From Adineta ricciae (taxonomy: Eukaryota; Rotifera; Eurotatoria; Adinetida; Adinetidae): 64,000 nt of DNA. Below the pieces are notes generated by a model. The model saw only the letters and a program-made list of their open reading frames with translations, ran no database searches and had not been told where the DNA came from. A program made the position numbers and the translations under genes. This document shows, one piece after another, positions 1-64,000 of the stretch (within the stretch, counting starts at the first letter, position 1; the number at the start of each line of letters is the position of its first letter). The stretch is taken from contig CAJNOJ010000156.1 of assembly GCA_905250025.1 (NCBI GenBank), positions 1 to 64,000 on the forward strand, given 5' to 3'.

Positions 1-797
1 ATTTTCAATGATGAGAAAGAAAGAAAGGGGACACGATTGGTCAAAATGTTTTTCTCAAAACGAGTCATTTATCACAAGTTTTTACTTGCTAAACTTTTTT
101 GATTTTGTTTAAAGAAAAAAATACAATAACCGCAAGTAAAGGGAACTCATATGTTACCTAAAGTATGCACTTGTCAATGATGATCATAGAATAGCTTCAA
201 AATTACTCACATTTATATGCGTGTACAGATCGAAAACTGTGAACAGATGTTTTCTTTCAACGGAACTTAATATCGTACTGACGTTTTATTCAAATTTAAG
301 ACGAAAAAGAAAGTTAAACATTTCTTGTTCGAACTACATCATGTTTAAATATTCGCTTTGCAAATCAATCGAATTTATTTATTTTGTCAAAGACAATAAC
401 AGCCAACGTAAAGAATAACATGCCATTCAACATTTGAAGAACTACACATGTCTGGAACAAATGTAGGAATAATACTTATCTTCGAGAGTAAACTGTCCGT
501 TGAGCAAAAACTAAACTAAATCTTCAGCAAAATATATTTACATAGGACTTTTAGTAAAGTGTTATCCTTTGTACTTGGAATATATCGAAACTAGATCATT
601 TAACGTAAGAGAATGAAGATTTCGCATCTCATGCTTTTAAAATATTCTTTGTTATGCGTAATGTCGATGGAAGTCGACGGATGGGAACAATCAACAGATG
701 GTTTAGGATGATAATATCGATTGAAAACATAGGTGTGAGAATCGGAAGGTGTCCAGAACTACATAGACAAGCGATTCATTCTCCTTAAAGTAATATC
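1..797. other. gene-free stretch at window start
   Basis: AT-rich sequence with only short chance reading frames; no domain, splice-consistent model, tRNA or repeat array was recognised. It probably holds the upstream region of the secreted-protein gene at 798. Confidence 0.5.
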
Positions 798-1587
798 ATG
801 TTGAAGTCGATTGTTTGCTTTTGTTTTCTTGTCTTAGTAACAGTTAACGCTGTTCGGTTCGAAGTTAGTTCCAACGTTCCAGCTAACTCTGCATTGTTTT
901 CGAATATATTTAGCTAAATGACAATGCTCGTCGTTTTTTGGCCAGCGTAAAGTTATCTAATCTGCCCGAATCCGTTCGATTATCATTGGTTAAGCACGAA
1001 GGCCGTGGTCCAAGTGATTCTTCGTACGTGCCGAGTCGTATTTCTTTGCTTTTTCCTAAATTATCTGTAATAGACATTGGTGTTGCATTAATGAACAACC
1101 TATTACGACTGAAACTCAAACGAAAATCGAATATGGCACACGCACTGTCGCAACCAAAACAAAAGTTCGTTTCGAAATCGACTAACAACAGTTGATCACA
1201 TTAGACTGCATTTAGGTTGGTTATATCGATTGTGGCTTTATGGGAATGATGAAGTGCAGTAACTATGTGACAACCTATAGGTTTGTTTTCGATTTACCTA
1301 AAAAATATCATTGCGTTTTGGAATGTTTAGAGCGGAAACATATTCATTCGTACAAACATTTCAAGTACCTAACATGGCTGCATGCAGCACTCACGAAATG
1401 AAATGCTGTTCAGGTTATTTATTGGTACGATCATCTTTGCTGAGAAGGACTTTTCGAATAAAGTGAATTCTGAACATGCATTTAGGTCACCGGCAACTGT
1501 CATAGTATTCAAGATTTATCTGCAAATCAAGAATTGTTCCAATTTTTATTCGGTCTCGGTTTACTCGGATCCACTCCCGGCAAATGA
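798..1587 (+). CDS. secreted cysteine-rich protein, 175 aa, six short exons
   Basis: Exons 798-863, 914-1023, 1074-1164, 1216-1280, 1331-1424 and 1486-1587 join in phase through GT...AG introns of 50-61 nt, giving one 175-aa frame ending in TGA. Residues 1-18 form a typical signal peptide (MLKSIV then a hydrophobic run ending VNA). The mature part carries eight cysteines, including two CC pairs (HWCC and KCCSGY); the CC-x-GY spacing recalls EMI/EGF-type extracellular modules. I cannot name a family. A run of AATAAA signals follows the stop (about 1599-1615). The model rests on six mutually phased junctions rather than a homologue, so individual splice sites could be wrong. It is probably an extracellular, disulphide-bonded protein. 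Confidence 0.6.
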
Positions 1588-1597
1588 ATAATTATTT

Positions 1598-1618
1598 GAA
1601 ATAAAATAAAATAAAAGA
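1598..1618 (+). terminator. poly(A) signal cluster after the secreted-protein gene
   Basis: Overlapping AATAAAATAAAATAAAAG begins about 12 nt after the TGA at 1587, the usual place for a eukaryotic polyadenylation signal. Confidence 0.5.
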
Positions 1619-1709
1619 AAGAAAAAGAAGGTTATATTCTTCCAAGATGAAATTTATTTTACTTCACTTTTTCGCATCGTTCGAATAGAAAATTCGTTAA
1701 GATTTTTTT

Positions 1710-2999
1710 CTAAGAATTATCTGAAAGACTCTTTAGAGGCAAACGAAATTTTGAGATATTAATGTCACGCGTTGATGATGACGACCGGGAAGTCATTCGT
1801 CGTTTTATGGAACTTCGTGTTACCACAGAATTGTCTCGTTTCATATGTGGATGAAAGAGAATTTGCAACGTTTTCGCACGAATAATCGAGCTTGTCATTA
1901 GCAAAATCGGAAAATGTGAACAATGATGAACGATCTCCATGAGATCTAAGAATATAGAGAGATTATTGGTTGGAATTCGTTCACCTTGAAAAGTTGCCAA
2001 GGCACCTAGAATACCAATAGGTGATGTCAACAACAGAAATGCTACACTTGAAAGTAACATGTAAAGTATGACGCTCCGTTCTTTCCAGTCATCGTTTTTA
2101 TACGTTCCAAAACGAGCTCGACGTTGATGTGAACGCCGACGTAAACCGATCATCAGTGTAATGTTTGTTGCAATGATAATTAATGGGAGTACGAAATTAT
2201 TCAAACCGATATTTTCAATAAATAATAAATTACTCAGAGAAAAACGAATACCGTACGCGTTGTAAAATGCATTATCACATGAAAATAAGATTTTCTTCTT
2301 CTGTACATCAAAATAACAATAAGAGACATCATATGGCCAGAAAAGAAATGGATGATTGTAAATAATCACAAGCAGAAGAATACAAATTGTGGTTAAACAT
2401 GCAGTTCGACGACTCATCAAAGCTCGACGTTCAGTCGACCATACTTTCAAATTTCGTTCTATACCTAAATAGATAACTGGCTGAGAACGTTTGTCTAAGT
2501 CCTTCTATATTACGTCGTTCCTTTGTTCTCATCTTTAATTATCTACGACATCGGATACTCTTCTTTCCGCTTCTACTTTATCACAACTTTCATTGAGTGC
2601 CGCCCTCTTTTAATACTGATGTCATCGAAAGTATATTTTTCCAAAAATAGACCGAGAAGGCGTGTACATGCATACCTTACCTAATGCGCAAAGAAAAGCA
2701 TAAGATGAATTTTCACTTGTCATCGTTAGAAACCATGTCACTGAACATACGAAATAAGGATGTTGAATGTGGAAAAATAACAGATGAACGGTATATTCGG
2801 CTGATAGCTTGACGATATCCGCAATGGATAAAGCAATAATAAATACTGAATATGGAGTATTAATAAGTGACTTTGCACGACAAAATAATAAACATGAACA
2901 TAGATTAAGAATTGTACCAAGAATAGTTAATAAACAGCCGAAGGTAAAATAGAATACGATGACATTCGAATCTGCGCGTGCGTTACATGATGTATTCAT
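1710..2999 (-). CDS. rhodopsin-like G protein-coupled receptor, 367 aa
   Basis: Two exons in transcription order, 2999-2681 and 2494-1710, flank a 186-nt intron. Seven hydrophobic segments are visible: three in exon 1 and four in exon 2. The N-terminus has no signal peptide. The TM3/loop-2 boundary reads YLGIERNLKVW, the position of the DRY motif, here ERN. TM7 lacks a clear NPxxY (FPILLMT instead). The C-tail is basic and serine-rich. This looks like an orphan peptide-receptor-like member of a lineage-expanded family; ligand unknown. It could be inactive in canonical G-protein coupling given the degenerate motifs. The start is the first ATG before TM1. Confidence 0.75.
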
Positions 3000-4780
3000 T
3001 GTATGATTTCAATACTCCGTCTGTCAAAAGAAGCTCTCGGATAGGATTATATATAGCTATCTGACTGTCTAGAGAAAAGAAAAGGGATATATGACATTCA
3101 TCATTCTTCTTTTGCCATGAAGAAAACGATAAAAGCGGATGTTAGACGAATACTTGAAGTTGCTTACGAGACGCAAAAAGAAGGAACGTACTGATATCTC
3201 AGAGTAACTGTTTCAGTGATTGAGTCTCATATGAAGTTCAGCTATGCTATTATACGAGCTTAACGAGTCAAAAGAATGCCGGCATCGAAGATTTCTGAGA
3301 CTATTGTCAATTATGAATAATAGACGTGTTCAATCGAGACCGATAATCATTGCTCTCGCTGAAATGATGACTGCACTTGAACATGACAAGAGATCTCTCT
3401 CGAAATAGGATCATTTGTCATTTATTTTGTCAACAGTTTAAAAGCATTCTCTTCGATGTTTTTCTGTTGACCCTAGAATTCAATATTAGACCGAACGGCT
3501 TATCTTTATACCGACTATTTTCTGACTACTCAGAAACTTCATCACCAGTCTGTTATGTAAATACTACTTATGACGGATATTGATGTATTATATTAACTTC
3601 AAAGACGAAAGAAAAAAAAACAAATGAAATGTAATTTGATCTTATTGCATAGGATGTTATTCACGATCTCTGCGCTATGCCTTCCTTTATTGACAATGAA
3701 GAAACTAGTATTCTTATTATAGACAATACCCTTAATTTTTGCATTACATTGTATTCTCTGTAATTGAAAATGTTCCCTCACAGACAATAATCATTAGAGA
3801 ACATCGTTATATAGCATATGCAACTAGCTATATTTACACAAATGGGTCTGAAGATCCGGTAGTGTGTTATTATAGCAACTGCCAGAAACAACTAGCGTAC
3901 CCGGAGAGTCAATGTTAATATGTCCTAGTACTTTCAAAGTAATATGCTGTTGGGAAGTCTGGTTGAGGTGTACGATTATTCTTGAAAGAAAAAGATTTGA
4001 CTTATTACGCCTATGTATGACTGACGTCAGTGCATGTGAAGTGCTTAATTGCATACGACGTTGGGCTTGGTCTCACTTGCCTCCTATATCCAGTAATTCA
4101 TCACGGCAGGATTCTGAATTTCTATATGTGGAAGAGGAAAAATAAACGAGAAGTAGGTGTTTACAATAATGTTGAAAATGTGTTTCTTTGTATCAAATGG
4201 AATAATTCAAAGAGAAAAATTCGTCAAATCTTATCTTGATTATGCTACTGCACGTCGTCATTTTCTGTTATGTTCTATTTTTTTGTATAGGGTGTGATCT
4301 TGATAGATGATATTTATCTTCATTATTCAAACATGAAGATTGATGATAATCAATTGAAATATAAGAATAATCGAGGAAATTCAGATTGTCTTTACTATTT
4401 ATAGCGATTGGGCTATCAAATATTGTGGTATGTTGTATTCAGTTGTTGGAAAAAGGCAATTCAGGGAAATTGGATCTTTTCTACCAACACTCCATCTAAA
4501 TCCTTTTGCGTACATGTATTAATAGAAACAGAAGAGGCTTGGTAGAAGTAAATACGTTCATGATAATCTTCCATATGTTTTCTTTCCTATGACGAGAAAG
4601 TATTTAATTTCGATGATAAATGTATATTTTATTGGAAAAAGTAAGACACAAGAAAATAGTGCTACTGTATTCGCGAAAATGGTTACTTATTAGAACGAAA
4701 ATGTCTTTATTTAGAGTTAATATTTAAGTGTGATACGATCGTATCTATATACACATAATAAAGCAAAGTGTATAAGAGAA
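3000..4780. other. gene-free stretch between GPCR and BSDC1
   Basis: About 1.8 kb of AT-rich sequence. Short open frames occur on both strands near 3377-3583 and 3824-4145 but have no recognisable domain and no phased splice partners. I see no gene, repeat array or RNA. Confidence 0.5.
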
Positions 4781-6014
4781 TTAAGACCATGCTTCCCATT
4801 CATCATCAAATTCATTCGCATTTTTCTTCTCCGTTGATGATGCTGTTGCTGCTGCTGTTGTTGTTGTTGATGCTGACAAATTATCCGATGTAACTGTTTC
4901 TGCGGATTGGGTGAGAGGATCCACGTCTGATGTTGATGGTAGGGGTACTGAAGTAACATCTGTTTCATCGAATTCTCTATCCCAACTATCACCTACGAGT
5001 ACGAAACAGATTGTTTCTGTGATTATTCAGTGAACGTCTCTACCTGTATCGCTTTCACTACGTTCATTAGTTGATTTTTCAAAAGATGAATCCGTGTGTA
5101 TCGTTTCCTGTTGTTCTTCATGATGTTCTACAGGTGCAATTACAGCTAATGACTCTTCAGTTGTCTTTGCTGCTTCGTCTGAAGTGTTCTCTTCTATACA
5201 ATCAAGATCAAATAAGTCAGCAAACAAAATTTTGTTCGATTTTACCGGGTTCATCCCAATCGTTAGCATCGTCTTCTCCTGCATTATCATTGGTTTCCGA
5301 ACAGATTTCATGAGCACGTCGGAGCAACTGCGTACGTCTCGCTTCTTCTTCTTCAAGTTGATGCATGCGAAAATAATATCGAGACCAAAAATCGACATGC
5401 GTGGTTTGTGCTGGAACAAGATTTGCATAGAAGGAACGTACATGAGGAGCATCGATTAATAATTGTGCAATATCGCCTTTCCGATCATCAACATTAAACT
5501 CAGATGTTTGACGCCATGTTTCATACGCCTCGGTTTGTACAGGATCAGTTAAATATGTTGATTCGTCATTTTGTAATCGAGTTAATTCACTCTGAAATTT
5601 CAAATACTATACATGACGAAACATCAGACTCAATATTATATTACATGAATGCGATCGAATGACGGTTTAAGAGAACTAGATTTTTCTGTATTCTCTTCGG
5701 TCTTGTCAGCGCCACTTATTTTCGATACAAATCGATTGATACCGAGATCTCCAACCTAAATAATTCAATCTGGTATACCGAGAATTGAATGTAAGAAAAG
5801 AAGACGAACGTACTTCTTGACTTTTGATTTTAGCTATATAAGATTCTGTATCGTTTTTGACTACCGTTGTAAATTCAGTCAAATCGCGGCGAACAAACTC
5901 CAATGCATCTGCTGACTACAACAGCACAAAGTGATATCTACCTTCTTGTGCAAATCGAATATACCCTACTTTATCACGAACTGTTTGAAGAGCTGATGTA
6001 AGCCAACTCGTCAT
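4781..6014 (-). CDS. BSDC1: BSD domain-containing protein 1 homologue, 326 aa
   Basis: Six exons (6014-5970, 5915-5814, 5755-5645, 5606-5246, 5193-5044, 4992-4781) with introns of 38-58 nt, all in phase. The N-terminus (MTSWLTSALQTVRDK, then SADALEFVRRDLTEFTTVV) matches the conserved amphipathic start of animal BSDC1. The BSD domain lies near residues 115-175, with the hallmark FYxxLVP and FWxRYYFR. The tail is acidic and ends in EWEAWS, as in the family. Polythreonine/alanine residues precede the tail. The role of BSDC1 is poorly known; it is a soluble coiled-coil/BSD protein. A splice acceptor (cttctag) sits 11 nt upstream of the ATG, so the leader is probably spliced. Confidence 0.88.
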
Positions 6015-6209
6015 ATTCGAAAAATCTAGAAGAAAAATCAAACAAAAGTAACACATCAGAGCATGGAAAATTACTGTTTCAATCAAAAAATATCTTAGTT
6101 TTATTCTGTTCATTAAATGAATCAATTGTCAAATGAAAATGAAGGAATGTCAAGCTATTGCACTCTGCTTTAGTCATTACAAGAAGAAGTAAATGTACAC
6201 AATGAGAAA

Positions 6210-8471
6210 TCAGTCATCGCATCGAGCACCCTCACGGATACAGGCAACGATATTCGATATACTCAATGATGTACCGGCAATAAAAACATAAAAGCCAAAT
6301 AGAATAATACAGATATTGAAAATTAACTGCCATTTGAATCGACCGAGTCTATTCGGCCAGAATGTGATTGTTTCACATATGGGAGGAAATATAACTGATA
6401 ATGCAGTTGAAGCGACAGCACCAACTGAAAATTCAAAAGTAGATGTGTCTTAGCTTTTGGAAGGAATTATCAGTCAACGCACCTAATGAAATCACAAGAC
6501 CGAGATTAGGTATCAACGCAGCGACAGCAACTAGAAAAGAAAAAGAAAATGTCATTTAATCCGACGGTTGAGAGAAAATAAAAAGAAATCCTTTGAGTAA
6601 AATACAGAAATGTCATCACTATCACGAAAGAATATATGTTCTCTTTGTTTGATTGAAGATGCTCATCAAAATTGTAATGTTATCTGACTTACAAGTGACA
6701 ACAATCAATCCAATACGAAATACATGTTCAAACTTCGCTTTAGTTCGTTCATTGTATTTGTAAAGAACTTTTCGGCAAACTCTTGGCCAGAGAAGTGTAA
6801 ATGGAACATAAAATTGAAGATTATATGTTAAAAAGATAGCTACAGCGTACATAATTTTGGTAAATTGATACAATCTACTCAAAAGTCGACCAATGTACAA
6901 ACAAATAGATACAAAAAGACTTGGTACTTGTTATCATTGGGTAGATTTAAACTAATCGATCCACGTGCGTCCGAACCATATCGAATATAACCGAAAAATC
7001 CAACGAAAAAGTACAAGATAGTTACGAGGTACATTCCTGTGTTCAATACACCATTAAAACCACCATATGCTTCAGGTTCCTTCATCTTCTGTCGCACTGG
7101 TAAAACCTAAACATATCAGTCATTACAGAAGCATTCTTCATGCTTATTTTAATTACTCACTAGAGCAATACCTTCGAATACATACATTGCTGATGCGAAG
7201 AAAACAGGCCACTCTTCTGGTGGTGTTACCTTTGGTAATTTGTCCAATGGAAGATGTGAACGTATCACATATTGCATAATTATACACAAACCTATAAGCA
7301 ATAGACGATAAGCCACTTTTCGTTATGTCAACATGTTGTTTTACCTCCAAGACTAATCACATTAGCAGCAAGCGAGAATGGTGCAAGAACTTTTAAGCTT
7401 CGAATCATTGAGAATCCAATGACAAGCACGAGCATTATCAATTGGTAGATTTGTATTACTGGACTATTCGGAGTATAATAATCGACGACTTGTTTGATAC
7501 TTGCTGGAACGAATACGAAATATACACAGCAAAAGCCGAGTTGAATCAAGACGATAAAACCATCAATAACGAATCTATTCAAATAAATGAAAAAAAGTGT
7601 TTCGCTCGACAAACCTTTACATTAGCATCTTACTTTCCCAACTTAGCATAGCGTTGTGCAACTCGCCATCGACACGTTTCTAACGTATATCGCATTATAT
7701 CACCAAAATCACATTTCGTTCGTGACGTACTGAAAAGTAAATGTTGAGGATACGAGTACATGTATTGTCATTTGTCATATTTACTGATGTCGATAATGTT
7801 CATGACAACGTAGTAGTTGATGCATGCAATAGAGCGTCACAGCACCTATTATCCAAAAAGCGATGGAACCAAACTATAAAGACAACACTTGAATTTTAGT
7901 ATCTGTTAGTCGTAGCAAATGTTATACATACGACTAGTCCAGCTTTTGACAGTGCATAAGGAAAAGCAAGAATGCCAGCACCAATATTACCTTTGATCAA
8001 ATGCATTAATGTTTCAGTATTTCTAAATATAATAAGAGTGTCTGGCGCATGGATCTTTCTTCGTTGTTCGGGAAAGAAAGCTTTATTTACGTTGTTCGAT
8101 GTTCAGTTGAATCACCGGCAAACGAAGCAACAAGTGGTGCAACCTAAACATATCAGATATTTCTCTAGAAAACTCAACAAATTCCTAAACGGTTCTTGAT
8201 AAATCCGAAAAAGGTCAGAGATTTTCTCGAATACCACTCATATGACTAGAGAGTATATTAATCAATAGACACGTACAGCCTCGTTTTCGTTATTTTCATC
8301 CACATGTGATGCCATTGAATTTAAGATTTCATCTTCTTTCAATAAGTTCGGTAGATCGACTTTTTCCGAAATTGATGCATCTGTGATCGGTGTCGATGTT
8401 CGAACGTCCGGCACTTTTGTTAGAATTTCTGTTTGACTTTCTCTCGGTGTTGGCACGTGTGAGTCCGCCAT
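6210..8471 (-). CDS. SLC36-type proton-coupled amino acid transporter, 503 aa
   Basis: Eleven exons (8471-8277, 8143-8091, 8022-7932, 7873-7785, 7729-7634, 7574-7345, 7291-7161, 7106-6928, 6877-6693, 6530-6483, 6424-6210) all join in phase. A disordered cytosolic N-terminus of about 85 residues precedes the family signature of TM1, HLIKGNIGAGILAFPYAL. About eleven membrane segments follow, including MYVFEGIALVLP and IFLTYNLQFYVPF, both typical of the PAT/SLC36 (Pathetic) branch of the amino acid/auxin permease family. It should move small neutral amino acids with protons across lysosomal or plasma membrane. The start is the ATG at 8471; the frame extends 12 nt further only to a non-ATG codon. 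It is divergent from the HMGB gene across about 380 bp. Confidence 0.9.
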
Positions 8472-8853
8472 TGAATATTCCAATCAACGGAAAACAACTG
8501 TTGATTTTCAATCTTGATAATGAAAAAAATGAAAAGACGAAAAAATGTTGTCTTCTCTCTCACATGTTTCTTTCTCCTTCATTCGTATTCTTCTCAATAA
8601 CAAATCATCTGGTTTCGACCAATAAAAATCAGTCATTGAACCTCCTGTCAAATATGCTTTTCACGTTGACTCTAGCGCACCAATTCTGCTCTGACTAATC
8701 GGACTCCTCGATGTATAATTATTATTTGATTGTTGTTGTTTATACCTTTTTCTTTTCTTTTCAAAGAATCATTCATCCTGAAATATTTTCTCTACCTGTT
8801 TAATGTAAATGTAAATAGCTGAGTGATTTTTTTATTGAAATTTCTTAACAAAT
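8472..8853. promoter_or_regulatory. shared upstream region of the SLC36 and HMGB genes
   Basis: These 382 bp separate two divergent start codons and must hold both promoters and leaders. T-rich tracts occur near 8540-8600 and 8730-8840. No specific element was recognised. Confidence 0.4.
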
Positions 8854-9129
8854 ATGCCAAAAAAGCCTGCCGATGGAAACAAACCTCGTGGACCTATAAC
8901 AGCATATGCTTTATTCGTTCGTACATGTCGAGACGAGTTACGTCGAAAACATCCTCAATTATCTGTCGATTACAACGTTATTGCAAAGAAATGTTCCGAA
9001 CGTTGGAAGGCAATGAATGAAAGTGAAAAACGACGTTTCAATGAAACAGCCGAATTGCAACGAAAACGATACAAGGAGGAACTTGCTACGTATCAGCAAG
9101 AACAATCTGCTAAGCAACAACAACAACAA

Positions 9130-9160
<31 letters not shown>

Positions 9161-10383
9161 AGCAACAAACGGTACCAGCATCGATTCTACTTCAAACACC
9201 AGCAACACAATATCTTGTTGAATCATCTCAACAGCAGCAGCATACATTGATTATGCCAACTCCTGTTCAACACGCGTTGGCGACTATGCCGAAAAAGCCG
9301 GCAAAAAAACGGAAACCAAAAGATCCTCTAGCACCAAAGAAACCATTGTCAGCGTACTTTCTCTTTTGTGCTGATGAACGGCCCAAAGTTCATAGTTCTC
9401 AATCAGGTAAAGCCTGTCTACGTTTTTTTTTTAAACTCACAATTAGTCCGCTCTTTTCGATTAGGCTAATTCCATTTTCATTAGCTTATACTCCTCGAGT
9501 CTTCTATCATTAATGTAGAGGAGAAGTCTAATCTAAATATTTTGAGGGCTTGCTCTGGCTCAACTTTAGTGTCAGTCTGTTCTTTCCTATGTATATGTGT
9601 ATTGAAAAGAGAACAGAACATGCCAAGAGTAGACTTTTGTTTCATTTGAATGGATGACAGGTTATTTGATTATGCATTAGAGATTCAAATAGATTTTTCA
9701 GCATTACAAATTCGGTGAAGAATAATGAATGAAGTGAGTTATGCGCTGAAAAATTTGTCAGGTCGTAAGCGTAGGTCATATACAAAGGCGAGATAAAAGT
9801 ATCCTGAAAGTATGTTTTTAGACAGTGTCTTATTGTATTGTATGTCTATCTGTGAAATACGTGACAGAAATTTATGTATCAGAGTCGTGATCTCGTTGTT
9901 CGAATAACTCTGCTTATTATCTATTGTGTTTTACGAAAAAAACATGCAGCCAATTATAGATAACAATTCGATAATGATGCACAAACATGTCGCATATTCC
10001 TTTCGTACTCGGAAGTTCTTTCGGACCATTGTGAAGATAGTCTCTATCGTGTTTCTTGTTTTTTAATAGGCATGTCAGTAAGCGATGTGGCTCGTGAACT
10101 GGGTGTACGATGGAAGAATACTCCTGCTGACTTGAAAAGTAAATACGAACAAGCAGCATCTGAAAAGAAACATGTTTATCAAGCTGAAATGGCTCTTTAT
10201 AAGCATCAGACATCCTCAGGCTCGTCTCCACCGGAAACTCCGCAAACTCCATCGACACCGCATGATTACCAGTCTACATTTACGTCGTTACCTATTCAAC
10301 AATTGGTACCATTACAATACGACCCCAATGAAAATCCATCAGAATTCGATTTGATTACAAATGGACACGAAGATCCATTGTAG
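8854..10383 (+). CDS. two-box HMG protein with polyQ linker (HMGB/Dsp1-like), 288 aa
   Basis: Two exons, 8854-9406 and 10070-10383, separated by an unusually long 663-nt intron. HMG box A spans about residues 9-82 (KPRGPITAYALFVRTCRDEL, then KKCSERWKAM). A run of about 20 glutamines follows near 88-107, then a second linker and box B from about 158 (DPLAPKKPLSAYFLFCADER, then MSVSDVARELGVRW after the splice). The linker polyQ is reminiscent of insect Dsp1. The acidic C-terminal tail of vertebrate HMGB1 is absent; the protein instead ends in a Pro/Thr/Ser segment. It should bind and bend DNA in the nucleus. The second box is split by the intron in phase 1. Confidence 0.88.
9114..9169 (+). repeat. 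CAA/CAG trinucleotide tract encoding polyglutamine
   Basis: An interrupted CAA/CAG run encoding about 19 consecutive glutamines between the HMG boxes. The mixed codons suggest a stable rather than pure microsatellite. The antisense leucine-rich frame it creates is a shadow. Confidence 0.85.
9407..10069 (+). other. long intron of the HMGB-like gene
   Basis: 663 nt with GT...AG ends; surrounding introns are mostly 40-80 nt. No conserved coding frame or RNA fold was recognised inside it. Confidence 0.6.
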
Positions 10384-10572
10384 TGTGGAATCGAACATTT
10401 TGACTTTTGTTTTTCTTACTCGTTTTTGTGTCTTTATTTTTTCCCTTCTTCAGATGTTCATTCTGGTGCATAAGAAAAACAAAACACGAAAATTAACGTC
10501 AGAATAGATCAAATGATATGTATTTTTGCTCCGTTCTAGAGGCCATGTGAACTAATTCCATAATCAATAAAC

Positions 10573-13328
10573 ATGTTTGCTACAACATCTTCTACAACAA
10601 CCACCACCACCACAACAACAACAACAAACAATAATAATATTCATCCATCGTCATATATCGTTGCGACGCCCACAACCGTCACTGCCACGACGAATGCTAC
10701 ACTTGAAACCACGACCACTAATGCTACGACACCGCAAACATTAAGTGATATCAAACTTATCTGCACTCAAAGAAAGAAGGTTTGTTCACTGACGTTTTTT
10801 CATACATGAAATACTGAGGAATCGTCAGATTCACATTCCATTGTTTCGAAACGACCGTTCTGATGTATGTAAGAAGAAAACCTGTAGGAAACAATACACA
10901 TATAGTGATAAAAATTGAAACAGATTGAAAGCATATGTATGATTTCTCCTGAAATTAAAATTCGGATAATGACGAGAACAAAAAATTCTGCGTGTTCTTT
11001 AAGATTATGCAATATCTATTGAAAAGCTTGAAAATTTCTTTGTTCTAGAAAACCAAACGTCATATTTGTTTAACATTTATCGAAAGTTGCCCAATAAAAT
11101 CTCCAACTGACCATCCATCCATTGAAGTGACACGAAAGGCAAATGCATCGTCTCCATATTCATCCTATCCATTAAATGACTGTATTTCCTTTGAATATTT
11201 CGATACAGTGAAAAATGATTTCCAGTCATATATCTATGCTTATTTCGAATCCTTCACCGTATCCATCTTATTTTCCGATGAAGACTTTGACAAAAAATCT
11301 CTCATTATCAAACATTTGGAATACATGTATCACAGTAAAACAGAAAAAACTTCAGAAATCAACAACAACGCACAAGATTCTTCGCAACCTCAACCAGGAC
11401 CATCCCAATCACAACAGCAAGCGCCGATCTTACCATGTCCGTCAACGACTGACCATATTCTTCATGCATTTGATGTCTGCCTTATTCCGTATGGCCCAAT
11501 TATAAACCGTGATCACCCTTTAAACGGTCAAGCGCGTCTTTATTTCACTACAACAGATCTCTATATCGCATCAATTGATTGTAATCGCGCTGACCTAAAA
11601 ACCACAATTGCAAATCAATGTCCATCGAAAGATAAAGCAATCCTATGTATTCCATATTTTACAATAAAAAACTATGGCAATCGTTCGAATATCTTTCTGA
11701 TTGAGTTAGGCAAATCCAATTATGGAAATGGGGAGATTCACATGAAATGTTATTCATCATCATTAGCGAGTACAATCCATTTATTAGTGAGTCCAGTGAT
11801 CGAAGAGCGACCATTGATTTTATCGTCAGCATTTCAAAATCAATTGTTAACACACAAACGCATCGAGAAATTGAAAACAATTCATCCACCTGTTCAATTG
11901 ACACAAGATACGACTAATCATCCAATCCTAGATCCACAATCACCATCTTTAGCCGTGCTCAAAAAGAAATCATTTGAAGAACCCGATGCCGATTCTCAGC
12001 AATTATCGTTAATAACTACAACACCAACAACAACTAATGAGCCGAAATCACGTCTAATTGTGGGTTTCTTTCGTACATTGACAAAAAATGTGTCACATCT
12101 ACGGCGATCGGCAACGTTTCATCACAACAATAGCAGTAATAGTACGAATCATCAACATAACGAACAACTCATATCGTCGGAGATTAACAATTTGCTACCG
12201 AAAAATAAATCAGTTGCATTTAATATTGATGAGAAGACGTTTCACAACGATCAGCATCAAATCATTCTACCTGAATCTCAGAAGAAGGCGGAATCAACAT
12301 CAACAGTATCATCAACAATGACAAAACAAACAAGTGAGACTATGTTAACATCAACATCGACATTGAACACTAATAAACAAGACTCAACCATGGGCACATA
12401 TATTGATATGGGACCGACAGTTCCAAAAATCGATCAAAATCAAGAGGAAGATATCAAAGATGAAGTAATCATCAAAGAAACAACAGCAACGGCAGATATT
12501 GGTGTCAATAGTATGTAGAGCTTTTATTAGAGTAGATCAAAACTTCCCATTGATCACGTCATTTCAGCGACAATCAGTTTATCACCTTGCGTTCGTTCAG
12601 CAATCATCGTTGGTAATTCGGTTCATTTGATTGCTGATGGTATGCTACTTGATCTTGATCAAACGGTAATATTCATTGGATTTTTTTTCTGTTTTAGAAA
12701 AATCTCTCTTTCCTATTGGTCAACGTTCATTCACATCTCCTGCTAGTGTCATGCAACCATTCAAAACCCAACTGAATGGTCCATCATTGAGTAATCCTTA
12801 TGGTAATTATTATCTTCATCTTTCTGCAAAAGTCCGATTGTACAACTGTCAAATATTTCGTTTAGGTACATCAGCAGACTTGGTTACGTCTTCACCCAAC
12901 AGTTTCAAGTATGTTTTCTACCAAATCAATTTTTCGTTCTGATTGAATTCTGCTTTTTTTAGCTCGATCCCTCAAGCAAATTCCGTTTCCAATTCGCAAC
13001 AATCCCTGCTTCTTTCGTATGGTATAGTTACATTTAACAAGAATGATCTAATAACAAATGAACAAACTGAACGTGCAACTAGTCCACCGTTAGATGGCTC
13101 TACACTCGAGCGTCGCCTCAATTCCGATCTTAGTCTGATGTCTATGCCTCAGCAACAGCAAGGACAACAGCAAAATTCTATTGTTCATCCTTTAGATAAC
13201 GTTTTGTCTGCATCTAGCACGCAAATCTTCCGTAATCTATCGGTGTCAGCAAATAACATTGGTGATACAACATCCGGTTCCATTCGAACTCCTCACGGTT
13301 CAATTATATTCTTCGATGAAAATCTTAC
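10573..13328 (+). CDS. PTB-domain (DOK/IRS-type) adaptor-like protein, broken at an N
   Basis: Exons 10573-10779, 11049-12510, 12568-12639, 12698-12802, 12866-12908 and 12963-13328 are in phase (about 750 codons); exon 3's donor could instead lie near 12612. The N-terminus is a polythreonine tract, then a divergent PH-like region (about 57-165). A PTB domain of the IRS/DOK type spans about 210-320 (FDVCLIPYG, LYFTTTDLYIAS, ILCIPYFTIKNYG, and a final helix with LLVSP). The rest is low-complexity Ser/Thr/Gln. PTB domains of this class bind NPxY phosphotyrosine motifs on receptors. The frame ends at the ambiguous base at 13329, so the C-terminus is uncertain; see the fragment at 13331. Confidence 0.65.
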
Positions 13329-13329
13329 N
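13329..13329. other. single ambiguous base N
   Basis: One N in the middle of a coding exon. The open frame differs on its two sides: frame of 12963-13328 on the left, ubiquitin-like frame on the right. It may mark a collapsed gap or an indel. Confidence 0.9.
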
Positions 13330-13330
13330 T

Positions 13331-13504
13331 CCATCAGTAGCAGATCTCCAGCAACAAATCGAACGACAATTTCATATCCCAATAAAAAATCAACGCATTT
13401 TATTCAAAGGACAAGATCTACATGAGAATCAACAGGGTAAATTGAGACGATATGGTATTACCAATGCTTGTGCGATTCGTGTAGTTGGACATAAAGAGTT
13501 ATGA
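13331..13504 (+). CDS. C-terminal ubiquitin-like domain fragment
   Basis: A 57-residue open frame begins directly after the N. It reads as the second half of a ubiquitin-like fold: PSVADLQQQIERQF (helix), NQRILFKGQDL (the LIFxGK strand), and RRYGITNACAIRVVG (last strand), closest in feel to the BAG1-type domain. There is no di-glycine end, so it is not a conjugated modifier. It may be the C-terminus of the PTB gene at 10573, whose last residues before the N (GSIIFFDENL) could form the first strand. It may equally belong to another gene whose start is lost in a gap. Confidence 0.6.
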   Translation, partial: PSVADLQQQIERQFHIPIKNQRILFKGQDLHENQQGKLRRYGITNACAIRVVGHKEL

Positions 13505-14163
13505 AGATGATTGATAAACAGTTTGTCGGTTTTTTTTGTGATATTTACAAAGGGGAATACGAATAAAAACAATAACCTTGACGAACTAATTAGAAAAGCG
13601 AACGTGCGATAGATATATTAAGTAAATAGATTTATCACTCTCTTATTTCGTTGTCTAGAAAAGATAATGAAAATCTGAAGAAACAGAAAAAACAACAACA
13701 ATAACAATACCACCTTGCTCATCTATCTCAATATTTGTTCCTCAAAATAGATGCGAATAACTTCAACGACGTAACTTGAGTTCTACACGATAGGTTATCT
13801 TTTATCGAAGTTTTCTATTCTAGTTGACATTTCGAGACTATTCTCAGAACAAATCGAGCAAAACTTCACAATCATGACCGATGCTTTCTCCTGTTCTGTT
13901 CCCTCTTCATACACTATTTGCACTTTCTTCCTTTTTTTCCTGCATACGCGTCGAGTCACATGCTCGTTGTGATGCAGATAAATATGAGTGTGTTTTTTCT
14001 TCGTTATTAAAAATATACGCAGGTGTTGTCATATCAGCAATGACAAATCATCTTTAACCATATCTTAGGCCAAATCGGGACAGATAAATTCAACCGTAGT
14101 GCACCGTTTTGCTCTTATTCTATTCTATTAAATTGTTTCAACACATTCGCATTTACCTTTACC
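13505..14163. other. intergenic region before legumain
   Basis: 659 bp, AT-rich with pyrimidine tracts. No gene or repeat recognised; it must contain the legumain promoter and the 3' end of the upstream gene. Confidence 0.5.
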
Positions 14164-16062
14164 ATGCAACGACAACTTGTTTTTCTCGTTGCCAGTATTG
14201 TTCTTTTCGGTATTAGTTACACATCAGCGGCTAATTGGGCTGTGCTAGTGGCCGGTTCAAATGGCTGGTACAACTACCGTCATCAATCTGATGTTTGCCA
14301 CGCTTATCAAATCTTACACAAAAATGGCATTCCCGATTCTAACATCATTGTTATGATGTATGATGACTTAGCTAAAAATTCTCAGTATGTTAATGTGTAG
14401 AAAGGTTCAGTTCTTTTTTCGAATATTTAGTTTTATTATTTGAAGAAATCCAACGAAAGGTATTATCATCAATCATCCGAATGGACAAGATGTTTATCAT
14501 GGTGTCCCACATGATTATACTGGCAAAGTATGTTAGTAGATTGAGTATGTTCTAAAGAATATGCAGTCTTGTTTGTGTACGTACAGGATGTTACACCAAA
14601 AAATTTCATCAATGTTCTATTAGGAAACAAAGAAGCTATGAAAGGTATTGGTAGTGGCAAAGTTCTGGAAAGGTAAAAGAAACCTTGAAAAAATTGAGAA
14701 TGTATTTAAAAAAAAAACCTGCCTTCTTTTCAGTGGCCCTGATGATAATGTCTTTATCTACTATACCGATCATGGTGCTGTTGGTAAGAGAAGTCTTTTG
14801 GTTTCGAACGCATACTATTATTTTCGTTCTAGGATTGGTCGCTTTTCCCACCGGCGTTGTAAGTTTATATTCGATTTTCTCTGCTGAGAATTCGACAATT
14901 TCGACTTTGATAAATATTTCTAGCTCTATGCCACGGATTTAAATACAACTATCACCAAAATGCACGCCCAGAAGAAATACAAAGAAGTTTGTAGATCATA
15001 TCTTTTCTCAGTCTCAATCAAATTCAGCTTTTTACTCTAGATGGTCATCTATATTGAAGCATGCGAATCTGGTTCAATGCTTGAAAACATTCTTGCTGAT
15101 AATATCAAAATCTATGGAACGACTGCATCTAATGCCGAAGAATCATCCTATGCTTGTTACTATGATGCCAAACGACAGACATATTTAGGTGATGTTTACT
15201 CGGTCGTCTGGATGGAAGATTCCGATGTTGAAGATCTTAACAAAGAAACCTTATTTCAACAATTCACAGTTACAAAACAAAAGACTAATACCAGCCATGT
15301 CATGCAATATGGTGACCTTGTAAGTAGAGCAAACAGCCGCAAGAAAGTATCTCAGTGTCTTGACTTTTTCCTTTTAGTCTCTCGGCAAAGCCGATACTGT
15401 TGGCGAATTTCAAGGTGAAAAGAGCAACTCAGTTAAACCTAGCCGTAATATCTTGAAAGATCGTTACAATGAATTGCTCCGTGTAAGTTCTATTCAAATC
15501 TGCATGAAAACGAACGAATTCCCTGTCTCTGAAACATCGTTTAGCGTGATGCTGTCCCAACTGAAGATGTTCGTATTTCAATCGTTTCACGCCGTTTAGC
15601 AGCAGCTGATGAAAATTCAGTCGAAAAATCCAATCTAGAACGTGAACTAATTCAACTACTCAACGTATGTGATCAGAAAATATTGATATTCACTATGTTA
15701 ATATTCGCTTTAGGATCGTGCTACCATCGCCACACGTATTCAACAAATTGCATCGACAGCGCTATCAATGAACCGTGGTGATTACCTCGAAATGGTTACA
15801 ACCAAACGTATGCGACTCACTCAACATGCCTGTTACAAATCAGTAACTCAACGCATTCAGAAGAAATGCTTCGATCTTCCAGTATGTTGTTCATCAGAAA
15901 GTCTACATCTCATTCGAGTAACTTCTTTTGCTAATTTAGAATGAATTCGTCTTGAACAAACTCTACATTATGGCTAACTTATGTGAAGTCGGCCTATATG
16001 ACTTTACCATTAATCAAGCCGTTGACCAAGTTTGTCAAGAACGTCTCGATTTCGTCTATTAA
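14164..16062 (+). CDS. LGMN: legumain (asparaginyl endopeptidase, peptidase C13), 440 aa
   Basis: Eleven exons (14164-14384, 14446-14527, 14587-14672, 14734-14783, 14833-14858, 14924-14986, 15041-15319, 15378-15482, 15545-15664, 15714-15881, 15940-16062) join in phase. Residues 1-22 are a signal peptide. The catalytic domain shows the caspase-like dyad: His in YYTDHG and Cys in [10 protein letters not shown]. Flanking blocks ([33 protein letters not shown]) are strongly conserved with animal legumains. The C-terminal prodomain carries the usual spaced cysteines (HACY, KKCF, NLCE, QVCQ). It should be a lysosomal cysteine protease cutting after Asn (and Asp at low pH), autoactivated by removal of the prodomain. 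Length is typical of the family, and nothing is broken. Confidence 0.95.
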
Positions 16063-16350
16063 ACGACAATAAAAAACGCAAAGATGGAGAGAAAAAAGTT
16101 TACATGTGGCCATCGATGTCTTTCATTGCTTTTTTAATTCGTTTTTTTTATTCTTTGACTCTCTCTAAATAAATATTCTACCATCAACAACATGTTCACA
16201 CGAACGCACATAGCTCGTAATTGTGAAGATTTTTCATCTTTCCTTTCCTTTCTCGCGTACTTTTTTCTCTTACTTTTAAGTGCTGATAAGAGTAACAGCG
16301 GCAGTAGTAGAAGGGACAACAATAGAAACAAACAACATTTTCCACCTTCA

Positions 16351-17646
16351 ATGCACGTACATCGGTCGATGACGAATACAGATACTAATAAATTCTATTT
16401 CGATCGTAAGAACTACTTCGTACGATTCATTCCACATGGCAATGAAACGGCACAGACACCCAGCAGTCAAATCAATAAAAATATCAGCCATGCATTAGAA
16501 TACTTTGTTGCGGATCTGAGACGTGATCGAAATAAAACAATAGAACGATTTCTCAGCGAAGAAACTCTCGACAACATTTTTAGCTCAATAGCACAACTAT
16601 TATTGAATGAAGATAATCGGTAAGAATATATCACGCTCACCTTACGAATACGCATTTCTCTTTTCTAGAATTTGTGGCAACAGCGCTTATATAATTGGTA
16701 GTGCAGTCGAATTTGAATCCGGATTAAAACGCTTCCTAACTATATTTTCACAAGATCGTACAGAAAATACGGTGGATATCATCCAAACACTAAGCAATTT
16801 ATTATCACATTCGGATTCGGAATGTGCAATGAACGCAGCGGGTATACTTGGTACTATAGTATGTAGGTTTCTCATTTAAAATTTGTAACAGTTTACAAAA
16901 AAAAAACAATCATAAAACTCACACCACCAGAAATTTTCTTTCTGAATGACAAGAAAAGCAAATAAGAAAAGGAAAAGAACGCAACACGTTGCCTCGATGA
17001 GTCGATTCTAAAACTGTTACAAGATTTCTTTGTAAGACTTCTCATATTCAATTACATTGTATTTTCTTTCAAAGTGCGGCTCAAAAGAAGGACGGAATCT
17101 AATCTTAAATCATGCCTGTATATCACAAATGATCACCAATACATCGTCACTATTATCTTCTGAAAACTCATGGATTGCTAGTAACGCTGCATTAGTCTTG
17201 GCTAGGTAGATATGCATGACATTTATAGTAACTGAGTGATGCTGTACCATTCTAGACTCACTGTTGAAGAACTTGGCTCTCAAGCAATATTAACGCATCC
17301 AAAACATCGACAGATTTTGAATGAGATGCTAGCTGCACTCGACGTGAGTTATCCGGGACGAGCAACCAATGCTGCGTTTGCAATAGGACGTTTGATCGAA
17401 GGAGATGAGGGAAAGAAAATCTTTGTAGCTGCTTGTGGACAATACAAAATTGTAAATGAAAAGTTTTCTTGAAAATATTATTGTTAACCGATTGCTTTAG
17501 TTTGACGCGCTGTTATTGATGATGGAAGTGAATGAAGAAAAAGGTGTAAATAAGAACGCTTGTTATGCCTTAAGTTGTATATGTACAACGCCATTTGGTT
17601 TTCAATTGTGTCTTCAATATAGCGATACTTTCCATCGGATTCTGCT
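16351..17646 (+). CDS. armadillo-repeat protein, 3' end lost at an N
   Basis: Exons 16351-16619, 16669-16858, 16978-17031, 17075-17205, 17256-17451 and 17501-17646 are in phase. Repeating helical units typical of ARM repeats are visible: CAMNAAGILGTI, NSWIASNAALVLARL, RATNAAFAIGRLI, KNACYALSCICTTPFG. The short 54-nt exon at 16978 supplies a further helix (CLDESILKLLQDFF). The frame can be extended upstream to 16192, but that part reads like an intron, so I start at 16351. The product stops at the ambiguous base at 17647. ARM proteins of this kind are scaffolds; no specific orthologue was recognised. It may be the N-terminal part of the same gene as the FN3 fragment downstream. Confidence 0.6.
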
Positions 17647-17647
17647 N
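17647..17647. other. single ambiguous base N
   Basis: One N inside coding sequence. Upstream are ARM repeats; immediately downstream, in a different frame, is the second half of an FN3 domain whose first strands are missing. This is best read as a collapsed assembly gap. Confidence 0.9.
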
Positions 17648-18602
17648 GTCTCACTCGCTACGAATTATTTTGTAATCGACGATGTATATATTCCGGTACA
17701 GCTCAAGAACATCGTGCAACAATGCTCAAATCAGATACAGAATATACTATGGAAGTAGCGGCCGTCACTAATGAAGGTCGATTTCGCAGCAAACCAGCAA
17801 AAATTCGAACTTTGAAAGATGAATGTAAGTGTTTGACGAAGATTTCCTGTCTTTCACAGAACAGTGTTGATTCATTGGTTAACTAATCTTTAGTTAATAA
17901 TGCACATCGATATTCACTTTATGAACCACTATCTCAAAGTCCGCCCCGAGTGAAACGTACTGAAACAGTCAGTTCTTTGTATTCCTCAGCGACGAATCTT
18001 AGTTCATCAAGAGCGTCAATGTCTTCTGTTGGACGACGTTTATTTCGAGAAGGTAAAGATTGTTCATTTCTAATCATTTTAAAGCTAGCCTTCGCGTACA
18101 TTTAGGAACACATGCAAGTCGAAATGTCGATATGAGTACTACCGTTCCCATCCAACTCGCAGTAAATTGCCAATTTTCATGCCGCCATACAGGCATACAT
18201 ATCAACTTCTTTCATTTTCTTTAGTCAGGCAATCTTAGCAACAGTCGCACCTTACCAGCATTAACACGAAGTCTTCAACCTCGTGCGCCCGAATCTATTA
18301 GAAGACGTGATGTGCAACGGTATCGAACTGAGCCCATTTCGATAAATCAACTTCAACCTCAAACGAAGTTCATATCCGCTTCTATGATTGAACCTATTCT
18401 TGAAATCGACCATAAACCTCAAGTGAGATGGGCATCGCCAGTTCGACAATCCATCCCACAAACAACAGCTTTTCGACTTTCAGCAACGGACAAATCAACA
18501 TTGAGTATGCGCGATGCACAACGTGCAGACCGATCTGTATCAGTTTCATTGCCAGATTTGCCATCGAATGTACCACGAACTCAATCAGTCAGTCACACAT
18601 AA
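17648..18602 (+). CDS. FN3-domain protein, 5' end missing
   Basis: Exons 17648-17824 (partial), 17894-18052, 18106-18161 and 18225-18602 are in phase, with frame starting at CTC in LTRYELFC. The first exon encodes the C-terminal strands of a fibronectin type III domain: the conserved LKSDTEYTMEVAAVTNEGRF motif followed by SKPAKIRTL. The remaining 200 residues are disordered, rich in Ser, Arg and Pro (SLYSSATNLSSSRASMSSVG). The first half of the FN3 fold is absent, so sequence must be missing at 17647. Whether it continues the armadillo protein or is a separate gene cannot be decided here. Confidence 0.6.
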
Positions 18603-18865
18603 AGAGGTTTTGCTTGCCTGTGCAACGTTGCCTTTTCTTTTGTCTATTCTTCGTTGGTCCGTGAGGAAGAAAAAATAAAGGACGGATAGTGTTATCATTT
18701 TCTCAAGAGTCACTTTTTTCTAATTCTCTATATCATCACCATCATTTGAATAAAAAAAAAGAAAAAGCAGAGATAAAGACAGTGTCATCAAGTGAGTCAA
18801 CATCTTTGTAGTTTATCCGATAGCTATTCATATTTGAAAAGACTCTCATTTTCTCTTTCGTAATT

Positions 18866-21800
18866 ATGACATCGAATGGCTGGTTCAAGAAAATAAAAGA
18901 TCAAGCACAAACCGTACAAGGCTCCGCGAAGAAAAGCCTGGTAAAATTCACTGATTCACTTGACAAGAAACTCAAAGAAGCTCAAGATGATTTAGAAAAG
19001 TGCATAGATTTATTTCTTCTTGATCTCAATCAGATTTGATGTTTTATGTTTTGAAGGCAACGTCTCAAAGCTGAATCGACGAGATTAGAAGCTGTTCAGC
19101 AAAATATCTGGCGACCTTCCGTAGAAAATCCAGATGGTGCAATTCTAACAGTTACAAAGCCAGTACCACCCGGTTAGTTTCTGATTTACGACGCACATTA
19201 ATATGTGTTTGTAAACATATTTACTTAGCATTACCCGCTATCCCAGCACTACCAGAAATTCCGTCGATACCTAGCCCAACTTCTGAACCTTTAACGATAC
19301 CTCATACGAAAGGAAGACGACGTAGTTCAAGAAAAAATGGTTAGATACGTACTGCACACATTGTAAATTGATCAATTTATTTTGATTCCTAGGTACAGTC
19401 TTTGGTTCATCTTCGACTCTCGATGCCGATAATGAATCAAGTCGTGAACCTAAGATTCATTTCGACGAACTGAAAAGTAATGAGAAACATGCTAAACTGC
19501 CTGAGAACACGATTATCACCGAGCAAATTAATCGCGAACAAGTCATCGCATGTCTACATGAGCTATTGGATGTAATAGCAAGTGTTCATGAACTTGTTGA
19601 GAATGCTGTAACCATCGATACATCGGAAAAAGACAAACTTCAACTAGCACAAGATTTAGTCGATCATTACGACATTGTTACAAGTAGATCCAATGACGAG
19701 ATTATTGAGCAGAATGAACTTTTAGATGAATCCGAAGACCAGAAAAATATCAATGAAGACGCCAGCGATGACAATCATCCGTCAGTTGAACTACCGAAAG
19801 AAGAAGAACTGCAGACGCTAGACTCTATCCCAACAGAAGATGGCACTCCAATTGCACAATTGGACTTTGAAACTGTTCAAAAAGAAACAGTCGTGTCTAT
19901 TACAACGGTTGACGATCCGAAAAATGCATTAAATGAAACGCAATCTCATGTTGAAGACGATGATGAAAACAAAACCAGTGATGAACCATCAGCTCTCACC
20001 ACTAATAACGACATTTTGGCGACATCCAGTAATGTTGATGATGAACAATCATCACAGTGTACACATGTGGATACGGACCCAATCGAAGATGAATTATCCA
20101 CATCAACAGATAATACAGAAGATATTTCCAAAACACCGCACAATGAACTGGAGGATTCATTTGAAAAAATATCGTCTTCTCAGTCAATCACCCAGCAGTC
20201 AACGGAAGAAATTTTACAGAAATCTACTAGTTTAGCTGAACTGCGTATGTTTCTCGCTAAAATCGACAACGATTCAGACGCCGATGTAGAGCTCATATCG
20301 ACCCAATATCAAACAACATCGACCGACGAAGTTGATAGTAACTGTTGTGAAATAAATGACGATATATCTTATTCAGACGATGCCACCCACACATCAGTTT
20401 GTTCAAATTCGCCTTCAATTCCTTCATTGGACTATGTTACCACGGATTCAGTAAGTGACGATGTATTTGTGGACGGAATGGGCGATCAAAGAACTTCCAC
20501 AATTACAAGCGAAGAAAAAGTAATAGAAAGGATGTGTTTTCCATTGGCTTCTTCTCATTCACTTCCATCGGGCATAAAAATCTCTTCCATGACTTGTTCG
20601 TCAACGTATATTTACGTGTGCACGAATAATCAGAAAATTTTCTACGCTAAAATCGCTAACGATTCTGATCTTGGCTCTCAATTACAATGGCAGCAGCACT
20701 CTGACTTCGCTGAACAACTTGCTGTTAGTGTCAGCAATCGAACTGTATGGCGTCTATATAACAAACGTCTCTATTCATCGATCGATGCCGTCAGATTTCC
20801 CCCAATAGGTTCTCGATGGAACGAAATCAAGCTAGATTCGATATTGTTAAGTATGTCAATCAACGATCAATGTGGCTGGTAAGATGACAGATCTACTCCA
20901 AAGCGGTTTCTTAGAAATGCGTACTTTTGTAAAATTATAGGTATATCAAGAAAGGTGGCTCACTCTGGTTTATTCGAACAACAAATAATGACAAGCAACA
21001 AACATTGAATGTTCCATGTCCGTTCAATTTGATAGGTGTCTTTTGCTTTGCTGAGAAGGTGGGTGTAACAGCATCCACCGGAGAAATTATGATACGTGTT
21101 GGATGCACCAATGATTGTCCTGAAGGTGACGGATGGATTTTTATTGATCATAAGTATGAGAAAGTAAATAAAATGAGCAATAGTTTAGTTCTGGTGGTTT
21201 TCTTGCAGTTTTGGCCCAATTGATGACTTCGTGTTATTGCCAAATACGGATACAATTTTCATTGTGGATAAACAGCATCGTCTATGGCTACAACAATGTT
21301 TGCCGGATCAAGGCTCTTTCGAAGTCTTACGTGGTGATGATGATGATTGGAGTGCACATCATCGGCGACATGTAGCTGGTGTCAATTCAAGCCTAATATG
21401 TTTAACTGATCGTGAAGAAAAACTGCATATTTTCTCGAATTTTCTGACTGGTAGGAAATATTCAGGATAATAATTCTTTTCTACTATGATGTAATTCAAG
21501 GTATTCAATGGAGATTGATTCAGAAGACAACTCGTTTCCAACGTTTAATCGGTGTATTTTCCAATGAAAGTTTGTATTTATTTTTAACAATTATATTTCT
21601 GTGAAACGGTTTCTTTTTTGTAGACCATGTGTGGGCATTGAATACTGATCGAATGATCTGCACATCGAATCATCAAACACTTGAAAAGCCGCGACAGTGT
21701 CAATACATAACCCATGCCACATTCGTTCCAAATAACTTCTCGGAAAGTAAGCATTACGTGTTTACTGTCTGTATATACTACGTAATTCATTAGACACTGT

Positions 21801-22680
21801 CCTCTGGTCGTTGGACGAATCTTGTAATATTTATGTTCGGCCGAACATCGAAATTAATACTCAATGGGAACAGTTAAATCAAAGTCAATTCGGTTGGTAG
21901 AAGAAAGATTTTCTTTCCTCTTCACGGTAGATTCGTTTTTTTTTTTAATATTTAGAATGGAGTCGAAGGTTGGTACATATGGTTTGTAATCATGCAGGTG
22001 TATGGGCTGTTGATGATCAAGGATTAATTCACTTCCGTCATGGGCATATTTCTGCAAGTGAAAACATGGGTGACAGTGAATTGTCATTGTTGCCACCTGC
22101 TTGGATCACAATTCCTGGAGAAGCAAAACGACATCGATATTTTTCACAAGTTTTCTGTGGACCAGCAGATTGGATGGTAATAGATGATCATAATAACTGT
22201 TTCTGTATTTCGAAATTGATGTTTTTCTCTTAGGTTTATGCAACTGATAATAAACAAACTGTTTATGCTCGACTTGGTGTCAATGAACAAAATCGTGTTG
22301 GAACATCATGGAAGCCGATCGAAGGTAACGAAGCTAGCTGCATATGGCAATGAATTTCAGTAACATTCTTCCTCTTTATCAATAGATTGCTCAGCTCTTG
22401 AGCTAGCAGTTAGTGAGCGCACACTGTGGCTATTGACAAGCTGTGGAGAAATTCAATGTCGAGAAAATATTTCTCTAACAAATCCTGTTGGGACACGATC
22501 GATAACGTTACCGGGTCATTTTCTTTCTTTGACTGGTTCGTATTTTCAAACGAGAATCAAATGCATTCTTCATGTTTTTCTTTTCTTTTAGTCTCGACAG
22601 ACGACAGTCAAGTTTGGGCATTAGATTCTGCACGTAACCTACTGAGACTTGATTACTTAACTGTTTTATTTGAAAAATAA
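18866..22680 (+). CDS. tectonin beta-propeller repeat protein (TECPR-like), 1047 aa
   Basis: Thirteen exons (18866-18999, 19057-19172, 19229-19339, 19393-20878, 20941-21153, 21209-21450, 21501-21569, 21624-21746, 21794-21892, 21956-22176, 22234-22324, 22386-22535, 22592-22680), all phased. The N-terminus is an amphipathic helix (WFKKIKDQAQTVQ), then a proline-rich linker and a long acidic Ser/Thr/Asp-rich region (about 180-490). From about 505 to the end, beta-strand repeats of the tectonin type recur: VWRLYNKRLYSS, HRLWLQQC, HVWALNTD, GVWAVDDQGLIHF, RTLWLLTSCGEI, QVWALDSARNLLRL. TECPR proteins act in autophagosome-lysosome fusion and membrane trafficking; whether this is TECPR1, TECPR2 or a separate family is not clear, and no dysferlin or PH domain is visible. 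Confidence 0.8.
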
Positions 22681-22885
22681 AAATGTTCAGTTCGTTATTT
22701 TCTTTCACTCGTTAAGTTATATAAAAGTATTCAAATGATGGATATATGGAAGACATCAACTGTTCGATTTCCTATGAACGAAGCCATGGAAATCTCTCGA
22801 GTTTCGACGAATCAGGAAAAACGTAACTAAAACGAATTGTTCCGAAGAGAATATATGACAATAAAGCAAAATAAGAAAACGAATT

Positions 22886-24099
22886 CTACCTGCGTGTGTA
22901 TTCCGTATTGAACGTGTCGGGTATAACACGTGCTAATGGTCGGCCAGGTAAAGTAAAATCCGGTTGAGGATTGATTGTAAACGGTGAACATGATAATGGT
23001 TCAGGTTTTTTGTATCGATCCATAAATTCTGTTTTACCTGGGAAAGTTAAATTGATACCTGCTTTGCGAACTTCACCATCGTGATAACTTTCGTAAACTG
23101 TTGGCCGAGAAGCGAAGTTCGGCGTCGTGCTAGGACGTTTCATGTCTAGTAAGGATTATAATAATTACAAATGATTAGTTAAAGAATAATTCAACCTGCA
23201 GTCTGTGCACGTCGCAAATATCCAAGAAGATTGGGATTGTTAGTTGAAAATTGTCGAGTCGATGATGCTGAGCCGGCTGTTGTAGCCGATGGACCATAGT
23301 CTAAACAAGGCATCTATTGATCAAAAATCACTTCGAATTGTTTAGTTTTTGCATAATTACGTCGATAAGCATGAACCCAATTCTTCCAATCAGGTGTTGA
23401 TTGTTGTTGAACAGCTGTAGCTGCACGAGGTAGTTTCCGATCTGCCCATATTGTATGAACATTCAATGGTTGTCCGCTACCTCGAGTTAAATTATGTCGA
23501 TAACCCATGTAACGATCAGTTACACCAAGATGATGAGCAATATTATCTAATCGACCATATGAACTTGACGCATATGGTTGAAGAACCTGAATGAAAATAC
23601 AAAAATAATGATCAGTGGAAAAAATTTTTCGTCATTACTTGAAGATAATCTGTTAATGCATCACATGCCCAACTATGCAGTTCTCGCATTTGATTTTCTT
23701 CTTTATTTTGAATGGATGTTGCATGAAGACAAGTTTGAAGATCACGACTAAGATCATGTCCTTGTGCGATTACTTGTTTAACATCTGTAAATGAAAATAA
23801 ACAGCAATCGATTCAAAGGTTTCTCTGAAAAAAAGCGAAACTCGTATATATTTACTCAATTCATTCATTTTCATTTCATTAGCATCGAATTGTTTCGCCC
23901 AATTTTTCGATCCTCGCTGGAACTCGTGATCAAGTTTAATGTTATCCAAAGCATTTGTAATTAGTTTGATGTTGCTTGTTATATCCTGTGTTGAGTAATG
24001 TTGACCAGATGTTAAGATTTCATTGAAATTCACTTGTAAATTTCGAATATCTTTTTCTAAGGCATCATTTCGTTGTGACACAAAGGTATGTTGAGACAT
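22886..24099 (-). CDS. uncharacterised 326-aa protein, possibly axonemal
   Basis: Five phased exons (24099-23856, 23784-23639, 23586-23361, 23300-23196, 23145-22886). The first half is alpha-helical (DALEKDIRNLQVNFNEIL and SRDLQTCLHATSIQNKEENQ). The second half is rich in Pro, Tyr, Arg and Asn, with motifs such as TFPGKTEFMDRYKKP and FNTEYTRR. Short aromatic/proline motifs of that style occur in microtubule inner proteins of cilia, but that is a resemblance only. No enzyme motif, signal peptide or membrane segment. It lies tail-to-tail with the tectonin gene, about 200 bp apart. Confidence 0.65.
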
Positions 24100-24433
24100 G
24101 TTTTTCGAACTAACAAACAATACAAAGAATGAAACGAAATCTGATGTGAAAGCATTTCATCAACATGTCACCTGGCAACAGACTTTAAGAAGAATTTAGA
24201 AATCGACAGAGAATTTTTGTCAATGGAAGCCACATATGCTCGTCGATTCAAATGGTACAAATATATGCAAAGCCTTTTTGAGTCTTCGTAGACAATAATG
24301 TACTCAAAACACTGATTTTAATGTTTTTATCAAAAGATTTGATAAGAACACGAGTCCTCCGAATGGCATAAGTGAAACAATGTGATGATCATATGTATAT
24401 TTATTTCTTGAAGGAAGTGTAGAATCGGAAAAC

Positions 24434-25486
24434 TTAAACAGCAGAACGAATTTCCGATTGAATCAGATTTTCTCGCATTAGATCGATTAATTTCACACGA
24501 CATTTCTTCCATCTACGTTCCTGTACGTCATTTGCATGGGCAAGATGTAGAGTGACTGCTTTTAATTTAGATAACGATTTGATAAAGACAGACCATGTGT
24601 GATAATCCAAACAAGATGTATCTGGAAAGGAGCTGATAATGGTTAGTTTGAAGTCCGTTAGATTCGGAGCGAAGCCCGACAAAAACTCTGTTAGTTGCGC
24701 GAACGGCATTGTAAATTCACAGATATACAAAGTTAAATTCGAGATTTCAGTTCGATAACTAGAGATATTTTGCTCGTCAACTGCAGAATCCAAAGACAAC
24801 TGTTTGGCAGTGATATTCAACGAGTGTAGATTTGGTAGGTGTGAAAGAATGTTTCCCAATCGTCTAACAAAACAAATATTCTTCTTGCCGAGTAATCTTA
24901 GCGATTGAATAGGACTTCGTAGTTCATTACTCAATTGGCAGGAATGTGTAGCGATACTCAATTGCATAGAACACATCTGCAGATGGGGTAAAGTCAGAAC
25001 CAGTTGAAGTAAAACCGAGGTCATCTTGTAGTTAATCGACATTTTAGTACTAATATTCAAATAACGAAGATGAGTCAAACTATTTCGAATAATATTTAAA
25101 AGTTCCTTGTTAACATCCAAACGATGAAGAATCAATGTATCAATTTGTGGGAAATCGAATAAGCCTGCATAATACTCTAAATCAATCTATAATATACATG
25201 CATCATAGCCGCAAGTAACATGGATCATAGTGCTTACTTTATTCGTATTTTCTAATCGTAAACCGGTAACATATTGTCGGTGTGTCAGCTTCGGTAAAAC
25301 ATGTCGAAGTAAATAGTATGCTTCATCGTCATGGTTTTTCAAGCTTATCTTTGTTTGAGAAGCAAGCAGAATGTCATCGAGTCTTTTATTCAAATTCGAA
25401 AAAGTTTTAAAACGATCGAATGTTTTCAAATAGGCAAATGTTTGAAACCAAATTTCCACCGGTAGATGTTCGATGGTCGTCGACAT
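24434..25486 (-). CDS. F-box and leucine-rich repeat protein, 333 aa
   Basis: Two exons, 25486-25238 and 25186-24434, with a 51-nt intron. The F-box occupies residues 1-40 (IEHLPVEIWFQTFAYLKTFD, then FSNLNKRLDDIL). The remainder is a string of divergent leucine-rich repeats (LRYLNIST, LPHLQMCSMQLS, LPNLHSLNITAKQL, LSKLKAVTLHLA). It should be a substrate receptor of an SCF ubiquitin ligase: the F-box binds Skp1 and the repeats choose the target, which is unknown. Similar F-box/LRR genes are abundant in rotifers, and another sits at 40808. Confidence 0.8.
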
Positions 25487-25595
25487 GATGAAAGTAATTG
25501 CACGAAATGTGATGCATATATTTATTTTTATTCATGGACATGCAAAAAAGGCTCGTTCTTACGAAATTACATTGAAATATTTCATAAGATATGAG

Positions 25596-27662
25596 TTAAA
25601 AGTAAGTCACATGCAATTCAGAATTCAATAATGACGAAACACGTTGAATATTTTGGTCAAGATCAATTATATATGAATTTGTTGATGGCTGGTTCTCACG
25701 AAGAATACGCATTGCCTTTTCAAAGTAGGTCAGAGCTTGTTGATACAAAGATTTTTGTTCATAAACAATCCCGATATTGTGCAATGTTGATACTAAAGAT
25801 AAATGATGAGAAGGAAGACATTTGATTTTGATATCCAAAGATAAATAATAATTTTCTAATGCGAGGTCATATTCTATCAAACAAAGATAGATATTTCCGA
25901 TGTTATTGTACGATGCGGCAAGATCAAAATGATCTTTTGGAAGAGATTTTTGTCGAATAGCTAACGCTTTCTGGTGAAATTCTAATGCTTTGGAATAATT
26001 CTTTTCATTTTCATAAATACAACCCATATTATTCAAAACATCGGCTATCTGATAATAATGCTCACCCAATAGCTTTCTCCAGATATCCCATGCTTTCGTG
26101 TAGAACTCAAGAGCATTTCGGAAATCTCCTTGTTTTTGATAGATACAACCAATGCAATTATAACTCGTCGCTAAACAAGGATCATCGAATTTCAAAATCT
26201 CCAGCGATTTCTTATGATAATTCAAGCTCTTTTCGTAATCATCTTTTAGTAGAGCTAGTACACCAAGTGCGTGGTAAGATTTCGAAAGAATTTGTTTGTC
26301 GTTGGGTAGTTCATGGATTAAACGAGAAAAATATCCCTCTGCTAAATCGTATTCACCCATTTTATGGAGCAGAGTTCCGAAAGTGACGAGGCTTGTTTCT
26401 TCGTTGATGTCAGTGTGTTCATCTTTGATATGATCGTAGAGTCGTTGTAGATTTTCGTTATGATCGTTGGAAAATACCATTTGTATGATCCAATAATCAT
26501 TCTTATCTTGTTTGATGTTCATTACACGAAAAACTGAGCCTAACATGAATAGAATTTCTTGTTCAGTAGAGTACGAACTTAATGAAGCGATATTGGCGAA
26601 TGGTTTCGAATGGTTTTCATTGGGATCAGCGTCGATTTCGAAGAGAATCTTCTGTACACAATCGGAAGATGATTCATCTTTTAAGAATCTCAGTGCTTTT
26701 TGTCGATTGAGACTTGTTGAAAAGAAAGAATTGATTGAGAGATATTCACCGAGTGAATTTGTTAACTGATCGAGTTCTTCTTGAGACAAGAGTTGTCCTC
26801 GATAGACACGAATCGACGTGGTACATTGGTTGGCTTTTAATTGTTGACTTACATCGCGAAGAAAGAACCGAAACAGAAATAATAAATGGAAATTTTTCGT
26901 GCGTAATGCTTTATTTAGTAAACGATAGAGAAAGGTTTCGCGTGTATACCACCATATCGCACGATTTGATGAATAAGTTTCTTGGAATTCTTTGAGAAGA
27001 GTCAATTCATTCGGACTATCTGCATAAATTTGATTACAAACTTCAATTAATTCGTTCTTATCCGATGAAGTTGGTGTCATTCGAATGAGACAGTCGACCA
27101 ATAACTGAGAATAGAGAAAATCATTGTTCAACGTATTAGTAGATCTATCCGTGCCACCACTCAGATTCGACAAGGCTAATGCAACTGGCTCATCGACACC
27201 GCTTTCGCGGAGTTTAGTTCGATCTAATTGGATTTGTTGGAATAGACCTTCGAATTTGATAAAAACTCCTTTGATCTATGCAGTCACAAAAAAAACATTT
27301 CATTTATCAGCATTCGAATGTAAAGTTACTTTAGGAAACATTTTTGTCCATTCTTCATTTCTTTTCTTGTTCATACAATATACATAGATGATAGCGATTT
27401 GTCGAATATGGTGAATTTTTGGTACGATTACTTGACCTAATTGACCACTGACAACCAGAAAGATTCGATCATCTCTAGATGCTTCTTGCAGATATTGTTC
27501 ACAGTCCTGAACATTGTCAAACACTTTCAAATAGATCATTATCATACGAAGTAATCGTTGCGCATTGACGTTATCATTACTAGCATTCACTGATGAGTCC
27601 AACCAGACAAGACAAATTGATTCAAGATTGTTCTTCTCCTGTGTTAGAGTATGTGTCGCCAT
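25596..27662 (-). CDS. mono-ADP-ribosyltransferase with C-terminal TPRs, catalytic motifs intact, 670 aa
   Basis: Two exons, 27662-27330 and 27275-25596. Exon 1 encodes a separate alpha/beta domain (about 1-120; LVWLDSS, FLVVSGQLGQ, IIYVYCMNKKRNEEW). The arginine-ADP-ribosyltransferase domain (about 165-375) shows the R-S-E signature: Arg in RVYRG near 270, FFSTS near 296-299, and the E-x-E motif as TEQEILFM near 349-351. The C-terminal 250 residues are about six kinesin-light-chain-like TPRs (LATSYNCIGCIYQKQGDF, IADVLNNMGCIYENEKNY). It should transfer ADP-ribose from NAD+ to arginine of proteins bound by the TPRs. No signal peptide, so cytosolic. It is the nearest paralogue of the gene at 28079. 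Confidence 0.88.
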
Positions 27663-28078
27663 CGATCGTAATGTTGCCTTCACGTGAAGAAACTTGAAAA
27701 TGTTTCATACATTTACCTTGCTGTTTTTTATGAATTCTTTTGTATTCCTTCTCGCCTGTGTAACTTCCATTAATACCATTGCGATTTGCTAAGGCTGAAG
27801 AAAGAAATATGATCCCATATGAAGGTTTATTATTCACTCGATTAATACAACAAAGTACACTTATGCTTTGAAATGTGAAAGTCATGCTTGTCCCCGTGAA
27901 ATCCTATAGATGTTTATTTCCGTTAACTTGACAAAATCACGATATACTGGACAGGATTCTTTTTATAAAAAAAAACATTCGAGAGGTTTGGCGTATAGAA
28001 GAATATAGTTCATTATTTTCTACAATCAACTGAAAATATCGAACCTCGTAACACAACAAGACCTGAGAAGTCAAAAGA
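27663..28078. other. spacer between the two ADP-ribosyltransferase genes
   Basis: 416 bp, AT-rich. It holds the promoter of the downstream paralogue and the 3' end of the upstream one. An open frame at 27622-27885 (-) has no recognisable content. Confidence 0.45.
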
Positions 28079-30161
28079 TTATCGTAACAAATCGTTCACA
28101 CGTTGAATATCTTTACGAATTTGGACGAGATGACCGTCTGTCGGTGGTAATACAGTTTGAAAGCTCCATCCGGCTCTTTGATAATGCAACTGTGCCTGTT
28201 CGTACTGTCCTTTAATCTCATATGTATCTGCAATACTTCTCAATATCATTCCCATGGCAAATCGTGAAGAAGTTACCGTTTTCGTATAGATCTCAAGTGA
28301 CATGTGATAGTAATCCAAGGCTTGATCAATATTGTTGAGAGCTTTATGAACTGTAGCAAGATTTTTGTACGACTCAGCCAATTGAGGATCCATTGGGGGG
28401 ACATGTTTCTGATAGATTGCATGCGCTGTTTCATACGCGTTCAAAGCTTCAGGGAAATTCTCTCCCTTTCGATGCACATTTCCGATCTGATTGAAGCATG
28501 CAGCAATCTTTGGATGTTCTTCACCAAAATTCTTTTGAAAAATGTCTATCGATTTCTTAATGAAATCGAAGGCTCGCTTTGGGTCATTTTTCTCTCGATA
28601 ATTTTCCGCCAGACTGAGGTAACTATCAGCGATGTCTGGGTGATCTGTTCCAAGGAGCTCCACTTGAATCGCTAGGGCTCTATTGAACCATTGAAGACTA
28701 GAATCATAATCACCTTTGTCTTTACATAAAGTTCCAAGTGCATTGTAAAAGAGAACAGTATCTTGATGATCATCAGGTAGACCTTTCAACATATGGAGGT
28801 AATATCTCTCTGCGTCCGCAAATCTTCTTGATTGACAGCAAAAGTGTCCAAAAGTAGTTAGTGGATGTGGATTATCTCCTTGATTGAACATTCTACGTAA
28901 TTGTTGATTACTTTCAGAACAGAGGACTAGTCGAATATTCCAGTTTTGTTCCTCATCGATTTGGATACTGATGTAACGAAAAATTGTACCGGGCATGAAA
29001 AGAGTTCGCTCCTCATTAGGTAAATAACTTTGAGTAGCTAGGTTACTGAATGGTTTGATATTTTCTAAATGAGGATCAGCTTCGATTTCGAATAGTACTC
29101 GTTGAAACTCCTCCGAATAGTCTAGTTGAGATAGATATGACTGAACTTGTTGCTTTGAACTTGCCCAAAGAAATGAACTTGTCGAAATGAAACCTCCAAT
29201 AGTTCTTTTTAAAATTTCTAATTTTTTTACCGAAATCAATTGACCGGAAAAGACGCGAATGGGTGCTGAGCATTTTGTTTTCATTAATTGTCGTTCGATG
29301 TCATGAAAATAAAATCGAAAGAGTAATAACAACTCCAGATTTTGATCTCGCAACGCTTTGTTCAATAGACGATAGAGAAACGATTGCCTTGTGTACCACC
29401 ATATTGCGCGTGAGGGTCTATAGTTTTCATTGAATTCTTCCAGAATTTTTAGTTCCTCTTCATTTCCTGCATAATACCGTTGACATAGGGAGAGCAGATC
29501 GGTTTTATCAGTCATAGCAGAATTTGTTTGGCGAAGGCAATCGATCAACAAATGAGAATAAATGAAGCCACTATAGAGATCAGCTAATGACTGTTCTCGA
29601 TCAAGAACAAGTGCCGGTATGGTAATGATTTTTAATGATTCAATTAATCTATTCTGTTGCCGTGTTAACTGTTCTTCATGAATGATATTTCCAAGCTCAA
29701 CCAAGCTGACAACAAGTCGTCTTATCTACAAACAATGCTAAGGATAGTTTAATTCAACAACGAAGAAAAGCTAAAATTCCTTCTATGCTAATAGACGCGC
29801 TCTAATTTCTCACCTTAGGATATTTCGAAGCCCAGCTTTCGTTCTTTTTCTTGTCCATACAATAAACATAAATAGATGAAATTTGTTGAACATTATGAAC
29901 TTGTGGAACAATTTCTTGGCCTAATCGTCCACTGACAATCAGAATGATTTGGTCTTGTTTCGGTACAGATGAAAGGTATTCCAAACATTCATTGGTGTGT
30001 TTGAAAACTCGCAGATAATTGATGTCCGCTCGAAGTTGTCGTTGGATTTGTGGAAATTCTGGAGCGTACGCGATCGTCGGATCAAGCCAAAGAATAGCAT
30101 TTGTTTCTAGATTTGGTTGGTGCTCTTGTTCTTCGTCTTGTGTTGCCAGTGCAGTAGCCAT
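28079..30161 (-). CDS. ADP-ribosyltransferase-like TPR protein with degenerate catalytic motifs, 664 aa
   Basis: Two exons, 30161-29814 and 29725-28079, with the same intron position and phase as the paralogue at 25596. Exon 1 encodes the same alpha/beta domain (ILWLDPT, ILIVSGRLGQ, SIYVYCMDKKKNESW). The ART domain keeps its fold landmarks (SRAIWWYTRQSFLYRLLNKA, FISTSSF) but two of three catalytic motifs are altered. RVYRG has become RVFSG (Arg to Ser, near 276), and the E-x-E site reads PNEERTLFM, with Arg where the catalytic Glu should be (near 356). TPRs are intact (AESYKNLATVHKALNNI). The frame is open and uninterrupted, so it looks like a maintained pseudoenzyme rather than a dead gene. 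Confidence 0.85.
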
Positions 30162-30489
30162 ACACTTTGAATTTAGCGCTTTTTTGTGACAACAGAGTAC
30201 GTTTTTAGGGTAAAATTGAATTTGCTAAAGAAGTTTTACAATCGTGTTGGAATGTTACTTTTCAAACGGTAATTTTGCGAAAAAAAAGAAAGGAAGGTCA
30301 AGGAAAGCAAATACTATTGCTGTAGAGTCGCGCAGAATAGAAAAAGCCGTTTGTCAACAACGTTGATTAAGTTGTCAGGTAAAGAACAGAGTATATGTGT
30401 TTTTAAGTTATAAAAAGAGAACCAAAATCTAAGGATTCAGTTAAAATCTTTGTATTTGTATATATTTGGAAATAAAGCCTCATTCTTTA
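30162..30489. other. intergenic stretch
   Basis: 328 bp AT-rich region upstream of the degenerate ADP-ribosyltransferase gene and downstream of the small membrane-protein gene. Nothing recognised. Confidence 0.45.
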
Positions 30490-30837
30490 TCAATATATTG
30501 CCGTCAATAATTTCATTCTAACGAAAGCCCTTACGTAATTTAATAAGTATATAACAGACCACGAAATGATTGAATAGAGTAGCAAATACTTTGTATTCAT
30601 CTTCCTACGGGAACTATTGTTTGTATTGCGAAATGGACTGCTAGCGACATCTAGACACTTGCATATGATAAAGTACGACTTAAGTTTAATAAAGAAAATA
30701 TGTTGAATTTGAACTTTACTTTTGAATATACCATCAAATCTCTTGTAAATTCTTTTGAAGGTATCTATAACTAATCTAATTGGTGAGATAATCCATCCAT
30801 AAGGATGTTTGTGTGTTGGTAAGAATGCGTGATCCAT
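30490..30837 (-). CDS. putative small basic single-pass membrane protein, 92 aa
   Basis: Two exons, 30837-30720 and 30650-30490, join in phase over a 69-nt intron. The predicted protein starts MDHAFLPTHKHPYGWIISP, has an amphipathic basic middle (RLVIDTFKRIYKRF) and one hydrophobic segment (YLLLYSIISWSVIYLLNY) near the C-terminus. Size, charge and layout resemble small mitochondrial inner-membrane subunits, but I recognise no family. Its ATG lies 71 bp from that of dymeclin, head-to-head. The gene could be spurious; the phased intron and conserved-looking composition argue for it. Confidence 0.45.
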   Translation of the reverse strand: MDHAFLPTHKHPYGWIISPIRLVIDTFKRIYKRFDGIFKSKVQIQHIFFIKLKSYFIICKCLDVASSPFRNTNNSSRRKMNTKYLLLYSIISWSVIYLLNYVRAFVRMKLLTAIY

Positions 30838-30908
30838 CTATCGCGACTGATAGACGATGTTTTCAAACATCTTTGGTGGATTTTAATACGAACGTTTGAA
30901 CGTTTGCT
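30838..30908. promoter_or_regulatory. 71-bp gap between divergent start codons
   Basis: Separates the small membrane-protein gene (-) from dymeclin (+). If both are real, promoter and leaders are extremely compact or overlap. No element recognised. Confidence 0.3.
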
Positions 30909-33439
30909 ATGGGTGCACAGTATTCTTCCGTATCGGATCTTAAATCCAATGAATATCTTTCTCGTTTTGCCAGCGAAGAATCCATAACACCGACAGATCC
31001 ATTTTGGAATCAGTTTCTGTCATTTCGTCTCCAATCTCCATTTGCAGCGTAAGTAACTGACTATCGTCCGGTTGTTTCTCCACTGAATTTCCCTTGGTCT
31101 TTCAGTTCACAATCGAAACTATTGGATGAACTATGTGCCACATATCTTCAACAACTCGAATCAAACAATCCTCGAGCAAATAACTATGGAGCATTAATCG
31201 AAGTATTCGTTCGTTTAGCAACCACATTACGAGACGAATGCGAAGAGTATGTTTTTCGTAAAAATGGAAGAAATCAATGAGATCATCACTATTTTTCAGT
31301 AATAGTCTCGTTTGGCAAACCTACAGCGCTTTGTTTGTCCTTCGTTCTATCACAAAATATTTCATTGAAATCGATTCCGAACCGAATCTTTCTCTGTATT
31401 TTGCTCCACAAGAAAATCTCCTTGAACGGACATCATTGATGGGTGTGTTTATTGATACTTTATTCCGAACGACGATCATCCTTCCAGTGACATCCTATTC
31501 ATATGCTTTACATTTGGAAGTGTTGAACACATTACTATCACTCTTAGCGATTCAAATGTGCGCCAAAGAAGCTGCATTTATCAGTGCTATTTACACGATT
31601 TTTATGCATAGACTAGAGTAAGTGAAGGTGAACTTCAGTGATTTCAAAGATAGATTGCCTTTTAGTCCGCTATTAATATCAGAATTCACGCGAACGTTAT
31701 TAGAACATTTTATGAAACAAACGGAATGTCCGGCGTTTTTAGCAGTCGACTCAGCTACAAGATCAACTACAGATAGCGGAAGTTTGTACAAAATTGGTCA
31801 AAGTGTTGCAAGTAGGTGACGAATTCATCGATTTCGTGTTTACGATTGTTACATCCGTATTAGGTAGTTTTTGGTCGGTCATGACACTTGGAATGAGCTC
31901 ATCAACAACAAATGTAGCCGAAGAAGTAGCACCATCCATTGAATCGGCCAATATTCTTCGTAATCGACATCTATCAAACCAAAGTATTCATCTACTTTTA
32001 ATTCTGAGCAATCATTTTACAAGTGATGCTCATCGAAATCCTTATCGACTAGCTTTATTACATTTTACGGATACGCAAGGTAAACGAATTCTATGCAAAA
32101 GCTGTTTCGAATGTTCAACTCTGTAGATACACCGACAAATCTACCCGATTCCGAACCATTACCATGGTTTTCAGTTGATTATCGATGTTTATATGATGTT
32201 CTTTGCCAAACAGTGCATACTGAACAGAGTACATTATTATTATACATGTTACTTCATCGTAATCAACATTTTCGAGCTTATGTCATATCACGATCAAATA
32301 TCGATCAAATAGTAAGATTTTATTATTTGAAAAAACACGAAAGAATTCATTTCTCAAAAAACAGGTTTTACCAATTCTTCGAGTGATTTACACGACTACA
32401 GATGGCAATTCCCATCACATTTACATGTCATTAATTATTCTATTGATTCTTTCTGAAGATGATTATTTCAATAGAGCAATCCATGATATAAAATTGAAGA
32501 AAGTCGCCTGGTAAACTTGTCTTATATGTACACTAAACATTGATGAGAGTGTTTGCAGGTATACTGAACGTTCTATCAATGAAATAAGCCTTGGTGGTCT
32601 GTTAATTGCCATTGTTCTTCGCACAATTCAATATAACATGGCGCGCATGCGAGACAAATACCTTCATACGAACTGTCTAGCTGCTCTTGCAAATATGTCA
32701 TCCCAATTTCAGAATTTGCACACATACGTCACTCAACGGATAATCTCTTTGTTCAATTTACTGGCTCGTAAACATTCCAAAATCTTAGAACTTATTCAAC
32801 AACAATCCAAACAAGAACATACTGCATCAGCGATGGCTTTAACTGATCATCCTCAAACATTAGCATCGAATGACGACATTCTCAATGACTACATACAAGA
32901 TTTAAGCATCATCGAAGATGTTATGAGAATGGTCTTAGAAATCATCAATTCATGTTTAATACATACACTACGTTTGAATAGTAACTTGATCTACGCATTA
33001 CTTTATAATCGAGATATATTTGATAACTATCGGACACATCCCAATTTCCAAGATATTTTACAAAACATTGATACAGTTATTGTCTACTTTGCGGAAAAAG
33101 TCGATCAATCAGCACAACGATCAGCTGAATATGTTAAAGAGATTATTGAATCGAATGCAAAACAGTTTCCACTGGATCGATTGAAAGTACTGTCGGATCT
33201 TCGCGTTTGAAAATATGCCTTTGAATTTTCTTTAGAAATTTCCTGATTTAAAATTTAAATACGTTGAGGAAGAACAACCGGAAGATTTCTTTGTCCCTTA
33301 TGTTTGGACATTAGGTACGAGACATAATGGATTCTTCTTTGATGGATTTATTTGATTTGTTTTAGTTTACAAATCATGTAAGCTTCATTGGTCAACGGAA
33401 TCGGTTTTTATTTTCAAGCAACCATCAAATAATTCCTAA
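30909..33439 (+). CDS. DYM: dymeclin, 694 aa
   Basis: Ten exons (30909-31048, 31106-31246, 31300-31617, 31654-31811, 31864-32079, 32127-32311, 32365-32510, 32559-33186, 33236-33314, 33366-33439), all in phase. It aligns along its whole length with animal dymeclin: N-terminal [17 protein letters not shown] with a possible N-myristoylation Gly2, [63 protein letters not shown] and the C-terminal [18 protein letters not shown]. Dymeclin is a peripheral Golgi protein required for Golgi organisation and trafficking. Length matches the family. First of a tight same-strand run with the Mff-like gene 145 bp downstream. Confidence 0.95.
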
Positions 33440-33583
33440 TGACGAATAATACACATCTGAATTTTCGTATTTTTTTTTTCGTGAATAGACTGCCTGTCAT
33501 TTTTGTAATGCGTATTCATTCTTCTTTCCTCCTTATCGTCGAATCTACATATGAAAAGATATTTTAGATATCGAATAATTACC

Positions 33584-34302
33584 ATGAGTCATTCGGCTGA
33601 AGATCCGGATGACCTAGTTCGAAAAAAAGTCGATCTTAATCATATAACAAAAATGAGTAAATACAAAATTGATCGAAAGTCTCCTCTAATCTGTCGATTT
33701 TCTCTTAGGTTATCAGATGCACGTGCCGGATTCGATCACAGTGGGGCCCAATCGATCAGCAATGCCTCGTCTCCATCAAGACGACGGCCAATTACCAGTG
33801 CGCATGGAAGTTCCAAATAGTATTCGACTTGGTAAGAAACAAAACTGCTCGCTTTTCGACTAAATCGATCGCTTGTGCTTACAGGCAATACTGATACGAC
33901 AATGGGCTTGTCAAATGGGACAGATTTCTCTCCCAATAATGACTCCAATCATTCATTAGATACAACTAGTCAACCACCGATGAGTGATGATGATTACTCA
34001 CCGATTGAAGTATCCAATGATCAAAACCAGCCAATGAGATTAGCTGAATCGTAAGTTGGATGTCCGATACGAGAGAATTCATTTGTGATGATGTACATTC
34101 TTTCAGATGGCATGTTGAACCGCCGACGACTATTGATGACAAAAATGTTCTCAATAAACTTCAATTATTACAAAACCGCATAAATCAAATCGAACGAACG
34201 TTCGCACGACGCGATTTTCGTGATCGCATAGTCTACACGTGCATTATTGGTTATTTCTTTCTTCAAGCTTTACTCTCTGTTCGCCGGTCAATGCTTAATT
34301 AG
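33584..34302 (+). CDS. Mff/Tango11-like tail-anchored mitochondrial fission factor, 185 aa
   Basis: Exons 33584-33656, 33709-33831, 33885-34050 and 34107-34302, in phase. Two copies of the Mff-type motif are visible: YQMHVPDSITV and VRMEVPNSIRL (compare MRVP and MQVP repeats of Mff). A Ser/Asp-rich linker, a short coiled coil (VLNKLQLLQNRINQIERTF) and a C-terminal membrane anchor (IVYTCIIGYFFLQALL plus a basic tail) complete the layout. Mff recruits Drp1 to mitochondria and peroxisomes. The protein is shorter than vertebrate Mff. An in-frame ATG at 33551 would add 11 residues; I chose the shorter start arbitrarily. Confidence 0.72.
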
Positions 34303-34440
34303 TCCAACACAAAACGCAAACTAGCTCCTTATTTTGCTAAATATTTTTCTGTCATCTGTACAAATAAACTCGACTCTTCTCTTTCGTCGAAACTGGCATC
34401 ATTCGATTTGACTATTTCTTTTAGATTTATTCAATCTCAA

Positions 34441-37409
34441 ATGAGTATCTATCTTCGAGACGTAGGCGAATTCGATTTAACCTTTTCGTGTTATGTTTCG
34501 TTTTCGTTTAGGATTTAACGCGAAGCGAAAAGATCCAACATGCTAAACGTATGGTCAATGAAAATAAGCATATGCTTGATGCATGGGCGTTACTGATTCA
34601 AGATGCTCAAGTTTGTCGGCGATGACAGATGTTCGTTCGAAAATTTTTCGTTGTCTAGGAAAAGAAAATTGGCGATTCACGTGATTTCTACGAATCACTA
34701 ATCACTCAATTCCCAACCTGTGGTAAATTCTGGAAGATTTATATCGAATCTGAGGTAAATGTCGATTTTTACTATCCGAAATGGCATCGAACTTCAATCT
34801 TTTCAGATCAAAGGACGAAATTATGAAAAAGTCGAGAAGGTAAACATGTCCGTCTCATACAACCGGGTATCACTCAATATATATGCACCTTTTCTAGCTG
34901 TTTCAACGATGTTTGATTAAAGTATTGAATATTGACCTGTGGAAATGTTATTTGAATTACGTTCGTGATACCAAAGGCAAACTACCATCATACAGGTTGG
35001 ACTTGCTTTCTATTTTCAATGGTTTTCATTTAGATCTGATCATAGGTAGAAAGAGAGAGAGAGTATGGATTTTTACGATTTTGATATGTTTTTATACATT
35101 AAATAAAACGATAAATCTGCCGATCATTTTTTCACTCTGTTGTGATTACACTGATGCTTGTCTAAAGAAAATACTGATGGCAACGTTCGTTTTTGAGGAA
35201 AAGAAGATGAAATGTTGTGACTGTATTTGTCTATTCAGAGAAAAAATGGCACAAGCATATGAATTTGCTTTGGAGAAAGTTGGAATGGATGTTTATTCAT
35301 ACACAATTTGGAATGATTACATCGCTTTTCAGAAACAAGTGTAAGTATTTCAAAAAGTTAGACAATTTACTCTTTCTCTATTCGTTCAAATATAAAATGC
35401 TCCTGATCGATGATCATCACATATGTACTTTCTATTCTTTCCTATTTCAAAGTGATGCAGTTGGTTCATTTGCTGAAAATCAAAAGATAACAGCTATTCG
35501 TAAAGTTTATCAGAAGGGTATCATGACTCCGATGACGAGTATTGAATTATTATGGAAAGATTATTGTGCATATGAAATGGTAAGTTAGTCCTAACTGGCA
35601 AACATATTATTTTCGTTCATTCAATAACATCTTCAGAGCGTCAATCCAACATTAGCAAAGAAGATTATTGATGAACGTTCGCGTGATTATACGAATGCCA
35701 AACGTGTTTCCAAGGACTTTGAAACGTTGGTGCGTACAATTGATCGTAATGTTCCATGCGTACCGCCATCATCGCCGCAATCGTCAGAAGAGCTCAAACA
35801 ACTAGCAGCGTGGAGAAAATTGATTGCATGGGAAAAATCGAATCCATTGAAGACAGAAGATCTGCTACTTTTAACTCGTCGAGTCGTCCTTGCGTATGAG
35901 CAATGTTTACTTTGTCTTGGTTATCATGCTGATCTTTGGTATGAAGTGTGTGCATATTTAGAACAAGTTTCTCGTACATATTCCGAACGAGGTGATGCTC
36001 TGTTAGCCAAACGTTTTCTTGACGAAGCAGCAACTTTATACGAACGCGCAATACAAACATATATGCGTTCGAATATGCTCATTCATTTTGCCTATGCTGA
36101 TTTCGAAGAGCACCGATTGAATGTTGATAAAGCACGGGCCATTTATAATCGCTTATTGGATGTCAATGAAGCGAATTTAAAAGACCCAACATTAGCCTAT
36201 ATTCAAGCCATGCGTTTCGAGCGACGTGCCGAAGGAATCAAAAGTGCACGTGCTGTTTTCAAACGCGCACGTGACGATACACGCACGAATCATCAAGTTT
36301 ATGTTGCTGCTGCCTTAATGGAATATCATTGTTCGAAGGACAATAATATCGCGTTCAATATATTTAATCTTGGCTTGAAAAAGTACAGTCAGAATATTGA
36401 TTATATCTTAGCTTACATTGATTACATGACGCATTTAAATGAAGACCATAATGCGCGTGTTCTATTCGAACGTGTTTTATCACCCGACAATCCAACTGCC
36501 AAACAATCACAACCAGTTATATGGCATGAATTTTTGAAATTCGAATCTCAAGTAGGAGATTTACAATCGATCAAAAAGGTAGAAAAACGGCGTGCAGCAC
36601 TACACGCAGATCTAAACGAATTAGAAGGTCAAGAAACTTTATTACTCATTGATCGATATAAATTCTTGAATTTATTACCGTGTTCAACCGATGAATTGAA
36701 ATTTCTTGGTTATAACGATACTTCACAAGCGAATCTGTCAGCTACAAACCCGACTTTGGTCAATAATGGTTCAACTATGCATAGTATGCGTTTGTTGGAA
36801 CGAGCAGCACGTGATCGACGTGCAGTTTTACCTCGGCCGGATATTAAACATATGATGCCATATCGACCAACACGAAATCCATTGCCTGGTAGCCATTCAA
36901 CACCCGGTGGAGTGTTTCCTCTGCCTGACACAGCGCTTTATTTAGTTAAAGTTCTTCCACCATCGCGAAATTTCGAAGTAAGCTTTGTTCGCTGAGTACT
37001 TCAATCACAATTAGAATACTATTGTTCTATACTAGGGGCCATTTGTTATTGTCGATGAACTCATGGAACGTATGACTCGTCTGAGTATTCCAGATAGTAT
37101 GTAGAAAATTTTGTTTTGTACGAAGTGTCATAAAAACCTTTTCTCTTTCATCATAATTAAGACTTTGATCCAATACGTATTGGCGTGCAAGGTGAAATGA
37201 TTCGTAATCTTGATGGATCCAATACTGTGAACAATTCTCAGAGTCGAAAAACGGGCCTCGGTGATAGTGATGATGAAGAATTATCATCACAATCAACAGC
37301 TGGTGAACGTTCAACCATGAATATTTATCGATTGCGACAACAAAAACGTGTCAAACTGGCGACAAACACAAATTCTTCTGATCATAACACACCTCCGGTG
37401 CTCACTTAA
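34441..37409 (+). CDS. CSTF3: cleavage stimulation factor subunit 3 (CstF-77), 741 aa
   Basis: Ten exons (34441-34461, 34512-34610, 34659-34754, 34807-34839, 34898-34995, 35239-35340, 35453-35579, 35637-36977, 37036-37096, 37162-37409). HAT repeats run through the first 550 residues (AWALLIQDAQ, FWKIYIESEIKGRNYEKVEK, DLWKCYLNYVRDTKGKLPSY, WEKSNPLKTED, AYEQCLLCLGYHADLWYE, IYNRLL). The CstF-50/CstF-64-binding C-terminal region follows (PGGVFPLP, GPFVIVDELM), ending in IYRLRQQKR. It dimerises and scaffolds the CstF complex in pre-mRNA 3'-end cleavage. The first exon encodes only seven residues; an acceptor (ttcttttag) lies 15 nt before the ATG, so the leader is spliced. Confidence 0.95.
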
Positions 37410-37828
37410 TTTCGTAAATCATTCGTCCTTTTTTTTTCCTTTTTTCTGTGTTTGTATAGCACGTCCATTCTGAGCAATTGTGTATATAAATAAACGATCA
37501 TCGATCGAAATCTAATTCGAATCAATGAATCAACTAATGTCTTCTTGTCTGTTTCTTTAACCTCATTTCAACTGTCAAGCTTGTGATAAGATATCCCAAA
37601 AAGGAAATGTAGATGCTAGTCGGATGCCAGTTACATTAGCTTTTATTGACATGACCGAATTTTTTTCTATGGATGATTCATATGACGAAAGCAAATGCCA
37701 GTTCTTTTCGTACTTCATTGAAAGTAGTATTGCGCAATACGAGAGAAACTTGTCAAATTCGTCGTTTTATCATAGCTGGCTTTTAACTTTGTGCTTGCAC
37801 GATAGTGATTCTTTGTTTTCTCTTTCAG

Positions 37829-39005
37829 ATGGCATCAGCATTGTTCGATGTTGTCATACTTTGGTCACCCACAGAATCTGATACCGAATATTCTGAGTTG
37901 CAAAACCTATTCAAAACGGAATTTCCAACTCAATTTCGACTTCATCTATTCACGAAGACACGAGATGCAGTCAAACATACCGAATCAAAAACACCATTAC
38001 CAGCAATTGTCATTACGAAACTAGGCATGACTGAGGAGTCTTCAGGTCAACCTCTGATTGAAGCTATTCGCCGGCAAGACAAGAGTACCTTTATCATTCT
38101 TCATTCACATAAAGTTTGTGCCGATCCAAACCTTCGGTAAATTCATTCGGACGTTTTTAACGTTTTGTTTGACTTTCGTTTTTCTTTCAGTTGGTATTTT
38201 GCTGAACTTGGTGTAAATATGATAACTGAATTTACTATGCAAGTTCAGCATGTTTTAACTCAACTACTGCCTTTGGCTCAACCAAGTCCAAAGCCTTCTT
38301 ACTCGTGTCCGTTTTGCAAATGGTCGTCCTTATCGTTTTCTCAACTTTATACTCATGTTCCTCTCTATCATACTAATGAAACGGAATTGTCTGTTAAATG
38401 TGATATATGTCAGCGAGCCACGCGCAGCTATGCGGTACATCTGCACGAGGAACATAATGACGAAACCGAACGAATGCCGTCGGCGATGCCTTTGTATGCA
38501 TTTGCATTGGTGGTATGTCAACGTAAAAGCGATAATCGTTTCCTTGTTGTTCAAGAATCCGGATCGATGGGTTTTTGGCTACCGGGTGGACGAGTTGAAG
38601 TCGGAGAACAGTTGGATAAAGCTGCAGAGCGTGAAACATTAGAAGAAGCCGGTGTGCGAATTAAGATCACCGGCGTCTTGAAAATCGAATTCTCACCACG
38701 AGCAAATATAAATCGTCTTCGCGTGATCTTTTTCGCTGAACCTGCCGATGAACAAAACTGTGATCCCAAAACTATACCGGATTACGAAAGGTCAGTTGAC
38801 TGAGATCGAAAAGACACTTTTCTTTCACCGATGATAGTCTTACTTTTCATGTAGTTATGGTGCCATGTGGTTGACATATGAGCAGACCGTACAATGTAGT
38901 ACCCAAAATCAATTACGCGGTAGTGAACCATTGAAATGGTTTAAATATATTACTGATAATGGCACTGTACATTCGTTAAGTATTCTTGCGAAAAGCGAAC
39001 TTTAA
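37829..39005 (+). CDS. Nudix hydrolase with N-terminal receiver-like domain and C2H2-type zinc finger, 352 aa
   Basis: Exons 37829-38136, 38191-38790 and 38855-39005, in phase. Residues 1-130 look like a CheY/receiver-type alpha/beta fold (FDVVILWSP, PAIVITKLG, TFIILHS) without the phospho-acceptor Asp. Residues 140-195 hold Cys/His pairs of zinc-finger type (SCPFCKW then H-H; KCDICQR then HLHEEH). The Nudix domain follows with a complete box near 236-258: GGRVEVGEQLDKAAERETLE then EAGV, matching G-x5-E-x7-REUxEExGU. It should hydrolyse a nucleoside diphosphate linked to some group X; substrate unknown. The ATG directly abuts an acceptor (tctttcag), pointing to a spliced leader or another 5' exon. 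Confidence 0.85.
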
Positions 39006-39131
39006 AATTGTTTTAAAATTTATCATCAAACCCAGAAAAATCAAATATACGTTTTTGTTCAAATACTGTATTTACTCGTGTCATATCGCAGAAAAAACGC
39101 CTGCATATGCGCGTTTGTGTAAAAGAAAAGT

Positions 39132-40487
39132 TTATGCATAATCTTTTTTATTACGCATGCGTCGAACAATACGTTCTGTTTGTGCCATACTGACTTCTTC
39201 GTTTTCTCGTAAATCATAACTTGCAGGTGCGGTCATTGCTAGCGGTACTCCATCTGCAGAGGCTGCACTTCCTGGCACTGCGGCCGCTGATGATGTTGCT
39301 ATGATACCATGACCAAACTCATCATTAGCTTCGGCTTCACATTCACGTACATAAGCTGCTCGTGATCGACGTGAACGGAAGGCCGGTGGTTCTGGTGGCG
39401 CTTCTACCTTATATTGACTTCGTAATTCTCTCATGTCAGCACATTTCGAATAGGTTTCTCTGGCAGCTGCTGATGTTGCTCCACCTAAATTGTCTAATTG
39501 ATTAACACGCGAATTTCTCGTCAATAGGAGGCGATTCACTCTTTTAGTTATTTCCTGTTCATCAACACCCTCTTCTTCTGCCTGTTTCATCTCGCGATTG
39601 ATATCTTCTTGAGCATCTCGCATTAACCTTTCTAAGGATATTTCTTCTCGTACACCACCGATGATGACTTGCGCAAGTAGTTTTGCATTGACCATAGGAA
39701 CATATTGACCACCAGTGATGTAAGCAATAGACATGAAAAAATCGCGATAAGGCACTAGTAAAAGAAATTATTTAAGAACGTTCAGAGAGGAAAACAATTC
39801 CATTCTAGGCTGTCAACTAACCGATAGATGGTTCAACTCCAACAACATATAGAGTAATTTGTTTTTCCGCCATTTCTCGTACAGTTTTCACCGGATCAAC
39901 ACCAGAAGGATCTCCATCGGGAAAGCCATCGCCACATTTAGGATCGAGTCCATGCGGTGGGGCATCTGATATAAGTACACAAATTTTTGTTGCCTCAGGA
40001 CGCCACGATAACTTTAAAACGTCATGAAGAGCATCTGCCACTGCCTCTGGTGTGTCGCCACCACCCTGTGCATCACATTGTTCGAGCCAACCCTTCATTT
40101 CTTTGACTTTACTCGTAAAATCATGTACACGCGTCACAAATGTTGTATCCTAGAAAGGCAAACATTCGACACATCGAAAGCCAATTGTCGAAAGTTTCGA
40201 AAACGGACTTGTGGAGGGTGATCACGATATTCAACCAGCGCCAGATGAACATCACTTTTTTCGCTAGTCACAATCTCTTCTACAATGGCGCGAATATTCT
40301 GTGTCGCACTTTCAATATAGCTACCCATTGAACCCGTACAATCCATCGCAAAAGCCAGATCTAGATTTAGCGTTTGTTTTCATCAGAGTGAGAGCTAAAA
40401 GTAAATCGTTTACTAACCGAGTATACTTGAATCATGTTTTGCTAGTTGAGGTTGTTCTAGTTTATCGATATGCAAAGCACTTGCCAT
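39132..40487 (-). CDS. von Willebrand factor A domain protein, 390 aa
   Basis: Exons 40487-40418, 40360-40209, 40149-39822 and 39754-39132, in phase. The VWA domain covers about residues 22-230, with the metal-site motif DCTGSMGSY (DxTxS form), then EYRDHPPQDTTFVTRVHDFT, the helix GGGDTPEAVADAL, and ICVLISDAPPHG. This subtype is common in cytosolic alpha-kinase/VWA-type proteins. The C-terminal part is helical and charged with an Arg-rich block (FRSRRSRAAYVRE), without a kinase domain. No signal peptide, so probably intracellular. Function not recognised beyond adhesion/scaffold by a MIDAS site. Confidence 0.82.
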
Positions 40488-40807
40488 CGTATATATCACA
40501 AAAGTTTCGCTCCTCTGTGCTACGAAAAGTCTATACAAGTGATTCTACTACCGTTCTTTTATGTTTATGTTGTTGTTTTTGTCCTTGATTGTGCAAACAA
40601 TAAGTATTTCTTGTTACCTGTTATTATAGCATATGAATGACTCATAGGAGAGGAGTAAAGAAATAAAAAAAAGAAAGGAGCGATAATCGTCGTGGTGACA
40701 GCTTTTTAAGTGTTGCCATCGAGATCGACTATCTCAATGACATCTATCACCGCAAAACATCGACCGTTTCTCTATTTTAGACTAAATCTAATCAATTGAA
40801 TCTAGTC

Positions 40808-43251
40808 ATGTCAACCGCTCGTGAACGTTATCTCGAATGGAAAAATCGGTGTCTATTACCTCAATTGCCCACGGAAATTTGGGCACATATTTTCTCATAT
40901 TTACACGTCAATGACTTACTCTCTGTCCGTCTTGTTTCACGTTTATTTTGTTCGTGTGTCAATCAACATACATACTTTTGGTCATCGGTCATATTTGATA
41001 TCGATCAATGTACTAATTATTCGATACCAACTAATCTTCTTCGGCATGTTCGTTCAGCAAATATTGAATTGTTCACAAAATCGAATGTTTACTCACATTG
41101 TACGGTTTATTTGAAACCGCAGCCTATTATTAATTCCACAAATAAACGACGTAAACGTCACTTGTTGAAAGCTCATGATGATGATGATGAACAACTAAAA
41201 AAACAGTCGTATTTACGTTGTGCATCAGTTCATTTCGAAACGCTTCGGTCATTTGATCAACTTCAACTAGAATATCTATTGAAGAATCGAATACGTCGAT
41301 TGCAATTCTCCTACGAATGTTTGTCACAGGAACCATCGCCTATTTTTCTTTTCAAATTAGAACGTTTAAAACATTTGAAAATATCTTTTGTACATAATAT
41401 TATCCAATTGGATTCATTCGCTGTGATGTTAATCAATACAATTCACGATATTGTAGACTTACTGCTCAAGTTGAAAAAGTACGTACTCGTTTTTTGCAAT
41501 GTAGAAAGGCATTTCTTTTCCGAATTATCGGAATATGTAACATCTTGATCTATTCCGATGAATTTTAAATTCATATAATTCATTCTCTCTATTCAGTTAT
41601 GAACATGCACGATCATGTGCAACCAATTCTATTTTCTTTCCAGATAGTAAAATGTTTCTATCCCAGCGTATTCTCTTAAACGATGGATTGACACTAGTAC
41701 TCCTATGTTTCGTTAGTCTACTGGGTGATTGTCTATGTTTTGGTCGACCATGGTCATTCTATGTTATTTCAAATATTTATGCTCGTGCCATAACAGATAA
41801 CTTTACTCATGGTTTGATCAGTGTTGTGTCAACATGTTTCGTGTTCGGTTGGTCTCATCGTCCATTAATGATCATTGCTTTTATTGCGGGTTCATTCGTT
41901 GACGTTGACCATTTTATCGAAGTTCGTTCGTTCTTATTGCACCGAGCATTATACGATCAACCACGTGGTCGACCTTTCCTTCATAATAGTCTTTTGCTAT
42001 TAATAGTAACTTTTATTATTGGCATTTGTGAATATCTCTTCTGGAAGCCTCATCGACTCTATTATTCAATCATTTTCTTCCTCGGTTGGTCAACACACCA
42101 TTTGCGTGATGCACAGAGACGTGGTCTCACATTAACACCGTTCGGTCAAACTGTTCCCATTGACTATTACATCGCTCTCATGTGCCAAGCACTTGTCATA
42201 GTAAAATTGTTATACATATTTGTTTTTCCTGTACGGGCAACGCCTGTAAATTTGCATGTTGTATAAAATAAAATGTAGCAGAATAAGATTGTTCATATTC
42301 CGATAATTCTCTAATGGACTCGATTGTGGAAACGGACACTCTTTTTGTTAATCATATAGAAAAAAAAAGCTTTTTCTCATTTCAGCTTGAAATCATTTAC
42401 TCTGCACAATCTTTACTTAATTCAATCGTTTCCTGAAAATAGTATGTCAAGCGAAACGTTGGCAAAAGACTTATGTTTATCACTCTTTTTCTTTCTTTTA
42501 AGGTTATGCTATTAATCGTCTTCGGTCAATATGGCTTGAGAATTGTGTCAACATTCATTTTCTTCTGTCTGCCATCGATAAACAAAACTTGAAAGTAAGT
42601 GTTCAATTAAAATAGATGACAGAATGAAACTTTACTATTTGATTCTAGACTATTGTACTACGTCAATCAACATGTGATCGAGCTGTTCTAACGACCTTTC
42701 TTGATCAACTTGAAACACTTCATTATTTAGACTTAACTTCATTACAGAGTAATTAGCTCGTAGTCGAATGTTTCCTTACAAAGTTCATTTCTGAATTTTC
42801 AGTACTTCAATCAACGAACCAGAATGATGAACCACTGCGCATCCCGGTAAAACTGAAAACATGTAGTCTGAATAGTACACTTCTTCAAAGCTGTTCTTTT
42901 CGATTGGCTTCATCTTTACGTTCATTGGAGTTGATCGATATCAATGTCAATCAATTAACAAATATTTTCAAATTCTGCCAGAAATTACGCATTTTGTGTC
43001 TCTTGTAAGTGAACATTGCATAGTAGCCTGTCTTTCATTGTGGTTTGTCTAGTTTCATCACTCAACAACTTTCCCTATCATCGGTGATTAAATATTTCCA
43101 GAAACATCATCATCCCCAACGATTGATTCATTTCCATGTGTCATCGACTACTGATTTCGATGATGAAAAGCAAATTTTACCAGCAAATATTTTAATAATT
43201 CCCACTCAAGAATCAGCCAAGTGTTTTTGTTATGGAAATTTACTCGAATGA
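40808..43251 (+). CDS. F-box and leucine-rich repeat protein hosting a nested gene, 439 aa
   Basis: Exons 40808-41478, 42386-42441, 42503-42594, 42649-42748, 42803-43004 and 43053-43251. The F-box is at residues 15-60 (LPQLPTEIWAHIFSYLHVND). A basic linker with an Asp run follows, then leucine-rich repeats (LERLKHLKISFVHNI, KNLKSFTLHNLYLIQS, RLRSIWLENCVNIHF, LETLHYLDLTSLQ, LRSLELIDINVNQL). Intron 1 is 907 nt and contains the complete TMEM267 gene on the same strand. The phase-2 donor at 41478 joins the phase-2 acceptor at 42386 inside one leucine-rich repeat, which supports the link. It is a likely SCF ligase substrate receptor. Other introns are about 50 nt. Confidence 0.78.
41652..42266 (+). 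CDS. TMEM267: TMEM267 homologue, 204 aa, nested in an intron
   Basis: A single uninterrupted frame. Four to five hydrophobic segments with family landmarks: DNFTHGLISVVST, AGSFVDVDHFIEVRS, GRPFLHNSLLLL, LGWSTHHLRDAQRRGL and TPFGQTVPIDYY. The His/Asp clusters (DVDHF, THHLRD) match human TMEM267 and recall the YdjM membrane-bound metal-dependent hydrolase fold. Function in animals is unknown. An acceptor (ttctttccag) ends 9 nt before the ATG. AATAAA overlaps just after the stop (TGTATAAAATAAAATG). It lies wholly within intron 1 of the F-box/LRR gene. Confidence 0.85.
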   Translation: MFLSQRILLNDGLTLVLLCFVSLLGDCLCFGRPWSFYVISNIYARAITDNFTHGLISVVSTCFVFGWSHRPLMIIAFIAGSFVDVDHFIEVRSFLLHRALYDQPRGRPFLHNSLLLLIVTFIIGICEYLFWKPHRLYYSIIFFLGWSTHHLRDAQRRGLTLTPFGQTVPIDYYIALMCQALVIVKLLYIFVFPVRATPVNLHVV

Positions 43252-43309
43252 CTTCTTCTGTGTGAATATGTTTAAAAATGTGAGGCTTTTTCCAAGAAAT
43301 TAACTTCTT

Positions 43310-43520
43310 TGTTTTTTTAAAAAATAAATAAACAAACAAACACGCACACGCGTACAAGAGAAGGAACAGAAGAAGAAGAAGAAAGAGAGAAACTGTTGTT
43401 GAAACACCTTTTTTTGTTTGTTTGTTTTTTTTTGTGTAAGTTTTGAAACGAGACAGAGACAGAGAGTGTGTATGAAAAAAAAGAAAGAAGGAAGGAAAGA
43501 AAGAGAAAGGGAGAACAAAA
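43310..43520. repeat. purine-rich low-complexity stretch
   Basis: Strand-biased runs such as AAGAAGAAGAAG, AGAGACAGAGACAGAGAG and AAAGAAAGAAGGAAGGAAAG lie in the 3' flank between convergent F-box/LRR and MED26 genes. It is simple sequence with no coding content. Confidence 0.6.
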
Positions 43521-43527
43521 AGAACAT

Positions 43528-45671
43528 CTACGTGTCCATCGTCGGCTGTTGTACGATTAATTCATCCAGTACGAGATCAAATTCAAGTGGACAATCAATA
43601 AATGGTAAAGCAACCAGACCATTTGGTTGATTAAATGTATCAACCTTTGTCAGTGATGTTGACGTTGAGTCTGATGTTAGAATTAATTCTTTAGTCCTTT
43701 CTCGTTCGTAAACAAAAGCAAGTTGATCGACGGGAACCAGAAGTAGATCAGGTCTTGCTTCTAATTCTCGTGCATCATGTTCTTCGAGCATGCGTTGACG
43801 ATGAGCTTCAACAAGATCAGCAACTGTATCATAAGCTGAACATATGGTTGTTAGATCAGGAGATAATGGGGTTGACTGTTCGATAGTAGATGAATCGATT
43901 TGTTTTTGAGGAGGCTGTTGTTGTGCTGTTATTGTTGCTAGTGGTTCTTGCTGATCTCCTGCTTTTCTTCGACGTTTCTTTTTTGGAATGACAGGTATAG
44001 ATGATGGCGGGTCTGGAATGTTTGTAGAAATAGGCCACGACGTCGCACTACCAATAGATGAAGATGACGATGAAGATGGAGATATTGGAGAACCACCAGC
44101 ACTACTTCCATTTTCCCAATTCGTATTCGCTGTAAGTAAATTGGATGATGGACGGCGCACAAGGCCAGAACGTTTTGAAGATGATGAACCGGTTGACAAT
44201 GTGGAGTTAGTAGGAGATATAACATTTGGAAGGGTGGACGATGGCAATTGCTTTTGATAATTAGTACTAAAGTAAAGAATTTTGAGTGAATCTGCTTTTG
44301 CATCTGTTCGAAATTTCTATGATCTTGAAGTTTAGTATCAGAGGACTCAGTATGCTATTTTCATCGTCACGACATCAATAGAATATCGTACAGTTCGAGC
44401 ACCTGGGTATTATGACATTTTCCTCTGCACAACCGAAATCAGAACAGGAAAAGTTATTTTTAAGTTATCGATTACAGTCTCTCAATAGAAACGAAGCTCT
44501 CGATCACATTGTCAGTAAACAAGTAAACTTATAGAATACAGGATAATTCATACAATACAAACGAAAATGAATACGGCCGGTATTTCCTAAACAACTCGTA
44601 CTCGAAATGAACGCTCAATGTTCAATAGAAACATGTAACGCTGAAAGTCACGGTCCTGTAATCCTTCTGCACGCAGCTCTCTAGCATTCGTCTCTGACAC
44701 TGAACGTCATCCGACAGTTCTACATAGGTATTTTGCTAATTACTTGGCATTCGAAGTAGCTGTGTCTCTTCCATGATGTAAAGCTGAATAATCAACTTTT
44801 CCCGTGTCATGTAAGCTTTCATCTACGATTTGATGCTGTAGAATAGCGTTCACAGTTGGTGTTTGAGTCGAAAGAACATCAGGTTGATTCAGTTGCATTT
44901 CCATGAGAAGTTGCTGAGTAGTTTTAAGTCTTGGTAAACTGGGATCAATAATAGGTACAGGAGAAATAGGGGGTGGTGGTGTAATCGGTGTTTCAACTTG
45001 TGTCTTGCGTCGTTTGCCAGATAGACCATTGATTTCTTCGTCATGTTTTCGTTTTGGTTTAGTAATATTATTATTATCATTGTTACTATTTGCTGCTATT
45101 GATGGATTGATTTTCACTTTTAATATTATACGAGAACGAGGTGGCTTCGATGATGGTGATGACGGTTCGTGACTTTCACCATTGACCGGTGTTACCGGAG
45201 GGACTGATGCAGGTGGAACAGATGGTGACGAGTGATTACTATCAGTTTGTGCTGTATTAAGTAAACCTTGCCAAGACCGTAGAAGTTTCTTCGCTCGTTG
45301 AGCAATTTCAATGATCGATTGAGGATTATCTCCCGTTTGTTGGGCACTTTTCTTTCGTGCATCGATTTTCTGTCTGATAGTGTTGATTTCTCGGCCAAGA
45401 CGAGTTGCCTAAAAACAAATGAAAGAAAATGTCCATCACAAATTCCAATGTAAGATGAAAGAAACAAACTTGTAATTGATCCCTTGTTATTGCAATTTTC
45501 TCTAGTTGTGAAATAATATCCAATACTTTTTCTGCATTAGTTACCTAAAGAAATCGGTGGTGAAGAAACAAAAATGAAAAGTTCGAGATAAGTTTTTACA
45601 GTATAATCAGCATCGACGGCGCTCAACAGACTGTTTTTGAGCGTGTCAAGCGACGACGAATCACTTTGCAT
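43528..45671 (-). CDS. MED26: Mediator complex subunit 26, 516 aa
   Basis: Exons 45671-45600, 45544-45470, 45408-44744 and 44266-43528, in phase; the last intron is 477 nt, others 55-61 nt. The N-terminal TFIIS/LW domain is clear: VLDIISQLEKIAITRDQLQ, TRLGREINTIRQK and IAQRAKKLLRSWQGL. The middle is disordered and rich in Ser, Pro, Thr and Gln, with basic patches (PKRKHDEE, KKKRRRKAG). The tail contains LVALPFIDCPLEFDLVL, corresponding to the Mediator-binding end of MED26 (NILPYVCLD). MED26 links Mediator to TFIID and elongation factors in RNA polymerase II transcription. Confidence 0.9.
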
Positions 45672-46299
45672 TGAACCGAATTTTTTTTTAATATTTCAAC
45701 AAATTGCGAAAAATGAACAGAACGTATAAGGAAAGGGAAAACTGATGATTAAATCGAATATTCGTGTTGAACGTTCATATTTGATTAATGATAATAATAA
45801 TAAACAAAAAAATTATATGTATACAGCGATGTCCTTCATTCGTTTTTCTTTTCCAATATGTACATATTACACACAGATCGAGAGGAATAGCAATAATAAA
45901 CAATAAACAATATGATTCAAGACAAGAGAAGATAAATGATTGATCTACAAACAAGAGACTAGACTATATGGATGTTATGCGAAATTCAACTGAAATGAAT
46001 TGCTCTGTTCTGTATTTATTCCTTCGCTGCACTCGCCCTTACAGTGCTTAATGTATTGGCTTGACATTTTCGACCAATGAGAAACGCCGGTTTAGCCTCT
46101 ACAGGATGGGAATATTCCCATTGGTTGATCTACTTGAATAAATAGAAATAGAAATTTCCGAATGCAGATGTCATCAGCTGATAGAAAGACATTCTTAACA
46201 ACAAAACGATGAGATTCTGTGTGAGAAATACAAGTTGCTTAAGAGTGACTAGATATTTAACATAAGGTTTAATTGTTTCATCGGAAAGTTGATTTTTAT
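45672..46299. other. intergenic region between KRI1 and MED26
   Basis: 628 bp between the end of KRI1 and the start of MED26 (both -). AT-rich, with an AATAATAATAATAA run near 45790. No gene recognised; it carries the MED26 promoter. Confidence 0.5.
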
Positions 46300-50310
<4,011 letters not shown>

Positions 50311-50613
50311 ATTTCTCGACTAAATTACTGGTGAACTGATCGTTCATGTTGATTGGTCGACATTGTACCATGTTTATCCTCCCGAATCCTCCTTGCTGAT
50401 GTTCGCACATTGATGTCACTACTATTGCGTTCCTGAAGAGTATCCATAGTTTCCATTAGTCGATGAAGTTTACATATGAAGAATATATGAGCGCCAGCTG
50501 GTTACAAATATCCCTTTGACATATCGACCTATCGAAATTTATTTCCAGAAAAAGAAAGAAATACACATATTTGTGCAATTTATTTTAGATTCTTTGAGGA
50601 ATCGATTTGAAAC
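50311..50613. promoter_or_regulatory. divergent promoter region of KRI1 and roadblock
   Basis: 303 bp between opposing start codons. Acceptor-like sites lie close to each ATG (gtaatttag before KRI1; ttattttag before the dynein gene), suggesting spliced leaders. No other motif recognised. Confidence 0.4.
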
Positions 50614-51226
50614 ATGTCTCAAGTGTGTATTGGACAAACTGAAGATTTGGATTTGAATTTGATTTGATTTTCAGGCTGAAGTCGATGACACACTGAAACG
50701 TATCCAAGAACATAAGGGTGTTCAAGGTTTTCTAATTATAAATAATGATGGTAAGATTTGCATGAGCCATGATTGGATGTTCGTGTCAAAGCTAGTCTTT
50801 CTCTCTCTTATTGTTATTTCTTTCGAATGATGATTGATGTTCGATCCGAACAATGGAAACACATCCTGTGAATTATTTTCTTCTTTCATGGAAAAAATGA
50901 TACGAAGCATTTCTATTGAATAAAACGCTTTGTTTTTCTTTTTCTGTCATTTAGGCATACCAATTCGATCAAGTCTCGATAGTACATTAACTCAACAATA
51001 TGCAGCATTGATAAAATCTTTATCAGATAAAGCTCGGTCAGCAATTCGTGATATTGATCCAACCAATGAACTTGTTTTCTTTCGAATGCGAACAAAAAAA
51101 CATGAAATTCTCGTTGCACCTGGTTTGTCTCAAACTCTTTGTTTTTATTCTTTCTATCGAATCCATTTGATTTTTCTAGACAAAGAATATACAATGATCG
51201 TTTTACAGGCTACTGACGCTTCCTAA
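50614..51226 (+). CDS. DYNLRB1: dynein light chain roadblock (LC7 family), 99 aa
   Basis: Exons 50614-50622, 50675-50750, 50955-51122 and 51180-51226, in phase. The first coding exon encodes only MSQ. The protein matches the Roadblock/LC7 family along its length: [79 protein letters not shown]. Roadblock dimers bind the intermediate chains of cytoplasmic dynein. Length is normal for the family. The 204-nt third intron is longer than most here. Confidence 0.93.
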
Positions 51227-51318
51227 ATAATCTTTTTCTCTTGTATTTCATTTGATTTTATCTTATACAAAAAAAGCAAACTTAACTAATCATTTTTTGA
51301 TCCACTTCAGATGATTAA

Positions 51319-51531
51319 ATGTCCTTTTTAATTAAACAACCGTTGTATAAAAGATTCTCACTTGATCAACAATGTCCCCAAACATCGCCGACATCTTATC
51401 TTGGACCACCATCACTCAATCGTCAATTTATGATGTCTTCACCGATACATTTAACGCATGAATCAACCATAATTAAGCACAGTTTGTACACAATTTTTAG
51501 TAAACCACAACAGCCAGTGACGAATCAGTAA
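51319..51531 (+). CDS. possible 70-aa small protein downstream of roadblock
   Basis: An ATG-initiated frame (MSFLIKQPLYKRFSLDQQCP...) that ends in TAA at 51531, 9 nt downstream of an acceptor-like ccacttcag. Composition is Ser/Pro/His-rich and no family is recognised. It could be a real short gene, perhaps trans-spliced from the roadblock transcript, or simply 3' untranslated sequence. Confidence 0.25.
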   Translation: MSFLIKQPLYKRFSLDQQCPQTSPTSYLGPPSLNRQFMMSSPIHLTHESTIIKHSLYTIFSKPQQPVTNQ

Positions 51532-51868
51532 TGACATTATTTTTCGCCTATTTTCTTTCAATTTCCTCCTCTGTAAATCCGGTTACACAAAAAAAGTCAT
51601 CTATTTTTAAACCCGTGTAATAATAATAGCAATAAATATTATTTTCTCATAATGTTATAACTCATCTGCGTTGTTGTATTTATGACAGTCAAGTCGAACT
51701 TGGTATGACTTCGAAATAAACCATAAACTAGGAATGAGGAGGAAAAAACGTGAATGGTGCGCAATGAAGCGTGCATTAAATAATAATCGCCATTTCGAAC
51801 CGTAGAACAAATAGCTACTAACTGTGTATCCTTGAAAACATAGCGAACTTGATAAGAAAACGTCAGCA

Positions 51869-53752
51869 ATGTCGATCACGACCCAGTCGAATCCTGTCTA
51901 CTATGCACTATCGTCGGTTTCATCAGGTCGAAAATCATCACCGCGAACAGTTGTCTTACAAAAAGGTCCTAACCACGAAGGTTTTGGATTGTTTCTTGGC
52001 GAAGACGTCCCTAAAGGTCTGTACGTAGTGACGGTTGAACGTAATTCACCTGCATCTGAAGCAAATATTCAACCTGGCGATCGTATTTTATCTGTTAATG
52101 GACAGTTGGTATCAGCCATCCCCAGAGATCCGAAAGAATTTGTTGTTCAAGCGGCAACAAATGCTAAAACGTTAACAGTGACTATTCAATCAACAGGTAT
52201 GTTCGATACGTTTCATTTACCATTAGTAAACGATCTGAACGACAAAACTTCTGCTAATGCGAATAATCACCATATCGAGCCACAACAAAATTCAGCTATG
52301 CGATCAGCGCATAGTAGTCTGGATCTTGAAAAGTAAGTTTCTAATCCATAGAAACTTATATTGACCTATTTTTGCCTACGATTTAACACAGTTACTTGAA
52401 ATCACTTTTTGCCGACGAAGACGTGCAAATTGTGCCATCAAAAACAGCAAACAATAATCATGAATTCATTATTACGTCACGCGCAACCTCTCGATCGAAT
52501 CTAGCGGCCAATACATTTCCTTCCCGTTATTCTCTTTCCAATGATCATAAAAAAGAACGTCCACTACGTCAACCTCGCCCTCATCGTCCAAAACAACCCA
52601 CATGTGTGGACAAAGAAACACAGACTTCGGCAAACGAAGATGACGAGGAAGTAACTTACCAGGATCAATTACAAACGTCTTCAGCACCGAAGTCATATCC
52701 ATCGATGGGAACGTCTCACCTTCTATTGCGTGCACAAATATCGCCTTCAACAAATGATTCAATTGATTCAAAACCTATTCCAAGTAAATATTACACAGAA
52801 TCTTATAAATCGAAAGGAGTATTCTATTTTTCTAGCGAACAGAGATTCACGAGACATCAATGGATCATCTTCACCATTGCTCAATAATACCACTGATAAA
52901 TCAACAGAACAATCTCTTCCAACTAAACAGCACATGGCTGACGTAGTTACACAAGTTATAAATGAAAAACGAAATCAAGATTGTAAGTTTACGCTACGTG
53001 GCTTTAACTAAAGATTTTCTTTTCGATTCATAGCATCTACTGCTCGTGATATGCCTGGTGCCAATGCCACGAATTCTCGTAATCCACCTGCAGCGAGTAC
53101 CACAAATTCTCGCGATCAGGCTGGTGCTACGAGTTCCCGTAATCCACCTGCAGCTAGTACCACAAATTCTCGTGATCAGGCTGGTACTACGAGTTCTCGT
53201 AATCCACCTGCTGAAAACAAACGAGAATCAAATCCACCTCCGCCATACACACCGACAGCCTCTAACAACAATGAAAGTCCGAATCAGGGTGCCTACAACG
53301 TTTCTGATGCTGAAAGAAAGCAAGAAAATGCGGCCGCTCTTAATGCAAAATCAAGTGTTCGTATAGAAGGTATCCGCGAAGTAGCTTTACAACGTAAGCC
53401 AGATTTTCAAGGCTTCGGATTTCATCTACAATACAACAAGCTTTATTACCTTGTTCATCGCGTAGAAGAGAACAGTCCAGCTGATACAGCTGGTCTTCAA
53501 GCAAACGATGTTATTCTCAAAATTAATCAACAAACAACAGATGGAATGGCTCATAACTCATTTGTGCAAATTGTCAGCGCGAGTAGTGATGTCACACTTT
53601 CCGTTCAATATCTTGATGAATATTTACAAGAGCACCCTGTACGACCTCGCAATCCACAGGTGGCATCAGCTGTGTCTGCAGCGATTACAGAGGACGCTGA
53701 CAAACGTAAAAGCGGTATTTCTAAAGCATTGAGCAAGATAACCCCCCGTTAA
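51869..53752 (+). CDS. protein with two PDZ domains, 573 aa
   Basis: Exons 51869-52332, 52392-52783, 52836-52982 and 53034-53752, in phase. PDZ1 covers about residues 25-105 (GFGLFLGEDVPKGLYVVTVE with NSPASEANIQPGDRILSVNG). PDZ2 covers about 440-520 (GFGFHLQYNKLYYLVHRVEE with NSPADTAGLQANDVILKING-like strand). Both carry a GFGxxL carboxylate-binding loop. The 330-residue linker is disordered and includes a 20-residue repeat in 2.3 copies (SRNPPAASTTNSRDQAG...) and a PPPPYTP motif. The arrangement resembles NHERF-type membrane-protein scaffolds, without an ezrin-binding tail. Confidence 0.8.
53074..53213 (+). repeat. 60-bp coding minisatellite, about 2.3 copies
   Basis: In-frame tandem units encode S-R-N-P-P-A-A-S-T-T-N-S-R-D-Q-A-G-A/T-T-S. 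Units differ by only a few bases, so the duplication is recent. It lies in the disordered linker of the PDZ protein. Confidence 0.85.
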
Positions 53753-54618
53753 GAAATAAACATTTCAATTTTCTTGTGATATCTTTTTGACGCTGAATTT
53801 AATAATAGAAAAAACGACTTTTTATCAATGAAAATCAATAATAATGGCTTATCTATTAACCTCGAATACTAGAGAAAAAACACGAACTTTGTCACAATTC
53901 TAGAGAGTCTCCTATTACTCTCTACAATATGTCGACTAAGACTCAACACGATACGATAATGTACATCAATCCTATTGTTTGCAATGTATCTACAGCTATC
54001 ATCAAAACTCTCTCTCGAGAATAGTAATCAACGAGAGACGGCTGTTAACTATGTACGTCTAGAGGGGGTTTTATTTTCAGATAGACAGAAATAACATATT
54101 CTCCTGATAACTATTTCTCTCGATCATCAGTAATTCTTAAATGATAGGCTCTACTCATGTAATCGGATCCTAAATAACACTCCTTCGAATAGGTTACTTT
54201 TACTTATCAATGTTATTCGATATCTCTATCATCGTCTTCAACTACGGCAGGATATTTATATAACTATAAATCATATAGGTTAGATACATACGACAAAAGT
54301 ATTGAGTAATAATAGAATCCACATCATATGTCAGTCGATAATCTATACTATCCAAAGATATTTTCCTATTTTGTGCTCACACATCTTTTATGTATAAAAC
54401 AAGAAAGAAAAAACTGAAGAAGACAAATCCAAAACAAGAGAAAAAAAAACAGTCTGTGTTTGTAAAAAGAAAACAAAAGAGAGAATGATGAAAAACCGTA
54501 GCCAATGTATGTAAATCGAACAATAAAAATGAACTGAAATGCACACACACATGCACACATTTGCTAGCTAGAAAAGAATGCATTCCCGACTAAAACGAAT
54601 AGAAAACATGAAAGATAT
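53753..54618. other. intergenic stretch between convergent genes
   Basis: 866 bp between the 3' ends of the PDZ gene (+) and the Egalitarian-like gene (-). AT-rich, with scattered TCTCTCGAGA-type palindromic bits near 54010-54030. No gene recognised. Confidence 0.45.
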
Positions 54619-56803
54619 TTATTCGATGTGGATATTTGTAGCTAAGATTTCTCCTGTCGACGTCGTTTGACATCCTTGAGAGACATATCGACCAGTTTCA
54701 TCAATTTGTTCACGTAAAGAAATCGTATTTGTTCGTTGAATAACTTGTTGTAAATTACGTCGAAGAACTTCGGCATCAAGGCCACTGACCATTTTAGGCA
54801 GTGGACATTGTTCTTCATCGAGTGTAGGTAAGCCAAGACGACTATGTCGTGTAGGATTCGTTGAATTAATCAGTCCAATGGGCGACAATTGGCCACCGTT
54901 TGTATCAACTACTTCGTCATATCCGCTACCATTTAAATCATTACTGATTTGATAAGCATTTAATTCTTGATCAATGGGCGCATATCCATTAGATGAATTT
55001 GCGTAGGATTCGAATGATGGCGGAGATACGTAACCACCATTCGTCGATGTCATCGATGATAAATTATTAGTACTTGCTGAATGAACAATATTTGGACGAG
55101 GATTTTGACGTGGCCAAGTTTTCAAAGATTTCCATTTGGTCGAACCTAGAATATACCGAATGCAAATCTTATTTTCATGATCATTCATTCGTAGTCTACC
55201 TTCTTTTGGACCGAGTATAGCATTGACATTTAGAGTATCGCCGGGATTAACCACACAAGTGAGGTCACTGAATGTTTCAAAATGACATGATTGTATATCG
55301 AAAAACACTTGTTCATTATTATCCATATTCAGTATTCCATATTTTGGAAAGATTCTTATGACAACACCAGTCGCTGAAATCGAATTCGTTGCTGATTGAG
55401 ACAATTGTGTTGACGACAATGATGTTTGTAAACTATTGCCAGTGCCGTTGTTGTTTGCATCGCTTTTATTCAGTAGAGCTCGCGCAGCGTCAGATTTCAC
55501 AGTAACTGTTCCATCAGTATGTAGTTGAAAGACCGCATTATGTCGTTTAAAAAATAATATTAAATCCTCGCGTGTAAAACCAATCAACGGTGTTAAATAT
55601 TCCGGTGCACGAGCGATTAGATTCGGCACACTCTGAAGTAAAACACGGCCATTTTTATGTAGTGCACGCATGACATAATGCACAGCTTTGACTTCGTTAG
55701 GTGTTAAGCGCTGAGATGGATTTCGTATTGCTGATGATGTTGATGAAAGTAATGATGATGTATTCATTCCGATTGTTGGTGTACTTGGCATGGAATTACC
55801 GCCAAGCATTGGTCGTATACTTGATTTAAACGAAGCCGAACGAGTTAACATCGAATTGTTACCGCCAGAATTTGTCAAAGTGGAACGTCGTTTTGGCGGA
55901 GGCGATGGAGGTGGAAATGGTATTCCTGGTATATCAGCTTTACCCTTTGAGAAGAAAACAACGAAAAATGTTTTTGAAATGAAATATTTTCAAATGAAAT
56001 TACTTTCAAGCCACAAAATTCATCACGGACAATAAATATATTTGGATAACGCAGAAGAAATATCTTGAATTCATTTTGTGGACCAACATATTTGCGAACA
56101 TCGGCTGATGCTTGAGATGCATGTCCAGCAACGCTTACAATCGGTAACCATTCTTCCTCACGTTTCGTTAGTTGTTTTTTAAAAAAATTGATTGCTTCTT
56201 GTTCGATTTCGCGCATTGTCTTTGCATCCCACACTGTTTCGTTGTTGTTCGTTGTGTTACTTATTGATGTTGTCATCGGATCATTTTCACTCGCCTCGCT
56301 ACTCGAGGCGGGTGAACTTGTTGGTTTCAATCGATTCTGATGAGATTTCGATGATGAGGATGAATTTAATGTACGAACTGGTGTAGCACTATTTGCTGAG
56401 ACAGTATCGTTGTTAACAGTAAATAATGAAGGATAGCGAAGCAAGAATTGTTGTAATCCTTGCTCGTTTCCACCAACAGCACGTAACATTTGTGGCGTAA
56501 ATGTTCGGTCGGCGAAGCTATCGTACAGCTTCACAATTGGCATGGCTTGATTGTTCCGAATGAGCACATCAAGAATAAATAGAATGGCTTGATGAGCCAC
56601 CTGATTAAAGAAAAATAAATAAATAGACCAGAATAATAGAGAATGACGAAAAAAAAGAAATAGAAAAAACTTGCCGACGGCTCATCGATTGCTATTCCAT
56701 GCGTCTTCTCGGCAGATGCCACAGAAGCCGAATTCGGCATTGTCGTTGTTGTCGATATTGGAGGCGGTGTAGTTGTATTAGGTGTCGTCGGCACTGAAGC
56801 CAT
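54619..56803 (-). CDS. Egalitarian-like protein without an exonuclease domain, 683 aa
   Basis: Exons 56803-56675, 56600-56004 and 55944-54619. Three winged-helix-like modules as in the N-terminal half of insect Egalitarian: about 44-105 (AHQAILFILDVLIRNNQAMP, MLRAVGGNEQGLQQFLLRYP), about 175-242 (VAGHASQASADVRKYVGPQN, FLLRYPNIFIV) and about 321-390 (AVHYVMRALHKNGRVLLQSV). A beta-rich segment (IRIFPKYGILNMDNNEQVFF) and a disordered tail follow. Egalitarian links localised mRNAs to dynein through Bicaudal-D and LC8; the 3'-5' exonuclease-like domain of the insect protein is not present here. Intron 1 begins with GC, not GT. An in-frame ATG at 56833 would add ten residues; the shorter start follows an acceptor-like ttgttacag. 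Confidence 0.68.
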
Positions 56804-56833
56804 CTCCTCCTCCTGTAACAATAAAGACGACAT

Positions 56834-59638
56834 AGTCTTGTCAAAGTTTAGACCGATAGAAAGAAAAGAAAATACGAAATGTATGACCACACATCTAAAC
56901 TATAGTTAAAAAGCTTAAATTGGTCACGGATGAACGATGAAGTTTATCGTCGTCTCACTTAATGACAGTTGCTGGTATGCATATATCAATTAAAGATCTC
57001 TCGTATTTATTTTTGACCTTCTTCTTCCTCTCTCTCTCTCCTCTTTCATTCGTTCACTTCTATCGAACGATAATAGAATAGGATAATACATATAATAACG
57101 ACAAAGCTCGACTACATATGGTGGCGTGCATGAGATAACTGCTAGTAGAAGATTAGTTGTACATATACACACGCACTTCGTTCTCTCTTTCTCTTTCTTT
57201 CTCTCGATGTCGACTTGTTTGCTTGCAACTACTTCTATATAAGACATTTATACATATATGTACGTATATATACACAAGTATTTCTATCTATATAAAAAAG
57301 TGCCTCTCGATTCACAAGACTATGGATGAAAGACGTTTTTCGTCTGTTAATCGATTAGAAAAACAAATGAATCGATATCTTTTCATCATAGTTCAATGAT
57401 TAATCGCAATAACTTGATTAAAATTGCAATAATTTACCTTTCTCTAAATGTGTTTTTTTTAAATCTAACCAGACAAGAGATATTGGGAGGATACTATCGA
57501 CAAGCTAATAATTGTAAATAACGGTAATGTATTAAAATACAAAATCAAACGAAATGTCCAGTAAGAAGCAATATTAAAAGAAGTAAAATTTTTGACGACA
57601 ACGAAGAAGACGCAGACGTGATATATTTATATATGTATGTAAGTGATCTGATCGCGAAGCAAGATGGTGAGAGCTTCGCGTATGACGGTGTCGTCGATAA
57701 TGATGTTGCTCTATGGGCTGCTTCTTTCTTCTTTTCGCCTCGGGTTTTTTTTGTGCTATCACCCTGAAAAGAAGAAAGGGAAACAGAGACACAGAGAACA
57801 GGAAGAAAAAATGACAGTATGATTTGCTCTCTCTCTCTTTCTTTCATTGATTCATATGTCTATCGTTGGGAGTGTTGTTCCTATGATGCACTCTTCTGGT
57901 ATGGGTCAATCTAATATACAAAAAGTGTAAGCGCACGAATAGATGTATTTGTTTTTGTACAAGATTGCCGATATTACGTCGTTTTGATGGGATAATTAAC
58001 GAGAAACTTACTTAATTAGGATCGACTTCGCGTTTCTGTATAGTGAAAATACGGTTGATCAGAGAAATATTAATGATTAGAATCACTCATTGGCAATTAT
58101 TACCTTTCTTCGATATTTAATAACAGCTAACTAATTCGTTTCTTCGAAGGAGAGGAAAAGAGAGATATATATTCACATTCGAATCGAAACGACGATATTT
58201 CCTTTTGAATAATTGCAGAATCACTTAATTGGCCAATCTAATTGTTCGGAATTGATTGAAATATTATTGACAAGTATGAAACGAAAAATTAATCTACGAA
58301 TAAGACACGATTAGAAATAATTATCATTGAAATAATCGAAAAAGCTGGATCATGGATGTCGCTCCAGTACAGCGCGTGAATCTTCCGACAAGAACGGACT
58401 CGTCCTTAGCAAACTTGTTACATCATTAAATAAAAATGCTCTACTCATGTATATAAATAGTCGCCACATCGTATTATCTCCTACTGTGAATAATATTCTC
58501 CTGCTGAAGACTTTCATTGTTTATTTTCTTGATGACGAGAGATTTTTTTTCTTCTCTTCGACCTTGTTTTCTGTTATTTCTTATGTACATATGTCCTCGG
58601 ATTTCATGCTACTTATAATTGAATGATTATTGTAGCGTATTCTCTGGTTCTTTCGTTAAGTTTGAGAAAGTTGTCGGCAATTAACTGCGAATCTCGCACG
58701 ACGAACGACGATCTTGCCGAGAATTGATGAGCATAAAATAAGCCGTAGACTTCAAAAGATCAATTGTACGATTTCCTCACCATCATCATTATTAAACAAT
58801 ACAAAAAGGTCATCAAAGCACCGTTTATATATAGACTTAGTTACTTGAATGGCATCGCAAGTACCATGAAGATCATTAATTGGTTTGCGCAAATATTTCA
58901 AGTGTTTGTTAATACATAAAAAAAAGGTATTCGGAATCGAAATGTAAATAGTTTAACTATTGCGAGAGACTTCTTTGGTACAGATGGACTAGTAAGATTC
59001 AAGGTTGATCAAAGAGAATGGTTAAGTCATGAACTGTTTGTTCAGGATCAGATGTACGGTTGAAACATATGAATTATTTTGAAAAAAACATCGAATTAGT
59101 TCGTCCGATGAGATCATGATTCAATGATGCTTAAAATTGGTTTACCCAGTTTTTATCTAATCAGTTAAGAATAACATAAGGTTATAAAAATATCGATGGC
59201 ATTCATTGATGATTATGCATTGCAATTATCAAAATACGATCACGATAGAGTTGTTAAATCTTTAATAAACGATGAGTGAAAAATAACAGAAATAATCGAT
59301 TCATTATTAATTGATAAACGATGTCGATATTTCAGTTTTTCTTTCTTTCTTTCTTCATTTCAATCATACACTTCATTTTATTCTTCTTATGTTCTGTCCG
59401 TTGCTGTTTACAATTCTGTTCGCAACTCGTTGGCAGGAGCAGCTACAGGTAGGAGAAAAATTTGAATTAAAAAGAAATGTTGTGAGACCTTCCGTTTCTG
59501 TTCTGTTCTGCACCTTTTCTTTTCTTTTCTTCTATTGTATTTTGTAAATGATCCTGTTGCACACATTGTTGTTGCCATCTCCACACATATACATACTCTT
59601 TTGAATATTTAAATTGTGAACGTTGTTAGTCAGAAAAG
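56834..59638. other. 2.8-kb gene-free stretch between divergent genes
   Basis: The longest apparently non-coding region here, between Egalitarian-like (-) and TTC6-like (+) genes. It holds CT-rich microsatellites near 57025-57060, 57178-57208 and 57820-57845 and an alternating TA/CA stretch near 57240-57295. No phased exons or RNA genes were recognised. It probably contains both promoters and untranslated exons. Confidence 0.5.
57020..57060. repeat. CT-rich microsatellite
   Basis: TTCTTCCTCTCTCTCTCTCC-type pyrimidine tract in the upstream intergenic region; similar tracts recur near 57180 and 57825. Confidence 0.7.
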
Positions 59639-62600
59639 ATGGTTGACTTACCATCCGTTAAACAATCTTACATAATGACAACTACTAGTGATCTCAAAGC
59701 ACGACCGATTAAAAGCACTTTGGGAGTATTACCCATGCGGCAAAGTGAATCAATACCAGAATTAAATCTAGTTCATTTACGTGGTCGGTCAGTGATGCCA
59801 TTGGATATGTTCGATGATGAATTTACAAGTAATCGCGTTGCTGCGAATACGCCAATTACACCTAGACGGCAATTGCCTACATCAGAGACCAATCCTATGA
59901 GTGCTGGTGAACGATACGAACGTTTACCAGCTATTTTACCCATGGTTGGAACGACGCATACGGCTGTTCTTCAAGAAAGACAACCATTAGTAAAACCAGT
60001 GATTCATAGACCAGTGCTCAAGAAACGTAAGGTTGATGTTGTTGTAGTCGAAAGTGATGTAAACGAACGAAATACTCCAAGATCGGTAATTAATCGTATG
60101 GTTAGAGAAGCTCAATTGTTAACTCAACCTACTGGAAGTGATCGCGTTAGATCGCAAAGTCGATTATCGGATAAACCTCAGTAAGTCTCTAAAGGCAAAT
60201 GTTCGACTTTATCTTCACGTTTCCATTCAATTTTGATGTTGTGTAGATCACTTGTTACTACAACGAGTGGTACAAGTACTCAGCAACAATCATCAACAGT
60301 AGTCAGTGAAGATCCGACACGTATGGCGGTTGAAAATTTAATAGCATCGATCAAATCAAAACAATTGCAGGAAGCACAACGACAATCTGATCGAAAAATT
60401 GTCGATATTATCCATCGTGTACTTGGCAGAACTGTTGATCTTGTTTACGATGAAGATGAATATGAAAGAATCGAACAGCAAGATGTAGCTAGAGAAGATT
60501 CTGAAATAGGTAGATCGACGGATGTTGGTGCAGAAGAGGAAGAGATGGACGAAGAAGATGCTACCATTGTCAGTCGAGCAGCTGATGGTATTAGAAGCAA
60601 CGATCAAGTTGAACTTGACCAAAATCAACGGGACAAAGATGAGCAAGAAGAAGACGAAGATGTACAGGACGAAGATATCGATGAGCGTGATAGAACTATT
60701 GGTACAAGTGAATTTGTGGATGAAGATGAAGAAATTGATATTACACGTGATCCACTCTACTATCATACACTGTTAGAAGTTACAAACGAAGATATTCTTA
60801 ATGTTCGTGGCACTCAAATAAATGTTCCGTCGACATTGGTAAAAAAGAATCAACGACGAGCAACGAAACCACTGGAATCGACAGGTCCGAACGTTCATCA
60901 TTTCTGCATTCAAATGGTTGATGAAGCTGATGTCTTACCGAAAGAAATACGCGCAATCACTCAATTGTATCACACACGTGCTCGATTTCGACATCAACTT
61001 CCGTTTAGTACAACCTATCATAAACATGGCGAATTACCGAATTATCCTCCCAAAGAAATAAATGAAGAAGAAGAGCGAAAAGAAAAGTCTAAAGTGTAAG
61101 TCGTCATTGATTACGACAAAGGTTTCGATTCGAATGTATGTCTTCTTTTAGTCTGCAACGAGTTCGATCTGGCGTTCCATCGATTCCATTTGACAATCTC
61201 GAATCATTGGACACTGATCTTAATGTATGGCAAAATCGTGCTGCTAAATTAGTTCAACCGAAAGTTGAAGGTACATCTGCTATAACCCAAGATCCTTATT
61301 TAATTCGTCTATGGGCGCCGGCGCCACCGAAAATGTATATTCATCCACGTCGTGTTAGAGAACGTCTTTTCCCTCAATATTCATCGTCTGCTCATTCGAA
61401 AGGTCTTAGTGACGATGACGACGATGTCGAAGAGAAAACTTCTGCAAACACTAGTGAATTAGCAAGAATGATAACGACATTCAGTGAGCGAGAAACATCC
61501 ATCGAAGAACAGATTGTTCCTCCGATAATTCGATCATACAAATCCTTAGAACGTCTACCATCTACTATCGATTCCAATGAGGAATTTCAAATGCTTCCGC
61601 GAATGATTCGTTCAACACGTTCGTGTTCAAATTTAACAGCAGAACCTTCGGTCAGCTTCGATACTGATTATATATTTACTTTGAATGAAACGAAACATCA
61701 GACGGAAGCTCGAAAAGTCGTGAAAACGGAAGCTGTTGCAGTAGCTCCACTTCCGAATAAAGAAGTTTTGGTTCTCACACCCGAACCCGCGGAAATCACC
61801 AATATCAAAGCAACTCCGGGTAAGAACGATGATGATTAGTCATCATCTCAATGCAACACTTCTCTTCTTCTTTTGTTCATAGAACCAGCTGTTGATCAAA
61901 GTGCAGAAACATCATCTACAGATTTCAAATATTTTCGTAAGACGAATCGTTCAGCACACTATGAACAAGCACTTGCAGCTGGTCGTCCCTACATCTCGAG
62001 TGGTCATCTACGAGCGACACGACGTTCTCGAAAAGATGCACAATATTGGGAACGCATCGATGCTATTGCAGCTCTCGCTTCTGCTCCACCACGCTATCCT
62101 ATTCTGTCACGTCGAGAATCATTTCACGAAGCATTTTTCTACGAACGAAATCATCCACATGTAGTCAAACAGCAATTTCGTCAACGCAACACCAGTCTCG
62201 AGCATGGAAAACAAACATTCGATGGCATTATCAAGACAAAATATGACTATGGTAAAACGCGCGTAAAGTCAGCCGGAAAGCGTCAGTTGAGCGAATTCGA
62301 ATGGACACGTGATCTCTGGTACACTTGGTTAGATGAATACATTGCTGAACTAGATAAACAAGAATTCAAACGGCAAGAAACTGATACCAAAAAACAGAGC
62401 ACCAGTCCACCAGCCAATGGATCATTGGTAGCAACAGCATATGACGACGATGACGATGAAGAGGGTACATCTCGACGAGGGACAGGTACGCATGGCGAAC
62501 CAATTGTTAATCTTGAATTAGCTGACAGTGAAGAACGTCGTTTGATTGAAAATGAAATCCATCGTCTTACTGCATTAATCAATCGTGATCCACGTGACGT

Positions 62601-64000
62601 ATTTAGTTTAAGTCGACGAGGTGCTCTATTTCGTAAACTCGGTTTATTTCACGATGCTCTCAACGATCTCTCATTAGCTATCTATATCGAACCATCATTT
62701 ATGGATGCTTATTGGCAACGTGCACTTATCTATATAATTTTCGAACATTACGATGAAGCATTAGACTCGTTGAATATGTGTATTAAATTCAATAAAACGC
62801 ATGCTGGCGCTTATAAACTACGTGCTGATGTTCATGCAATCAAGGGTGATTTAGCTTTGGCGAATGCAAATTATTCGCAAGCTATTCGATATAATCCAAC
62901 AGATCATGAATCATATTTTCGACGAGCACAAACTTATGAACGACGAAATGAGATTCTTTTAGCTATGGATGATTACGTACAGGTGACACGATTAAATCCA
63001 AAGAACATCGAAGCTTGGTAAGTCTGATGATTGAATATCAAATTTGAAGGGATAAATCGGTTGATTTTCCTAGGTATAAACATGCAATGTATTATTATAA
63101 TTCTGCCAATTATGACAATGCTATTGGCGATTTCAATGAATTACTGAAACGACAACCAGATCATGTATCTGCGCGTCTTCATCGTGCTCTATCAAATTTT
63201 TACCTTGAAGAATACCAATATGCTTTAAATGATTTTTCTGCTACACTTCATTATGATCCGTCGAATTGGATGGCTTATTATTATCGTGGTCTACTGCTTC
63301 GTGCATGTAATCCACATCAAGCACTGAGAGATTTCAGTATATCATTGCTATTGAATCCTGAGTATGATAATGTGGGTGCTTATCTTCATCGAGCTTTACT
63401 CTATTGTAAAGAAAATCAATTTGAAGAAGCGATTGCTGATTATGAAGCAGTAATTGTGCTCGATCGAGAACATGCACCTGCACTTTGCAATTTGGCGATT
63501 ATCTACATGAGGAAAAATGCTCAAAAAGCAATTCAGTTGTTCACACGGTCGATCCAAGCTGATCCAACGTATGTTCGAGCTTACTTTTGTCGTGCTTACT
63601 TCTACAGTCAACTCAATCAGTATCAACAGGCATACTCAGATTACACGAAAAGTAAGTCGATTAAATCAATGTTTGATTTTAACAAACAACAAATCTTTGC
63701 TTTTTAGTATATCACATGTTTCCGGATCAGAATTCATCAGTGGTATTGCGAGGCAATATGCTTTTACAAATGGGACAACTGGATCTAGCGTCGTTTTGCG
63801 TTGAAGTTGCAGCGAGTTTACAATCATTATCCGGATCAGAAGAAGATAGTCTACCATCAGCGATGAAAATGAACGCATCAAGTCCTCAACAGCAAGCTAT
63901 CGTTCACGCATTTCTTGAACATTATGATCGTGCACTCTCGATTATGGAATATGAATGTTCACTTTCGCCGACACCAGTTAACTGGCGTATGCTGGGTGGA
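59639..64000 (+). CDS. long TPR protein (TTC6-like), 3' end beyond window
   Basis: Exons 59639-60180, 60247-61095, 61152-61819, 61883-63017, 63074-63651 and 63708-64000 (continuing) are in phase, 1355 codons so far. The first 900 residues are mostly disordered, with a very acidic block (about 265-365; EEEEMDEEDA, DEQEEDEDVQDED). From about 970 to the end, consecutive tetratricopeptide repeats are visible: FSLSRRGALFRKLGLFHDAL, MDAYWQRALIYIIFEHYDEA, AGAYKLRADVHAIKGDLALA, ESYFRRAQTYERRNEILLAM, ARLHRALSNFYLEEYQYALN, VRAYFCRAYFYSQLNQYQQA. The layout recalls animal TTC6, a testis/cilium-associated TPR protein; orthology is inferred. No stop before 64000. Confidence 0.78.

What the first reader, a model, noticed from the sequence alone, without database searches (positions are those of the whole stretch)
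28079..30161. ADP-ribosyltransferase paralogue kept intact but stripped of two catalytic motifs
The two tandem genes share architecture, intron position and phase, yet the 28079 copy has RVFSG for RVYRG and PNEERTLFM for the TEQEILFM of its neighbour. The NAD-binding Arg and the catalytic Glu of the E-x-E motif are both changed, while FISTS and the TPRs remain. The frame has no stops. This suggests a selected pseudoenzyme, perhaps a decoy or regulator of its active neighbour.
Basis: partly seen in the sequence, partly recalled or inferred. Interest (0 to 1): 0.72.

Follow-up and report, generated by a model that had tools for sequence, protein, structure and literature searches.

The report
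Selected dead ADP-ribosyltransferase in rotifer
A gene in what looks like a bdelloid rotifer genome encodes a relative of an enzyme that has lost all three parts of its catalytic centre, yet natural selection still preserves the rest of it on both chromosome copies, so it probably works by binding rather than by chemistry.

Summary
Gene B (minus strand, 30161-28079, one phase-0 intron) is an intact ART-TPR gene beside a sister, A, with a complete R-S-E signature. B has lost three catalytic elements, not two: Arg to Ser, the Ser of S-T-S to Trp, the catalytic Glu to Arg. The "FISTS" said to remain lies just upstream of the true STS. The second haplotype (contig C28, 93.4% identical, colinear) carries the same dead gene, with Phe at the Arg site, so it is no sequencing error. 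dN/dS of B is 0.33-0.46 by method (A 0.22-0.37), below 1; B keeps 0 of 4 conserved columns in the catalytic motifs but 21 of 23 other conserved ART columns. Of 93 family loci compared, 12 deviate at R, S or E and only three lack all three: B, its allele, and the ART-TPR gene at the homoeologous locus (C16), which trees place, weakly, nearer A. Loss therefore probably happened twice at this locus. B is most likely a selected pseudoenzyme under somewhat relaxed constraint. "Regulator of its active neighbour" is not supported: no second ART lies beside the C16 gene. Pseudo-ARTs are a known kind (human ART3). No structure could be predicted.

The parts
29814..30161 (-). Gene B exon 1: N-terminal ~116-aa domain, no Pfam or NCBIfam family found, 151 matches listed in this genome (a lower bound)
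29726..29813 (-). Gene B intron, 88 nt, GT-AG, phase 0, same place as in A and in the C16 gene
28079..29725 (-). Gene B exon 2: degenerate ART domain followed by TPRs, 548 aa plus stop
29246..29248 (-). Place of the NAD-binding Arg (YRG): Ser in the window (TCC), Phe on the other haplotype (TTC)
29177..29191 (-). FISTS segment; aligns with YLSIN of A and is not the catalytic STS
29165..29167 (-). Place of the catalytic Ser of S-T-S: Trp (TGG) on both haplotypes
29006..29008 (-). Place of the catalytic Glu of E-x-E: Arg (CGA) on both haplotypes
25596..27662 (-). Gene A, tandem paralogue with intact R (26801-26799), S (26720-26718) and E (26558-26556); exons 27662-27330 and 27275-25596
30909..33400 (+). 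Dymeclin gene next to B (ends approximate, by eye; two exons confirmed by Pfam), synteny anchor for the C28 allele and the C16 homoeologue
24434..25531 (-). F-box/LRR-like gene beyond A (by eye; Pfam gives only weak LRR matches, E 0.05, and no F-box match here); its C16 counterpart has a weak F-box-like match below the cut-off

Best explanation
Gene B encodes a catalytically dead ART-TPR protein (pseudo-ART) kept by purifying selection, somewhat weaker than on its intact sister A. Shown by sequence: all three R-S-E positions are replaced, frame and splice sites are intact on both haplotypes, and protein change is slower than silent change. Inferred: with Arg gone, Trp in place of the Ser of S-T-S and Arg in place of the catalytic Glu, the protein cannot hold or use NAD in the usual way. 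Inferred, about 0.35 on its own: the kept ART domain and N-terminal domain act as a binding module, a non-catalytic competitor or scaffold that takes the partner or substrate an active ART-TPR paralogue would take, with the TPRs tuning partner choice. The confidence given is for 'selected pseudoenzyme', not for the binding role.
For: R, S and E all lost in B and in its allele. B keeps 0 of 4 motif columns and 21 of 23 other columns conserved in 38 R-S-E-intact paralogues. dN/dS of spliced B 0.332 (NG86), 0.358 (LWL85), 0.457 (YN00), 0.453 (ML); A 0.222, 0.327, 0.351, 0.371; NG86 bootstrap CI B 0.234-0.473, A 0.148-0.333. In the ART core (exon-2 codons 55-270) the ratio is 0.216-0.369 in B and 0.253-0.371 in A. 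0 indels in 1,998 aligned exon nt of B against 9 in 1,150 nt of the two spacers beside it; P(no stop) under neutral simulation 0.0016, P(as few amino-acid changes) 0.0036. Pfam ART: A 32.9 bits, B 12.3, cut-off 22.3. A profile of 20 family ART domains without B aligns YRG, STS and EVLF with the solved ART 4xzj.
Against: No expression, protein or activity data; no structure (18 attempts, none accepted). B changes faster than A: dN about 1.5-2 times that of A in every part measured; over exon-2 codons 1-285 the ratio is 0.276-0.493 in B against 0.160-0.252 in A, so the match with A in the ART core depends on the boundaries and on a low dS of A there. B's NG86 value exceeds 8 of 10 other close family pairs. 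The neutral test is clear for codons 1-285 (P = 0.0078) but not for the TPR part alone (P = 0.20). The C28 allele tends to be faster (34 against 19 polarised changes, 13 unresolved, p = 0.053). Apparent pseudoenzymes sometimes use migrated residues or another chemistry (passages of PMC7955679).
Confidence: 0.75

Rival explanations
1. B is a gene in slow decay (relaxed constraint), not yet disabled, and its lost motifs are the first sign of death.
For: dN/dS is higher than in A by all four methods (NG86 CIs overlap); the Arg site differs between haplotypes; the C28 allele tends to be faster; the TPR part alone does not reject neutrality in the simulation (P = 0.20).
Against: NG86 CI stays below 0.5; no indel or stop on either haplotype; 21 of 23 non-motif conserved columns kept; a long B branch (about 1.1 changes per column) without disruption.
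Confidence: 0.15
2. B still acts on a nucleotide or another ligand by unorthodox chemistry or binding, with residues other than R-S-E.
For: The ART core remains constrained; the literature warns of apparent pseudoenzymes that are active (PMC7955679, passages).
Against: All three elements are replaced by non-conservative residues; the Arg site differs between alleles.
Confidence: 0.08
3. B specifically regulates or shields its active neighbour A.
For: Tandem position and shared architecture on both haplotypes.
Against: On C16 a triple-dead copy has no second ART-TPR gene in the 8 kb read; nearby copies on one contig are common in this family (C402, C605, C123, C525), so adjacency says little.
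Confidence: 0.15
4. The dead state of B and of the C16 gene is one shared ancestral loss older than the genome duplication, not two.
For: They are the only two lineages among the 93 loci lacking all three residues, sit at homoeologous places and share Ser to Trp. AU tests do not reject B+C16 (p = 0.256, 0.185, 0.201). Rare residues in the ART part do not choose (6 with A, 6 with B).
Against: C16 groups with A in the whole-exon tree (57/90) and the TPR tree (93/89), and with L015 (97/77) and then A (92/58) in the ART tree without motif columns. Residues shared only by A and C16 against only by B and C16: 56 against 16 in the TPR part, 37 against 32 in the ART part; rare ones in the TPR part 9 against 3.
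Confidence: 0.25

Closest known systems
Human ART3 (PF01129 pseudo-ART; K-L-V at the R-S-E positions in the table of PMC7955679, passages)
   Same: R-S-E clade ART family member with all three active-site residues replaced and the gene kept.
   Different: ART3 is listed there at the cell membrane or outside the cell; that it has no TPRs is recalled. B carries an N-terminal domain and TPRs and lies in a large rotifer family.
ART4 / Dombrock (inactive in mammals, active in chicken; PMC2576468, abstract and passages)
   Same: Loss of R-S-EXE residues in one lineage while a relative stays active; gene kept.
   Different: ART4 keeps part of the motif (G-S-E in the table of PMC7955679); B has none of the three; that ART4 has no TPRs is recalled.
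ART-TPR family in the same genome (93 loci compared)
   Same: N-domain, intron, ART, TPR; apart from its allele (88%), the best paralogue matches B at 41%, most of the 30 best at 34-41%.
   Different: 81 of the 93 loci have R, S and E intact; B has none of them.
LRRC9 ART-like domain (PMC7955679, abstract and passages)
   Same: Proposed pseudo-ART tied to a repeat domain.
   Different: LRR instead of TPR, very remote from known ARTs; B still aligns with intact sisters over the whole domain.

Membership tests
Active R-S-E clade ART (PF01129 type) | Pfam ART score over the curated cut-off (22.3 bits) | tested here: not met
   B 12.3 bits, A 32.9 bits
Active R-S-E clade ART (PF01129 type) | Arg of YRG, Ser of S-T-S, Glu of E-x-E | tested here: not met
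   B S-W-R, allele F-W-R; A R-S-E
Active R-S-E clade ART (PF01129 type) | NAD-dependent activity | not testable with these tools
   needs an assay
ART fold | Fold of the ART domain | tested here: inconclusive
   21 of 23 non-motif conserved columns kept, 43% identity to A over the domain; 18 structure requests never accepted (first, last)
Rotifer ART-TPR family | N-domain + phase-0 intron + ART + TPR | tested here: met
Pseudo-ART (pseudoenzyme) | Catalytic motifs absent | tested here: met
Pseudo-ART (pseudoenzyme) | Gene kept by purifying selection | tested here: met
   dN/dS 0.332-0.457 by method, NG86 CI 0.234-0.473; no indel or stop
Pseudo-ART (pseudoenzyme) | No activity, non-catalytic function | not testable with these tools
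   inferred only
Pseudogene | Frame disruption or dN/dS near 1 | tested here: not met

The most novel reading that the evidence does not exclude
One locus of a degenerate tetraploid has turned ART-TPR genes into selected pseudoenzymes twice, independently, once in a tandem copy (B) and once in the homoeologue (C16), with the same Ser to Trp change perhaps filling the nicotinamide pocket, while one copy (A) stays active. Pseudo-ARTs would then be a recurrently selected product of this expanded family, for example non-catalytic baits or competitors in an ADP-ribosylation-based stress or defence response.
Probability: 0.2. Interest if true: 0.72.

Novelty: new member of a known kind. Interest (0 to 1): 0.5.

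Why it matters
The genome carries a large ART-TPR family. Passages read in two Adineta vaga papers report ADP-ribosylation terms enriched among genes that respond to stress: over-expressed after desiccation or radiation (PMC10809525), under-expressed in spaceflight and discussed there with PARPs and DNA repair (PMC12220480). If part of this family is catalytically dead yet selected, the reading of such terms changes; that those papers' genes belong to this family is my inference, not tested. The A/B pair and the C16 homoeologue also give a natural comparison of live and dead copies of one enzyme under measurable selection, including what may be a parallel loss.

Tried and rejected
Rejected: sequencing or assembly error (both haplotypes show the loss); pseudogene; another Arg/Glu pair taking over in the alignments; that FISTS is the catalytic STS. 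Weakened on re-check: my first reading that the dead ART part is as constrained as A's live one. It holds for codons 55-270 by four methods (0.216-0.369 against 0.253-0.371) but not for codons 1-285 (0.276-0.493 against 0.160-0.252), and dN of B is higher in both. The smaller spread of the ART part than of the TPR part between haplotypes (17 of 216 against 37 of 263 residues, p = 0.041) rests on boundaries chosen afterwards and leaves out codons 1-54 (10 of 54 changed); over codons 1-285 YN00 shows no difference from the TPR part (0.493 and 0.492).

Led nowhere: structure prediction (18 attempts, all 'busy'). Trees could not settle whether C16 is the partner of A or of B; the A+B+C16 test did not finish and was not repeated; A+B as one clade was not rejected (p = 0.276). 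One search read the wrong strand and was discarded (done again). Paper searches: 'bdelloid' with 'ADP-ribosyltransferase' 0 papers; 'bdelloid' with 'ADP-ribosyl' 15, of which I looked at passages of 2; 'rotifer' with 'ADP-ribosyltransferase' and 'TPR' 1, about toxins. So I found no account of this family in that library; other sources were not searched. YopM in the PDB search of exon 1 was taken as a chance match. No dN/dS could be had for the C16 gene: the Dymeclin search found only three places. Codon models per branch were not run.

Counts: the census of 93 loci is all of L009-L038, L049-L097 and L110-L123; allelic and tandem copies count separately, L009/L010 are B and its allele, L025/L026 A and its allele. 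The profile used to align them included B. The 38 R-S-E-intact paralogues are those among L009-L067 only (38 of the 68 intact of 79) and include A and its allele, so A's own score (4 of 4, 23 of 23) is partly circular. Nineteen loci found by Pfam ART alone (L001-L008, L098-L108) were looked at only and are not in the count; most of the 150 Pfam ART matches were not fetched. Genome search lists are capped, so family size is a lower bound. Re-fetched stretches (L039-L048, L109) were left out of the count. In some searches exon 1 was taken one codon (B) or three codons (A) into the intron; one search used the spliced ends and gave the same NG86 values to within 0.001.

Full report
What is there. 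The window is G000:C156 of a 130-Mb assembly in 1033 contigs. Its G+C is 36.7%, and the second haplotype differs at a level (dS of exon 2 0.146-0.166) that matches the published homologue divergence of Adineta ricciae (Ks 0.135-0.14, G+C 35.6%; passages of PMC5916493; the assembly there is larger, 174.5 Mb). The species name is therefore an inference; no tool named it. Two genes lie in tandem on the minus strand: B (30161-28079) and A (27662-25596). Each has a short first exon coding for an unnamed ~115-aa domain, a phase-0 GT-AG intron, and a long second exon with an ART domain and TPRs.

The active site. A has the full signature: YRG, SFFSTS and EQE. B has FSG, SFLWAS and EER. A profile of 20 family ART domains (without B) finds the solved arginine ART 4xzj (E = 4.1e-5), whose YRG, STS and EVLF lie on the family's columns, so the positions are assigned correctly. 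Pfam's ART model scores A at 32.9 bits and B at 12.3 (cut-off 22.3). That A is active is predicted from these motifs, not shown.

Not an error, not a wreck. A 24.5-kb block of the window aligns with contig C28 at 93.4% identity. It carries both genes. The C28 copy of B has the same Trp and Arg, with Phe at the Arg site (TTC against TCC). Between the two copies there is no indel in 1,998 aligned exon bases of B, while the two spacers beside it have 8 in 737 and 1 in 413; a neutral simulation with the observed number of substitutions gives no stop in only 0.16% of runs. dN/dS of spliced B is 0.332, 0.358, 0.457 and 0.453 by NG86, LWL85, YN00 and ML; of A 0.222, 0.327, 0.351 and 0.371. The NG86 bootstrap CI is 0.234-0.473 for B and 0.148-0.333 for A. 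In the ART core (exon-2 codons 55-270) B has 0.216-0.369 and A 0.253-0.371; over codons 1-285 B has 0.276-0.493 and A (1-287) 0.160-0.252. So the dead domain is under purifying selection, comparable with A's in its core, weaker over the whole first half of the exon, and B changes faster than A overall. Ten other close pairs of the family range from 0 to 0.50 by NG86; 8 of the 10 are below B.

Where B lost residues. Of 27 ART columns conserved in at least 90% of 38 R-S-E-intact paralogues, B lost all 4 that lie in the motifs and 2 of 23 others (hypergeometric P = 8.5e-4). The C16 gene lost 3 of 4 and 3 of 23; other members with partial losses, such as L021 (2 of 4, 7 of 23) and L061 (1 of 4, 9 of 23), have worn more evenly. 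In B the loss is aimed at the catalytic centre.

The family. Among 93 loci compared (79 in the first round, 14 added), R is intact in 88, S in 84 and E in 86; 12 loci deviate at one or more. Three lack all three: B, its allele and one more. Some single changes, such as Ser to Thr, may be tolerated, so 12 is not a count of dead enzymes.

The homoeologue. The Dymeclin gene next to B (Pfam PF09742) is found at three places: window, C28 (97%) and C16 (81%). Beside it on C16, in the mirror place, is a single ART-TPR gene followed by a gene with a weak F-box-like match (below Pfam's cut-off), the same order as in the window with one ART-TPR gene fewer (the window's F-box-like gene is so called by eye). 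The C16 gene has YHG, TFLWTT and EEQ: Arg, Ser and Glu are all lost, with the same Trp. It is the third triple-dead locus. It looks like the partner of A rather than of B: its best matches are C92 (L015, 38%) and A with its allele (39%), against 31% for B; the TPR tree puts it with A (93/89), the ART tree without motif columns with L015 and then A (97/77, 92/58). But no AU test rejects B with C16 (p 0.185-0.256), both branches are long, and the ART part does not choose (37 against 32 shared residues; rare ones 6 and 6). I therefore hold two independent losses as more likely, not shown.

How it probably works. Shown: catalytic residues gone, gene kept. Inferred from knowledge of R-S-E enzymes (recalled): Arg holds NAD, the Ser of STS supports the nicotinamide side, the second Glu is catalytic; their replacement by Ser/Phe, Trp and Arg should abolish NAD use and may fill the pocket. 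Between haplotypes the ART core varies less than the TPR part (17 of 216 against 37 of 263 residues, p = 0.041; A shows the same trend, 11 against 21), with boundaries chosen afterwards; over codons 1-285 YN00 shows no such difference. The simplest role is binding: a non-catalytic competitor, scaffold or bait built on the ART surface, N-domain and TPRs. That role is a guess at about 0.35.

What is known. Pseudo-ARTs exist: human ART3 (K-L-V) and ART4 (G-S-E) in the table of PMC7955679 (passages), and ART4 is predicted inactive in mammals but active in chicken (PMC2576468, abstract and passages). B is a new member of that kind in a setting I did not find described. Its interest lies in measured selection on a dead domain and in the possible repeat of the loss at the homoeologous locus.

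Noticed in passing
29814-30161 and 27330-27662: The N-terminal ~115-aa domain has no Pfam or NCBIfam family yet 151 matches are listed in this genome (a lower bound), many inside far longer open frames (up to 2121 aa): an unnamed, widely used rotifer domain.
   Followed up: partly
L109:2487-4505 (C16:262786-264804): Single ART-TPR gene at the homoeologous locus with H, W and Q in place of R, S and E.
   Followed up: yes
L051 and L052 (C92 and C15): An apparent allele pair of ART-TPR genes with Val at the catalytic Glu, NG86 dN/dS 0.167 over 192 codons: another candidate pseudo-ART under constraint.
   Followed up: partly
L015 (C92) and L118 (C247): Two family members share R, Thr, Gln at the three positions (EDQ for E-x-E).
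   Followed up: no
17426-17768 against C28:594200-595816: C28 has about 1.6 kb more than the window here, with a second copy of 221 nt (100%) at its left and of 132 nt (97.7%) near its right end.
   Followed up: no
37787-38140: Open frame with a weak match to the receiver domain (PF00072, E = 0.031, below cut-off).
   Followed up: no
Gene B, C28 against window: The C28 allele of B carries more polarised amino-acid changes than the window allele (34 against 19, 13 unresolved, p = 0.053); A shows none of this (16 against 13).
   Followed up: partly
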